DNA of 49,671 nucleotides from Candidatus Bathyarchaeota archaeon (GTDB lineage Archaea; Thermoproteota; Bathyarchaeia; Bathyarchaeales; Bathycorpusculaceae): contig PLNS01000026.1 of assembly GCA_003141855.1 (NCBI GenBank), positions 61,754-111,424 of the forward strand, read 5' to 3'. Every line of letters begins with the position of its first letter. Positions within the stretch are counted from its first letter, which is position 1. The notes below the pieces were generated by a model. That model made no database searches. It saw nothing but the letters and a program-made list of their open reading frames with translations, and was not told where the DNA came from. Of the stretch, positions 1-49,671 are shown piece by piece. A program made the translations under genes and the position numbers.

Positions 1-28
1 CTATGCTTGACCACTACACCACCGGGCT
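1..28 (-). tRNA. 5' part of a tRNA, probably tRNA-Gln, cut by the window edge
   Basis: Read on the minus strand from position 28, the sequence has a 7-nt acceptor strand AGCCCGG, U8, G9 and a D-arm with GTGTAG followed by TGGTC. This is the 5' third of an archaeal tRNA. The A at position 1 and this acceptor strand resemble archaeal tRNA-Gln, but the anticodon lies outside the window, so the identity is a guess. Confidence 0.6.
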
Positions 29-131
29 GCAGGGTTTCAATAAACACTTGTTTTATTTATTGCTAGAGGTTTAAAGGGTGACTTTTTTCTTAATAAGCGT
101 TCTCACGGTGAACTGTGAAATTCGATTAGGT

Positions 132-263
132 TTACTTTAATTTTGAAATTGAGATTAATGAAGCAAGCTCACGGTTTTTCTCAGCGCGGTTTAGCTCTTT
201 TTTACACTTTTTTATGTCATTTTCCATAGTGAATTTTCCATATGTTAGGCAATTCGAACCCAT
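132..263 (-). CDS. Possible small Lys/Glu-rich protein (43 aa)
   Basis: An ATG-started minus-strand ORF of 43 codons. Its middle part, MENDIKKCKKELNRAEKNRE, looks like a charged amphipathic helix. A second in-frame ATG at 227 would give a 31-residue form. An AT-rich TATA-like stretch at 292-304 lies about 30-40 bp upstream and could serve both directions. I recognise no family, and no clear Shine-Dalgarno sequence precedes either ATG, so this may be chance. Confidence 0.2.
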   Translation of the reverse strand: MGSNCLTYGKFTMENDIKKCKKELNRAEKNRELASLISISKLK

Positions 264-291
264 TGTGTGCAATAGGTTTAATAAACCACAA

Positions 292-304
292 AGCTTAAAT
301 ATTA
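292..304 (+). promoter_or_regulatory. TATA-like box for the TFB transcript
   Basis: The AT-rich element CTTAAATATTAAA lies about 40 bp before the leader ORF (ATG at 338) and about 110 bp before TFB. An archaeal start site would fall near 320-330, giving the leader ORF a short 5' end. The element is nearly symmetrical and could also fire to the left. Confidence 0.45.
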
Positions 305-337
305 AATCCGTTCCTTTGCATAGTTTGCGCGGGCCGA

Positions 338-430
338 ATGTACTATTTTCTAGCCAGAGTGGCCTATGGTGACGGTTCTACGCATATCAAAATTGAGGTA
401 GAAGAGATTGAGCAAAAAAGAAACCCCTAG
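338..430 (+). CDS. Leader ORF overlapping the TFB start (30 aa)
   Basis: An ATG ORF of 30 codons (MYYFLARVAYGDGSTHIKIE..., ending NP) is the first ORF after the likely transcription start. It ends 23 nt inside TFB in another frame. Its residue pattern (alternating hydrophobic and charged, then EVEEIEQKR) looks protein-like rather than random. Translation through it would pass over the Shine-Dalgarno and TTG of TFB, so it could couple or attenuate TFB translation. No family is recognised. It may instead be an accidental frame within the leader. Confidence 0.35.
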   Translation: MYYFLARVAYGDGSTHIKIEVEEIEQKRNP

Positions 431-1349
431 AACATCACAGCGCTTGGCAGACAAGTGCCCAGAGTGCGGTAGCGAGAATCTAGTTCACGATTACGATACT
501 GGAGAAACCGTATGCGGCGACTGCGGACTGGTCGTATACGAGCAAATGATGGATAAAGGACCAGAATGGCGCGCGTTCACCCAAGAAGAGAAAGCGTCTA
601 GGAGCCGTGTTGGAGTTCCCACCTCTTATTCCGTTCATGACAAAGGATTATCCACAGCCATCAGCCAAGTGGATCGAGATGCCTTCGGAAGAAAACTCCC
701 CTTATCCACAAGACTGCAGATGTGGCGCCTAAGGAAATGGCAAATACGCAGCAGAGTCCACTCATCCATCGACCGAAACCTTGCCCAAGCAATGGCAGAG
801 CTAGACCGTTTATCAGACAAAGTCTACATTCCACCACCAATCAAAGAAAAAGCCGCTGTCGTCTACCGAAAAGCACTCGACAAAGGCTTAGTCCGAGGAC
901 GATCCATCGCCGCCATTGCAGCTGCAGCGTTGTATGCTGCTTGCCGCGCAAGCGGAACACCACGCACCCTACGCGAAATCGCTGAAGCCAGCTTAGTCGA
1001 CAAAAAAGACGTTGCAAGATGCTATAGGCTTCTGTTGCGAGAGCTTGATGTTCACATGCCCATAGCTGACCCATTGACATACGTTTCAAAAATCGCTGAA
1101 AAAACAGGTATTTCAGGAAAAACTCAAGGTGCAGCCATCCAAATTCTCCGAGAGGCAAGGCGAAAGCGTGCTGCGGCAGGAAAAGACCCGATGGGTTTAG
1201 CTGCGGCTGCCCTCTACATCGCATGCTTGCAAAATAACGAGAAGAAAACGCAGAAGGACATTGCTGAAGCCGCTGGCGTAACCGAAGTAACCGTACGCAA
1301 CCGCTACAAGACCCTAAAGAAACAGCTAAATCTTGAATTGCCCGACTAA
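408..1349 (+). CDS. tfb: Transcription initiation factor IIB (TFB)
   Basis: TFB joins TBP at the TATA box and recruits archaeal RNA polymerase. An N-terminal zinc ribbon has Cys17, Cys20, Cys36 and Cys39 (CPEC...CGDC). The B-reader/linker follows (about 45-110, including EWRAF), then two cyclin-fold repeats (about 118-205 and 215-305). The second repeat ends in a helix-turn-helix (KDIAEAAGVTEVTVRNRYK) that reads the BRE. The length, 313 aa, is normal for archaeal TFB. The start is TTG; a GAGGT sequence 8 nt upstream supports it, and no in-frame ATG precedes it. The promoter carries a TATA-like element at 292-304 and a 30-codon leader ORF that overlaps the start. Confidence 0.97.
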   Translation: MSKKETPRTSQRLADKCPECGSENLVHDYDTGETVCGDCGLVVYEQMMDKGPEWRAFTQEEKASRSRVGVPTSYSVHDKGLSTAISQVDRDAFGRKLPLSTRLQMWRLRKWQIRSRVHSSIDRNLAQAMAELDRLSDKVYIPPPIKEKAAVVYRKALDKGLVRGRSIAAIAAAALYAACRASGTPRTLREIAEASLVDKKDVARCYRLLLRELDVHMPIADPLTYVSKIAEKTGISGKTQGAAIQILREARRKRAAAGKDPMGLAAAALYIACLQNNEKKTQKDIAEAAGVTEVTVRNRYKTLKKQLNLELPD

Positions 1350-1376
1350 GGGCGCTTTTTATTATTAAGCGAAAAA

Positions 1377-1586
1377 TTAAGTTTCTTCTTTTTCTTTTTC
1401 AAGTTCCAAAACTATGATGCCTAGGTAACCGCAGTTTTCACAGTAGTATTGTTTAGGAGTCAACCAAACCGCGAGGCTGCTTGATAGTTGGATTTTTGGG
1501 CTGGCGCATCTGGGGCAGTAGATTTGGGTTGGTTTGCGGTGTTTAACGTTTTTGAAGACGTCGCGGATGCCATCTGTCTTTTTCAT
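1377..1586 (-). CDS. Small zinc-ribbon protein (69 aa)
   Basis: A small basic protein with a zinc ribbon: Cys24-x2-Cys27 (YCPRC) and Cys49-x2-Cys52 (YCENC), followed by a hydrophobic strand and a Glu/Lys-rich tail. It starts 39 bp after the aIF1 stop on the same strand and is probably cotranscribed with it. Comparable uncharacterised zinc ribbons occur beside translation genes in archaea. The function is unknown; nucleic-acid or ribosome binding is an inference from the fold and neighbour. Confidence 0.75.
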   Translation of the reverse strand: MKKTDGIRDVFKNVKHRKPTQIYCPRCASPKIQLSSSLAVWLTPKQYYCENCGYLGIIVLELEKEKEET

Positions 1587-1625
1587 AAGGAAATGTTCAC
1601 CTTTGCTGTTGAGACTTTTGCGTGG

Positions 1626-1934
1626 TTATTGTAGTTCGATGTTTTCTTGTGGATAGCCCATTTTAACGAGGAATTCGCGTACTCTGTCGCGGTGGTCGCC
1701 TTGGAGCATGATTTGCCCGTTTTTGTGGGTTCCGCCGCATGCGCAGTATGTTTTGAGTTTTTGTGCAATGATTGACAAATTCGAGTTTTTATCGTCCATG
1801 CCGTCGATTATGGTGGTTGCTTTGCCGAATTTTCTGGTTTCAAGGCGTATGCGAATGCGTTGTTGTTCCTTCTCTATTTCTCCACAAACACACAGGTCCT
1901 TAGGTAGTCCGCATGTTGAACAAACTTCAGCCAT
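1626..1934 (-). CDS. Translation initiation factor aIF1 (SUI1 family)
   Basis: aIF1 binds the 30S P-site region and helps select the start codon. The N-terminus has a Cys cluster (CSTCGLPKDLCVC, Cys5, 8, 15, 17) typical of archaeal SUI1 proteins. The SUI1 core follows, with LETRKFGKATTIIDG and CACGGTHKNGQIMLQGDHRD. I choose the ATG at 1934 (102 aa) rather than an in-frame upstream codon at 1979, because a strong TATA box at 1962-1970 puts transcription start near 1940, after the longer start. That makes the mRNA nearly leaderless. A zinc-ribbon gene follows on the same strand. Confidence 0.93.
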   Translation of the reverse strand: MAEVCSTCGLPKDLCVCGEIEKEQQRIRIRLETRKFGKATTIIDGMDDKNSNLSIIAQKLKTYCACGGTHKNGQIMLQGDHRDRVREFLVKMGYPQENIELQ

Positions 1935-1961
1935 GACACTCAACAGTGAATTATCATCTGC

Positions 1962-1970
1962 AATATATAA
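1962..1970 (-). promoter_or_regulatory. TATA box of the aIF1 operon
   Basis: TTATATATT on the minus strand, centred about 32 bp before the chosen ATG at 1934. The spacing predicts a 5' leader of only a few nucleotides. Confidence 0.7.
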
Positions 1971-2363
1971 GAGTTTCAAGGATTCTGGGTTGATTTTTTT
2001 GGGTTTTGGTGTTAGTTCTATTGGAAAAGCAATTTAGGTTTTTTTTTGTTGTTTCCTGCAATATTTTACGATTTTATAGGCTCTAACTATTTTTGCACTC
2101 TATCTGCTTTCACCTGTCTATAGCCCCCTTATATAAAGGCAGATTAGCGCCATGTTGGAAGAGGCTGCCTCTCTCAGGTGACCCTCAATTATATAAAACG
2201 GCCAATTTCAACATACTAATGCCAGCAGAAAACGCCAAACACGACCTACCCCCCTTAGGGTTCTGCATCCTATTTCTATTAGGCTCCAAATATGCCGCTA
2301 AATTGCCTGCACTGGGCTATCTAAGAGTAGCCCACTTATTGGATTGCTTCCGATACTTCAACG
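1971..2363. other. Intergenic stretch with two plus-strand TATA-like boxes and a dispersed repeat
   Basis: No convincing gene is present; a 99-codon plus-strand frame here looks like a chance ORF. Two plus-strand TATA-like sequences (CTTATATAAAG near 2130 and ATTATATAAAAC near 2190) have no protein gene behind them. The second leads into repeat copy A. A hairpin with stem GGGCTA/TAGCCC lies near 2313-2332, just after the repeat, and could act as a terminator. Confidence 0.5.
2188..2295 (+). repeat. Dispersed intergenic element, copy A (possible small RNA gene)
   Basis: This copy shares an extended pattern with copy D (37312-37434, minus) and copy C (40674-40760, plus). In order: a TATA-like TATATAAAACGGCCAATTT, ACATACTAATG, CAGAAAACGCCA, the C-rich core GACCTACCCCCCTTAGGG, TTCTGCA, then TATTAGGCTCCAAATATGC. 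The variable parts differ between copies, so conservation is patchy, as expected of a structured RNA or an old mobile element. A hairpin follows about 20 bp downstream. Confidence 0.6.
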
Positions 2364-2963
2364 CTAAAAACAAGACTTGTTCTGCACATTGAAGTAGTTG
2401 AAAAGGGCTAATTCGTCGTCTGTTATGCCTGCTTGGCGCAGTTTGGTGATGCAGGTTTGGTAATGTTTTTCGGTGAACTTTGTAGACTTGATGGTTTCAT
2501 CACTTTCGGCTGAGCCCAGAGTTTTCCATGTGAAGTAATAGGTTTCTGTGCAGATTCTGCCTTTTTTCAGGGCGGCTCGCATCTGCTTAAATCTGGTCAG
2601 AGCGGGGCAGTCTTGGGTTTGCATGCCGAAGGCGGTTTTGGGGAAGAGTCGGCAACCGTCAGGTCGGATTTCGTAGATGGAGCAGGATTTGTCTGCCAGA
2701 AATGGGCATGGGGTGTGCATGGTGTAGTTGTCGTATTTGGCTTCGTCTGCTTCAAACATCTTGCCCAGTTCTTCGCTTAGGGCTTTCATTTTGGCATGAA
2801 CTTGGGGATGCTCTCGGGGTTTGGCGTTGATTTCTCCTGCAGACAAAAAATCTTCCAATCGACAGCAGTTGCCGCATTTGGTGCATAAGAAAGGCAGGTT
2901 AAGGGACCACCCGCCCGTTTTGCTTGTGAATTTTAAATGCAGATAAAATGTGTCAACCATCAT
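2364..2963 (-). CDS. YkgJ-family Cys-cluster (zinc/iron-chelating) protein
   Basis: The N-terminal CTKCGNCC motif, the central CPFL...CSIYEIRPDGCRLFP motif and a further conserved Cys identify the YkgJ/UPF0153 family. These small proteins carry a CxxCxxCC metal site and are often called putative Fe-S oxidoreductases; no reaction has been assigned. I place the start at the tandem ATGs at 2963/2960 (about 199 aa). The frame is open to a TTG at 3044, but the extra 27 residues are Ser/Arg-rich and do not look like part of the fold. It stands alone on its strand. Confidence 0.8.
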   Translation of the reverse strand: MMVDTFYLHLKFTSKTGGWSLNLPFLCTKCGNCCRLEDFLSAGEINAKPREHPQVHAKMKALSEELGKMFEADEAKYDNYTMHTPCPFLADKSCSIYEIRPDGCRLFPKTAFGMQTQDCPALTRFKQMRAALKKGRICTETYYFTWKTLGSAESDETIKSTKFTEKHYQTCITKLRQAGITDDELALFNYFNVQNKSCF

Positions 2964-3104
2964 GCGTCCGACGAAGTAACATCTTTGCTTGTCGCTTTCA
3001 ACCTTTCGCCCTGAAAAGCGGGAAGAGGAAAGGTTAGATGTCAATTTCAGGGGTCGCTTAAGTTTTTTGAAGCTTGCAAGGCATTTGTTTAACTGTTCAT
3101 TGTC

Positions 3105-3569
3105 TTACGGTTTTTTATTATCTTTCTTGCCAAACTTCCTATCAACAGAGGACAATATTATGATTACCCACATTATGCCCAATGCAATGAGCACTAGCTT
3201 GGCTAAGCCCATGAGGTCGAATTGGGATATGGTTTCAGCAAATGTTGAGCCGCCCAGAGACAACGGTGACCCAGGCATAATTTTGGGCGTTGGGCTCGGA
3301 GTAGGTAGGGGTGAAGGGGTAGGTGTTGCTGTGGGAGCGGGACTTGGTGTTGGAGTGAGTTCGTTTATGTTTCCTTGTTGAATCGTCAGGTTTACTTCGC
3401 TGATTGAGGTTATAATGCCCATGGGCATGTATGGACTGCTGGCTTTGGCCCATGTGGTGTTTGAATTTATTGAACCGCCGACAAGGGTAGAAGCATGCAC
3501 ATCACCGACAAAAACCATGGCGCCAACCATGACAGCCATAAAAATTAATGCGCAGGTGAGCTTTCTCAT
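3105..3569 (-). CDS. Membrane-anchored surface protein with Thr/Pro/Ser stalk
   Basis: This 154-residue protein has an N-terminal signal peptide or membrane segment (about 1-26, ending near VHA), an extracellular part of about 45 residues with N-glycosylation sequons (NTT, NLT), a low-complexity stalk of repeated TPSP/TPTP units (about 72-96), and one C-terminal transmembrane helix (about 117-142) followed by a basic cytoplasmic tail (RKFGKKDNKK). The layout is typical of archaeal cell-surface proteins with an O-glycosylated stalk. It lies about 70 bp after hoxH on the same strand. Readthrough is possible, but nothing links it to hydrogenase. Confidence 0.75.
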   Translation of the reverse strand: MRKLTCALIFMAVMVGAMVFVGDVHASTLVGGSINSNTTWAKASSPYMPMGIITSISEVNLTIQQGNINELTPTPSPAPTATPTPSPLPTPSPTPKIMPGSPLSLGGSTFAETISQFDLMGLAKLVLIALGIMWVIIILSSVDRKFGKKDNKKP

Positions 3570-3639
3570 GTTTCCACCACTAATAGGTGGCTGCTTGAAA
3601 ATTTAAAACTATCCAGAATAAAAGAAAAGCAAAGAAAAA

Positions 3640-5082
3640 TTATCGGACTTTGTGGTCTACTATTCTGCCGTTTGCATCGATGAGTTTCACGTCTAAGGGC
3701 ATGCTGCCGACAGCGTGGGTTGCGCAGCTTAGGCATGGGTCGAAGGCGCGGATGACTGCTTCAACACGGTTCAGCATTCCTTCCTGCAACTGTTTGGCTT
3801 TGACGTATTTTTTTGCTACCTGCGTTACTGCCATGTTGTAGGCAATGTTGTTGTGTTCTGTGGCGATTATCATGTTGTTCCAAGTGATCATTCCCTGCGG
3901 GTCAACCTTGTAGTGGTGAATGAGCGTCCCTCTTGGCGCTTCAGCGACGCCGACGCCTTCGTAGTTGTTTACTAATGCTTTGGATGTGACGTGTTCGGAG
4001 AGGATTTCTGGGTCTTCAAGCAGTTTTTTGGCGGTTTCAATGCAGAACAGCAGCTCGATGAGCCGTGCGTAGTGGTAGTGGAAGGTGCTTTGGACAACGC
4101 CGTTCTTGCCCAGTTTCTTGAATTCCTTTAGTTCCTCGTCTGCCAATGGCGTGCCGCAGTGGGATGCAACGTTGAGCCTTGCTAAAGGTCCTACGCGGTA
4201 TGCGCCGCCTGGGTAGCCGATGGCTTTGAAGTATGGGAACTTCATGAAAGACCACGGCTCAACTGCTTCACCGATAAACTCACGGTACTTTGCGGGGTCA
4301 ACGCATTCTGCGGCGACTTTGCCGTTCTTGTCCATTATTCGGATTTTGCCGTCGTAGTGTTCTAAGCCGCCGTCCGGGGTTACTAAGCCCATGTAGTAAG
4401 AGGGGAAGTTGCCGAAGTTCTCCACTTCTTCCTCAAGCCCCTCCAGCATCTTCTTGTACATCTCCAGCGTTTTCTGGGTGCTGTCTAAGGCTTCAGGCAG
4501 GTTGGCGCAGAGGTAGTCGGCTCTTTCCTGGGTTAGGGGCCATTTGGCGCCACCAGGCAATATCCAATCGCTTGAATGGATTTTTCTGCCAGCGACTTTC
4601 TCGATGATTTCTTGCCCGAACTTGCGCAGTTTGATGCCTCGCATAGCTAGTTCAGGCTGTTTCTCGATTAAACCAAAGATGTTTCTTTGAGCCGGGTCAG
4701 AATCAAAACCCAACAGCAAATCTGGCGAGGAGAGGTGGAAGAAGTTTAGGGCGTGTGACTGGATTAGTTGTCCCATGTGCATTAGGCGTCTTAGCAGTAT
4801 GGCTGTTTTGGGCGGGTTTACGCCGACGATGGCGTCGCATGCTTTGGCGGAAGCTAAGAGGTGGCTGACTGGGCAGATACCGCAGGCGCGGCTGGTTATG
4901 CTGGGCATTTCGTAGAAGGGTCTGCCTTCAGTGAATTTTTCGAAGCCGCGGAAGTCAACTACTTTAAAGAGCGCTTCCTTTACTGAATCATCTTCGTTTA
5001 GAAGGATGGTTACTTGCGCGTGCCCTTCAATGCGCGTGATGGGGCTGATGGTGATTTTCTTTTCATTTCCTATTTTACCCAT
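3640..5082 (-). CDS. hoxH: NAD(P)-linked [NiFe] hydrogenase large subunit HoxH
   Basis: This is the catalytic subunit; it holds the NiFe(CN)2CO centre and interconverts H2 with protons and electrons. The L1 motif is RACGICPVSH (Cys67, Cys70) and the L2 motif is DPCLSCATH (Cys450, Cys453). The N-terminal ITRIEGH supplies the conserved Glu. After His456, 24 residues remain; in maturing group 3 enzymes this tail is cut by an endopeptidase once nickel is inserted. No maturation protease or hyp gene is in the window. The gene is last in hoxEFUYH and overlaps hoxY by 8 nt. The subunit set matches group 3d-type soluble bidirectional hydrogenases rather than F420- or ferredoxin-linked ones. Confidence 0.93.
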   Translation of the reverse strand: MGKIGNEKKITISPITRIEGHAQVTILLNEDDSVKEALFKVVDFRGFEKFTEGRPFYEMPSITSRACGICPVSHLLASAKACDAIVGVNPPKTAILLRRLMHMGQLIQSHALNFFHLSSPDLLLGFDSDPAQRNIFGLIEKQPELAMRGIKLRKFGQEIIEKVAGRKIHSSDWILPGGAKWPLTQERADYLCANLPEALDSTQKTLEMYKKMLEGLEEEVENFGNFPSYYMGLVTPDGGLEHYDGKIRIMDKNGKVAAECVDPAKYREFIGEAVEPWSFMKFPYFKAIGYPGGAYRVGPLARLNVASHCGTPLADEELKEFKKLGKNGVVQSTFHYHYARLIELLFCIETAKKLLEDPEILSEHVTSKALVNNYEGVGVAEAPRGTLIHHYKVDPQGMITWNNMIIATEHNNIAYNMAVTQVAKKYVKAKQLQEGMLNRVEAVIRAFDPCLSCATHAVGSMPLDVKLIDANGRIVDHKVR

Positions 5083-5617
5083 ATTTTGATCTTCCCTCCA
5101 TAACTGGTGTTCTGCCAGCCAACAACTCGGTCAACACGTAGTTTATGAGGTCGGCGTGGGGTGGACACCCAGGAATAAAAAAGTCAACTTTAACGATTTC
5201 ATGCAGCGGACGAGCATGAATCAAGAGTTTTGGTACAGCAGTCGGGATGGCAGCGTTGAGGTCGGCGGGGTCTTTGTAGGCTCTCTCTAAGACGGCTTGG
5301 TCGCTGTGACGCCAAGAATTCCGCAATGCAGTAACGTTGCCCGTGACAGCGCAGTCGCCAAGGGAAATCAGGATTTTTGTTCTGGCACGCACTTTCTTGA
5401 GCATCTCTAACTGTTCCTCGTTTGCTACGGCGCCCTCGATGAGTGTAACGTCAACATTCTCGGGGAACTCCTTTACGTCAACTATGGGGCTGTGAACCAA
5501 CGTTATCTTCTTTGCCAAATCCACAAGCCGCTCGTCTTGGTCGAGGAAGCTCATGTGGCAGCCTGAGCAACCGCTTAGCCAAACTGTTGCAACGCGAACT
5601 TTCGCATTCATGGTCAT
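5075..5617 (-). CDS. hoxY: Hydrogenase small subunit HoxY
   Basis: The small subunit carries the proximal [4Fe-4S] cluster that passes electrons from HoxH to the diaphorase part. Ligand motifs are visible: GCSGCH (Cys17, Cys20), GDCAV (Cys89) and IPGCPPH (about 151). At 180 aa it is the short soluble form, without signal peptide or membrane anchor, so the enzyme is cytoplasmic. The start ATG overlaps the hoxU stop by 4 nt (ATGA) and the 3' end overlaps hoxH by 8 nt, so translation is probably coupled. Confidence 0.93.
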   Translation of the reverse strand: MTMNAKVRVATVWLSGCSGCHMSFLDQDERLVDLAKKITLVHSPIVDVKEFPENVDVTLIEGAVANEEQLEMLKKVRARTKILISLGDCAVTGNVTALRNSWRHSDQAVLERAYKDPADLNAAIPTAVPKLLIHARPLHEIVKVDFFIPGCPPHADLINYVLTELLAGRTPVMEGRSKYG

Positions 5618-6321
5618 CTGCGGTTCCTCCGTTCAACGATAAACTCGGCAATATCCCTTTTCTTAGTGTGTTCAATTGGTTCTCCTTCAATGTATATGGC
5701 GCCGACTGGGCAGACTTTGGCGCATTTGCGGCAGGATGTGCAAGAGCACGAGTTGCCCCAGTGTTCATCTAAGTCCATGATTACCTGCGAGTCTTTGCCG
5801 CGGAGTTTGAGGTCGAGGGTGTGGACGCCTTCTATTTGGTCGCAGACGCGTATGCACCGAGTACACAAGATGCACCTGTTGCGGTCGATAACCAGGAAAT
5901 CGTGGGTAGAGTCGATTTCGTCTTGGCTCCAGTTGCGCTCAAACATGACGTGGTCTACGCCGAGCTGGTTTGCCATGGCTTGGAGTTCGCAGTGGTCGTC
6001 GGCGACGCACACCGAGCAGATGTGGGTGCGCTCGGCAAGGAGCATCTGAACCGCCATTTTGCGGTATTCTTTTAGTTTGTCTGACTGGGTGGTTATTTCC
6101 ATGTTTGGTCCGACGGGTGTGGAGCAGGCTGGGAAAAGTTTGGGTGTGCCGCTGACTTCAACGAGGCATAATCGGCAGCCTCCGTAAGCTGTTAAGCCTT
6201 CGAGGTTGCACAGGGTTGGAATTATGATACCGCTGTCTTTTGCTGCTTTGAGGATTGCGGTGCCTTCAGGAACCGTAACTTCAACGCCGTCAATTTTGAG
6301 TTTAATAATGTTAACGCTCAT
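5614..6321 (-). CDS. hoxU: Hydrogenase electron-transfer subunit HoxU (NuoG-like N-terminal part)
   Basis: HoxU wires the diaphorase (HoxF) to the hydrogenase module. Visible clusters in order: a plant-type [2Fe-2S] site (Cys38, Cys49, Cys52, Cys66), a His-Cys3 [4Fe-4S] site (His100, Cys102, Cys105, Cys111), then two ferredoxin-type sites (CILCTRCIRVC and CTSCRKCAKVCP). At 235 aa it is the short HoxU form and lacks the molybdopterin-like body of NuoG. It overlaps both neighbours by 4 nt. Confidence 0.93.
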   Translation of the reverse strand: MSVNIIKLKIDGVEVTVPEGTAILKAAKDSGIIIPTLCNLEGLTAYGGCRLCLVEVSGTPKLFPACSTPVGPNMEITTQSDKLKEYRKMAVQMLLAERTHICSVCVADDHCELQAMANQLGVDHVMFERNWSQDEIDSTHDFLVIDRNRCILCTRCIRVCDQIEGVHTLDLKLRGKDSQVIMDLDEHWGNSCSCTSCRKCAKVCPVGAIYIEGEPIEHTKKRDIAEFIVERRNRR

Positions 6322-7970
6322 TCCAACTCCTCCTCATCGCGTGTCTTGAAGCATTTACCCGCAACACACTGTTTCTCAACAATATGCTTAACATATTCAT
6401 CCTTGAAGTAACGCAACGTAGTAATCACCGGGTTAGGAGCTGTTTGTCCAAGACCGCAAAGACTTGCATCCCGAATATAAACTCCTGATTTCTCCAGCGT
6501 GGCGATGTCGCTCATTTCGCCTTGGCCGTGGGTTATTTTGTCGAAGACTTCTTTTAATCTAGCTAAGCCTGCACGGCAAGGGGTGCATTTGCCACATGAT
6601 TCGTCGACACAGAATTCGGTGAAGAACCTTGCAGTATCAACCATGCAGGAATCTTCATCGATTACGACGATGCCTCCTGAACCCATGATTGCACCAACCT
6701 TCGTTAATGAATCGTAGTCAATCGGAATTTCCAGCAGCGTTTCTGGCAGGCAACCGCCTGAGGGTCCGCCGACGAGGACTGCTTTGAATTTTTTGCCGTC
6801 TGGTACTCCTCCGCCAATGTCGAACACGACCTCCCTTAGAGTAATGCCCATTGGTACTTCGATTAAGCCGGGGTTGCTTATTTTGCCTGTCAGCGAGAAG
6901 CATTTGGTTCCAGTACATTTTGGCGTGCCCGTCTTTGAGAACCAGTGTCCGCCGTTCTGCACGATGAGCGGTATGTTGGCTAAGGTTTCCACGTTCTGGA
7001 TAAGTGTGGGTTTCTGCCAAAGTCCAGAGTTTGCTGGGTACGGTGGACGTGGACGAGGCATTGCTCTGCGACCCTCAACCGAAGCGAGTATGGCGGTTTC
7101 TTCTCCAGCCACGAACGCGCCTGCACCGAAGCGTAGTTCAAGGTCAAATTTGAACGATGTCTCCAGAATCTTTTCGCCCAAAAGCGACATGGCTTTTGCT
7201 TGAGCTATGGCTTTCTGCAACGTTTGGATAGCAAGCGGATACTCAGAGCGGATGTAAATGTAACCTTTCTCAGCGCCTATCGCATAAGCGGCAATGAGCA
7301 TGCCTTCTATTATGGCGTGCGGGTCAGCTTCAGCTAAGGTTCGGTTAGCGAAAACTCCAGGGTCCCCTTCATCTAGATTGGCAACTATGTATTTGGGCGT
7401 GTTGTGTGACCTTGCGACTAAACTCCATTTTTGCCCAGTGGGGAACCCTGCGCCGCCTCGACCTCTAAGACCACTAGTCACGACCTCATAAATTACGCCC
7501 TGCGGAGTCATCGTTGCAAGACATTTAGCTAAAGCAGAGTAGCCGCCTGCAGAAATATAATCTTGAATCCTTGAAGGGTCAATCTTTCCAGCGTTTCGTA
7601 GAACCAGTCTGTGCTGTTTTTGGAAGTATGCCTCGTTCTTGTAGAGCATATCTTTGACTGGTAAGCCTAAAACGATGTGGTCGCGCACTATTTCTCTTAC
7701 TTTGTCAGGGGTGACGCTTTGATAGAGGTAATCGCCCGGCTCAACGAGTACAGCTGGACCAACCGAGCAAGTGCCTATGCAGCCTGTTCGTGCAACCTTG
7801 CATTCCTTCTCCACACCGAACTCTTTAACCGCATCCTCGAAGGCTTTGAGAACTTTCAGGGCTCCGAAGGGAACACAGCCACTTGAGCAGCAAACGTTAA
7901 TGCGGTACTTGTAGGCTCTTTGGAAGTCGATTTCTTGTTCAGCTATCTTTTGTAAATCATCAAGTTTCAG
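6318..7970 (-). CDS. hoxF: NAD(P)H-oxidising diaphorase subunit HoxF (NuoF-like), apparent CTG start
   Basis: HoxF binds FMN and NAD(P)H and exchanges electrons with HoxU. Visible motifs: GRGGAGFPTGQKW (FMN), IVANLDEGDPGVFANR (nucleotide), an Arg/Pro-rich loop after FVAGEETA, and SCGKCTPCRAG with a later Cys for the [4Fe-4S] cluster. The first ATG/GTG/TTG in frame is GTG at 7814, but the frame stays open for 52 more codons up to a CTG at 7970. That extension (KLDDLQKIAEQEIDF...) carries CCSSGC and completes the thioredoxin-like [2Fe-2S] domain; with GCIGTC at about 63-68 it supplies the usual four ligands. GGAGGGG lies 6 nt before the CTG. I therefore call 550 aa from CTG, overlapping hoxE by 11 nt. 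The GTG start is the conservative alternative. Confidence 0.88.
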   Translation of the reverse strand: MKLDDLQKIAEQEIDFQRAYKYRINVCCSSGCVPFGALKVLKAFEDAVKEFGVEKECKVARTGCIGTCSVGPAVLVEPGDYLYQSVTPDKVREIVRDHIVLGLPVKDMLYKNEAYFQKQHRLVLRNAGKIDPSRIQDYISAGGYSALAKCLATMTPQGVIYEVVTSGLRGRGGAGFPTGQKWSLVARSHNTPKYIVANLDEGDPGVFANRTLAEADPHAIIEGMLIAAYAIGAEKGYIYIRSEYPLAIQTLQKAIAQAKAMSLLGEKILETSFKFDLELRFGAGAFVAGEETAILASVEGRRAMPRPRPPYPANSGLWQKPTLIQNVETLANIPLIVQNGGHWFSKTGTPKCTGTKCFSLTGKISNPGLIEVPMGITLREVVFDIGGGVPDGKKFKAVLVGGPSGGCLPETLLEIPIDYDSLTKVGAIMGSGGIVVIDEDSCMVDTARFFTEFCVDESCGKCTPCRAGLARLKEVFDKITHGQGEMSDIATLEKSGVYIRDASLCGLGQTAPNPVITTLRYFKDEYVKHIVEKQCVAGKCFKTRDEEELE

Positions 7971-8454
7971 CTTTAACCCCTCCGAGGACTTCCCTTATTT
8001 TTTGAGTCACTACCTCTTTAGTTGCTTTACCAATCACTTCGTCGTCAACAACGATGTTTGGAGCCATGGCACATGCGCCAATGCAGCGGGTTAGAAGCAG
8101 CGAAAGCTTGCCATCAGCGGTGGAGCCTCCGCGTTTGAGTTTGAATTCTTGCTCGATGGCTTCCATGATTTGCTCAACGCCCCTCACATAGCAAGCGGTA
8201 CCTAAGCATCCTGTCACGACATGTTCGCCCGATTTTCTTAGTTTAAAGAAGCTGTAGAAAGTTACAACGCCATAAACATGGCTTGGAGGGAGATTCAGTG
8301 AACCAGAAATATCCATCATTAAATCCTTGTCTAAGTACCCGTAAATTTCTTGGGCACGGTGGAGTATTTCCAGTAGAGCGCTTTCTTGGTAATTGTGTTC
8401 TTTTAGGACTTTTTCCAGCATTATGCGTTGTTTATCATCTTTTTCCAAGAGCAT
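7960..8454 (-). CDS. hoxE: Hydrogenase diaphorase subunit HoxE (NuoE-like)
   Basis: A thioredoxin-like [2Fe-2S] protein of 164 aa with ligands Cys83, Cys88 (GCLGTAC) and Cys124, Cys128 (RCIGAC). It is the first gene of the operon and works with HoxF and HoxU in the NAD(P)H-oxidising module. The start ATG has a GGAGG 4 nt upstream. A TATA box at 8511-8522 gives a leader of a few dozen bases. The order E-F-U-Y-H with overlapping ends matches bacterial bidirectional hydrogenase operons, so the set may have moved between domains; that is an inference. Confidence 0.92.
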   Translation of the reverse strand: MLLEKDDKQRIMLEKVLKEHNYQESALLEILHRAQEIYGYLDKDLMMDISGSLNLPPSHVYGVVTFYSFFKLRKSGEHVVTGCLGTACYVRGVEQIMEAIEQEFKLKRGGSTADGKLSLLLTRCIGACAMAPNIVVDDEVIGKATKEVVTQKIREVLGGVKAET

Positions 8455-8510
8455 TTTCCTCCATCAGTGTTAATTTCACTTTTAGCACGTTCTTAGGCTT
8501 ACTGAAACTT

Positions 8511-8522
8511 GAAATATAAAAG
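8511..8522 (-). promoter_or_regulatory. TATA box of the hox operon
   Basis: CTTTTATATTTC on the minus strand, about 60 bp before the hoxE ATG. It is the only strong TATA-like sequence in the gap before hoxE. Confidence 0.6.
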
Positions 8523-8663
8523 CATAGAGGCACCATCTTGAGGTTTTAATCCTAAAAAAACGTGCAAATGATTAAGAATTCAAATTATAGCACACGATTG
8601 ATACATTATTTTAGGGAAAACCAAAAGGAAAAAACAAGCTCTATATGTTAAAAAGGGAAGAAA

Positions 8664-11486
8664 TTAAGCAGATGCTGCTTCTTGCGATTTCTGCAGGACT
8701 TTCTCTTCAGAGACGGGTATTTCTTGCTTTGGTTTCTCTTGATTTGTTTGCGGGGGTTCAGGCAACTTTAATTGTGTGCAGCGAAAGTCAATGTCTTCTT
8801 CTTTTAGGTTAAGTGTAGCTTTAACTGTGCCGTCGCTTAAGTATTCAATGTTGAAACCCATCTTCTTTGTTAAGCTTAAAGCTCTGTAATTGTCCTGCAG
8901 CATGATTGCATAGACGCTATCAATACCTTTTTCCTTTGCAATGTCTAGCACGTAATCAACCATTTTAGTGCCTAAGCCTAAGCCTTGCCAATAGTCGCTC
9001 ACTATGAAGGCCATTTCACCGCTTTTTTCATCTGATTCAATGCTGAGGCGACTTACGCCGAGCAGTTTTCTTTTGCCGTTTTCAACCATTTCTGCGACGA
9101 TTGCGATTTCGCGGTCATAGTCAATGTTGCAATATCGAACGCGGACTTCGTGCGGTGTGTCTTTGAGCATCTGGAAGAACCTGTAACGTATGGATTCCTC
9201 TGAGAAACTCTGGAACATCGCCAACCACATTGGTTCATCCTCAGGCTTTATGGGGCGCAATAGCACTTCTTGCCCGTTCTTGAGTAACCAGAGTATTTCG
9301 TATTTTTTGGGGTACGGACTGATGACCATGTGTTCGTGGGGTTCAAATTTCTTGCAGACCTTGTCTTTGTCAATGACTATACGGGCATCAAGGATGCAAG
9401 CATCTTTCTCGCTGATTAACAGTGGGTTTATGTCAATTTCCTTTATCTGCGGAAAATCAACGAGCAACTGGGAGAACATTAGCACGGTTTCATCGAGCTT
9501 CTTGAGGTCCACTGGCGGTGCGTTACGCCAGCCTTTCAGTAAGCGATAGACTTTGGTTTCTTCCATCATGCGGTGAATAAGCGTTGTGTTTAGCGGTGGA
9601 AGCCCAATCGAGTAATCCTTGAAGAGTTCCACGCCGACTCCGCCCATTCCAAAGAGTATTACTGGACCAAAAACGGGGTCGGTTTTTCCTCCGATGATGA
9701 TTTCTTGGCCTTTCTTCTCAATCATGGGCTGAACGGTGACGCCGATTATTTGGGCATTCGGGTTGTAAGCGGTTGCTCTTTGGATTAGAACTTCGAAGGC
9801 TTCGCGGACTTCGTTTGGCGAGTTAACGTTTAGGATTACTCCGCCAGCGTCGCTTTTATGGATTATTTGGGGTGACAGAATCTTTAGCACGACTGGGAAC
9901 CCCATTTCCTGCGAAAATGCAACTGCCTCCTCAACGTTGTTGGCGACTGCTGTTTTCACGACTGGGAAATTATAGTATTTTAATATTTTTTTGGCTTCGT
10001 CTTCGGTTAAGACTTCGCGTCCTTCGAACGCGGCATTTCTAATTATTGCCATGATGGGGCGTTTTGGCGGCGCAGCATCTACGGGCAGCTCTTCCGGGGT
10101 TTCGTAGAGGAGATCGATGTTGCGTTGGTAATTGTACATGTACATGTATGTTCTGACTGCTTGCTCGGGCGTTGTGTAAGTGGGAATGTTGTTTGCGTTG
10201 AGGATACCGTTGGCTTCTTGAACGGCGCCATAGCCCATAAACGAAGTCAGGATTGTCTTGTTTTGGTAAGATTTACCGCGTACAAGTTCAACTATGTTTT
10301 TGGCTATTTCAACCGATTCTGAAACTGCTTGTTGGGTGAAAACAATCAATATTCCGTCAATGTTCTCGTCGTTTAAGCAGGCTTCAACCGCAACTTTATA
10401 ACGCTCAGATCGGGCATCGCCTAAAACGTCGATTGGGTTGCCGTGGCTCCAGAAAGGAGGCAAAACAGCGTTAAGGGAATCGAGTGTTTTCTGGCTTATC
10501 TTGGCTAATTTTCCGTCTAGAGCAATCAATGAGTCAGTTGCCATTACGCCAGGTCCGCCAGCGTTAGTTATTATGGCGAGTCTTGGTCCTTTAGGCAATG
10601 GTTGGGTTCCTAAAACCTCAGCTGCATTAAACAAGTCAGCTATTTCATTAACCCGAACTATACCTGCGCGTTTGAAAGCTGCATCATAAATGCTATCTTC
10701 CCCAGAAAGCGAGCCAGTATGGGAGGCAGCGGCTTTTGCACTTTCGGAAAATTTGCCTGATTTAACGACGATGATGGGTTTGGTTCTTGCAAAGTGCCTT
10801 GCGGCGCTCATGAATTTGCGGGCTTCAGTTATGCCTTCGACGTACATAAGAATGCTCTTAGTTTTTGGGTCAGAACCAAAATAATCAATCAAATCGCCAA
10901 AGTCCACATCAATCATGGATCCAACTGAAACGAAGTTGCTAAAACCGATGTTTTCATGGAGTGCCCAGTCAAGGATTGCGGAGCCTAAAGCGCCGCTTTG
11001 GGATAGAAAAGCAACATTGCCTGGTTTAGGCATCTTGTCGAGGAAAGTAGCGTTAAGGTTTACTCTTGGGCGGATTATGCCGATGCAGTTTGGACCGATA
11101 ACTCGTATGCCGTATTTCTTGGCTGCGGCAAGAATCTTTTCTTCTAAAGCTTTTCCTGCGGGACCTGTTTCCTTGAACCCAGCAGAAACGATGATTACTC
11201 CTTTCACCTGCGCCTTGCCACATTCCTCCATAACGTCAGGAACGGTTTTTGCGGGAGTTGCAACTATGGCTAAATCAACAGGTTCGGGAATCTGGTCAAC
11301 TGTCGGGTAAGTTTTAACGCCTAAAATCTCAGGCTTTCGAATGTTAACGAAGTAAACTTTACCAGTGTAACCCATTTGGGTAAAATTTTTAACTATAGCG
11401 TATCCAACTGAGCCTTCAACGTCGCTGGCTCCGATGATAGCTACATTTTGAGGATTGAAAATCTTGTCAAGGTTTGTGGTAACCAT
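8664..11486 (-). CDS. ADP-forming acyl/acetyl-CoA synthetase (alpha-beta fusion) with C-terminal GNAT domain
   Basis: In archaea this enzyme family turns acetyl-CoA, ADP and phosphate into acetate and ATP, or the reverse. Domains in order: Rossmann CoA-binding (1-130, VAIIGASD), CoA-ligase domains with ASHTGSLSG (His256, the residue phosphorylated in ADP-forming synthetases), ATP-grasp beta part (about 485-705, with IIHKSDAGGV containing the second conserved His), then a GNAT acetyltransferase-like domain (about 735-890, with the acetyl-CoA loop QGLGLGTK). The tail is Pro/Glu/Lys-rich. The same architecture occurs in bacterial Pat/PatZ lysine acetyltransferases. Because both catalytic His residues are kept here, synthetase activity is plausible alongside a regulatory role. 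GAGGT precedes the ATG. Confidence 0.9.
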   Translation of the reverse strand: MVTTNLDKIFNPQNVAIIGASDVEGSVGYAIVKNFTQMGYTGKVYFVNIRKPEILGVKTYPTVDQIPEPVDLAIVATPAKTVPDVMEECGKAQVKGVIIVSAGFKETGPAGKALEEKILAAAKKYGIRVIGPNCIGIIRPRVNLNATFLDKMPKPGNVAFLSQSGALGSAILDWALHENIGFSNFVSVGSMIDVDFGDLIDYFGSDPKTKSILMYVEGITEARKFMSAARHFARTKPIIVVKSGKFSESAKAAASHTGSLSGEDSIYDAAFKRAGIVRVNEIADLFNAAEVLGTQPLPKGPRLAIITNAGGPGVMATDSLIALDGKLAKISQKTLDSLNAVLPPFWSHGNPIDVLGDARSERYKVAVEACLNDENIDGILIVFTQQAVSESVEIAKNIVELVRGKSYQNKTILTSFMGYGAVQEANGILNANNIPTYTTPEQAVRTYMYMYNYQRNIDLLYETPEELPVDAAPPKRPIMAIIRNAAFEGREVLTEDEAKKILKYYNFPVVKTAVANNVEEAVAFSQEMGFPVVLKILSPQIIHKSDAGGVILNVNSPNEVREAFEVLIQRATAYNPNAQIIGVTVQPMIEKKGQEIIIGGKTDPVFGPVILFGMGGVGVELFKDYSIGLPPLNTTLIHRMMEETKVYRLLKGWRNAPPVDLKKLDETVLMFSQLLVDFPQIKEIDINPLLISEKDACILDARIVIDKDKVCKKFEPHEHMVISPYPKKYEILWLLKNGQEVLLRPIKPEDEPMWLAMFQSFSEESIRYRFFQMLKDTPHEVRVRYCNIDYDREIAIVAEMVENGKRKLLGVSRLSIESDEKSGEMAFIVSDYWQGLGLGTKMVDYVLDIAKEKGIDSVYAIMLQDNYRALSLTKKMGFNIEYLSDGTVKATLNLKEEDIDFRCTQLKLPEPPQTNQEKPKQEIPVSEEKVLQKSQEAASA

Positions 11487-11556
11487 TTTTTAACCTCTTT
11501 GTTAGGGTCGTGCAACGGGAGAAATTAAAGCTTATTGCTCAAGAATCATTATTTTT

Positions 11557-11565
11557 GAATATAAA
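11557..11565 (-). promoter_or_regulatory. TATA box of the acyl-CoA synthetase gene
   Basis: TTTATATTC on the minus strand, about 75 bp before the ATG, with GAGGT just before the start codon. Confidence 0.5.
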
Positions 11566-11766
11566 CAACATTCTAAGAGAAAAAACAAGTTTTTAAAGAT
11601 TACACAACAGAGAACAACAACCCTTGCTTGTTAATTAGCGTGATAAACCACGTTACCGTTCGCAACTAAGACAAAACAGTAGCGTTCTTTTCAGGATTAG
11701 CCTTCAAAAAATAACTCCGCCTGCAAGCGAGTTGGCGTATGGCATAAAACGGGAAGCTGAGCCAAC

Positions 11767-11778
11767 AATATTTTTATG
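11767..11778 (+). promoter_or_regulatory. Promoter of tRNA-Cys
   Basis: AATATTTTTATG is centred about 32 bp before the first tRNA nucleotide, the normal archaeal TATA spacing for a tRNA gene. Confidence 0.5.
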
Positions 11779-11803
11779 TCAGTCACAACCCTAGAATCAA
11801 CGT

Positions 11804-11876
11804 GCTGGGGTGGCCGAACGGTTCAGGCGGTAGCCTGCAGAGCTGCTCTATATGGGTTCAACTCCCATCCCCAGCT
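11804..11876 (+). tRNA. tRNA-Cys (GCA)
   Basis: A complete cloverleaf of 73 nt without an intron: acceptor GCTGGGG/CCCCAGC, D-stem GCC/GGC, anticodon stem GTAGC/GCTGC with loop CTGCAGA (anticodon GCA), and T-arm ATGGG-TTCAACT-CCCAT. The discriminator U73 is an identity element of tRNA-Cys. CCA is not encoded. The last 23 nt plus the four bases after the gene (11854-11880) are repeated at 33699-33725, so this gene is the attachment site of the integrated element and is left intact by it. Confidence 0.96.
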
Positions 11877-11880
11877 CTTT
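11854..11880 (+). repeat. Left attachment repeat (attL) in tRNA-Cys
   Basis: 27 nt, identical to 33699-33725. It covers the T-arm, the acceptor 3' strand, the discriminator and four bases (CTTT) after the tRNA. Confidence 0.92.
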
Positions 11881-11905
11881 AGCCGAATCCTATGCTTTCG
11901 CGGGA

Positions 11906-13054
11906 TTATTTTCGTTTTCTGAACAGTTTTGCATCATCAATTGCACAGATGAATTCAAAGCCGTTTTCTATTAGCTGACTGGCTTCTTGAACAGTTTTTG
12001 CTACCTTGCACACAAATTCATCGTCTTCTGGAAAGTCGATTAGTTGGGTATAGACAAGGGTGTTTTTGATGCTTTTGTGACCCAGAAGTCTCATGACGTA
12101 AAGGATGTCTTTGGTTCGGTGATATTCCATTGTGGCTTTCCAATGTCTAAATGTGTGGAATGTTATTTGCAGTAGTCTAGGATTTCCGAGCTTTATTGCC
12201 GCTCTCTTTCGTTGACGTGTGAAGCATGTTCTGTATCCAGAAAGGGGGTAGCTCCCGAATATGTGATCACTTTTTCTAGGCAGCGCCAATAGCATTGATA
12301 GTAGCTTTGAAGATATTTTGGATATCCGAGGATTGCTTCCCTTTTCAGGGGTTAGCCGCAGTGTCCTATTTTCAGTGTCGAGTTCTATCCATTTTAACGA
12401 CCAGGCTTCTCCGACTCTTGCCGCCGTTTCCTTGAGCGTTTGAAGTAAAGCAGCGCCTTTTGGTGAGCAACTTGCTATTAATGCGTCGATTTCGTCTTCT
12501 TTTGGAATGAAGGGAATCTTTCTGATCCTGCAATAAATCGGAGGGTTCCAAGTGCCGTCTGTCATCGTTAAGAAAGTAGTGTATGCGTTTACGGCGTTTT
12601 CTTTTCTGCCTTCAGACCATGATTGTTTCGCTATGACATCTTTGATTGTTTCAGGGTCGTACAGATTTGCGCCTCTCTTCACCATTATTTTGAGAAGCTT
12701 TGTTCTGCTGAGAATAGTGCCGTCTTTGTAGCCTTGTTTTTTCATCCACCAACTGAATTCAACGATTTTGCCCTTTGTATCTTGCTGTGTGATTTCACCC
12801 GCAACAGTCTTTATTTCTGTTTGCGGTTCCAAATTTTTCGCCTCTTGTGCGCAGATTTGGTTACCTACGAATATGCCGCCAGCTCTTAAAAAACGCCTCT
12901 CAGTAGAAACTTGTAGCGGTCGAGGCTCAGTGAACCTATGGGCGCACTCTCGGCAGATGTAAGTTTGAACCTTCTCGCCCGTCCGAAGCTTGCGCAGACC
13001 ATTTTTGAAAAGTCTTGGGGAATTGCAGTTTGGGCAGGCGAGAGAGGTCATCAA
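11906..13054 (-). CDS. Tyrosine integrase with N-terminal zinc ribbon
   Basis: This enzyme would integrate and excise the element at tRNA-Cys. An N-terminal zinc ribbon (Cys7, Cys10, Cys34, Cys37; CPNCNSPRLFKNGLRK) is followed by a core-binding region (about 95-180) and a catalytic domain. The catalytic set is visible: Arg in TAARVGEAWSLKW (about 212), His300-x2-Arg303 (HTFRH), His326 (LGHKS) and Tyr335 (TLVYTQ). All key residues are present and the frame is intact, so it should be active. Its 3' end points to attL, 25 bp away. Unlike SSV-type integrases the gene is not split by integration. A stand-alone relative of its zinc ribbon lies near attR. Confidence 0.93.
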   Translation of the reverse strand: MMTSLACPNCNSPRLFKNGLRKLRTGEKVQTYICRECAHRFTEPRPLQVSTERRFLRAGGIFVGNQICAQEAKNLEPQTEIKTVAGEITQQDTKGKIVEFSWWMKKQGYKDGTILSRTKLLKIMVKRGANLYDPETIKDVIAKQSWSEGRKENAVNAYTTFLTMTDGTWNPPIYCRIRKIPFIPKEDEIDALIASCSPKGAALLQTLKETAARVGEAWSLKWIELDTENRTLRLTPEKGSNPRISKISSKLLSMLLALPRKSDHIFGSYPLSGYRTCFTRQRKRAAIKLGNPRLLQITFHTFRHWKATMEYHRTKDILYVMRLLGHKSIKNTLVYTQLIDFPEDDEFVCKVAKTVQEASQLIENGFEFICAIDDAKLFRKRK

Positions 13055-13081
13055 ATCAACTCGAAAAAAGAGGGGAAAGAA

Positions 13082-13612
13082 TCATCCGTAAAGCCGGGCG
13101 TTTTTTGGGATCTTGTACCATTTATTTTGGTACTTCTTGAATTTTCCAAGATCACGAGGAATACTTAGGTAGTAGCTTTTTCCATCTCCATAGTCGTACG
13201 GCGTACATTCCAAAGCTTCCTTGCATATCTCTTTGTATGTCAGAACCAAATAGGCGAACTCACTTGGCCCGGTCTCAACTGAAATTACCCACAACGGACC
13301 ACGCTTAAACAAAAGATCTTTTTCTTTAACGCGAACGTTTCTGTTATCGCCATATACCGACTTTACTTGAATTAGAGTAATTTTCAGCGGTGATTGCAAA
13401 CTTATGGCAAAGACATCGATTGGGGCAGAATCTGTTTCCTCGGTTGTGCATGCCCATTCAAGGATGTCTGTAATTCTCAGCTTTACTCTGTCTACCGCGT
13501 ATTTTCCTGCCGCTTTAGTATTCCCATACGTTCTTTTCTTTTTTGATGACTGATCAGTAAATTCTAACTTTCTGAACAGAGCGTCACGGTAAAGGTGCAA
13601 ATTTGTGTCCAT
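13082..13612 (-). CDS. Predicted PD-(D/E)XK-type nuclease (176 aa)
   Basis: I do not recognise a named family. The middle of the protein has a hydrophobic strand with Asp (APIDVFAIS) and, about 15 residues later, LIQVKS, the order of a PD-(D/E)XK active site with Gln in place of the acidic residue. This is the fold of Holliday-junction resolvases and restriction nucleases. The gene sits between the integrase and an ATPase gene, all on the minus strand, and the ATG is preceded by GAGGT at 7 nt. A role in element DNA processing is an inference. It could also be a non-catalytic member of the fold. Confidence 0.6.
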   Translation of the reverse strand: MDTNLHLYRDALFRKLEFTDQSSKKKRTYGNTKAAGKYAVDRVKLRITDILEWACTTEETDSAPIDVFAISLQSPLKITLIQVKSVYGDNRNVRVKEKDLLFKRGPLWVISVETGPSEFAYLVLTYKEICKEALECTPYDYGDGKSYYLSIPRDLGKFKKYQNKWYKIPKNARLYG

Positions 13613-13680
13613 TTCAGTTACCTCTTTTTGTAAAGTTGGAAAATTGATGGTTTTGGAAAGAGTGCATATTGCTGTGTTCC

Positions 13681-14952
13681 TTAGAGTTGCAGGGAGACAA
13701 GTTTTTCTTTCCCCTCTCCGTGTTTGGCTGAGATGTATTTGTATAGCAAAAGTTTCTGCACAATCTTTTGGGCCATGGTTTCACTAATTTCTGTATCCTC
13801 GGCGATAGTCTTTACGTTTACATCGCTGTGGGTTCGCAAGTATCCGAGAATCGCTGAAGCGCACCGCCTCTTTTCTTCATCATCGAAAACGTCGGCAAGC
13901 TCTTGGTCCATGTCTTCAAAGATTACTTGATCTGTGATGGCGCTCTTGACAATATCTTCGCTGATTGGCACCTTTTGTTCCTGGTCCGCCTCAATCGATA
14001 AGCGCATGTATTTTTTGAATCGACGAAAAACGCCTCTTGAGATTTCAGCCAGGTATTGCAATGCTACAGGCGCAAAGACTCCTGACTCTGGATTGCTGAG
14101 ATTGTACGCTTCGATTAGTTGCTGAGAATAGAGCGGCTCAATTACATATTTATCGCACTTTCCCCACCAAAAATGCGGATTTTTCAGCACCAACTCTTTT
14201 TGCACGCCGATGACAAAGTGGGTGTTAGCTTTGTTCTCCAAGGACTCGTAGAATTCTTGGATGCCTGCGATATCATGATTCATTGCATTAGCATTTGATT
14301 TTGAGTAGTCCGGCATGTCGATCAAGAAAATCTTTATGCAATACAGAAAACCCGAGATGGCTTGCTCTTTAAGTTCCTTGCATTTGGCTTTTCCCAGAAA
14401 TGCCTCCATTGACCCGTAGTCTTTGCGACCCAAAATTGTCCTTGGGTCACCGGCTTTGTTGGCTTTTTGGGACGCTCCCGCGACGAGGGAGGCACGGACT
14501 TGGTTCTCATACTCTTCAGCTAAATTGTCGTTGTAACGCCTTTGGATGCTATACCATTCTACACATCTCTCCCGCCATAATTCCTCTTTCCAGTCTTTGT
14601 TCCATTTGAAATAGAAGCAGTCGTTATTCCTAAGTTGGTACAGTATTCGGGTTTTGCCTGTGCCTTGAAGCCCGGTGAGCATGGATAGGCTTTTGTCGGT
14701 ATTTTGCAGCTTGAAGAGTAGTGATTTGTAGACTGGTGTCTCGTAGAATCGGTCAATTTCGCTATCATATCCTGAATCGCTGACGCCTGATGCCGCCCAC
14801 CGGTAGACTCTTTGGAGTGGCGTTAGCTTTTTTTCGGAATCATCGAATTTACAACTTTCTGGTTGGCTTTCCATTGGCTTAAGTTCGGGTTTAGGTTCGT
14901 CGTCAAAGCGTGTGCAGCTGTCAAGCATTTCGTGTACCGTTTCTTCAATCAA
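13681..14952 (-). CDS. P-loop ATPase with C-terminal winged helix
   Basis: A 423-residue protein with Walker A GLQGTGKT (94-101), a Walker-B-like strand IFLIDMPDY (about 210) and a C-terminal winged-helix region (about 345-423; KTIAEDTEISETMAQKIVQ). The outline resembles archaeal plasmid/virus AAA ATPases that bind DNA, loosely like Orc1/Cdc6, but sensor and arginine-finger motifs are not clear enough to call an initiator. The TTG start is supported by a perfect GGAGGTGA 6 nt upstream. Together with the nuclease and integrase it forms the element's left operon, divergent from the regulator at 15118. Confidence 0.75.
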   Translation of the reverse strand: MIEETVHEMLDSCTRFDDEPKPELKPMESQPESCKFDDSEKKLTPLQRVYRWAASGVSDSGYDSEIDRFYETPVYKSLLFKLQNTDKSLSMLTGLQGTGKTRILYQLRNNDCFYFKWNKDWKEELWRERCVEWYSIQRRYNDNLAEEYENQVRASLVAGASQKANKAGDPRTILGRKDYGSMEAFLGKAKCKELKEQAISGFLYCIKIFLIDMPDYSKSNANAMNHDIAGIQEFYESLENKANTHFVIGVQKELVLKNPHFWWGKCDKYVIEPLYSQQLIEAYNLSNPESGVFAPVALQYLAEISRGVFRRFKKYMRLSIEADQEQKVPISEDIVKSAITDQVIFEDMDQELADVFDDEEKRRCASAILGYLRTHSDVNVKTIAEDTEISETMAQKIVQKLLLYKYISAKHGEGKEKLVSLQL

Positions 14953-15073
14953 GGCTTGTCACCTCCATAGCGGCTATTTGTTGGGTGTTCCAATGGGTTT
15001 GTTTAGTTTGTTTTCTATCGATGTTTTTCAATTGTGTTTAGCCTCTGAAGAGACAAATAGCTTAATTAGATAT

Positions 15074-15097
15074 GGACATACTGTCCCCTTATTGTCC
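15074..15097. promoter_or_regulatory. Operator between ATPase and regulator genes
   Basis: GGACA-TAC-TGTCC (15074-15086) is a perfect 5-bp inverted repeat, followed by another half site TGTCC at 15093-15097. It lies between the AT-rich promoter (about 15063-15073) and the ATG at 15118. A repressor bound here would block the regulator's own promoter and perhaps the divergent ATPase operon. Confidence 0.55.
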
Positions 15098-15117
15098 ACT
15101 AATTTGGAGATAATAGA

Positions 15118-15786
15118 ATGGGAAACATAAGCAAGGAAGATAGAGACACAAACGCATTGAAGCTTGCAGCGATTTGGCTGCACAAGGAGAACATATGGCT
15201 AAATGTCGGAGAAATCAAAGATCAAACACGGCTTCCCACAAGAACGTTATCGCGGTACCTAAACCAGCTCGTGAAGACTAACAAGCTAGAACGTACAACC
15301 GAAACTAGCCATCCTAAATCTAGGAAGCGTCTCTATAGACCGACTAAGGAGTATTGGCAGAAGACCTTTAAGTGGATTCCAATTAGCCCAAAAGCTAACG
15401 ATGCAGAGTACTTGTTCTTTACAGAACTAGCCAGCAACATTACAAAAGAATTCGAAGAGGTAAAAAGCAAAACCAATGTGATAGCTGAGAAATCAAGAAA
15501 CAAAGACGCAAAAGGATTATCGCGCGAAAAGTTGAATTCTTTGAATGCACTAATTTCTGCATTCATTCGGGCTGCACGGCTGGACCTGTCTCGTGAGTAC
15601 TTCACCGAAAACAGGGAGCCCGAGGCGGTTTATGCGCTACTTCGAGACAGCACCAAAAGGGTGGTCGATAGCTATCTCAAACTATGGGTATTCATCAACT
15701 CGACATATGGTGCAAGAGAAGTATATACGAGGCACATGGAGAGCTTACAGAGATCCGCAGGCAAGTTAAAACGGAGAAATCCTTGA
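15118..15786 (+). CDS. Winged-helix transcriptional regulator of the element
   Basis: The first 75 residues form a winged helix (LKLAAIWLHKENIWLNVGEI, then LPTRTLSRYLNQLVKTNKLE as the recognition part). The rest is helical and charged and may mediate dimerisation. It is transcribed away from the ATPase-nuclease-integrase operon, with the inverted repeat GGACA-N3-TGTCC in its promoter. This is the usual arrangement of a lysogeny or copy-control repressor that also regulates itself; that role is inferred. No specific family is recognised. Confidence 0.75.
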   Translation: MGNISKEDRDTNALKLAAIWLHKENIWLNVGEIKDQTRLPTRTLSRYLNQLVKTNKLERTTETSHPKSRKRLYRPTKEYWQKTFKWIPISPKANDAEYLFFTELASNITKEFEEVKSKTNVIAEKSRNKDAKGLSREKLNSLNALISAFIRAARLDLSREYFTENREPEAVYALLRDSTKRVVDSYLKLWVFINSTYGAREVYTRHMESLQRSAGKLKRRNP

Positions 15787-16018
15787 TGCTGCGCTTACTC
15801 TGCTACAGAGATCTAAACAATACATCCAAGTAGCCCTATGAGCACACAGACGCGATAAGTTTTTCCGTAAACATAGCTGTGTCTGGTTTGTAAATGCGAA
15901 AAATCAACCTTTTGCCGATTCCTTAAAATTCAGGCTTGACTGAAACGTCTCCCGCCCCTGTCATAGCCGTTTATGTACTCTATGCAAAACCGGCGACAAG
16001 AGATCATTGCAAGCATTG

Positions 16019-16240
16019 TCACGGGCGGGGAGCAAACTTGGGCTTAGTCTCATACCAGAACGTGTAAAACATCTTCTCGTCAGGCGTGAACTGGTTCTCC
16101 CAGCCCGTGCTAAAGTTAAGGAATCCGGGCTTGCTCTTGTGCACAGCCATGACTTTCAGGCGCTCGTCATGCGACAGCTTGGTTACGTCGACATCTACAT
16201 GGTACTGGTTCTTCTTCTTTTTGAACAGGTCATCGCTCAT
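16019..16240 (-). CDS. Small hypothetical protein, last gene of the zinc-ribbon operon (73 aa)
   Basis: A charged protein starting MSDDLFKKKKNQYHVDVDVT. It has no Cys cluster or membrane segment, and I recognise no family. The ATG at 16240 is preferred to an in-frame TTG at 16249 because AGGTTGAT sits just upstream. It follows the 47-aa gene by 12 nt and ends the six-gene minus-strand operon. Confidence 0.55.
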   Translation of the reverse strand: MSDDLFKKKKNQYHVDVDVTKLSHDERLKVMAVHKSKPGFLNFSTGWENQFTPDEKMFYTFWYETKPKFAPRP

Positions 16241-16252
16241 ACCGATCAACCT

Positions 16253-16396
16253 TTACTCTTCGGGTTTGGGCAAGACGAACAGCGGAAAGACATCCAAGTT
16301 TGATTCTTCGGCTGCCTTAATGCCCAAAAACTTTAGGACTTTTTTCTGACCCTCAGGCGTAAGGTCACTCAAAAATACCTCAAGCTCGTCGTCCAT
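16253..16396 (-). CDS. Small acidic protein (47 aa) in the zinc-ribbon operon
   Basis: An acidic protein, MDDELEVFLSDLTPEGQKKV and onward, ending in a Pro/Glu tail. The ATG follows AGGTGAT at 5 nt, a good ribosome-binding site, and lies 17 nt before the stop of the preceding gene. The N-terminal part looks like a short two-helix unit (LTPEGQKKVLKFLGI). The function is unknown. Confidence 0.6.
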   Translation of the reverse strand: MDDELEVFLSDLTPEGQKKVLKFLGIKAAEESNLDVFPLFVLPKPEE

Positions 16397-16541
16397 GACT
16401 TATCACCTTGATTTCCGTTTGAGTTTTCACGGAAAAGACGCATTTGCACTCTTGGCATTTGAATTGGACAATCCGCAGGTTGCCTGAGTCTGTGAACCCG
16501 AGAAACTTGGAGCTCATCGCATGACATTCGGGGCAGATCAT
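16380..16541 (-). CDS. Zinc-ribbon protein C of the triplet (53 aa)
   Basis: Short zinc ribbon: CPEC near the N-terminus (Cys3, Cys6) and FKCQECKCVF (Cys29, Cys32, Cys34). It shares this pattern with the two genes before it. The start ATG overlaps the previous stop as ATGA. The C-terminus is basic (HGRRA). Probably a DNA- or protein-binding regulator of the element, inferred from the fold only. Confidence 0.65.
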   Translation of the reverse strand: MICPECHAMSSKFLGFTDSGNLRIVQFKCQECKCVFSVKTQTEIKVISHGRRA

Positions 16542-16753
16542 GTCTGCGCCTCCATGAACATCCTCTCTATCCGATCATGCTTGGTGACCTCGAGGTGCCA
16601 GTGTGTGACCATGAATTCGCGGAACTCGCACTCGCATTCTTTGCAACTGTACCTTGTAACGAGGATGGCGCAGTTGTCGCCAAGCCGCTCGCTCTTTTCT
16701 ATTCCCAGAGTCTTTAGGCGCGTCAAGCCGCAGTCAGGACAGCTTAGAATCAT
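16538..16753 (-). CDS. Zinc-ribbon protein B of the triplet (71 aa)
   Basis: Starts MILSCPDCGLTRLK with Cys5 and Cys8 and continues to YSCKECECEFREF, the same spacing as its neighbours. The ATG at 16753 overlaps the previous stop by 4 nt (ATGA), which fixes the start; the frame upstream of it is a shadow of the previous gene. Conserved His/Trp residues follow the second knuckle (VTHWHLEVTKHDR). A paralogue of proteins A and C. Confidence 0.65.
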   Translation of the reverse strand: MILSCPDCGLTRLKTLGIEKSERLGDNCAILVTRYSCKECECEFREFMVTHWHLEVTKHDRIERMFMEAQT

Positions 16754-16944
16754 GGCTCGAACTCCCGCCCATGCGCGGTGACTTCGGTCTCTACTCCCCA
16801 CCGCTCGATCTGCTGGAACTCACAGCCGCAGCTATGGCACCGATATTTCGTTATGGTCACCGTATGCTCGTCGTCTTGGCGGTCATCGTTCATCGTCAGA
16901 AGGCTTTCACTGTTAGCGCTGGAGCATTCGGGGCAACTGGTCAT
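16750..16944 (-). CDS. Zinc-ribbon protein A of the triplet (64 aa)
   Basis: Starts MTSCPECSSAN (Cys4, Cys7), has a polar linker, then YRCHSCGCEFQQIE. The second knuckle has three Cys in a C-x2-C-x-C pattern, shared by all three paralogues. The start overlaps the stop of the SWIM gene as ATGA. A longer upstream frame exists but lies inside the SWIM gene. Confidence 0.65.
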   Translation of the reverse strand: MTSCPECSSANSESLLTMNDDRQDDEHTVTITKYRCHSCGCEFQQIERWGVETEVTAHGREFEP

Positions 16945-17216
16945 AGCGGCGCCTCCCAGAGCCCGAGCAGATAGAGCCAGTTCGGTTCCTGCGAAGTTTG
17001 TTGCAAGACCGCGTGTATGTGTTTGCATTCGATTTGGCGGAATTTGAAGTCGGCACAGTCACAAGTCCATTTGCCCCTAAACAATGTGACGCTGTATCCG
17101 CCTCTGCCGGACTGACTTTTGACCCAGAACGTTTCGGGGTTGATTTGCTCGATGTCTTGGGGCTGAATCTGTTCGCCCCGTTGTTTACGGGATAAGACTT
17201 GTGTTGCCATATGCAT
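16941..17216 (-). CDS. SWIM-type zinc-finger protein (91 aa), first gene of the small operon
   Basis: The C-terminal half has WTCDCADFKFRQIECKHIHA: Cys52, Cys54, Cys64, His66, the CxCx(n)CxH pattern of SWIM zinc fingers. The preceding FWVKSQSGRGGYSVTLFRGK forms the usual beta-strands. SWIM domains bind DNA or protein and occur in Rad51-paralogue partners, transposases and SWI2/SNF2 helicases; here the domain stands alone. The TATA element at 17243-17250 lies about 30 bp before the ATG, so the mRNA is nearly leaderless. The downstream genes all overlap, so this promoter should serve the whole operon. Confidence 0.75.
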   Translation of the reverse strand: MHMATQVLSRKQRGEQIQPQDIEQINPETFWVKSQSGRGGYSVTLFRGKWTCDCADFKFRQIECKHIHAVLQQTSQEPNWLYLLGLWEAPL

Positions 17217-17242
17217 CTACCTACCGAATGATGCGCGAGACC

Positions 17243-17250
17243 ATATATAA
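17243..17250. promoter_or_regulatory. Shared TATA element for two divergent transcripts
   Basis: ATATATAA within CCATATATAAAC is close to symmetrical. It sits about 30 bp before the SWIM gene start (17216, minus) and about 40 bp before the AbrB-like gene start (17289, plus). No other TATA-like sequence exists in this 72-bp gap, so one box probably serves both directions, as seen in compact viral or plasmid genomes. Confidence 0.5.
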
Positions 17251-17288
17251 ACTCCTCTGCCAACCAATAGGTAGAAATAAATAAGCCA

Positions 17289-17474
17289 ATGTACATAGAA
17301 AAGGGCATGAGCCTCAAATCAAAAACATCGATAGCCCGACCAAAATCAAAGTCGCTGAGAGCCACAATCCCCGAAGGAATCTGCGTTTTTCTCGGAATCA
17401 ATGCGGGAGATACGCTCGAATGGCAAATGACCGACACGCCCGACGGACGCGCAGCCACGGTTCGAAAGATCTAA
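17289..17474 (+). CDS. AbrB/SpoVT-like swapped-hairpin DNA-binding protein (61 aa)
   Basis: The sequence SKSLRATIPEGICVFLGINA followed by GDTLEWQM has the AbrB/MazE swapped-hairpin pattern (basic strand, Pro-Glu, hydrophobic turn, GDxLEW). Such proteins are transition-state regulators or antitoxins. No toxin gene follows it directly. A shorter start at ATG 17307 (MSLKSKT...) is also possible. It is divergent from the zinc-ribbon operon and shares its TATA element, so it may control that operon (inference). Confidence 0.7.
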   Translation: MYIEKGMSLKSKTSIARPKSKSLRATIPEGICVFLGINAGDTLEWQMTDTPDGRAATVRKI

Positions 17475-17553
17475 AATCCGTTCACTGAAGTTCCACTTAG
17501 GCAGAAATGTTATTCCCAGACCAGGGCTATGCTCGATCGCTTGGGCACGTCAA

Positions 17554-17573
17554 AAAATTTCCCGGAAAAATTT
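17554..17573 (+). repeat. 20-bp direct repeat, copy 1
   Basis: AAAATTTCCCGGAAAAATTT, identical to 18359-18378. Similarity continues downstream in a looser way (a run of A, then CAATG and TGATT). Both copies lie in gaps between small accessory genes of the element. Confidence 0.7.
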
Positions 17574-17601
17574 GGGCAAAACTCGATGCAATGTACAGTG
17601 A

Positions 17602-17796
17602 TTGGTCAAAGTGGAAATCCTCATTGGTATTACCACCAAATTAGTAGGTAATAGATATTCGATTGAATTACCTAATCATTGGAATTACTCGGTCTGTCTT
17701 TTAGGCGATAATTCGGCTGTTTATGGATTAGGCGGATTTTATCTAGACATACCTGCTGGAAGCACAACTAAAGACTTCTATTTGCCTCCCGTGTAA
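17602..17796 (+). CDS. Doubtful small ORF (64 aa)
   Basis: A 64-codon frame starting at TTG or GTG with no ATG and no clear ribosome-binding site. The product has alternating hydrophobic and polar residues (YSIELPNHWNYSVCLLG...), like a fragment of a beta-rich extracellular protein. It could be the remnant of a larger gene. No family is recognised. Confidence 0.3.
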   Translation: MVKVEILIGITTKLVGNRYSIELPNHWNYSVCLLGDNSAVYGLGGFYLDIPAGSTTKDFYLPPV

Positions 17797-17808
17797 TCCC
17801 TGAGCGCG

Positions 17809-18210
17809 CTAGCCTACGAAAGAAGTCACATAACCGTATGCTTTGATCTCTAAGTTGTCTAAATGGTCTGCCTCTGTAAAGTCTTTAACTATGGTTCCAT
17901 TCATTGGGTAATCAGTTAGCCATATCCTATGCTCTGTTGGTTGAGAATTTGAATCCACTGTACCAATATTCTGGCTTATCACTACTCGTGAGCCATTAGT
18001 CGCCACATAAGTTATAGTCAATTTACAATTATAGAGCATGTTACTTGTATGGAACCATAATTGTAACTTCCCTGGATAACCAGAGTCAGAAACGAGTGTT
18101 AATGTTCCATTGTACTTTGCAGCAACCTGTTGCCCTAGATAAGATATTGAAGCAATAGAAACTACTGCAACAACTACTATCACCAAAGCTATCAATTGTA
18201 CCTTCTTCAT
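17809..18210 (-). CDS. Secreted or membrane-anchored beta-rich protein (133 aa)
   Basis: One N-terminal hydrophobic segment (about 4-22, with a basic start MKKVQ) precedes an extracellular-type domain of about 110 residues rich in Thr, Ser, Asn and Tyr, with several possible N-glycosylation sites. I recognise no family. The ATG at 18210 is preferred to an in-frame TTG at 18219. The promoter carries a perfect inverted repeat just before the start, so the gene is probably tightly controlled. It lies between AbrB-like and other small accessory genes. Confidence 0.65.
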   Translation of the reverse strand: MKKVQLIALVIVVVAVVSIASISYLGQQVAAKYNGTLTLVSDSGYPGKLQLWFHTSNMLYNCKLTITYVATNGSRVVISQNIGTVDSNSQPTEHRIWLTDYPMNGTIVKDFTEADHLDNLEIKAYGYVTSFVG

Positions 18211-18213
18211 GTT

Positions 18214-18233
18214 AATCAAACAATCGTTTGATT
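18214..18233. promoter_or_regulatory. Operator-like perfect inverted repeat before the secreted-protein gene
   Basis: AATCAAAC-AATC-GTTTGATT: 8-bp arms with a 4-nt spacer, between a TATA-like AT-rich stretch (about 18234-18246) and the ATG at 18210. It is well placed to block RNA polymerase. Confidence 0.6.
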
Positions 18234-18358
18234 GTTTTAAGTATAAGAAATTTGCGACATCCCCACCAAACTCGGGAATTGCTGTTTAAGGAGCGCTTGC
18301 ATAACTCAGGTTTGTAATCTTTCAAAATCCTTCTGATTCCTGTATGTCGGCGCGTCTG

Positions 18359-18378
18359 AAAATTTCCCGGAAAAATTT
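18359..18378 (+). repeat. 20-bp direct repeat, copy 2
   Basis: Exact copy of 17554-17573, in the 270-bp gap between the two minus-strand genes at 17809 and 18501. I see no gene here. Confidence 0.7.
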
Positions 18379-18500
18379 CGGTAAAAGCTTACAATGATTA
18401 CATTGACATGGCGGTTGGACGTAGCTACATATTCGTTAGAGATTGTCTAAAACGACAATTTTTCAACTTTACAATCTCCTATTTACCGTTTAGAAGGGCA

Positions 18501-19046
18501 CTACTTCATCTGGAGACCAATAAGCAGGTTTATCATCATAACCCATTGTTGTGTGCTACTTGCCTGATCTTTGGTTAATGTATCGACGACTCCGCCCGTG
18601 AACAAGAGATTTGCATGGGATTCCTTGTCGATGCTCCAAACTTTAAATTTCTTTTGAGTTCCATCCTTGAAATCAATCAACAGGGCGGGCGCTTTCCAGA
18701 ATCCACTTGTTATTGATGCTCTCGTCATATCAGATATCTTGTAGGTTTGTCCGTCATAATTAAAGAAACTCTTAGTTAGAGTGCCTCTTTCAGTTTCAAG
18801 TATTGGGGGTCCATCACTCATTGTGGTCTCTGATTCAGGGTCATTCAGCATTTTTTCGGTTGTTTCCAGATAAGAACAACCAATTTCACAATCTTCTCGT
18901 TTGGAACATAAATAGCAACAGTAATTTTTAGTAGAGTTTGTGCAGAAGTCAGTTCTTACCACTTTATGTTCCGGATCTTCATTTACTGATTTGCAAAACT
19001 GATTGTCCAAAAGATACTCGCAGGTTATCGGTTCTTTCTTGTTCAT
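18501..19046 (-). CDS. Hypothetical protein with Cys-rich N-terminus (181 aa)
   Basis: The first 60 residues hold about ten cysteines (CEYL, FCKS, FCTN, YCCYLCSKREDCEIGC), suggesting a metal- or disulfide-stabilised domain. After a linker comes a beta-rich region (KISDMTRASITSGFWKAPALLIDFKDGTQ) resembling small PH-like or bacterial short PH domains, ending in a hydrophobic helix (WVMMINLLIGLQMK). No signal peptide is seen. A G-rich stretch precedes the ATG. The function is unknown. Confidence 0.6.
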   Translation of the reverse strand: MNKKEPITCEYLLDNQFCKSVNEDPEHKVVRTDFCTNSTKNYCCYLCSKREDCEIGCSYLETTEKMLNDPESETTMSDGPPILETERGTLTKSFFNYDGQTYKISDMTRASITSGFWKAPALLIDFKDGTQKKFKVWSIDKESHANLLFTGGVVDTLTKDQASSTQQWVMMINLLIGLQMK

Positions 19047-19112
19047 CCCGCTCCCCTTCCATGCGCTATATGAGCCATCAACTACATAAAAGCTTCCGAC
19101 TAATCGGTGCCT

Positions 19113-19257
19113 ATGCCGAAGCGCTATATCAACGTGAAACTGCCTGTCGAATTGGCTGATGAGGTCGATAAAATAGGAGAAGAAACTTTTGGGATACAGA
19201 AGCCGGGCAGAGTTTGTGGCGGAAGCGGTCAGGGATAAGCTTATTCAGGTGAGATGA
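19113..19257 (+). pseudogene. Frameshifted ribbon-helix-helix (CopG-like) gene
   Basis: Frame 1 reads MPKRYINVKLPVELADEVDK, the typical N-terminal strand and helix of a CopG/Arc-type repressor. It then leaves the family and stops early. Removing one G from GGG at 19191-19193 restores GYRSRAEFVAEAVRDKLIQV, a standard second helix, ending at TGA 19255-19257. The intact product would be about 47 aa. This is a real frameshift mutation, a sequencing error, or an unusual +1 shift; the first two are likelier. Confidence 0.7.
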
Positions 19258-19264
19258 GCGTTCG

Positions 19265-19681
19265 CTAAGTATTAGCTTGCGCCAACAGGTTTTCATAATC
19301 AGTTTTAGTTATTCGCCTTATCGCCATCTGAAAGTAGCATTGAGTTTGGCTTTTTTGCTTTTGAAAAGATAATCGTTTGACAAGCATCTTGATGGGTAAA
19401 GGATTAGCCCATTGATGCAAATTTGAAAGAAGTACAAATCTAAATATCTCGCCATCACAAGGTGACTGCAGCTCACTGTCCAACACCGCATCTGCCAAAA
19501 ATTCCTGGCCCCCCGTCTTAAGAAATATAACCTGGTCTCCTTTGCGAGTTTGTAGCCGGTTCTGCGCGTTTCGACCTAATCGCCAACGCTTATCTCTTGC
19601 AACACGATTAAAGAGTTCCTCCGCTGAGCCAATTGCGAAGTCGCTATACTCAGAAAACGCAAATATCCAATAGTTAACCAT
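19265..19681 (-). CDS. EVE/PUA-like domain protein (138 aa)
   Basis: MVNYWIFAFSEY at the start, RKGDQVIFLKTGGQEFLADAVLDSE in the middle and a later Ser/Pro-rich turn match the general pattern of EVE-type PUA-like domains, which bind modified bases in nucleic acids. In bacteria and archaea such proteins often sit beside restriction systems that act on modified DNA. Here it lies about 180 bp downstream of the type III restriction gene on the same strand. The assignment rests on pattern only. Confidence 0.55.
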   Translation of the reverse strand: MVNYWIFAFSEYSDFAIGSAEELFNRVARDKRWRLGRNAQNRLQTRKGDQVIFLKTGGQEFLADAVLDSELQSPCDGEIFRFVLLSNLHQWANPLPIKMLVKRLSFQKQKSQTQCYFQMAIRRITKTDYENLLAQANT

Positions 19682-19860
19682 CGTTATTTTCTCGCTTATA
19701 ATCTGTATTTTGCATCATAGAATATCTAACTTGCTACACAATCAAAGGACGGCAAAATAAACAAAGGGGTAGCTTAAACAAGACAGGCCTTCCTCTCCAT
19801 ATTAATTTCTGGGAGACCTTCCTTAGTGTGCTTGTAGAGCTGTCGGTTGATTTAAAGGAA

Positions 19861-22047
19861 TTATAGAGTCAATAGTTTCCATGAACTCAAATTATTCGCA
19901 TCATAAAAGTATACATCTTCGTCATTATACCTCCAAGTGCCATTAATGTTAATTACAATTCCGCCCCAAATTCTCTTGCCTTTTGCGTTCTGTTCTCTAA
20001 TAAACCTCTGAAGCCCTTCAGATCGAGGGGCTGCATCGCTTGTTTCTGCTGTTCTCCCGGCTTTGGGGTCAAATATTCCAATACTTCCATTTAGGAATTG
20101 AACTATGAAATCAGGATAAAAAGCTCCTTTTGCATCGCTCCTTGGAACGGCAAAATATTTAATCTCACTTTCTCCGTTTTTGAACCACCATTTAACGTTT
20201 GGAGATTCTTGTAATGCTTCAACAAAGTCTTTTTCGGGTTCACTTTGTTTTCGCGTGTAGAAGGGTTTCATGATTGACTTGGTCCTGTCTCCTTTTGCAT
20301 ATTTCGCATTATAGCTAATGAGTATCGGAACGTCCCAATTTGCAGTGATAATTTTCTCTCTCGCTTCGCTAAGAGGTTCAATAACTTTTCGTTTGTATCT
20401 TTCTTTTGCAATATTAATTGCCGCCAAAAAATGCGGTGTATTTTCTTTACCAAGGACAATTCTTTGCGTTTGTGAATCAAACTTTTTCAGCTGAAATTTC
20501 TCAGTGAAAAATTGGTAAATGGCAGTTTTCATTCGATCACTCGAATCAACGGGAGCAAAAGGATAGCATACGGCTGTTATGAACTTATCAAATCTCTGTT
20601 GTAATTCGGCCGAATTGAGTTGCACCTCAATGCTTCCTTTGTGCTCTATTTCCCCAAATTGATCAACATTAGTAATTCTTCCTTCAGCAATAATCGGATT
20701 AACAATTCTTTGCGGAGTAGGATTTATTTTATCTTTTAGATTTATTTCGTTTGTAACCTCAAGAAAAATTTTGGCAAATTCGCCAGAGAGTCTTGTTCGC
20801 TCTCTTTGCCTTTTAAAGTAAATTGATGGAATTTTTACTTCGTTGAAAAGAGATGCATCTCTTACTGCTTCGAATATTGTAATATAATCTTTGGCATATT
20901 CCTCAGTGATATCAATATTCGGTAAATTAGTAAAAATAAATCCTTTATTCAGTTCAGGTTCATTATAGTATTTTAATTCAGGCATTCTCATAATTCTACC
21001 GATTGTTTGAATAGTAAATACAAAATTTGTCGATTCCCTGAAGATAACAAGAATTGATGCTCGGGGGCAGTCCCACCCCAGTGCAATAGCCTGTTTGAAA
21101 ACAAGTACTTCGACGTCATTATCATTTTTTTCCACATTTACTAAAGTATCAGTTTTTTCCTCAGAAAGCCAAATTGCCATTTTTCCGCTTTCTTCTGTTA
21201 TTCCTTTGCTTTTCAATATTTTAATTACATCATCTTTTTTGTTAATCAAGTTGCCTCTTTGATCGGGCAATTGTATAAGTAAAAGAGGATTAATGTCTGA
21301 GCCGTTTTTCTCATATAATTTTTTCAGTTCGTTCCGCTTCTTTATAGCTTGCTCAATAACTATTTCATCTGAGCTTTTAGGCCCAACTTTTAGCGATAAA
21401 AACTCAGGATTTACAGCAATTTCGGACTTAATCATTTCTTCACTCTTTACATCTGATAGAAACACTTTTTCAATTTCTGATAAATTTTCCTTTAGATTTG
21501 GGGTTGCCGAAACTTCGAGTGTTACTTTCGGTGAAATTGCTAAAATCAGTTCTCTTGATTTTTCAGAGCTTGCGGTATGGTGGCTTTCATCAATAATTAG
21601 GATAATCTCCCTGCCTTCATCCTTAGTGTTCTGAACAACATTGTTTAGATTATTATCTTGCTCGTTTTCTCTGACAAAAATGTTGATGTCCTTTTTATTT
21701 ATACTATGCCAATTAATGAACAGAATTTCATTTTGATGAATTTTTTTATCCCGTAGCTCATTAAAATAAGAGCATTCCACGGTCTGTTCATCTTGATAGT
21801 ATTTTTCTAACTTTTCCTTACTTTGCTCATGAAGCATTCTTACAGATATCCAAATAAATGAGAATTTTTTATCGTCTTCTCTGTTACTCACTAAGTCTTT
21901 CAATAATTGCGAGACCATCAGCGTTTTGCCGCTTCCAGTAGGGGCTTGAAAAACTACTATTCCTGCTTCTGGGCCTCTAATTACATTTTCAATCTTCACT
22001 TTAAGACTGTCGATAGCTCGTTTTTGATAGTTTCGTAAATCAATCAT
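19861..22047 (-). CDS. Type III restriction enzyme, Res subunit (DEAD/DEAH helicase-nuclease)
   Basis: Res translocates on DNA and cleaves unmodified sites together with Mod. Superfamily 2 helicase motifs: RNYQKRAI (Q-like), APTGSGKT (35-42, Walker A), DESHH (about 153-157), SATPNL (motif III) and QTIGRIMRMPE (motif VI). Near the C-terminus, FYPDFIVQF...GIFDPKAGRT gives a PD-(D/E)XK nuclease site. The length, 728 aa, is slightly short for the family but complete in motifs. Its start overlaps the mod stop by 4 nt, so the two are cotranslated. Confidence 0.92.
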   Translation of the reverse strand: MIDLRNYQKRAIDSLKVKIENVIRGPEAGIVVFQAPTGSGKTLMVSQLLKDLVSNREDDKKFSFIWISVRMLHEQSKEKLEKYYQDEQTVECSYFNELRDKKIHQNEILFINWHSINKKDINIFVRENEQDNNLNNVVQNTKDEGREIILIIDESHHTASSEKSRELILAISPKVTLEVSATPNLKENLSEIEKVFLSDVKSEEMIKSEIAVNPEFLSLKVGPKSSDEIVIEQAIKKRNELKKLYEKNGSDINPLLLIQLPDQRGNLINKKDDVIKILKSKGITEESGKMAIWLSEEKTDTLVNVEKNDNDVEVLVFKQAIALGWDCPRASILVIFRESTNFVFTIQTIGRIMRMPELKYYNEPELNKGFIFTNLPNIDITEEYAKDYITIFEAVRDASLFNEVKIPSIYFKRQRERTRLSGEFAKIFLEVTNEINLKDKINPTPQRIVNPIIAEGRITNVDQFGEIEHKGSIEVQLNSAELQQRFDKFITAVCYPFAPVDSSDRMKTAIYQFFTEKFQLKKFDSQTQRIVLGKENTPHFLAAINIAKERYKRKVIEPLSEAREKIITANWDVPILISYNAKYAKGDRTKSIMKPFYTRKQSEPEKDFVEALQESPNVKWWFKNGESEIKYFAVPRSDAKGAFYPDFIVQFLNGSIGIFDPKAGRTAETSDAAPRSEGLQRFIREQNAKGKRIWGGIVININGTWRYNDEDVYFYDANNLSSWKLLTL

Positions 22048-23705
22048 TTGAAAATCCTTTTGTAGATATTAAGTATGACAGCAGGAATTGCTTTCAATTC
22101 AACCAAATCTTTGACTTCTTCAAACTCTTCTTCTCGAGCGCTGTCATCAAGCGAAAAGACGTAGACAACGAATTTTTTCTGAGTTTTCTTTAATTCATCT
22201 ATAAATGGACTGATCCCGTCATCGTCATAAATTATTCCAATGTATTTATCTTCACTATTTTTAAAAATTTTGAAATATTCAGTGCTTTCTACATTATCAA
22301 AACAAGCCTCTTTTACACAAAGCATCTCTGTCGAATTATCGACAAGTTTTCTTTTATTCATATCAGTCGCTTCTGCGTCCACAAATGCGGTCTTGAAATA
22401 TCTTAAATTTCCGCCAAGGCCCTCAATTTTGTTTCCTTTTTGGTCTTTGTATCCATTAATTACGTTTGCAACTCGGGGATAACAAATCTCTGAAGCGATA
22501 TTACTCTCATTATTAGTGCAAAGAATAAACTTCCTTTTGCCGCCATCCTTGTTTAATTCTAGTACCGCATGACCTGTAGTTCCAGAACCCGCGAAGAAAT
22601 CAAGCACGGTCGCGTTCGGCCGATTTCCGATAATGAGTTCAAGACAGCGTTTGACGTTGTATAAAGACTTTGGAAAGGGGAAATCCAGACCTGTTATTGT
22701 TTTTACTAAAGTTGCTCCATTTCGTCCAGCTTCAAATTCGCTATCAGTCCAAACCGTTTTGGGAGTGCTGTCTTCTTGAGTAAGAAAAATATCAAATTCT
22801 CCTTTAACCTCTACAGCTACCATTCTCTCAAGCTCGTTATTTACGGTATCATGGCCAAAATTCCATCGTCTTTCTACTCCATCTTGATCTACCGGCCAAA
22901 CCTCAATCTCACCGTTTTCTTTTATAACGTTCTTTGATTTGGGATGGAAATCTGGCTCAGGAGTCTCACCAATTCTGGTTATTTGTCCGTCTTTAACATA
23001 AACAGGATAGAACATGGTAGGTCGCGCGGCCCTTGTTGAGTTATGCCCCCATCTTCTAAATTTTCGTGGTTTGTCGTTCATTTTTTTTGTACGAGCAATT
23101 ACATGAGCACCATTTGGAATTATGAAAAGTGCGTATTCATGAGTTCTGGCAAAATTGTTCGTTATATTACCTCTTGGATTATGTACTACCGTTACACTGG
23201 TTGTGGCATAACCCAGCATAAGTTCATCGATAAGCACTCTAAGCCTGTGTACTTCGTTGTCGTCGATTGCGATTATTATGACTCCATCTTTTTTTAGAAG
23301 CCTTTTTGATAGAACAAGACGCTTTTCTATCAATGAAAGCCATTTACTATGTCGCCATGCATCATTGTTATCGACATAATTATTATTATATTTCCAATCC
23401 CTAGCCCCTGTGTTGTATGGTGGGTCAATATAGATTACATCAATTGCCCCTTTGTGAGTATAATTAAGAACTGAGAGAGCATGATAGTTATCACCCTCAA
23501 TGAAAATATTGACAGGTTTTTCGGGATCCGTAGAAATTGCTTTTTCTTTATCTTCAATGATAACAGGCAGTTTTGTTTTGCATAACTCGGCAACCTCTTC
23601 AGGCTTATCCTCCCAAACCATACCGAATTTTTTTCTTTTCTTTAGCTTTGTAATTTCGCGAATCAATTCTTCCTTTGACCATTCGAAATAATCTTCTTTC
23701 ACCAT
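22044..23705 (-). CDS. Type III DNA methyltransferase, Mod subunit
   Basis: Mod recognises the target and methylates adenine at N6 using S-adenosylmethionine. The catalytic DPPYNTG is at 94-100, and the cofactor motif LDFFAGSGTTGHAVLEL lies after the target-recognition region (about 365), giving the beta-class order of type III enzymes. At 553 aa it looks complete. The C-terminal part is Res-interacting by analogy. The operon runs mod-res and is AT-richer than the backbone, consistent with transfer. Confidence 0.92.
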   Translation of the reverse strand: MVKEDYFEWSKEELIREITKLKKRKKFGMVWEDKPEEVAELCKTKLPVIIEDKEKAISTDPEKPVNIFIEGDNYHALSVLNYTHKGAIDVIYIDPPYNTGARDWKYNNNYVDNNDAWRHSKWLSLIEKRLVLSKRLLKKDGVIIIAIDDNEVHRLRVLIDELMLGYATTSVTVVHNPRGNITNNFARTHEYALFIIPNGAHVIARTKKMNDKPRKFRRWGHNSTRAARPTMFYPVYVKDGQITRIGETPEPDFHPKSKNVIKENGEIEVWPVDQDGVERRWNFGHDTVNNELERMVAVEVKGEFDIFLTQEDSTPKTVWTDSEFEAGRNGATLVKTITGLDFPFPKSLYNVKRCLELIIGNRPNATVLDFFAGSGTTGHAVLELNKDGGKRKFILCTNNESNIASEICYPRVANVINGYKDQKGNKIEGLGGNLRYFKTAFVDAEATDMNKRKLVDNSTEMLCVKEACFDNVESTEYFKIFKNSEDKYIGIIYDDDGISPFIDELKKTQKKFVVYVFSLDDSAREEEFEEVKDLVELKAIPAVILNIYKRIFK

Positions 23706-23823
23706 GGGTAGCCTGTCACTTTTGCCTTTCTTAGATTATACCGTTAACCTTTTTACGCTTTCCTTTTTGCCGCCGTTATCCCCAGAAAGGGTTGCGTTAA
23801 GGACTTTTTTCAGTTAAGCTCAA

Positions 23824-24618
23824 TCACACCAAATTTCCCATAAGTTCCTCAAAGTTTCCCATTTTAAGGAGAGGCAAGTACACTTTCTCACTATGCCCGA
23901 CCTTGAATTGGCCAACAAAGTCGCCACTTCTCTGTTTTCTTGTCCATTCCAAGTTATTTACTGAATCGAGATATTTGTAGACATCCGTACTTTCCATGAA
24001 AAAAATCCCTTTAATACATGGATAATCAAGCCAGTATACGTAATATACAGGTGATTCTATTTCATTCTCGACTATACTTCTTTGGGCCAAAATTTTTTGG
24101 TCGGAATCAAGAGTTGTAGAACCCTCATAACACTCCCTATCTTTGTCAAATTTATTCCTTAGAACAAATGGAGCGGATAAGTATTTCATCTCTAAGAAAC
24201 AAACAATTGACGAATTCTTAACGACCTGAATGTCAGGCGCGTTCTTTTTCTTATTATCCGCTCTTTTTGCAATAATCCCCATCGAATTAAGAAACCCCAT
24301 GAATTCATTCTCGAATTGTTGGCCGAGCGCTATATCGCGAAATTTATCCAAGTTTGACCTCTGGGCAAGGTAAAAATTTTTGCATGCATCACAGGTCTCC
24401 ATTAATCCGCAAATCTTTGGCCAGAGTGATGCCTTAGGTAGAAATGTTTTCTTATTTCTCTGTTCATCATACATGGCTGACATGCAATTAGAATTGAAAA
24501 TTTTATCAAATGAGAGTTGACTAGGAAAAGTTGCATATTTTTTCAAAGAGTCGTTTAACCGCGCCTTCGAGTAGTCAAGAAGTTGAACATACAATTCCGC
24601 TGACCTATTATTTGGCAA
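23824..24618 (-). CDS. Predicted restriction-type endonuclease (PD-(D/E)XK fold, 264 aa)
   Basis: The N-terminal part is helical with a small Cys cluster (CDACKNF). The central KKNAPDIQVVKNSSIVCFLE followed by MKYLSAP gives D...ExK, a clear PD-(D/E)XK active-site pattern. The gene lies about 120 bp upstream of mod on the same strand. It could be a third protein of the restriction system or an independent nuclease; no matching methylase other than Mod is present. No named family is recognised. Confidence 0.65.
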   Translation of the reverse strand: MPNNRSAELYVQLLDYSKARLNDSLKKYATFPSQLSFDKIFNSNCMSAMYDEQRNKKTFLPKASLWPKICGLMETCDACKNFYLAQRSNLDKFRDIALGQQFENEFMGFLNSMGIIAKRADNKKKNAPDIQVVKNSSIVCFLEMKYLSAPFVLRNKFDKDRECYEGSTTLDSDQKILAQRSIVENEIESPVYYVYWLDYPCIKGIFFMESTDVYKYLDSVNNLEWTRKQRSGDFVGQFKVGHSEKVYLPLLKMGNFEELMGNLV

Positions 24619-24721
24619 CTCTTCCGACTCCTAGGAGGTACTCACTTCACTTATGTAGTTAAAACACATTTCGCCTATATGCTGTTTCTAACATTATTTC
24701 TAAACTAATCTTTAGCGTAGT

Positions 24722-25312
24722 CTAGAAACAATTAATGGAGCTACGCTTTTTCAATTCCTCATGACGAAAGCAGGTAATTAAGTGGTCATTCACCATGCCA
24801 GTCGCCTGCATGAAGGCATAGCATATAGTAGGTCCAACAAATTGAAAGCCTCTTTGCCTTAATGAATTGCTCATTCGTTTTGACTCCTCTGTTTCAGTAG
24901 GTAAATCGTCGACCCTCGAAAAGGAATTATGGATTGTAATCCCAACAAAACTCCAAATGAATGAATCAAAAGAGCCAAATTCTTGCTGGACTTTCACAAA
25001 ACATCGACCATTATTGATAGCAGCCAATATTTTCATTTTGTTACGAATGATTCCAGGCGCTTTCATTAATCGTTCGACATCATTAGAAGTGTATGCTGCA
25101 ACTACTTCAGGCTTAAAGTTATCAAAGGCTTGCCTAAAAGCATCTCTTCTTTGTAAGATTAACCACCATGTCAGTCCTGCTTGGAAGCCGCCAAGGACTA
25201 AGAACTCAAAGAACTTACTATCATCATGCAAGGGAATGCCCCACTCTTCGTCATGATAGCTAATACGTAAAGGGTCGTCGGTATTCCAGCATCTTTGGAG
25301 CTTTGGCGGCAT
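24722..25312 (-). CDS. tag: DNA-3-methyladenine glycosylase I (Tag)
   Basis: Tag removes 3-methyladenine from alkylated DNA by base excision. The N-terminal RCW and YHDEEWGIPLHDDSKFFEFL are diagnostic, followed by the helix-hairpin region (APGIIRNKMKI) and FVGPTICYAFMQATGMVNDH, with the family Cys/His zinc residues near the C-terminus. The 196-aa length is normal. Tag is common in bacteria and rare in archaea, so its place inside the element suggests import from a bacterium (inference). Confidence 0.93.
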   Translation of the reverse strand: MPPKLQRCWNTDDPLRISYHDEEWGIPLHDDSKFFEFLVLGGFQAGLTWWLILQRRDAFRQAFDNFKPEVVAAYTSNDVERLMKAPGIIRNKMKILAAINNGRCFVKVQQEFGSFDSFIWSFVGITIHNSFSRVDDLPTETEESKRMSNSLRQRGFQFVGPTICYAFMQATGMVNDHLITCFRHEELKKRSSINCF

Positions 25313-25402
25313 TGGCTTTTAGAGGTCATAACCCCCTTAAAACATTCTGCTGAAAAGTTGAAAAATCGATGTTTCCCAAAGAAAGATAAAGTAGAAGAGT
25401 AA

Positions 25403-25618
25403 ATGACATTTGAGGGCAGAAAGTTGAAACCGCTAAGTCCTGAAGCTTTGGCAAAATTATCCCCCGAAAGGGTGCTTATTGCGAAAATCTTGAAGAAACA
25501 CATCGACCAGGCAATTACCGAGTTAGGATCTGGTTATGAGGTGACGATTCAAGGAAAATTTGACAAAACTCCGCTTTATCTTGAAATCGAGATAAATTCA
25601 AAACAAGGAATCCCTTAA
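25403..25618 (+). CDS. Hypothetical protein (71 aa)
   Basis: A basic, helix-rich start (MTFEGRKLKPLSPEALAKLS) followed by a strand pair (YEVTIQGKFDKTPLYLEIEI). The ATG sits behind GAAGAG at about 4 nt. It is divergent from tag and about 90 bp before the beta-CASP gene, with which it may be cotranscribed. No family is recognised. Confidence 0.5.
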   Translation: MTFEGRKLKPLSPEALAKLSPERVLIAKILKKHIDQAITELGSGYEVTIQGKFDKTPLYLEIEINSKQGIP

Positions 25619-25710
25619 TGAACTCAATCACTAAAAACCGTATTTTGAGAATTCAAGTTAAGCCTTCGAAGATTCTATAAGGAGCATACGCTAAGGAAGT
25701 AGCGGTAAAA

Positions 25711-27174
25711 ATGGTAAAGTTAACCTTCTATGGCGGCGTCAACGAGATAGGCGGCAACAAAATTCTCCTTGAGGATAGTGGAACAAGAATCTTCTTAGAT
25801 TTTGGCATGAGTTTTGGAACTGCTAACATGTATTTCTCTGAGTTTCTACAGCCCCGAAAGTGCAACGGTTTGGGAGACTTCATTGAGTTTGGGCTTATTC
25901 CGGATATTAAAGGGCTTTACAGGCAAGACTTTCTAAAGCACATGGGTCGCGATTATGAGAAACTTGAGGTTGATGGTCTGCTTCTTTCTCATGCACATGC
26001 AGATCACGCCTCGTATATCAACCATTTACGTGAGGACCTGCCGATTTACTGTGCGGAAGAGACATACGCCATACTCAAAGCGATGAATGACACAAGCGCC
26101 GGTAGCTTCAATGATATTACTGAATTAACAAGGTGCTTTGAGACTTATGTCAACAAGAAAGGTGAGCTTAGTCGCAAGACTGCGCAGACCCATGATGATG
26201 TAGTGGTTGAAAGAGACTTTCGGCGATTCCAATTTGGTTCTGAGTTCAAAATAGGTGATATTACGGTTGAACCTTATCCAGTAGACCATTCCCTTTCAGG
26301 CGCTACAGGCTATATTATTCATACGTCATCTGGTACGATTGTCTACACTGGCGACTTTCGCTTTCATGGACGAAGAGAAAAGGAAAGCTTAGCATTTATG
26401 CACGCATGCAAAAGTGCAAAACCTGATCTATTGCTTATTGAAGGGACAAGGATAGATGAGAGTGCCTCAAAAACCGAAGCTGATGTGGAAGATGAAATTT
26501 GCGCCATATCGTCCAATTCAAAAGGGCTCTCTGCATGCAATTGGTCGATAAGAGATACTGATAGAATGTTGTCTTTTCTGAATGCCGCAAAAAAGATGGG
26601 CAAGAAGCTTGCTATATCAATAAAACAGGCTTATCTGCTGGATCAACTGTCGAAGTGTTCTGATACTTTGGCGCCAAACTTGAGAGATAAAGATATCCAG
26701 ATTTACGCAACCCGAAAAAGCTGGGGACTGATAGGCAGCAGTTCATGTGACCTGAAAATTCGTAACCAGGACTACGATACTTGGGAACGACCGTACCTTG
26801 ACAAAGCTATTTGTTATAAGGAGATTAAGGAAAATCAAAAAGACTACCTAATGTTTTGCACTAACTTTGATCTCAAAGAACTGATCGACATTGAGCCAAT
26901 CGAAGGCTCAGTTTACATAAAATCAGTCTGTGAACCGTTTGACGCTGAAATGGAACTCGATTGGGAGCGAGTACAAAACTGGTTGTCGCATTTCGGTTTG
27001 GGCGTCTCGGCAACTCATGTCTCAGGTCATGCATCCGGGGGGCAGTTAAAGACTTTTGTTGAGGAAGTGAGTCCCAAAACTATAGTTCCCATCCATACAG
27101 AAAACGCCAAAGCCTATGAAAAATGGTCGAATCGTGTTGTATGTATGAGTCTGGGGCAAACTTTCAACATGTAA
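25711..27174 (+). CDS. Metallo-beta-lactamase/beta-CASP ribonuclease, RNase J-like
   Basis: The zinc site HAHADH (94-99) is followed by PVDHS (switching His), YTGDFRFHG and a C-terminal SGHASGGQL with VPIHTENA. These match the MBL and beta-CASP motifs of RNase J and aCPSF-type nucleases. At 487 aa it fits RNase J without a KH domain; the RNase J C-terminal domain is short. The archaeal core RNase J is normally a housekeeping gene, so a copy inside an accessory element is notable. A role in degrading RNA as part of the island's defence is inferred from position only. Confidence 0.85.
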   Translation: MVKLTFYGGVNEIGGNKILLEDSGTRIFLDFGMSFGTANMYFSEFLQPRKCNGLGDFIEFGLIPDIKGLYRQDFLKHMGRDYEKLEVDGLLLSHAHADHASYINHLREDLPIYCAEETYAILKAMNDTSAGSFNDITELTRCFETYVNKKGELSRKTAQTHDDVVVERDFRRFQFGSEFKIGDITVEPYPVDHSLSGATGYIIHTSSGTIVYTGDFRFHGRREKESLAFMHACKSAKPDLLLIEGTRIDESASKTEADVEDEICAISSNSKGLSACNWSIRDTDRMLSFLNAAKKMGKKLAISIKQAYLLDQLSKCSDTLAPNLRDKDIQIYATRKSWGLIGSSSCDLKIRNQDYDTWERPYLDKAICYKEIKENQKDYLMFCTNFDLKELIDIEPIEGSVYIKSVCEPFDAEMELDWERVQNWLSHFGLGVSATHVSGHASGGQLKTFVEEVSPKTIVPIHTENAKAYEKWSNRVVCMSLGQTFNM

Positions 27175-27324
27175 TACTAATAGCAGGTTTAGCAATCGTC
27201 GGCATTGGATTCAGGAAATATTATTCCACAACCCCATCAACCGCCGCTTTTACTTAGCATCGGCTTTGGAAAACTTTTACTTTTCAATTTTTCATTCCTT
27301 CTTTAAGGTACTCCGAACTCTTGC

Positions 27325-29259
27325 TTATTTTTGGGGAACGATAGATGGGCAATTTGCTTTTTTGATCGCTTCGATGATATCTTGTATTGTTTTAGGAACC
27401 ACTTGAACTGCTGGAGACCCAGCACTTATTTTTTGTTTTATCTTCTTCGCGACAAAGCGATTCTTTACTGGTTTTCCTGAGGGTCCTACTGTAGCTGTGC
27501 ATTCTGTAATTAGCGCTTCATAATCAGGAATTTCACTTCTTAGCAATTTCTCTATATCATCTTCAAGCACTGCATATTTGGATGTCACTTTTTTGGCAAT
27601 CTGGTCTTTAGTGATTTTATCGCCGAGCATAGCCATCAGGTCAATTGTTGCCTTTCGCGCATTTTCTGCATCCTGCTTTTTGCTATTTTTATCCCCATCA
27701 AACATTGCATATGTAGGGATGCCAAAACCGCCAAAAATCCTAAGCAGCCGGTCGATATTGCTTTTGCCATCAGCGTGAACCACTGAGACGTTACACTGAT
27801 TCAAATCATACCCCACACAATCGGCGTAGATAGGCAAGGCATATTGCTCCGAAGGCCCTTCAACCACCACGACTTTTTGTGCAAAAAAACCTTCACTAAC
27901 TATAGGGTTAAAGGCATTGGAATAAAGCTCTCTCATCCCTTCAGCGGTTCCTGTTTTCTCTGGATACCTCTTTTTGAAATCTACAAGCATGTCTTCCATT
28001 GAAAGCTGGCTAGGTTGACTTTTGTAGTAATCGCCTGTTTTTTCACGACGCATTATGCATATTTCGTTAAAATGCTCGATATCTACAAAGAGGCTTGAGT
28101 GGGTACAATAGATAACTTGGTCCTGGTTTTCTGCTATGTCTCGAATCACTGACATGAGCGTACGCTGAGATTGCGGGTGCATGTAGAGTTCGGGCTCTTC
28201 AAAGGCAAAGATGGTTGTTCTTTGCTTTGCCCTGTCGGCAGCTTTTATCTGGTGGGTTAGTTCAGCATACGCTCTCAAGATTGTGAAAATCATTGTCCTT
28301 TGCATGCCATGCCCTTTCGTTTCAATTGAGGTTCGAGTCCCGTCATCAACATAGATTTTTGCAGCTCCCATTACCTCTTCGATTTTTGGCAGGGGTACCT
28401 CAATCTCGACATCGCACTGCATTACTTCTTGCATTAATTCATTCATTCTCTTTTCGAACGCATCAATTTGAGTAAAGCGATTCGTTTTGCCGCTTCTGTT
28501 AAACCGCTTCTCAAGTTCCTTTATTTTATCGTCTAGTTCTTTTCTATTCTCTTGGGGGATTGCATCAAAAAAAGATTTTAGAAGTTGGCCAAAGGGATTT
28601 GTTTTTAATATTTTTGTCTCTTGGGTCACATCTCTGACTGCCGGAATAAGGATGAATTCTGGCAAAGCGCCTTTTAAAACTCCAGCATATCCCTTGGGAT
28701 TCTGTGCAGCTTTTTCAATCCATTTAATCTCTTTTTTATGTTCTTGAGCGAACTCTTGAGCGGCGGCTTTCCATTTGCCTACCTGCGGCTCTGATTTTGA
28801 CGTGCCAAATTTTGTGGAGAAATCATTCTCTCCGACTTTTAATGATGCTCTGTTTGGCCACCATTCACTAATTTTTGTGCCGCTAATTACATCTTCTTGC
28901 AACCAATCCGGTTCGGGGACACTCTTGACTGCAACGGTTGTTATCTCGTAGTTGGTACTGTCGATTTGGCGCCCGACCACCAGTTTATCGCCATCCATCC
29001 AAGGACCGAATTGCTCCTTCTCCCATGGACTCAATTGCTTGAAAGTCAACAAAATTTCAATTGGCTCACCCTGATGTTTATAGTGAACGGTTTCAGCATC
29101 AACCAACTCTTTTGAAGCCTCGAAGAATAACTCCAATGCTTTGAGTACACTTGATTTTCCGCTATTATTGCCCCCAACCAATGCAAGAATGTTGTTGGGA
29201 GTAATAGTTACGTCTTCAAGCGAGCGATAATTCTTGATGTGGATTTTTGTAATTTTCAC
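27325..29259 (-). CDS. OLD-family ATP-dependent endonuclease (ABC-type ATPase plus Toprim)
   Basis: N-terminal ABC-like ATPase: Walker A GGNNSGKS (29-36), a signature-like region around ETKGHGMQRTMIF and Walker B FAFEEPELYMHP. The C-terminal Toprim domain starts at VVVVEGPSEQYALPIYA and has DGKSNIDR and MFDGDKN acidic sites. OLD proteins cut DNA and act against phages; GajA of Gabija belongs here. Next to it I see no UvrD/GajB-type helicase, so this is a class-1-like solitary OLD, or its partner has been lost. The start has only a weak ribosome-binding site. Confidence 0.9.
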   Translation of the reverse strand: MKITKIHIKNYRSLEDVTITPNNILALVGGNNSGKSSVLKALELFFEASKELVDAETVHYKHQGEPIEILLTFKQLSPWEKEQFGPWMDGDKLVVGRQIDSTNYEITTVAVKSVPEPDWLQEDVISGTKISEWWPNRASLKVGENDFSTKFGTSKSEPQVGKWKAAAQEFAQEHKKEIKWIEKAAQNPKGYAGVLKGALPEFILIPAVRDVTQETKILKTNPFGQLLKSFFDAIPQENRKELDDKIKELEKRFNRSGKTNRFTQIDAFEKRMNELMQEVMQCDVEIEVPLPKIEEVMGAAKIYVDDGTRTSIETKGHGMQRTMIFTILRAYAELTHQIKAADRAKQRTTIFAFEEPELYMHPQSQRTLMSVIRDIAENQDQVIYCTHSSLFVDIEHFNEICIMRREKTGDYYKSQPSQLSMEDMLVDFKKRYPEKTGTAEGMRELYSNAFNPIVSEGFFAQKVVVVEGPSEQYALPIYADCVGYDLNQCNVSVVHADGKSNIDRLLRIFGGFGIPTYAMFDGDKNSKKQDAENARKATIDLMAMLGDKITKDQIAKKVTSKYAVLEDDIEKLLRSEIPDYEALITECTATVGPSGKPVKNRFVAKKIKQKISAGSPAVQVVPKTIQDIIEAIKKANCPSIVPQK

Positions 29260-29382
29260 TTTAACCCCACTCGTCTAAGCGCTAAATAGCTGACTCACTA
29301 TGCGCTGTTTTAGTATAAATAGGATTCAAGTGAAATGGAATGAGCGTAATGCGGTTTAAGCCGAAGGCAGCCTCGTTATCAC

Positions 29383-30354
29383 TTATTCTAAAAACACCGG
29401 ACCAATATGTTTATTCCAGCCTGACTTAAAATCAGTTGATGTCGCAGCATCTCTTTTAGCTCGTATGTATTGAGTAATTTGGGATCCCATTAAATCAGCA
29501 CAGGACAATGCTGAGGCTTCGGGCAATTTGGGCTCTACAGTAACTCCATATTCCTTCTTACCGTGATGACTTAAAATCATATGAATTAATTTTTCTTTAA
29601 GCAGGTCCGGGAAGTCGGGCTGTTTTGAAATTTTATCCAATATTAGCTCGGTAGCGATAAAAATATGATCGGTTAACATGCCCTTTTTTGATTCTTTTAT
29701 ACTCATAGAAACATTAAATGCTTGAATCTTGCCAATATCGTGGAGCATTGCGCCGGCAAACAATAGCGACTTATCTAGGGAAGGATGTACGTCAGCCGCT
29801 GTTTTACAGTACCTAAGAACCTCCCAAGTGTGTTCCAACAATCCCCCACAACAAGCATGATGAATTTTCATCGCTGCTGGGGCTCTCTTGAAATTGTTTA
29901 CGAAATCAGCATCAGTGAAAAAAGCATCAAGAAGATTTTTTAGGTGTAAGTTGTCAAAAGACGCCTTAGTTTCAAGAAGCTCGTTCCACAAATCATTAAT
30001 ATTTTGATTTGACTGGACGATGAAATCCTCCAATGTATATTCAGTCGGCACTGCCGGACGAATTTCTCCCACCCCCATGTTAACATCAATTTTCTTTCCT
30101 CGAAAGTCCCCAACCTTCCCAGCGACAAAGATTACATCGTCTTCCTTGAAGGAATCATAAACTGCATGAACCGCTGTTTCGTCACCCCCTCCCCAATATG
30201 TGAGATCAATTTCGCCACTTTTGTCACAAAGAGTAACGTTAAACATGAAGCCCTTTGCGTATGCTTTCGGAGGATTGCGTTCCTGTACACAAAAGTAAGA
30301 ATTTACTTGAGACCCATTGCCTAACTCCTTAATCGCGCTAATCAAAGTCTTCAT
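29383..30354 (-). CDS. YhaM-like 3'-5' exoribonuclease (OB fold plus HD domain)
   Basis: An N-terminal OB-fold (about 15-105; GFMFNVTLCDKSGEIDLTYW) is followed by an HD phosphohydrolase domain with HHACCGGLLEHT, LLFAGAMLHDIGKI, ILSHHG and a later Asp (CADLMG). This matches the YhaM family, which trims RNA, and single-stranded DNA, from the 3' end. The ATG at 30354 is chosen over an upstream in-frame codon at 30363. It is upstream of OLD on the same strand, about 120 bp apart. With the RNase-J-like gene nearby, the island holds two predicted RNA exonucleases. Confidence 0.88.
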   Translation of the reverse strand: MKTLISAIKELGNGSQVNSYFCVQERNPPKAYAKGFMFNVTLCDKSGEIDLTYWGGGDETAVHAVYDSFKEDDVIFVAGKVGDFRGKKIDVNMGVGEIRPAVPTEYTLEDFIVQSNQNINDLWNELLETKASFDNLHLKNLLDAFFTDADFVNNFKRAPAAMKIHHACCGGLLEHTWEVLRYCKTAADVHPSLDKSLLFAGAMLHDIGKIQAFNVSMSIKESKKGMLTDHIFIATELILDKISKQPDFPDLLKEKLIHMILSHHGKKEYGVTVEPKLPEASALSCADLMGSQITQYIRAKRDAATSTDFKSGWNKHIGPVFLE

Positions 30355-30364
30355 TATTATCAAT

Positions 30365-30664
30365 AGAGCGACTACTCAGTTACTAGTAGTAATAATTTGC
30401 TATCTAGTGATTCATAACAAAGAAAATAAAGAAATTTTTTACAGGAATTAATAGATAAATTAGTATAATTTAACGAACCGATCTCATTATTTCAAAATAA
30501 AAAACAAGCGCCCGCAATAGAATGGGTAGATTCACTTTGCGAGGTACGTTTAACATTTTTTTGCGAGGAACCTCAATTTTTCAACTTTTCAAGCTAAGGC
30601 ATTTGCCCTTGCCTTCAATTTGATCCAAGGGGCACTCGCTCAGGCTTTTGTTGAGCCTTAAGCG
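30365..30664. other. Intergenic region before the YhaM-like gene
   Basis: AT-rich on the left, with a short palindromic TACTAGTA near 30384 in the likely YhaM promoter. Farther right are a repeated TTTGCGAGG (about 30536 and 30563) and two small inverted repeats (near 30595-30620 and 30640-30660) that could be terminators. No gene is seen. Confidence 0.4.
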
Positions 30665-30883
30665 GTGAAACCTCGGCATTCTCAGGCGGCAATCATTTGT
30701 CACTATCTGATAGATAACCTCGCAGACGAGTTTGGGTTCAAGCCATGGCACATTGTACCGATTATTCTTTGTTTCTTTATTTTTTTTTATAATCTATTAT
30801 TCTTACAATTAGGGGTAAATAGATCGCTTGAGTATCGAAAACCTAAGCCTTGGCTGCTGAAAGATAAAATGCTGAACACTTAA
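30665..30883 (+). CDS. Doubtful small membrane ORF (72 aa)
   Basis: A GTG-started frame with one hydrophobic segment (HIVPIILCFFIFFYNLLF). It lacks a convincing ribosome-binding site and overlaps the end of the convergent CARF gene by 4 nt. It may be real but is unsupported. Confidence 0.25.
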   Translation: MKPRHSQAAIICHYLIDNLADEFGFKPWHIVPIILCFFIFFYNLLFLQLGVNRSLEYRKPKPWLLKDKMLNT

Positions 30884-31671
30884 TCAGTTGTGCCGATTAT
30901 GTTAGCCATATATTCCCCAGATTCAGTCAGGCTAATTTTATTATATCGACCAAATTTTTCTCTGACGATATAGCCGTCCTTTTCAAGCTTATTCAAGACT
31001 GCCTTATTCAAATTCACCCTGTTTTTTTGCTGTAATCTTCGCTTGCCTTCTTTTGAATTGCAATTTTTTTCATCAACGAATATCTCTATTCCTTTTGCAA
31101 CCAGTATATCCAGAATTTCTTCAGTATTCAAGGGTTTTCCCTTGTTCCAAATACTAGATAAAACTATTTTTCCAGCTTCATCAGGGAGCTTTATTTGAAA
31201 GTTCTCCAAGATCATTCCTTCGGGTTTATTGCAAATGCTGAGTCCATGCAGTTGTCTATCTTGGTCATTTCTTGGATAACTACTTGCAATCGCATAATAC
31301 ACCTTTGCATTGTGAGCCATCGCGGCTAAAGTAGCCCCAACCGAAGACAATTTTCCTCCAGCAGACATGTTTACATAGACAACATTTCCTTTCGCTTTTT
31401 CCTCAAGAATAAGGCTTGATACGCTATTCATGAGCTCCTTTATGTCGAAGCAGTCAACTTCTTTTATGATTACTTCGATTTTTTTCTCTTTGAGCTTCCT
31501 CGTTACTTCCTCAAGGCAGTATATTTGTTCTTTTTTCTCGTTTGGATAATCGGGATCCTCCGGTGTTACAAGAAGGTATACTCTATTTGCAGGCATTCTT
31601 TCAAGCAAAACTACGGCTCTGTCAATTTCAAATCCAAGCGGAATTATGTGAACATGCTGTTCAAAGTTCAA
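30880..31671 (-). CDS. CARF-HTH regulator (HFX_2341/Csa3-like)
   Basis: The N-terminal domain (about 1-150) has the Rossmann-like CARF pattern: HIIPLGFEIDRAV, RVYLLVTPED and VVYVNMSAGGKLSSVGATLA. The C-terminal half (about 160-263) is a winged helix (LNKAVLNKLEKDGYIVREKFGRYNKISLTE). Such proteins bind cyclic oligoadenylates in type III CRISPR systems and control transcription; the HFX_2341/DUF6293 group is similar but often CRISPR-free. No repeat array or cas gene is in the window. The start is TTG with GGAG 8 nt upstream. Its promoter has two 11-bp direct repeats. Confidence 0.8.
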   Translation of the reverse strand: MNFEQHVHIIPLGFEIDRAVVLLERMPANRVYLLVTPEDPDYPNEKKEQIYCLEEVTRKLKEKKIEVIIKEVDCFDIKELMNSVSSLILEEKAKGNVVYVNMSAGGKLSSVGATLAAMAHNAKVYYAIASSYPRNDQDRQLHGLSICNKPEGMILENFQIKLPDEAGKIVLSSIWNKGKPLNTEEILDILVAKGIEIFVDEKNCNSKEGKRRLQQKNRVNLNKAVLNKLEKDGYIVREKFGRYNKISLTESGEYMANIIGTTD

Positions 31672-31703
31672 GACGATTGCTCCCCGTGGCAGTCATTGAT
31701 GGT

Positions 31704-31732
31704 AAATATGTTATGTATGCTAAACATGTTAT
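31704..31732 (-). promoter_or_regulatory. Direct repeats in the CARF-HTH promoter
   Basis: AAATATGTTAT (31704-31714) and AAACATGTTAT (31722-31732) are 11-bp repeats with one mismatch, 18 bp apart, about 35-60 bp before the TTG start. A winged-helix protein could bind here, possibly the CARF-HTH itself. Confidence 0.4.
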
Positions 31733-31860
31733 ACTTGTTTAGTTAAACAATAATTAGTACTCGCACGCTATTAACCTTCTGGGGCTAAAGGGAATAAGCG
31801 TCGATAAGCCGCTTGATTTCGAGAAATAGCCCGACATATCAAAAAGGGAGAGAAAAAAAA

Positions 31861-32760
31861 ATGAATTGGAGAGAGACATTCACCAAAAAACGTCTAATTC
31901 TAACCATAATAGTTATCGTTGCGGCTATAGCATTAAGTGAAGCTTACGTCAATTCACCAACACTATTGTTATGGCTAAATCCAGAAAACAGCATCTCAAT
32001 TACTGCTGTTGATTACCCACCTGTCGCATACCGAAGCCAATCCTTGCCCATAACTATTCATCTGTCGAATGCCGGAGATGCTAAAGATGTGTTAGTAGAA
32101 GTAATATCAATGGACAATCCCACTTTATCAAGCAGTATTCGACTCGACGGTTCTTCGTCAACTGGCAACACAACAATTTTGTTACCATTAAAAACAACAG
32201 GAAATCAATCATTTAGCGTGAAGGTAACGTGGATTGGCCCTAGCGGTTTCTGTAAAATCAACCAAAATTCTACTGACAAGTCATTTGAAGTCTTAGCGGC
32301 AGATTATGACGCCTCCTCCCCAACCATAGTTGCATCGAGGGCAGAAAGCTTCTCATGGACTCTGTCGGTTACAAATACTGGAAATACACCTGCCAACTTA
32401 ACAGTTCAACTTTACAAAAAAGATCCATTGATTCTAAGTGACGCCTCTGGCGGTACTGTAAAAATTGCTAACATTCAGGTAGGCGAAACGAGGGCAGTTA
32501 GCTTTCAATTTGCTGTTCCCCACGACGCAAGCTTAGGTGACCACACTTTGACTGTCAGCTTTACCACGACTTATCCAAACATTGCTTATTACACTGACTG
32601 CAAGGAAGCATACTATCAAAACTTCAATTATAACATACAAGAGAGCACAATCAAGACACAACTTGATAATACAGGCTATATACTCGCTGCCGCTGTGGCG
32701 CTCCTCGTTGTTGTTGGCGGTGGAACAGTATTAGCTGGAAAGGGGCGAGGCAGTCATTGA
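31861..32760 (+). CDS. Membrane-anchored extracellular protein with CARDB-like repeats (299 aa)
   Basis: N-terminal membrane segment (about 10-30) after a basic start, then two Ig/CARDB-like units (HLSNAGDAKDVLVEV and SVTNTGNTPANLTVQL are the hallmark NxGdxpa.v.V strands), several N-glycosylation sites, and a C-terminal transmembrane helix (about 270-290) with a short basic tail. The ATG at 31861 follows GGGAGAG; the frame is open farther upstream but without support. It is exposed on the outside of the cell. It is divergent from the CARF-HTH gene, a common place for a target of that regulator (inference). Confidence 0.7.
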   Translation: MNWRETFTKKRLILTIIVIVAAIALSEAYVNSPTLLLWLNPENSISITAVDYPPVAYRSQSLPITIHLSNAGDAKDVLVEVISMDNPTLSSSIRLDGSSSTGNTTILLPLKTTGNQSFSVKVTWIGPSGFCKINQNSTDKSFEVLAADYDASSPTIVASRAESFSWTLSVTNTGNTPANLTVQLYKKDPLILSDASGGTVKIANIQVGETRAVSFQFAVPHDASLGDHTLTVSFTTTYPNIAYYTDCKEAYYQNFNYNIQESTIKTQLDNTGYILAAAVALLVVVGGGTVLAGKGRGSH

Positions 32761-32915
32761 TGCAAATAATTCCCTTTCTAAAAATGATGAAAGGATTTGG
32801 TCGGTAATCGGTGGATTGTTCTTGATGAAAAAGCCACTTTTTCGCTCTATCTTAGCCTTTGCGCAAAAAAAAAGAGGGTTTTTGGGTGAAACCAGACAGA
32901 ACTTCCCGAGGTGTA

Positions 32916-32937
32916 GGTTCAAATCCCTCCCCGCCCA
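32916..32937 (+). other. 3'-end fragment of another tRNA (old attachment site)
   Basis: GGTTCAAAT-CCCTC-CCCGCCC-A has the T-loop, T-stem 3' strand, acceptor 3' strand and discriminator of a tRNA whose acceptor would be GGGCGGG. The 5' T-stem strand does not pair and no 5' tRNA half lies upstream, so it is not a gene. It differs from the tRNA-Cys repeat. As at 33699, a purine-rich AAAAAGAGGG lies about 35-45 bp upstream. It is best read as an att remnant from a second integration event. Confidence 0.55.
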
Positions 32938-32951
32938 CTCAACGTGCATCT

Positions 32952-33140
32952 CTATTTCTTTGGCAACACTGGTGTATCAGGAAAATAAACTGCTTTCTGG
33001 GATATTTCTACGCTGCAAGCACCGGGATGAGCTCTACAATAGTCCTCACATTCTTGAGCTGTCTTCTTGTCTGAGTATCCAAGACCACAGATATCGCAGA
33101 GAAAAACAGTTTTATCTCCAATCTTCTTTTCTGTAACCAA
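32952..33140 (-). CDS. Small Cys-rich putative metal-binding protein (62 aa)
   Basis: FLCDICGLGYSDKKTAQECE and DYCRAHPGACS place five Cys and one His in a zinc-finger-like pattern with a helical middle. Similar one-domain proteins are widespread and uncharacterised in archaea. It lies between the two att-like sequences at the right end of the element. It is followed upstream by other tiny minus-strand genes, but gaps of about 100 bp suggest separate transcripts. Confidence 0.65.
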   Translation of the reverse strand: MVTEKKIGDKTVFLCDICGLGYSDKKTAQECEDYCRAHPGACSVEISQKAVYFPDTPVLPKK

Positions 33141-33243
33141 ATGAGTTCACCCTAAAATAACAGAAGTAAAGAGTATTTAAAAACGCTCAAAAATTGTGTT
33201 TTCAAGGATAAAAAAGAGGAATAAAATAAAGAATCTGCTTGAA

Positions 33244-33327
33244 TCACTTGCCCTTAGGAGGATTGTTGTCGCGTCCGCCGCCCGAGGGTTTGCCTGGATG
33301 CGTGCTTGGTTTGCCGCCTTTGCCCAT
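33244..33327 (-). CDS. Gly/Pro/Lys-rich miniprotein (27 aa)
   Basis: MGKGGKPSTHPGKPSGGGRD, then NNPPKGK and a TGA stop. The ATG is preceded by GAGGTG with a 6-8 nt A-run spacer, a strong ribosome-binding site, which supports real translation despite the size. The product is basic and disordered. Nothing is known to me of its function. Confidence 0.55.
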   Translation of the reverse strand: MGKGGKPSTHPGKPSGGGRDNNPPKGK

Positions 33328-33436
33328 TTTTTTTCACCTCTGCTTGGACTTGCTCTTTAGATGTGTAATGCTTTAATCTATTATATCTTACGATATTCAT
33401 CAATAACGACTTTGGAAAAATAGAAAAATTTTAGAT

Positions 33437-33634
33437 CTATGAATGCCGATGTCCGCAATCATGACAGAGGTAACATTGAATCATTCCACTCTGTGTTTTC
33501 CTCCAGCCATTCTTGTAGTTTCTCTGGCTGCCACACTGAGGGCAGGTTACCTTCGGACGTTCAGTCTCGCTGTTGAGGACATATTGAGGGATGATTTTGC
33601 CGCAATGCGGGCAATTTACGATTTTTTGTTCCAC
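33437..33634 (-). CDS. Stand-alone zinc ribbon resembling the integrase N-terminus (65 aa)
   Basis: Two zinc knuckles: CPHC near the start, then CPQCGSQRNYKNGWRKTQSG followed by CYLCHDCGHRHS. The second part aligns with the integrase N-terminus (CPNCNSPRLFKNGLRKLRTG...YICRECAHRF) in Cys spacing and in the KNGxRK motif. It starts 65 bp from attR. It may be the N-terminal remnant of a second integrase or an accessory protein that helps choose or excise the att site. Confidence 0.6.
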   Translation of the reverse strand: MEQKIVNCPHCGKIIPQYVLNSETERPKVTCPQCGSQRNYKNGWRKTQSGMIQCYLCHDCGHRHS

Positions 33635-33698
33635 GCATTTTCACCTTTAGCCAAACAAAGAAAAGAGGGGTTGTGCGAGTGAAATCACGAGCCGTCGG

Positions 33699-33725
33699 GG
33701 GTTCAACTCCCATCCCCAGCTCTTT
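33699..33725 (+). repeat. Right attachment repeat (attR)
   Basis: 27 nt identical to 11854-11880. The bases before it do not continue the tRNA (the T-stem 5' strand is changed to CGGGG), as expected at an att junction. Backbone sequence starts right after it with a T-rich stretch. Confidence 0.9.
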
Positions 33726-34632
33726 GGATCTATTGATTATGCTAATTCAGGTAAAAAAAAAATAATTTTTAGGCCTTATTTGTAGCGCTTTTTTCAAAGC
33801 CCTTTTTTAGTTTTTGATGGTGGGCTCTGTTGTTGGAAGTTGCAGTCGATCCTTTCCGATAATTTCAAAAACAGTGCAAAGAGCTCAACTAAAAAAGCTC
33901 GAATCGACAAGATAGAAAAGAAGTTGTTGCTGCTGCTGCAACCCATTCCCTGGACTAGTTGCAACAATCAACCCATCAATACTAACTCAAATCAAGACAG
34001 CTAAACCCTCACCCACAACTTCACCGCTGTAAAAAGCTTTTTCACAGGGAAAGTATGGTTCTTCTTTCAAACGGATGCAAATGCCACCTCTCCCGTTCCG
34101 AGCAGCTTATTGATTAAGAGAAGAAGACAATGGATGCACCCATATCACCGTCTTTTTCTTTCAGAAATCACTGTCACCCCTGTTTTTGTTCCAAAACAAT
34201 GGCTGAAACGTTCTGAAGGCGGATACGGGGACTAAGATCGTTTTAGTTCAGTTTTCTTAATGCGCCTCTGGAAAAGGGTTAACCCATATAACTTGCTGCT
34301 TCCCCACAACCAGCTCACGCCAACATCCCCCACAACCACAACCAGTAAAACCAACATAGTTGTGACGCAAAAAACTCCTACACCACAACCAAACAGCAAA
34401 CAAAAAACAACCAAAACCAAAAAAACAACCCAAAACACAAACCAAAAAGTGTGCTATAGCAACCCACCACAACCACACAAAAAGAAAAAGCCATAAAGCA
34501 TACAATAAATGCAGTTTTATGATAGGTACTCTACCTATTCACATCCAAACGATAGAAGAAGCACGAACGCGCAGTGACCTTTTGTTATAAAATTTGGATA
34601 GAACGAACATGTCTGCTGCTGCTTTTGAAGCA
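33726..34632. other. Gene-poor 0.9-kb stretch with strand-asymmetric C/A-rich tract
   Basis: No gene is convincing. A short TTG frame around 33850-34010 encodes a Lys- and Leu-rich peptide but has no support. From about 34300 to 34495 the plus strand is almost only A and C (repeated CAACCA, ACAACC, CAAAAC), with very few G. This creates long false ORFs in several frames. Possibly a degraded gene for a Thr/Pro/Lys-rich surface stalk or an untranslated tract. A TATA-like stretch is seen near 34500-34515. Confidence 0.5.
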
Positions 34633-35833
34633 CTAGAAGCTTACGAAGCCGAATTTAATTATTGACACCACACCCCACAAATTAACCAGCAAACTCAGGA
34701 TTATCAGAGCTTTTTCTGACCAACCCAAGTTTTCTCTCATACCTTTAGCTGCGAGCAGCATGAGGAAGGGCGTGAAGTCAAGACTGAAGCGGTAGCCAAA
34801 CTGGGTGAAGCCCACGGTGCCGTGCGTAATCAGGATGGGTAGGATGCAGACTACGGCTAATGCCGCGTACTTGCTGAACTTGTTCCAGGGTCCTTTGAAG
34901 ATGTAGATGAAGGTGGGGGTGGTGAAGAACAAGCCGAGTCCCATCCAGTTTGGCTCAAAGTAGGGGAAGTTGTTTAGCAGGATTGGTCCTTGGAAGAGGA
35001 TTGCGTAGATGTGGCGTGGGATGTAGCTGAGGTTGAAGATTCCGCTTGTAAAGTATGGGTCTTGCTGGATGCCAGGGATTAGCGTGTAACCGACGTCGAG
35101 GAAGGTTCCGTAGCGTGCAAAATTGTAGAGTGCATTCAAACCCACAGGTATGGCTAAGCCTAAGAAAAAGATGGCGGCTTGCTTGAGCCGTGATTTCCAA
35201 GTAGTGTTTTGCTCGTAGGTGAGGAGTAAAAAGAACGGGAATGCTAACACCGTGGGAAGCCGTGAGAGGGTGGCGCAGCCTAACAGCAACCCGACCCAAA
35301 AATTATTTTTCTTGTACAAAGCCAGAATTATGGCGCCTGTAAGGAAGAGCACCGCCGATACGTGTTCAATGTACCATGATGAACCGACTGATGCGATAAA
35401 CCAGAAACAAGTTCCAAAGCCGAAAAGAACCGCCAGCCACAAAGATTTTTTGTGGTTTGAACCACTTTTTCTAAGCATAAACCAAATTGCCGAAACGCAC
35501 AGGCTGGCTAAAATTATCGACAAGGTCAAAGGATGTGCCGAAAACTGCGACAAAGGGCATTAAAAGGACCGCGGGCATCGGCGGATAAACTACATAGAAG
35601 TTGCCCTGGTAGTTAACGACTTCAGCAAGTGATGCCCCCGAACCTGAAAGACCCAGCCTGCCGTGAAGGAAAGCGTCAGCTAAATAGACAAAGTGATTTT
35701 GCCCAGGCGGTGGACCCTTGGAGAGCAAAAAAACGAGCAGGGCGACAAGCGCAATTATAACGAGTTTCCAACGAGTTCGCAAAGAGGCTAGGTTTTGGTA
35801 TACTTGCGATATCGCCAAGCTGACCTTGCTCAT
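34633..35833 (-). pseudogene. Membrane glycosyltransferase (ArnT/PMT-like), frameshifted
   Basis: The first frame (35833 leftwards) gives an N-terminal transmembrane helix, then PPPGQNHFVYLADAFLHGRL and NFYVVYPPMPAVLLMPF, typical of dolichyl-phosphate-sugar mannosyltransferase-like proteins. It then slips out of frame. The second frame continues from TLSIILASLCVSAIWFMLRK with about eight more membrane segments to the stop at 34633. Joining VFGTSFD to LSIILAS near 35520-35535 needs a one-base shift. Full length would be about 400 aa. It is either a recent pseudogene or a base-call error. Confidence 0.75.
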
Positions 35834-35955
35834 TCCCGTTACCTGCAGGTTTTTGAATCTAACGGGTAACTAATTTAAAGGTTTTTTAGTTTTCCGGATT
35901 GTAAATGGCAAGTTTTTTTAGAGCAGACTACCTATAGTAATTGGAGGGTGTCTCA

Positions 35956-36165
35956 GTGGCTGTTCTTGAATGTCCCTTCTGCTATGAAATCCTTGAAGTT
36001 AAGCCGCCTGACCGACTTCATACAGCATTTTCCTTCGCAAAACCAATACCGAAAAGCTTCCACAAAAACATCGTGACAAAGAAGCATAAATGCCAAAATC
36101 TCGAGTGCAAAAAACCAATCACGATTTTCTGGTACGCCCCACTAGAATACTTCAACAGAATATAG
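35956..36165 (+). CDS. Small zinc-ribbon protein (69 aa)
   Basis: MAVLECPFCYEILEVKPPDR with Cys6/Cys9, and later HKCQNLECKKPITIFWYAP with two more Cys. The GTG at 35956 is chosen because GGAGGGTG sits 5 nt upstream; an in-frame TTG at 35941 would overlap that site. The next gene begins 7 nt after the stop, so the two form an operon. Function unknown. Confidence 0.65.
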   Translation: MAVLECPFCYEILEVKPPDRLHTAFSFAKPIPKSFHKNIVTKKHKCQNLECKKPITIFWYAPLEYFNRI

Positions 36166-36172
36166 CTGACTC

Positions 36173-36448
36173 ATGCAAGTAGGGGATAAAAAGCTTAAAT
36201 CTAAAGTGCATCAAATAGCGTTGAGGCTGAAAACTATGGATGAAAACGTTTTGGTTACAATAACTGTAAGCCGAAAAAAAGAAGAAATCGTCTACAGAGT
36301 TGATTGTGCTAAAGACGTGAAAAGTGAAGAGTTAGCGCACTATCTTGATGAGATAATCGAAGGCATATGCACATGGAAACCAGAGGTTTGCGAAGAAACA
36401 GTGAAAAGCATCATGGGAACCATAAGAGAAACAGGCAGAAAAAAATAA
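36173..36448 (+). CDS. Hypothetical protein (91 aa), cotranscribed with the zinc ribbon
   Basis: A basic alpha/beta protein, no Cys cluster or membrane segment (VLVTITVSRKKEEIVYRVDC, then helices). The 7-nt spacing to the previous gene implies a common transcript. No family is recognised. Confidence 0.6.
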   Translation: MQVGDKKLKSKVHQIALRLKTMDENVLVTITVSRKKEEIVYRVDCAKDVKSEELAHYLDEIIEGICTWKPEVCEETVKSIMGTIRETGRKK

Positions 36449-36588
36449 TTTGGGTGCCGACAAGAGCCATGAAATTCAACAATTACTTGCCAATATCTTA
36501 TTTAACTAAAAATTAGGGCAAAAAAAAGAAGTTTTGTAGGTACCTCTCCATGCTGGAAAAGAGAAAACTCCCCGCCAGCACCCATTTC

Positions 36589-37023
36589 TCAATTCTTAGC
36601 TTTCGATTGTTTTTTGAAGTATTCTTTTAGTGGGTCCCAGTAAAATTCTGTCCAGCCCTCAGCAGTCTCGTCCGCTTGCTCTTTAGGAACGTTTGAATGC
36701 ACCATCGTAATTTCTGTTCCTTTAGGCACCTCGCAAAAAGTCAGCTCCAGCTTAGATGGAGGGTAACCTTCAGGAAAATCCGTCGACGTCCACTCCTGAA
36801 CCACACGCTTCCCTTCTTCAAGCTCCAAGAATTTGCCAGAGATGTATTCGTCCCAAGCTGTGAATTTGCCACCGACCACTGGTTTGCCTGTGGCTTTGCT
36901 GGCTGTGAATTCGCCGTGTTTTTTGGGGTCCACGTAGGCTTCGTAGACTTGTTTGGGGGAGGCTTTTGGGATGACAACTTTTTGTGTTATGGTTGTTACT
37001 TCTAACTTTTTCAAAATATCCAC
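36589..37023 (-). CDS. SRPBCC / AHSA1-like protein (144 aa)
   Basis: The pattern KVVIPKASPKQVYEAYVDPK, KATGKPVVGGKFTAWDEYIS, WTSTDFPEGYPPSKLELTF and EGWTEFYWDPLKEYF marks the AHSA1 branch of the START-like SRPBCC fold. The eukaryotic relative stimulates Hsp90 ATPase; archaeal members bind small hydrophobic ligands or are uncharacterised. The protein is complete. It is convergent with the previous operon, with a hairpin-like TGCTGG/CCAGCA pair near 36550-36582 between them that may end both transcripts. Confidence 0.88.
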   Translation of the reverse strand: MDILKKLEVTTITQKVVIPKASPKQVYEAYVDPKKHGEFTASKATGKPVVGGKFTAWDEYISGKFLELEEGKRVVQEWTSTDFPEGYPPSKLELTFCEVPKGTEITMVHSNVPKEQADETAEGWTEFYWDPLKEYFKKQSKAKN

Positions 37024-37087
37024 GACCGTTATTGTATTAGTTTGGAAGGGTTTTTAACTTTGACGTTTTAATTATCAGTGAGCAAAA

Positions 37088-37306
37088 ATGGGAAGATGCA
37101 CGGTCACGAAAGGTCAACGTCAACTGGGCAGGAAGATTAGAAAGCTTGAGAACAGCGTTGAATTAAGCAGCAAAGAAGGCAAGGCTAAGCTGGCAGAGCA
37201 AAAGTACAAGCAGAAAACCCAAGCCACGCAAGGCTACACGGATGACTCGCCAATCCAAAACTTGCGCGATGCCTCAAAATGGAAGAAAGAAGAAACAAAA
37301 ACTTAA
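37088..37306 (+). CDS. Basic hypothetical protein (72 aa)
   Basis: MGRCTVTKGQRQLGRKIRKL and a long Lys/Glu/Gln-rich helical tail, strongly basic and probably nucleic-acid associated (inference). The ATG is about 65 bp from the divergent AHSA1 gene. Dispersed element copy D follows it immediately. Confidence 0.55.
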   Translation: MGRCTVTKGQRQLGRKIRKLENSVELSSKEGKAKLAEQKYKQKTQATQGYTDDSPIQNLRDASKWKKEETKT

Positions 37307-37311
37307 GCACT

Positions 37312-37434
37312 GCATATTTGGAGCCTAATAGTCAATCATTGCAGAAAACCTAAGGGGGGAGGTCAGCAATGGCGTTTCTGCAACCATTAGCAAGCTAAAA
37401 AATGAACACAAATTGCCCGTTAAATTTAAGGGGT
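37312..37434 (-). repeat. Dispersed intergenic element, copy D (possible small RNA gene)
   Basis: Read on the minus strand from 37434: CTTAAATTTAACGGGCAATTT, a spacer, CTAATGG, CAGAAACGCCA, GACCTCCCCCCTTAGG, TTCTGCA, TATTAGGCTCCAAATATGC. This is the same order of blocks as copy A at 2188-2295. It is followed on the minus strand by a T-rich run (AAGTTTTTGTTTCTTCTTTC) that could end a transcript. It fills the gap between two plus-strand genes, in the opposite direction. Confidence 0.6.
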
Positions 37435-37535
37435 GTATAATCTGCTCAAGGCGCTAGAATTTCTGTGACTGTTTGGTTGCGACCACACAGACTTAATTGC
37501 TTTAACATTGCACAGTCAAGTGGTGAATTGTTTTT

Positions 37536-37841
37536 ATGAATGGAAATATGCTTAACCCCTTAGAAGTTGCAAGCAACGTTTACAAGTTCAAAATGGAAAA
37601 CGACCGCGTACGTGTGCTCACTGCAACTTTTAAGCCTGGCGACAAAGCCATAATGCACCATCATCCAGACCATGTGGTTTACGTGCTTAAAGGCGGCAAG
37701 ATGAAGTTAACTTCCCAAGGAAAAACCGACAATTTAGACCTCAAAGCTTGGGACGCAATTTTTCTTAAGGCGCAGTCGCATGAAGCAGAAAACATTGGGC
37801 AAACAACGCTTGACCTGTTAGTGGTTGAACTAAAGAAGTAA
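37536..37841 (+). CDS. Cupin-domain protein (101 aa)
   Basis: Single-domain cupin: PGDKAIMHHHPDHVVYVLKG (motif 1, with the metal-binding His residues) and WDAIFLKAQSHEAENIG (motif 2). Small cupins of this kind bind a metal and act as sugar isomerases, dioxygenases or sensors. Nothing in the neighbourhood narrows this down. Confidence 0.85.
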   Translation: MNGNMLNPLEVASNVYKFKMENDRVRVLTATFKPGDKAIMHHHPDHVVYVLKGGKMKLTSQGKTDNLDLKAWDAIFLKAQSHEAENIGQTTLDLLVVELKK

Positions 37842-37883
37842 CATAAAATAGTCCGCTTACTCTTTATTTTTTAGGGATTTTAC

Positions 37884-38243
37884 TTGTCAGCATCATTAAA
37901 CCAGGACACCGATTGGAACTTTAGAAAAATAGACCAACGGCTAATCGTAGTAAAAACAAAAAACCAGAACGCCCGCAAAGCCGCGGCACTGGACGTTTTG
38001 ACAAACTTGCCCTTTGCCATAAATGTTCCAGAAAGCATCCCCATGGAAGACCTACAGCCGGAAAAAGAATACTTGGCTCAACTGAAAGTTTACACCTCAA
38101 AGAATCTTGATGGAATCGATAAGGACTTTGTTGACTTCTTTGATGCCCTAGACATCGACCAAGCCATCGAGGATTTCATCAAGGCATACTGGATTTATCC
38201 CAGCAAAATACGCTTCGAACTAGTTGAACTTGAAGAGCCCTAA
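37884..38243 (+). CDS. Hypothetical protein (119 aa)
   Basis: An acidic alpha/beta protein (WNFRKIDQRLIVVKTKNQNA; DFFDALDIDQAIEDFIKAYW), no motif recognised. The start is TTG at 37884 in a T-rich context with no clear ribosome-binding site. It lies 42 bp after the cupin gene on the same strand and ends 2 bp from the convergent ftsY. Confidence 0.6.
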   Translation: MSASLNQDTDWNFRKIDQRLIVVKTKNQNARKAAALDVLTNLPFAINVPESIPMEDLQPEKEYLAQLKVYTSKNLDGIDKDFVDFFDALDIDQAIEDFIKAYWIYPSKIRFELVELEEP

Positions 38244-38245
38244 GC

Positions 38246-39151
38246 TTATCTTAGGACCATGTTGACGAATTTTTCAGGGTTAAACAATTCCAAGTCCTTG
38301 TAGGTTTGCCCCACCCCGATGAACAGTATCGGTTTTTGCGTCACGTATGTTACGCTCAAGGCTGAGCCGCCTTTCACGTCAGCATCCACCTTGGTTAGGA
38401 TGGTTGCATCAACGCCGATTGCCTTGTTGAATTCTTCAGCTTGCATGACCGCGTCGTTCCCAATGAGCGAATCCACCACGAAAACTGTCAAGTCAGGACC
38501 CACCACACGCTTAACCTTAACCAACTCATTCATCAAATTCTGGTTAGTCTGCATCCTACCTGCAGTATCAATCAAGACAATGTTAATCCCATGCGCTTTC
38601 GCGTGACTGACAGCGTCATAACCGACCGCTGCAGAGTCGCCGCCATAAATACTCTTAATCACACGGATACCCAAACGTTTACCATGCTCCTCCAACTGCT
38701 CAATCGAACCCGCACGATAAGTGTCAGCGGCAGCAAGCACCACTGAGTAGCTTTTGTCTCGTAAAAAATGGGCAACCTTGGCGATGGTGGTGGTTTTTCC
38801 GGTGCCGTTGATGCCCACAAACATTAAAACGAATGGTTCCTTTTTCTTGCGTTTTTCTTCTGCCATTTTAAGCAGGTCAATTCTTTGGTTGGTTAACATG
38901 ACATCTAAGAGGACTTGCCTGAGGTTGTCTTCAACAATTTTTTTGCGGTCTTCCAAGCGTTTAACCTGAACGCCCGCTAAACGCTTTTCGAGTTCGTCGC
39001 AGATTTTGTCTGCTACTGGATAAGCTACATCGTTCTCGGCAAGGCTCATTTTAAAATCTGATAAAATAGGAGATAGGTTTTCTGCTTTAAGTTCAGTTGT
39101 TGTTACTTTGTTTACTAAGCCTTTAAAACCTGATTTGAGCTTCTCAAACAT
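38246..39151 (-). CDS. ftsY: Signal recognition particle receptor FtsY
   Basis: FtsY is the SRP docking GTPase that delivers nascent membrane proteins to the translocon. A charged N-terminal helical domain is followed by the NG domain: GINGTGKTT (P-loop), DTYRAGSIEQL, VLIDTAGRMQTNQNLMNEL, LTKVDADVKGGSALS and FIGVGQTYKDLELF. The ATG at 39151 (MFEKLKSGFKGL, 301 aa) starts 4 nt after the prefoldin stop. The longer frame to 39193 would overlap that gene and is unlikely. The order aIF6-LX-prefoldin-FtsY is a classic archaeal cluster. Confidence 0.94.
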   Translation of the reverse strand: MFEKLKSGFKGLVNKVTTTELKAENLSPILSDFKMSLAENDVAYPVADKICDELEKRLAGVQVKRLEDRKKIVEDNLRQVLLDVMLTNQRIDLLKMAEEKRKKKEPFVLMFVGINGTGKTTTIAKVAHFLRDKSYSVVLAAADTYRAGSIEQLEEHGKRLGIRVIKSIYGGDSAAVGYDAVSHAKAHGINIVLIDTAGRMQTNQNLMNELVKVKRVVGPDLTVFVVDSLIGNDAVMQAEEFNKAIGVDATILTKVDADVKGGSALSVTYVTQKPILFIGVGQTYKDLELFNPEKFVNMVLR

Positions 39152-39155
39152 CGAG

Positions 39156-39548
39156 CTATGGTTTCCCTTCTCTTGTCGCAAGCAGATTTTCAAGTCTGCC
39201 TCTGCCCGAGTTTATCCGCTCAGCCACTTGACTGAACTGCTGTTGGGCTACGTGCATGGTTTTCTCCAGCTCGTCTAAGCGTTCTTTGAGGGTGGCTTTT
39301 GCTTCTGGGAGGGTTTTCTCGACTGATACGCCTGCGCCCATACCTATGATTACTTTGTTTGGGTCTGCAAGCTTCACTTTAACGTAAGAGCTTCCGCCGA
39401 TTGGAACGAGTAATTCAGAGTTTTCTTTTTCTTTTTCAATGCCGTCGAGTGTCATGTTGGCGTAGTTTATGTCGGTGAGGGCTGCGTTTACCATGTTTAT
39501 GCGTTGCTGTAGGGCTTCTGCGGTTTGTTCTAGGTAACGCATTTCCAT
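39156..39548 (-). CDS. pfdA: Prefoldin alpha subunit
   Basis: Prefoldin is a hexameric chaperone (two alpha, four beta) that holds unfolded proteins in a basket of coiled coils. Both coiled-coil arms are visible: MRYLEQTAEALQQRINMVNA at the start and LEKTMHVAQQQFSQVAERIN at the end, with the beta-hairpin region (LLVPIGGSSYVKVKLADPNK) between. From the ATG the product is 130 aa and lacks most of the usual first helix. The frame stays open upstream for 16 codons (THRDKAEEELRRLS), which look like that missing part but offer only an ATA (39596) as start. The true start may be non-standard. Confidence 0.9.
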   Translation of the reverse strand: MEMRYLEQTAEALQQRINMVNAALTDINYANMTLDGIEKEKENSELLVPIGGSSYVKVKLADPNKVIIGMGAGVSVEKTLPEAKATLKERLDELEKTMHVAQQQFSQVAERINSGRGRLENLLATREGKP

Positions 39549-39592
39549 GCTGAGTCTGCGGAGTTCTTCTTCAGCTTTGTCTCTATGCGTGC

Positions 39593-39820
39593 TTATTCCC
39601 CGCTAACTATTTTCTTTAAGATGGGGTTCTCGATTTGGTCTGCAGAAATTTCTTCTGAACTTATGATTTTGATGTGGTGTCTTTTTACGCGGTGTTTACT
39701 GCCTATTTCACAGTAAACTTTTTCCACTGCATGTGCGCTTTTGTCAGCTAAAATTTCTTTAACGAACGCAGTTGCTAGTCTTGGCTTGTTGATTTTGCCG
39801 GTTACTTTGAAAGCTTTCAT
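39593..39820 (-). CDS. 50S ribosomal protein LX (eL20/L18a family)
   Basis: The short archaeal LX form (75 aa): MKAFKVTGKINKPR at the N-terminus and KVYCEIGSKHRVKRHHIKII in the middle. It binds 23S rRNA on the large subunit. The start overlaps the aIF6 stop by 4 nt, so the two are cotranslated, and the prefoldin gene follows with near overlap. Confidence 0.92.
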   Translation of the reverse strand: MKAFKVTGKINKPRLATAFVKEILADKSAHAVEKVYCEIGSKHRVKRHHIKIISSEEISADQIENPILKKIVSGE

Positions 39821-40500
39821 TTCTCTTCTTCCTGCACAACATCCAGTGCGTTCCCGATTATAAACATCTCGGGTCCAGTTGTCATAGAACCAGCAACGGC
39901 TGCGTGGCTATTTGCTAATAGGCCTGTGCCAACGTATGGGACTCCGCAGTTTACTGTGCCTACGTCAACGGGGACTTTGAAGATGTTTTCTAAGATTTTC
40001 CTCTCCTCATCCTTCAGCATTGGGTGTGCTAGGACTCCTTTGTTTGTAGCTACAGCTAAGGAGCCGACGTATGGTAAGCCTGCGATTTCTGTGGGCACTG
40101 CTTCCACGCCTAAGGCTTCAGAGATTTTTTTGATTTCTGTTTCTTTGAATCTTGGGTCAACCACTGCGCCTTTATCGCTGGCTAAAACCAGGTTGCCGTA
40201 AGCGGTTTTTTTGGACTCCATTATGGTGATGTTTCCTTCGAAAACCGTTTTTATCGCTGTTAATTCTTCTTCTCTAATAGCGTTTGAAACCATCATGCCG
40301 TTGGAGTTTGCGCAGACCAATGCACCAGCCAAAACCGAGCCAGAGATGGATGTGTAGGCTAGTTTGACTTTGAGGTAGTCAGCGAACTCTTGGGCTTTTT
40401 GCTGCGGCACAATCCGTGGAATCATTACTATGTTTTCTGTTGCAAGCGAGTACACGCCTATGCTTGCGCTTCCAACTATGCTTGATAAGTAAACGGTCAA
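39817..40500 (-). CDS. Translation initiation factor aIF6
   Basis: aIF6 binds the 50S subunit and prevents joining with 30S until maturation or initiation is ready. The protein shows the five-fold pseudo-repeat of the family (SIVGSASIGVYSLATENIVM; SGSVLAGALVCANSNGMMVS; YGNLVLASDKGAVVDP; YVGSLAVATNKGVLAHP; YVGTGLLANSHAAVAGS). It is complete at 227 aa and starts with TTG. In most archaea eL31 and eL39 lie directly upstream; here the archaellum locus intervenes. Confidence 0.94.
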   Translation of the reverse strand: MTVYLSSIVGSASIGVYSLATENIVMIPRIVPQQKAQEFADYLKVKLAYTSISGSVLAGALVCANSNGMMVSNAIREEELTAIKTVFEGNITIMESKKTAYGNLVLASDKGAVVDPRFKETEIKKISEALGVEAVPTEIAGLPYVGSLAVATNKGVLAHPMLKDEERKILENIFKVPVDVGTVNCGVPYVGTGLLANSHAAVAGSMTTGPEMFIIGNALDVVQEEEK

Positions 40501-40551
40501 AAATTATCGCCTTTTAATGACTTTTACGAACAATACTGTTCTGGGGTCATG

Positions 40552-40670
40552 CATTTAAAGTTCACGGATTTATCAACTCTGTCTGGGGATATGAAGTCAT
40601 GGTTTAACATGATAATGGCTCAAGAAGAAGCCAATACCGACCTACCCCTCTTAGGACTCTATTTTGAATT
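40552..40670 (+). repeat. Dispersed intergenic element, copy B (incomplete)
   Basis: Starts with CATTTAAAG-TTCACGG-ATTTATCAAC, comparable with the TATA-like 5' block of copy A. It continues to AGAAGCCAATACCGACCTAC and CCCTCTTAGGA, then leaves the pattern before the 3' block. Copy C follows immediately in tandem. Confidence 0.45.
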
Positions 40671-40673
40671 CCA

Positions 40674-40760
40674 AACATACTAATAACCAAAGAAAACTCC
40701 AATAGTGACCTATCCCCCTTTAGGTTTCAGCATACAATTTCTAATAGGCTCCTCCAAATA
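40674..40760 (+). repeat. Dispersed intergenic element, copy C
   Basis: ACATACTAAT, AGAAAACTCCA, GACCTATCCCCCTTTAGG, TTTCAGCATAC, TAATAGGCTCCTCCAAATA, in the same order as copy A at 2211-2295. It has no TATA-like block of its own, since copy B precedes it. Confidence 0.6.
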
Positions 40761-40890
40761 GGTTCGTGACCACAACGGCTAACCATCATAAGAAACAATT
40801 CAGAGATAAATCTGGATGTGTTTGAGAATTAAAAAACGCCCACTATAGATATTTCAAACAATGCGTTTTTTTGAATGTTGATTTGAAATT

Positions 40891-40900
40891 CATAAATAAG
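40891..40900 (+). promoter_or_regulatory. TATA-like box of the archaellum operon
   Basis: CATAAATAAG, about 27 bp before the ATG at 40922. At this distance the transcript would be leaderless or nearly so. Confidence 0.5.
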
Positions 40901-40921
40901 ATATAGTTCTCAAGATAACAA

Positions 40922-41716
40922 ATGAGCAAAAAACACCCACATCAGGAGAAAACTTGTTTGCCTACCAACGGGAGCAGTTCAGACGGAAACTTGAACAGCG
41001 AAAGCAAGGAAAAAGTTCGTGTTTTAATCAACGCAAGTGACAAAAACGAGATAAGTGAACTCAGATCTGACGTTGACGAGTTATCCAACGAAGTACTAAC
41101 CGCAGTAGTTGACTTAAAAAAATCCATTGCAGATATTCGATCTTCCGTAAGTGAGATGGAAAATCCATTTAACCTTCTACGGACAGGTTCAGGTGAAAAA
41201 GACGCAGAAAAGCAAAGTGAAAGATTACCTGGAGGAGTCAAATCGCTAATTATAGGAAAACCAGAAGAAAAACCCATTGACGAAAAAGAACTTATTCCAC
41301 AAAAGCCTGAACCCACTCCAATTCCGATTCCCATTCCCATTTCCCAAACAGAAGCCCCAACTAAAGAAAAACCCATCGTAACAGTGCAATCACTAACCCC
41401 TTCGAAATCAATCAGACCGTCAGCATATATAGATTGGATCTGGGACCTTTTGGATGCTGGATTGACTGCAGAAAACATACGTCAACTCGCTACCTTAAGT
41501 GAGTTAATGAATTATTTGCCAACGCGGACCAGTGAGTTAATTTATTCTTTGGCTGTTACAGCAGAAAAAATTAGGTTAATAGGCTTTACCAAGGGCCACT
41601 TGTTGTTATTCTTATACAAGGCAGCTTCAATATCAAAAACTAACATAGATCCAGAAGATATGGCAGCTCTCATCGATTTAACCGAGCAGCAATTGAAGAA
41701 TCCACAAGAGGAGTAG
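40922..41716 (+). CDS. Archaellum accessory protein, ArlD/E-like (264 aa)
   Basis: A charged N-terminal half with a predicted coiled coil (about 40-80; ELRSDVDELSNEVLTAVVDL), a Pro/Ile linker (PTPIPIPIPIS, about 130-142) and a helical C-terminal domain (about 165-255; DWIWDLLDAGLTAENIRQLA). This outline fits the FlaC/D/E (ArlCDE) proteins, which form the cytoplasmic ring linking the motor to chemotaxis signals. Similarity is by layout and position, and the match to one subfamily is not certain. First gene of the operon; arlG follows 13 bp later. Confidence 0.65.
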   Translation: MSKKHPHQEKTCLPTNGSSSDGNLNSESKEKVRVLINASDKNEISELRSDVDELSNEVLTAVVDLKKSIADIRSSVSEMENPFNLLRTGSGEKDAEKQSERLPGGVKSLIIGKPEEKPIDEKELIPQKPEPTPIPIPIPISQTEAPTKEKPIVTVQSLTPSKSIRPSAYIDWIWDLLDAGLTAENIRQLATLSELMNYLPTRTSELIYSLAVTAEKIRLIGFTKGHLLLFLYKAASISKTNIDPEDMAALIDLTEQQLKNPQEE

Positions 41717-41728
41717 AGGCACTAAATA

Positions 41729-42226
41729 ATGGGCTTCTCGTTAACAATAACGCACATAATCATGGTCATAGCCTCTGTAATCCTAGCAAGTTCATTTGTT
41801 GCTTGCGCCTTCTACACTAGCAATATCGTCCAAAACGAGTTTACGCAAGGAGTTAGCAACGCAAAAAACACGATTGGTACCCAATTAGACATAGTTTATG
41901 CCACAGCAAATACGACAAGCCCCTCAGTTTTTGTTATATACGCAAAAAACACGGGTAAACTTCCAATCAACGATTTCACATACTTAGATATTTACGCTGG
42001 CAATTATGGCAAAGCACAACTTTATAGCTATGACCCCGCAGCCGGCCAAGGAAGCGGAAAGTTCAGTGTAACCGACGCTAATGGCGACGGAATATGGGAA
42101 CCACGAGAAACCGCAACCATTTACGCTTATCCAACTAATGCAATCGAAGGCACAGTCTTAGAAGCTAGAATAGTTCCTTCAAATGGAATCGGAAGTGACT
42201 ATCTCTTTTCAGCGCCAACATTTTGA
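41729..42226 (+). CDS. arlG: Archaellum stator protein ArlG (FlaG)
   Basis: N-terminal membrane helix (HIIMVIASVILASSFVACAF, about 9-28) and an extracytoplasmic beta-sandwich with the hallmark SVFVIYAKNTGKLPINDFTY. ArlG caps or links ArlF, which holds the motor to the S-layer. Length 165 aa is normal. The gene ends 9 bp before arlF. Confidence 0.85.
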   Translation: MGFSLTITHIIMVIASVILASSFVACAFYTSNIVQNEFTQGVSNAKNTIGTQLDIVYATANTTSPSVFVIYAKNTGKLPINDFTYLDIYAGNYGKAQLYSYDPAAGQGSGKFSVTDANGDGIWEPRETATIYAYPTNAIEGTVLEARIVPSNGIGSDYLFSAPTF

Positions 42227-42235
42227 GGTGACAAG

Positions 42236-42757
42236 ATGGGTTTTTCCGTGGTATTCGCTTCGTTTATAGTTCTTATAGGCTTTGTAGCCATCTTCTCCAC
42301 AGTTTCCACGGCCTTCTTTACAAGCATGCAGGACATCTCATACGCCGCAAACGATTACATAAGCAATCAAAAAGATAAAATCAATACCCAAATGCAACTA
42401 ACCGTTGATTCAGTAACCCCCATCACATGCGACGTTACCATCAAGAACACTGGATCAAAAACAATCTTCCTTCAAAACTCCGATGGGTACAACTGGAACA
42501 CTATAATCTTATCCTATGGAAGTAGCTCCCAATGGCATTCTTACGCAATCGAAAACTATACAATACTAGAAATCAAAATAACAGGAACCAACACTACCTT
42601 CAACACAGCGACCCATAATTTCATCAACCCAGGCGAACAAGTAAGCATTCGTCTAAATCTTCCTGATGGAGCCCCAATTTCCAACCAAGACGTAGTTTCT
42701 GTTACCTTTGCTTCCTATTACGGTAGTACAGCATCATCTGAGGGCGTGATGGAATAA
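42236..42757 (+). CDS. arlF: Archaellum stator protein ArlF (FlaF)
   Basis: Membrane helix near the N-terminus (VVFASFIVLIGFVAIFSTVS) and a beta-sandwich with CDVTIKNTGSKTIFL, the ArlF signature that binds S-layer protein. A GAGGTGA lies 5 nt before the ATG, and the stop overlaps the arlH start by one base. Confidence 0.87.
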   Translation: MGFSVVFASFIVLIGFVAIFSTVSTAFFTSMQDISYAANDYISNQKDKINTQMQLTVDSVTPITCDVTIKNTGSKTIFLQNSDGYNWNTIILSYGSSSQWHSYAIENYTILEIKITGTNTTFNTATHNFINPGEQVSIRLNLPDGAPISNQDVVSVTFASYYGSTASSEGVME

Positions 42758-43458
42758 TGAGTGTAGTCTGTTTAGGTATTCCAGAATTAGACAGGGACCT
42801 TGGCGGCGGAATACCAACTCCCAGTCTCATATTAATTGAAGGAGGCCACGGCTCAGGAAAAACCGTATTCGTCCAACAAATTGTCTATGCCATGCTCAAA
42901 AATAAATCCCGAGTTTACGTCGTCTCCAGCGAAGCCATGACCAAAGAATACCTTTCAAAGATGGAGTCAGTAAAACTTGACCCTTACAGTTACTATCTTT
43001 ATGGGTATCTTAAAATCTACCCTCTGCATGTTGAAGGCGGAAGATGGAGCAAATCCATGAGCTCTGTCTTCTTGAAGGTAACAGCCAACTTTCTTGAGCA
43101 AAAAAAACAAAACTACGACACTATCGTCATAGACAGCCTAAGTGTTTTAACAATGGATACACCACTCTACGAGTTCCTAACATTCATTACCCGAATAAAA
43201 AACCTAGTTTCAGAAGGAAAAACCGTAGTAATTACTATCCACCCCGAGTTTCTGTCCCAAGAATCAATGATGAAACTCAGAGCAAACTCTGACGCTTATT
43301 TTATACTGGAAAATGCTTGTATTTCAGGAATAGACGTCAAGCTCCTCAAAACCGTTAAGCTTTGGGGTGTAAAAGGTGAAAGAAAGAGCTCTATAACCCT
43401 TGCCATTAACCCGCAAATTGGCTTACGAGTAATGCCTCTCAGCGGAGTGAGACTTTAG
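42757..43458 (+). CDS. arlH: Archaellum KaiC-like ATPase ArlH (FlaH)
   Basis: A RecA/KaiC-fold regulator that binds ATP and docks on the ArlI motor. Walker A is IEGGHGSGKTVFVQQI (about 28-43), and the Walker-B-like strand is DTIVIDSLSVLTMDT. The 233-aa length is normal. The start overlaps the arlF stop (TAATG), and arlI follows 10 bp later. Confidence 0.93.
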   Translation: MSVVCLGIPELDRDLGGGIPTPSLILIEGGHGSGKTVFVQQIVYAMLKNKSRVYVVSSEAMTKEYLSKMESVKLDPYSYYLYGYLKIYPLHVEGGRWSKSMSSVFLKVTANFLEQKKQNYDTIVIDSLSVLTMDTPLYEFLTFITRIKNLVSEGKTVVITIHPEFLSQESMMKLRANSDAYFILENACISGIDVKLLKTVKLWGVKGERKSSITLAINPQIGLRVMPLSGVRL

Positions 43459-43468
43459 GGGTGCAACT

Positions 43469-45136
43469 ATGCCAAGCTCATTACTAAATAAAATCAAACT
43501 GAGAAAAACTTTAAGGGTTGGACCCCTAGAGTCCCAAGAAGAACAAAACCTAGGGTTTTTCGACAGAGAAGTCTGTGAAAACTTAGAAAGTGCAAAACAG
43601 AGACACCCGCACTTAGCCGCCTACTTAAGTAAATTACCTGAGCCACCCAAGTATACGACTGATGTCGAATCAGAACACTTTGATAATCAAGTTAACGTAA
43701 TATACCCATTAGGTTTAGGCATCTACGCTCACATCACAAGAGGCGAAGAAAGCAACAAGTACAATATCGTAGAACCCCCAAAACCAGACCATAAATTATT
43801 AGCTGAGATGGAAGTGGCAGTTGCAAGACTTGTAGAGGGCAAAGAATACGGTGAACAAAAAGCTATGATTTTAGCTTCGCTGTTTAAGCGAGCAATTAAA
43901 GAGAAAATGATAAAAATTCCAAAAGGAACCGACGAAGACATTCTTCTATACCACTTTCTGAGGGAAAAAATTGGCCATGGCTTTTTAGACGGATTCCTGT
44001 CAGACCCTGAACTCGAAGACATAAGCATTCCAGGCGCAGGAAGCGTCTTCGTTTACCATAGAGCATTCGGTAATCTAGAAACAAGCATAGACGTTTCACA
44101 AGAGGCAATCAATGAACTTCTAAGAAACATTGCAGAAAGACACGGAAAAGTCCTAAGCTACACACACCCAATAATTGACATTCATTTAACTGACGGGTCA
44201 AGACTCAACATAGTTTTCGGCGAGGACATAAGCCTCCGAGGAAGCAACTTCACAATAAGAAAGTTTCCTAAAGAACCAATTTCAGTCGCACAATTAATCA
44301 AATGGCACACGCTCTCGGCTGAATTAGCTGCTTACTTATGGATGCTCTTTGAAGTAGGAATCACTGCCTTAGTCTGTGGAGAAACAGCCTCTGGCAAAAC
44401 AACAACTTTGAACGCTCTTACAAGCTTTATCGGTTCTGATTCCAAGATTATCAGCATCGAAGAAACACCAGAAATTAACGTTTTCCACAAAAACTGGATT
44501 AGAGAAGTTACCAGATTGCACACAGGAGTACAGGTCACGATGTTTGACCTGCTAAAAGCAGCCTTAAGACAAAGACCGGATTACATCATCGTAGGCGAGA
44601 TACGAGGCGAAGAAGGCAAGGTAGCTTTTCAAGCCGTTGAAACAGGCCATCCAGTGCTATCAACAATGCACGCTGGCAACCTTGGGCAGCTCTTCCAAAG
44701 GCTCACATCTTACCCAATTGAAGTGCCAAAAAGTCACATCGACGGACTAAACTTAGTTATTTTCCAAGCGAGAATAGAAAGAGGAAATAAATTCATCCGC
44801 AGGTGCACTTCAATCAACGAGGTAATCGGTTACGAACCTGACGGAGGTAGACTAAACTATTTGCCTACTTTCACGTACAATGGAGATTTGGATAACTTCC
44901 GTTTTATGGGCTCTAGCTTTCACTTAGAAAACAGAGTCCTCGCATTTAGAGGCTGGGGAGCAGACAAAATACGGGATATTTATAAGGAAATGCAAGCTAG
45001 GGCTGATATACTAAATTATCTAGCAGATAATTTTCCAGCCCACACTGAAGTCTCTAAGACCATGACAGCTGCCCGAACTGTAGGTATCTGGGAAGTCCAC
45101 CGTAGAGTAAAAGAGATGAAAGTTCCTTGGGTCTGA
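43469..45136 (+). CDS. arlI: Archaellum motor ATPase ArlI (FlaI)
   Basis: The hexameric type IV pilus-family ATPase that drives assembly and rotation. Walker A is CGETASGKTTTLNAL (about 306-320), the Asp box is SIEETPE and EVTRLH, Walker B is RPDYIIVGEIRGEE, and the His box is ETGHPVLSTMHAG. The N-terminal domain is about 230 residues and gives the usual 555-aa size. GGGGTG precedes the ATG. The last 10 nt overlap arlJ. Confidence 0.95.
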   Translation: MPSSLLNKIKLRKTLRVGPLESQEEQNLGFFDREVCENLESAKQRHPHLAAYLSKLPEPPKYTTDVESEHFDNQVNVIYPLGLGIYAHITRGEESNKYNIVEPPKPDHKLLAEMEVAVARLVEGKEYGEQKAMILASLFKRAIKEKMIKIPKGTDEDILLYHFLREKIGHGFLDGFLSDPELEDISIPGAGSVFVYHRAFGNLETSIDVSQEAINELLRNIAERHGKVLSYTHPIIDIHLTDGSRLNIVFGEDISLRGSNFTIRKFPKEPISVAQLIKWHTLSAELAAYLWMLFEVGITALVCGETASGKTTTLNALTSFIGSDSKIISIEETPEINVFHKNWIREVTRLHTGVQVTMFDLLKAALRQRPDYIIVGEIRGEEGKVAFQAVETGHPVLSTMHAGNLGQLFQRLTSYPIEVPKSHIDGLNLVIFQARIERGNKFIRRCTSINEVIGYEPDGGRLNYLPTFTYNGDLDNFRFMGSSFHLENRVLAFRGWGADKIRDIYKEMQARADILNYLADNFPAHTEVSKTMTAARTVGIWEVHRRVKEMKVPWV

Positions 45137-46704
45137 GTAAATCAAGAAAATTAATCGTAGTGTTGACTCCCTCGTTAATTTTCTTAGTTTACTTCATGCT
45201 TAATAAAGAAATAATTGAAGCCATAATCAGTTTGGGCATAGGAATAGCTATTTTGGGCATGTTAAAGTACATGGAAAAGAGAAGCATCAAGTCAAGAATC
45301 GACGAGGCTCTCACAACATTCATTTTTCACATGTACAGTCTATCTCTTGGAGAAACAACACCGTCAGACCTCATAAACACAATTGCAGAGAATCGAGAAT
45401 ATGGATTCTACAGCGAAGTCTTCAAGAAAATCCGTAACTTAGCAAACGACTTCGGTTATGGAGTCACCAATGCAACAGCCCAGATTGCTAAGACAGTTAA
45501 GCCTCCTTTTAAGGACATTCTTGTACGCTTGACAAACACGTTTTCCAGTGTGGAGCCTAAAGGATATTTAGAAATTGAATCCTCAATGATGATGGAAGAG
45601 TATTCGGGATATTATTCAAGAACCGTTAAAACTTTGGAGACTTTAGGCGGTGTATTCACAACCTTCCAGAGCGTCACCGTTTTCATGATTATGACTTTAG
45701 TAATCATGACAGTTTTCATGATTGACCCAAGCGTAATACCGTTAGGCTACATAATCTCGATTTTATCTCTCATACTCATGTATTTCCTTTTTAGATCCTC
45801 AGCACCAACCGAACGAATCGTCTACATTGGAAAATATCCGCCAAAATTATACAAATACATGAAATTGAGCGTTCTGACAATTCTACCAGCATTCGCTGTA
45901 CTCGCTTATTTTACCTATATTAACTTCGGTACACCCTACGCGTTTATTGTGATCGGTGCAGGGGTAACTGTTCCAGGCGTGTTTGGCTACCTATTGGAAA
46001 GACGGGTTGCTCTAATCGACAAGAACTACCCAACCTTCTTGAAGGCTCTAGGTGAGAACATGGCTTCTACTTGTGATTTAAAAACTTCACTTACTTTCAT
46101 TCTTCACATGGAACTTGGACCGTTACGCAATCTTGTTAGCGCAGCTTTGGCAAGGGTAAAATTGGACATTAATCACAGGCAAGCTTTAGAAACGCTTTCT
46201 GAAGAGGCTGCATCCTATAATGTCCATATGAGCAACAAAATACTACTTGATTCTTTAGGCAGGGGGGCTGACGCCCTTATAATTGGCAATGCATTGGGAA
46301 ATAGGGTTGTAAAGTTTCTTGAGCTTAGAAGGATGCGTGATGTGGTTGGTAACAGTTTTCAGATGGTAGTTTTAGTTACTCAGCCTCTGATTGTTGTTCT
46401 CCTCACAGTCTTGGAAGTCTTGGCGGTTTTTATGTCTCAATATATGTCAGGGGTGTCGTTTTTTGGCTTTAACGCTATGCCGATAGCGTTAATTGTAATC
46501 GGTAATGCTGTTCTGGTTTTTGTAATGGCCGTAGTCAACGCTTTGACTGTTAAAGCAGTCTCAGGTGGGTACTGGGGCACTTTTTTCCTAAACCTTGGAA
46601 TCCTGCTTGTCATAAGCGGCGTTGCTTGGATAGCTTCACACTCGTTGGTACAAAGCGCTTTAAATTCAATGCCATCTTTGCAGCTACCCGTACCAACGAC
46701 ATAA
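45127..46704 (+). CDS. arlJ: Archaellum membrane platform protein ArlJ (FlaJ)
   Basis: A polytopic platform on which the filament is built. Two cytoplasmic T2SF/GspF-like domains (about 50-150, 290-420) lie between clusters of membrane helices (starting at about 10, 175-245, 260-300, 415-510). The start is TTG inside the end of arlI (10-nt overlap), so the two are coupled; the frame has no better upstream codon. Complete at 525 aa. Confidence 0.92.
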   Translation: MGLSKSRKLIVVLTPSLIFLVYFMLNKEIIEAIISLGIGIAILGMLKYMEKRSIKSRIDEALTTFIFHMYSLSLGETTPSDLINTIAENREYGFYSEVFKKIRNLANDFGYGVTNATAQIAKTVKPPFKDILVRLTNTFSSVEPKGYLEIESSMMMEEYSGYYSRTVKTLETLGGVFTTFQSVTVFMIMTLVIMTVFMIDPSVIPLGYIISILSLILMYFLFRSSAPTERIVYIGKYPPKLYKYMKLSVLTILPAFAVLAYFTYINFGTPYAFIVIGAGVTVPGVFGYLLERRVALIDKNYPTFLKALGENMASTCDLKTSLTFILHMELGPLRNLVSAALARVKLDINHRQALETLSEEAASYNVHMSNKILLDSLGRGADALIIGNALGNRVVKFLELRRMRDVVGNSFQMVVLVTQPLIVVLLTVLEVLAVFMSQYMSGVSFFGFNAMPIALIVIGNAVLVFVMAVVNALTVKAVSGGYWGTFFLNLGILLVISGVAWIASHSLVQSALNSMPSLQLPVPTT

Positions 46705-46807
46705 GCCAAACTTTTTCGGGTAATTTAACCGTTCGGATATGAGAATGAGGCGTTTAGAATGGAGAATGATGTTGAATTGTGCTTAGGCTTCATCTTATTC
46801 CAAAAGG

Positions 46808-46873
46808 TTTATATTAAATATTAATTCTTAATACTTACTAATAATAAGTAGTAGAAGTATAAGTAGTAGAAGT
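46808..46873 (+). promoter_or_regulatory. Promoter of archaellin 1 with tandem 13-bp repeats
   Basis: A TATA box TTTATATTAA at 46808-46817 is followed by AAGTAGTAGAAGT twice (46846-46858 and 46861-46873), an exact direct repeat with a 2-bp spacer. The repeats fall in the leader of the mRNA, just before GGTGA and the TTG start. They could bind a regulator on DNA or RNA. Confidence 0.55.
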
Positions 46874-46884
46874 GGTGACAGAAA

Positions 46885-47757
46885 TTGAACAGAGAAAAAC
46901 CAAATATAAAATGTCCAAAGTGCGATTACCAATGGCACACTAGATCAAATCTTCAGATGGTAAGTTGTCCTTCATGTAATCAAAAGATTCGAAATTCTGT
47001 ACGAGCACAAATCATGAAGTTTATTCATCAGAAACGAGGCATCGTAGGCTTAGAAACTGCGATAATACTGATAGCTTTCGTAATTATCGCCGCTGCCTTC
47101 AGCTTCATGGTTGTTAACCAAGGGCTCTTCGCTACAGAACGAGGCAAGACAGTAATCCAGCAAGGCCTACAGCAAGCAAGCACACCGCTGATAATAGATG
47201 GAACAATTCTTCTTCGAACTACATCATCAGGGACAGCAGTGGACTACGCGATAATTCCGATAAAGGCCTTCGGATCAAATTTCGTTAACATGGGAAGAAA
47301 CCAAACAAGCGTAATATTGAAGGTCGGCGAGAAAGCTTGGGCAAACGCATACTTGGGCACTCTGCACGTCGGCTATCCGAATGGGACAATTTATAACGCA
47401 ACAAACGTCGTATACGATCCGACAGGGAAGGAATTTGATGACTTCACCGGCTTTCAACTGGCAAATCAAACTATGGATGGAACCCCGTGCAGCCTCTACG
47501 TAAACGAAACTTACAGCACTGGGTACACAAAGGGTCTGACAACCGGAGTAAGCTTAGCTATCTCAAATAGCAACGGAGACGAAGCACTAAACTCAGGAGA
47601 GGAAGGTTACCTCTTAGTGGCGCTCGGCACCGGGGATGAAGCATATGCTAGAGCAACAATAAGCCTTGAACTAAGAGTAGAGAACAGCGCAACAATTTCG
47701 ATAGTATTCACGATACCTGCATCGATGCCCGCAAACAGCTACGTTTCAGTATCTTAA
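46885..47757 (+). CDS. arlB: Archaellin (ArlB) with an N-terminal zinc-ribbon extension (290 aa)
   Basis: From residue 44 on it is an archaellin prepilin: MKFIHQKRG then IVGLETAIILIAFVIIAAAF, with the class III signal cut after Gly52 and the hydrophobic assembly helix, then a glycosylatable beta domain. The preceding 43 residues form a zinc ribbon (Cys10, Cys13, Cys28, Cys31; KCPKC...SCPSC), not known to me in archaellins. The TTG at 46885 has GGTGA 6 nt upstream, while the ATG at 47014 has no such site, so the longer form is favoured. Prepilin peptidase would then release a 52-residue leader with the zinc ribbon in the cytoplasm. Confidence 0.85.
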   Translation: MNREKPNIKCPKCDYQWHTRSNLQMVSCPSCNQKIRNSVRAQIMKFIHQKRGIVGLETAIILIAFVIIAAAFSFMVVNQGLFATERGKTVIQQGLQQASTPLIIDGTILLRTTSSGTAVDYAIIPIKAFGSNFVNMGRNQTSVILKVGEKAWANAYLGTLHVGYPNGTIYNATNVVYDPTGKEFDDFTGFQLANQTMDGTPCSLYVNETYSTGYTKGLTTGVSLAISNSNGDEALNSGEEGYLLVALGTGDEAYARATISLELRVENSATISIVFTIPASMPANSYVSVS

Positions 47758-47882
47758 TCCCAAAATTGGACACTTTAGCGTTACTTCAGTTATAGATACT
47801 GATTAACGCATGCGCTTCCCATTTTTTTTGGTTTATTTCATTCTTAAGGAATTAGAAATCAGTATTGCCAGTTCATAAATCA

Positions 47883-47893
47883 TTTATATAAAA
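47883..47893 (+). promoter_or_regulatory. TATA box of archaellin 2
   Basis: TTTATATAAAA, about 40 bp before the ATG at 47931, with GAGG 8 nt before the start. Archaellin 2 therefore has its own promoter. Confidence 0.6.
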
Positions 47894-47930
47894 ACAGCTT
47901 AAGAAAGGACAACAATAAGAGGAAAAAAAA

Positions 47931-48566
47931 ATGAACTGGAAAAAAAACATATGCAACTTCGCAAAACAAAAGCGAGCTATAGTCGGTTTAGAAGCAGCAA
48001 TAATTCTCATAGCCTTCGTCATCATTGCAGCTGTTTTCAGCTTCATGGTCGTTAACCAAGGACTCTTCGCCACAGAGCAGGGCAAAACCGTAATCCAGCA
48101 AGGCATACAGCAAGCAAGTACACCGCTATCAGTTGACGGAACCTCATTCGTGAAAACTTCAGAAGACGGCAAAAACGTAATAGGTTTTCTCGTTCCATTG
48201 AAGACCTTTGGATCTAAATATGTTTCAATGATTAACGAGACAACAGTAGTAACCTTAAAAATAGGCTCAAACGCATGGTCAAATATATACAATGGAACTC
48301 AAAATGCAACCCTCGGCGAAACCTTCGACAATATGCTAGGCAACGTGACAGCAAACCAGGGTTCTCTGTTCATTCAGAACAGCAACGGTGACCAAGCCTT
48401 AGATTCAAGTGAAAAAGGCTATCTCGTCATATCCTTAAGCCCAGAAAATGCAGCACTAGTACGAGCACAGGTTACAATTGAAGTCAGGTTAGAGAAGACA
48501 GCGCCGCTCTCGTTAGTATTCACTGTCCCAGAATCCATGCCAAGAGATGCATGGGTGAATGTGTAA
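47931..48566 (+). CDS. arlB: Archaellin (ArlB), second copy (211 aa)
   Basis: A standard archaellin: short basic leader ending KQKRA, cleavage before IVGLEAAIILIAFVIIAAVF, and a C-terminal beta domain with several N-glycosylation sequons. The first 50 mature residues nearly match archaellin 1, and the C-terminal parts are related but shorter here, so the two are tandem duplicates. Different filament compositions or major/minor roles are likely. No prepilin peptidase gene is in the window. Confidence 0.92.
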   Translation: MNWKKNICNFAKQKRAIVGLEAAIILIAFVIIAAVFSFMVVNQGLFATEQGKTVIQQGIQQASTPLSVDGTSFVKTSEDGKNVIGFLVPLKTFGSKYVSMINETTVVTLKIGSNAWSNIYNGTQNATLGETFDNMLGNVTANQGSLFIQNSNGDQALDSSEKGYLVISLSPENAALVRAQVTIEVRLEKTAPLSLVFTVPESMPRDAWVNV

Positions 48567-48697
48567 AACATTCACTTTACCCACATTAATCTAAACAGTC
48601 GCTCGTAAGCGCAGAAGCAAACCCGCAACAGAACCCCATAGCTTAGCTTAACTTAGCCGAATAAAAAACGAAGTTGAACGCGAAAAAAAATAACCGT

Positions 48698-48719
48698 ACT
48701 TGGCTAGCAATAGCCAAGT
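48698..48719. terminator. Hairpin with GCAA loop between convergent genes
   Basis: ACTTGGCTA-GCAA-TAGCCAAGT: a perfect 9-bp stem closed by a GNRA tetraloop. It is followed by a T-rich run on the plus strand (about 48729-48735) and lies between the ends of archaellin 2 and eL31. It probably works as a two-way terminator or mRNA 3'-end stabiliser. Confidence 0.55.
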
Positions 48720-48796
48720 CTATTTGCACCTTTTTTGCAGATCAATTTTTTAGATAAAATAATTTATTTTTAAAAATAAATAATTTAAAGAAAAAA

Positions 48797-49276
48797 CTAT
48801 TGGTTTTCAGCTAAATAGACTGTTACGTTGCCATCTTTGTCTTTTGTTATTCGCGTCTTAATCTTGCGTGGTGGCTTCTCTATTCCGCGGTCCCAAACTT
48901 TCTCGTTGACTTCTTTGCTGATGACCAGTTGAGGCAACTCTTCTTCTTCCTCTTCTTCAGAAACTTTCATTGCAAGCTTCATGTGTTTAGTAACAAAGAT
49001 TTTTATGAGTTGCATGGCACGTGGAGCACGCTTCTTGGGTGGTCTAACCAAGGCTCTCGACAAGGGTATAGTGTAGAATCTTTCTTCAACGATTTCTTCG
49101 CCTTTCTTCTTTTTCTTAGGCTTAGCTTCCTCTGCAGCCTCTTCTTTTGCTGGCGCTTCTTCAGCTGGAGCTTGCTCTTTGGCAACTTCTGTTCCAGGTT
49201 GTTCTTCGACTGGTAAATCTAATTCTGCTATTTCTTCGTCTTTTGGTGCTTGCTTAACTTTAGTTTCTTTCGTCAT
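48797..49276 (-). CDS. Ribosomal protein eL31 with long acidic/basic N-terminal extension (159 aa)
   Basis: Residues about 62-159 are eL31, a protein of the peptide-exit side of the 50S (RFYTIPLSRALVRPPKKRAP, MQLIKIFVTKHMKLA, VWDRGIEKPPRKIKTRITKD). The first 60 residues are low complexity (repeated Glu/Ala/Pro, then KPKKKKKGEE) and absent from ordinary archaeal eL31 of about 90 aa. An ATG start with no better internal candidate makes the extension genuine. It follows eL39 on the same strand. Its usual neighbour aIF6 is 8 kb away. Confidence 0.9.
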   Translation of the reverse strand: MTKETKVKQAPKDEEIAELDLPVEEQPGTEVAKEQAPAEEAPAKEEAAEEAKPKKKKKGEEIVEERFYTIPLSRALVRPPKKRAPRAMQLIKIFVTKHMKLAMKVSEEEEEEELPQLVISKEVNEKVWDRGIEKPPRKIKTRITKDKDGNVTVYLAENQ

Positions 49277-49291
49277 TGCGTCCTTATTCTC

Positions 49292-49450
49292 CTATGCTCT
49301 TATCTTTCTAGTTCTCCAATTGCGTCTCTGCTTAGGGTTATTCCTAACTTTACCGTCAGTTCTGGCGATTACCCATGTTGGAACAGACTGTGATTCTTTG
49401 CCAGCTTTGGCTAATCTGAGTTTTTTTCCTGGTGGTTTAACTCTTGCCAT
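49292..49450 (-). CDS. Ribosomal protein eL39 (52 aa)
   Basis: [20 protein letters not shown], then [20 protein letters not shown] and [11 protein letters not shown]: the small basic exit-tunnel protein, complete. It lies 2 bp after the PDCD5-family gene and just before eL31, the conserved archaeal order. Confidence 0.92.
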
Positions 49451-49452
49451 CT

Positions 49453-49671
49453 TTATATCCTTCTGATTTTTGTCTCTCGCTTCCGTGATTGAAGCTGAAC
49501 TAGGATTTGTTTGAGCTGCGCATCTGACAGTGGAATGGGCAACTTTCCTGTTTGCGCCATCTCAATCAGCTGCATCTCAATCTGCTCAGCAAACTCTTGC
49601 CTAACCATTTTCAGGTTATTTAGCCTTTGCCGAGCTTCAGGCGCCAATATCTTGCTGAGCAACGCCTGTTT
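49453..49671 (-). CDS. PDCD5-family DNA-binding protein, 3' part only
   Basis: The readable C-terminal 72 residues ([60 protein letters not shown]) match the PDCD5/TFAR19 family, a small helical protein that binds DNA in archaea. The gene runs off the right edge; the internal TTG at 49662 is not its start, since the sequence continues in frame (KQA) to the edge. It heads the eL39-eL31 group. Confidence 0.9.

Follow-up and report, generated by a model that had tools for sequence, protein, structure and literature searches.

On balance, we read an operon of six tiny genes in a Candidatus Bathyarchaeota archaeon as a captured transposon control cassette that has been rebuilt into an operon under AbrB repression, encoding small DNA-binding regulators of an integrated element. 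The operon lies in a stretch of 49,671 nucleotides (the window; contig PLNS01000026.1) of a 2.4 Mb genome. The AbrB gene, the control region and the head of the SWIM protein very probably have their origin in the regulatory end of an IS240/IS6-type transposase gene, judging from the sequence and arrangement they share with such genes.

The original prediction described tiny overlapping genes packed into 1.2 kb, and all six of its minus-strand frames were confirmed, namely a SWIM protein, three micro zinc ribbons (ZnR-A, ZnR-B and ZnR-C) and proteins of 47 and 73 residues (p47 and p73), divergent from the AbrB gene. The ATGA overlaps joining SWIM to ZnR-A, ZnR-A to ZnR-B and ZnR-B to ZnR-C were found as described (Table 1); the start of p47 overlaps ZnR-C by 17 nt and a gap of 12 nt separates p47 from p73. 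The longest open reading frame for SWIM begins at 17216, and the ATG conserved in its relative at locus L021 (see below) is the one at 17210. The block is also GC-richer than its surroundings, as had been noted (0.518 versus 0.427 and 0.446 in the flanking kilobases). The six-gene string is real and largely under selection. Its layout was absent elsewhere in the genomes searched and is known from this window alone; automatic annotation easily misses ribbon genes this tiny.

Table 1 Positions of the operon, its control region and the ends and integrase of the carrying element (window coordinates)
Feature	Position	Strand	Remarks
att repeat, left copy, 3' end of tRNA-Cys (11804-11877)	11854..11880	+	exact 27-bp repeat
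Zinc-ribbon tyrosine integrase of the element	11906..13054	-	PF00589, E=4.7e-16; 56% identical to the L021 integrase
p73, 73-aa protein	16019..16240	-	open frame
p47, 47-aa acidic protein	16253..16396	-	open frame
ZnR-C, 53 aa, paralogous micro zinc ribbon	16380..16541	-	ATGA overlap with ZnR-B
ZnR-B, 71 aa, paralogous micro zinc ribbon	16538..16753	-	ATGA overlap with ZnR-A
ZnR-A, 64 aa, CPxCG-type micro zinc ribbon	16750..16944	-	ATGA overlap with SWIM
SWIM protein, 89 aa	16941..17210	-	91 aa if ATG at 17216; PF04434 above cut-off
Predicted AbrB operator, inverted boxes TCTACCTA (17216-17223) and TAGGTAGA (17268-17275)	17216..17275		boxes flank the promoter; conserved in L021 and L202
TATA-like box TTTATATA of the operon	17244..17251	-	~34 nt upstream of the SWIM ATG; conserved in L021
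AbrB/MazE-fold DNA-binding protein, 55 aa	17307..17474	+	divergent to the operon; start better placed at 17307
att repeat, right copy	33699..33725	+	exact 27-bp repeat

The operon is carried by a 21.8-kb element that is integrated in a tRNA-Cys gene and bounded by 27-bp att repeats; an AAA+ protein is also encoded on it. Defense-type cargo occupies 19861-23705, 27325-29259 and 30880-31671 and comprises a type III restriction-modification pair, an OLD/GajA-like ATPase-TOPRIM protein and a CARF3 protein. Downstream of the AbrB gene, a 38-nt repeat (GGCACGTC..AAAATTTCCCGGAAAAATT) is present at 17544-17581 and 18349-18386, and it recurs near AbrB genes or fragments at L021, L067 and L190; its 19-nt core occurs twice in the window versus 0.03 copies expected. 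Possibly this repeat serves the element as an origin or as a site of recombination. Outside the element, a 176-nt repeat with 80% identity (47029-47204 and 47967-48142) lies in two neighboring secreted or pilin-like genes.

A close relative of the SWIM protein was found in 1 of 101 related genomes, that of Candidatus Bathyarchaeota isolate palsa_989 (G022; PLYI01000027.1, locus L021; 58% amino acid identity). A scan of GTDB contigs returned this same relative and no other, and a class-wide search of 257 genomes added no further stand-alone SWIM protein of this type; the cassette is sampled by two elements, the window and L021, together with decayed copies. At L021, the AbrB gene diverges from SWIM, a single ribbon, a p47 vestige, a gene for a PriCT replication protein and the integrase gene, in that order. 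ZnR-C is the orthologue of the single L021 ribbon (L021:4502-4654, 52% identity), and no orthologue of ZnR-A or ZnR-B was found outside the window. Because L021 keeps AbrB, SWIM, one ribbon and the p47 vestige, these components form the ancestral core; ZnR-A and ZnR-B are either gains in the window or losses in L021. The operon was absent from 40 neighborhoods of related integrases, and the module therefore lies outside the core of the integrase family.

The AbrB proteins of the window and L021 share 75% identity (75-80% across L021 and L067), and dN/dS between the two loci is 0.34 for SWIM, 0.32 for ZnR-C, 0.15 for AbrB and 0.14 for the integrase, values that point to purifying selection on SWIM, ZnR-C and AbrB. 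The 96-nt spacer is 80% identical between window and L021 versus only 64% for the SWIM nucleotides; the promoter is better conserved than the operon genes. The original prediction had staked itself on conservation of the small frames, which turns out to be uneven: SWIM and ZnR-C are kept, whereas p73 is represented elsewhere by one fragment and ZnR-A and ZnR-B by nothing outside the window.

Two decayed copies were observed, one with a truncated integrase adjoining AbrB (L067:8186-8683) and one an AbrB fragment with a tRNA-Cys on the same stretch of contig (L069:9376-9588). A second, partial AbrB C-terminus is present at L021:3505-3597 and L067:9042-9152, both in G022, and is closer to the end of the window AbrB than to that of its own locus, which suggests insertion or recombination after AbrB at these two loci. 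We considered whether the window block might itself be a decaying transposon remnant with fortuitous small frames, a reading favored by these decayed copies and by the truncation of p47 in L021. It is very unlikely, as it conflicts with the dN/dS values of SWIM, ZnR-C and AbrB, with the invariant zinc ligands of all four ribbons and with a new C-terminus that is the same in both SWIM proteins, and it is largely refuted for AbrB, SWIM and ZnR-C.

The SWIM domain passes the Pfam gathering cut-off (PF04434, 24.2 versus 19.6 bits), and the CxC...CxH ligands are present as CDC...CKH. Beyond the Pfam core, the protein aligns over ~70 residues with the N-termini of SWIM transposases (37-44% identity, RxxRGxxI segment included), and its C-terminus, LGLWEAP, is its own, new with respect to the transposases and shared by the window and L021 proteins. 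The DDE catalytic domain (PF13610), found in the relatives at L070 and L072, is missing from the 89-aa protein, as is the HTH part, and for this reason the SWIM protein cannot catalyze transposition. A structural model (pLDDT 82) had no neighbor in the PDB, and sequence searches of solved structures gave nothing useful for SWIM and only generic fingers for the ribbons. All other good SWIM matches are to the N-termini of proteins of ~375 aa that carry a DDE_Tnp_IS240 domain and whose genes, in Thermoproteota archaea, have the architecture SWIM-ribbon-HTH-DDE with a small DNA-binding gene transcribed away from them. A small divergent gene of DNA-binding type lies 12-130 nt upstream in about 20 of 22 distinct Bathyarchaeia SWIM transposases: canonical AbrB in six, a zinc ribbon in two and a ribbon-helix-helix protein (by eye) in most others.

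The 55-aa divergent protein of the window scores 13.1 bits against PF04014 (E=0.098), below the gathering cut-off of 24.7, and an AbrB-like relative at L070 reaches 21.0. Its assignment to AbrB is made because it is homologous to AbrB-like relatives at L021, L067 and L202, and not on the Pfam score. The most telling of these is L202, from another family, where a full-length SWIM transposase has a divergent AbrB with 59% identity (32/54) to that of the window. The control region of L202 reads TCTACCTA...TTTATATA...GTAGGTAGAT..ATGGCAA, the order of the window at nearly the same distance to the start, with the boxes TCTACCTA/TAGGTAGAT in common and the TATA-like box at nearly the same spacing. 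It had been proposed that the operon shares one TATA box with the divergent AbrB gene; the TATA-like box of the operon stands, but the AbrB side of the gap has an A/T-rich AAATAAATAA of its own, and we therefore speak of one shared control region in place of one shared TATA box. The two-box operator pattern occurs once in the window and in 0 of 100 shuffles. Elsewhere in the window, TACCTA pairs at 25 sites show no excess over chance, and we therefore claim no wider regulon.

Across the 22 transposases, TACCTA/TAGGTA boxes were significant in all six AbrB-type spacers versus 0 of 16 others (Fisher 1.3e-5), a motif first noticed in four of those same six spacers and the window. For that reason it was retested separately on 224 genomes of the phylum, an independent set in which the boxes were significant in 4/4 canonical AbrB spacers and in 1/17 others (Fisher 8e-4), the exception being the spacer of a non-AbrB transposase (L206). 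A divergent AbrB-like subgroup (SIPKP type; L219, L225 and L230) is without boxes, and with this subgroup added to the AbrB class the validation loses significance (p=0.08). No convincing terminal inverted repeats were found, even around the full-length SWIM transposase relatives. Among the SWIM-IS240/IS6-type loci (L003-L015, L151, L152, L175-L187 and L202-L230), some spacers have repeats of their own.

We infer that the cassette moved from transposon to element, because the transposases are spread much wider. The original prediction missed that the control region, AbrB and SWIM trace to IS240/IS6-type transposase genes. Each piece, whether SWIM finger, AbrB, CPxCG micro-ribbon or IS240 transposase, is of a known kind; a cassette without its catalytic part that drives micro-ribbons on an integrative element is a combination that was not found in the literature searched or in family libraries.

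How might such an operon work? An integrative element would have captured the transposon control cassette, with micro zinc ribbons (one to three) and p47 in place of the HTH and DDE parts. Dimers of AbrB would occupy the TACCTA boxes on either side of the TATA box and keep the SWIM operon repressed; AbrB would probably also repress itself, so that both promoters would be shut. Once repression is lifted, SWIM and the ribbons would be made together by coupled translation and would act as small DNA-binding regulators, or as RNA-polymerase/DNA adaptors, setting how the element is expressed, its copy state or its excision; the ribbons, being in tandem, may be duplicated specificities, and p47 and p73 may be accessory. 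The proposal of small regulators of the element survives in this form on indirect grounds, which are the integrated element with its att repeats, the transposase-derived control region, ribbons of the class of the archaeal regulator Brz and the NrdR-like model of ZnR-C. As for the regulatory function itself, we put its chances at even or a shade better.

We also considered dominant-negative control of transposition, in which SWIM would keep the DNA specificity of the transposase, occupy transposon ends or the transposase promoter and so shield the element (or the host) from related SWIM transposons. SWIM is indeed a transposase head without a catalytic domain, related transposases exist in the host genus, and the transposons have an operator of this kind as well. 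However, no full SWIM transposase was detectable in the host genome with this query, which matched only this gene; the inverted-repeat search did not delimit transposon ends, and the ribbons, p47 and p73 are left unexplained. We consider this reading rather unlikely.

The three ribbons were predicted to be paralogous with shared CPxC and CxxCxC motifs, and both motifs proved invariant in all three, with five Cys in common; together with a C-terminal V..H.R, they are also invariant in the single L021 ribbon. Searches with ZnR-B recovered ZnR-A (E=1.2e-7) and, weakly, ZnR-C (0.024). The Cys pairs are CPEC/CHSCG in ZnR-A, CPDCG/CKEC in ZnR-B and CPEC/CQEC in ZnR-C. By sequence criteria, all three belong to the CPxCG-related small zinc-finger proteins, defined as shorter than 100 aa with two Cys/His pairs 7-40 residues apart and at least one CPxCG, CPxCx or CxxCG (PMC2253796). 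The model of ZnR-C (pLDDT 86.8) has as its best PDB matches the zinc ribbon of NrdR, a DNA-binding repressor (Foldseek probability 0.99-1.00 and TM 0.60-0.67, with weak E values of 0.05-0.25), and weakly resembles the A12 ribbon of RNA polymerase I. With regard to a possible origin of the window ribbons from the ribbon of the transposase itself, transposase and integrase ribbon profiles score them alike, though NCBIfam gave weak matches of ZnR-B and ZnR-C to transposase ribbons. An Ogr/Delta-like zinc finger (PF04606) was rejected, as ZnR-C scored 23.2 bits (E=6.7e-5) with a cut-off of 26.3 and ZnR-A and ZnR-B gave no match.

SWIM and the ribbons follow each other in the operon as the SWIM and ribbon parts do within the parent transposase. 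It is conceivable, at rather long odds, that the SWIM head and the separate ribbons assemble into one DNA-recognition complex that would steer the integrase or replication of the element, with ribbons swapped or duplicated for specificity.

p47 has solo relatives with 55-60% identity in two Bathyarchaeia genomes (two in G003 and one in G017), and at the same place in L021 a vestige, MADELEIFLSKT, runs for twelve codons and then stops. Further relatives with 43-58% identity occur in viral or mobile contigs. Because its relatives sit solo or in varied mobile elements, p47 appears to be a roaming small acidic protein. Such relatives (L195:1708-2234, L198:1285-3017 and L199:46-305) belong to gut mobile elements that carry serine recombinases and to a viral contig of 51 kb; in each, the preceding gene encodes a Cys-rich or zinc-ribbon protein and overlaps by 4 nt. 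On the viral contig, the neighbors on its two sides are a DNA ligase-like gene and a gene for a zinc-ribbon protein (Ku-like by eye). p73 is all but an orphan, matched elsewhere by one 29-residue fragment (G022:C21, E=2.1e-4).

Another hypothesis is that the small proteins assist the replication protein of the element, as a replication or maintenance accessory operon. The L021 operon runs straight into a gene for a PriCT-1 replication-type protein of 692 aa, after which comes the integrase, and the window operon lies on the same side as the AAA+ protein and the integrase. No PriCT gene adjoins the operon in the window, however, and its occurrence in 0 of 40 related-integrase neighborhoods argues that this replication type can do without it; we regard the hypothesis as unlikely.

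Among the anti-defense genes of mobile elements, it is common to find small overlapping genes with a divergent regulator. This arrangement, and the occurrence of p47 relatives in mobile elements, would speak for anti-defense or counter-regulatory proteins of the element, the second role that the original prediction had offered. That role found no backing, in that the seven small proteins drew no match from PADLOC models, PHROG and NCBIfam likewise gave no assignment, and the context offers no pointer beyond the defense genes of the element itself. Neither AbrB nor the integrase nor the operon had a relative among the viral contigs, and the transposase-derived control region favors regulation, so we hold an anti-defense role to be quite unlikely. 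Two SWIM matches in viral contigs were rejected as unrelated phage proteins. A plasmid search gave no SWIM match, and a phage search gave one weak match, to the archaeal virus ANMV-1. By these searches, the block is not part of any known virus module.

Given its probable transposase origin, the operon offers a traceable prokaryotic case in which another mobile element took over the whole control module of a transposon (repressor, operator, promoter and DNA-binding head) and dropped the catalytic part. It yields a concrete prediction, that AbrB of this family binds TACCTA boxes, and points to widespread archaeal SWIM transposases with interchangeable divergent regulators (AbrB, apparent ribbon-helix-helix and zinc ribbon).

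Several known systems resemble parts of the window. The archaeal IS6/IS240-type SWIM transposase genes (L202, L006 and L010) share the SWIM head, the divergent AbrB, the TACCTA/TAGGTA boxes, the TATA placement and the ~100-nt spacing, but the window gene ends after the SWIM domain, without HTH or DDE, and continues as a micro-ribbon operon. Two papers on the IS6 family mention zinc fingers in long clostridial members, and the word SWIM is absent from both (PMC6807381, PMC7986276). ANMV-1 also encodes a stand-alone SWIM protein, of 70 aa, in a run of small genes (AJP62019.1), although with 40% identity over 44 residues only and without ribbons or an adjoining AbrB. The late-gene activators Ogr/Delta of P2-type phages are similar in size to ZnR-C and match it weakly, but the second Cys pair of ZnR-C differs and no structural genes are nearby. 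Brz of Halobacterium salinarum is a small CPxCG zinc-finger protein and a proven archaeal regulator (PMC2253796), with Brb as its operon partner (PMC3184054). The window ribbons are likewise below 100 aa, their two Cys pairs, of which one is of CPxCG type, lie 7-40 residues from each other, and, as in brz-brb (PMC3184054), they share an operon with another small protein; unlike Brz, they are three tandem paralogues with extra invariant Cys (CxxCxC) and a transposase-derived partner and promoter. The plant transcription factors FAR1/FHY3 (PMC6000157) are likewise transposase-derived and carry a SWIM zinc finger, but they are eukaryotic, of Mutator-like origin and keep a transposase-like core, whereas the window keeps the SWIM head only.
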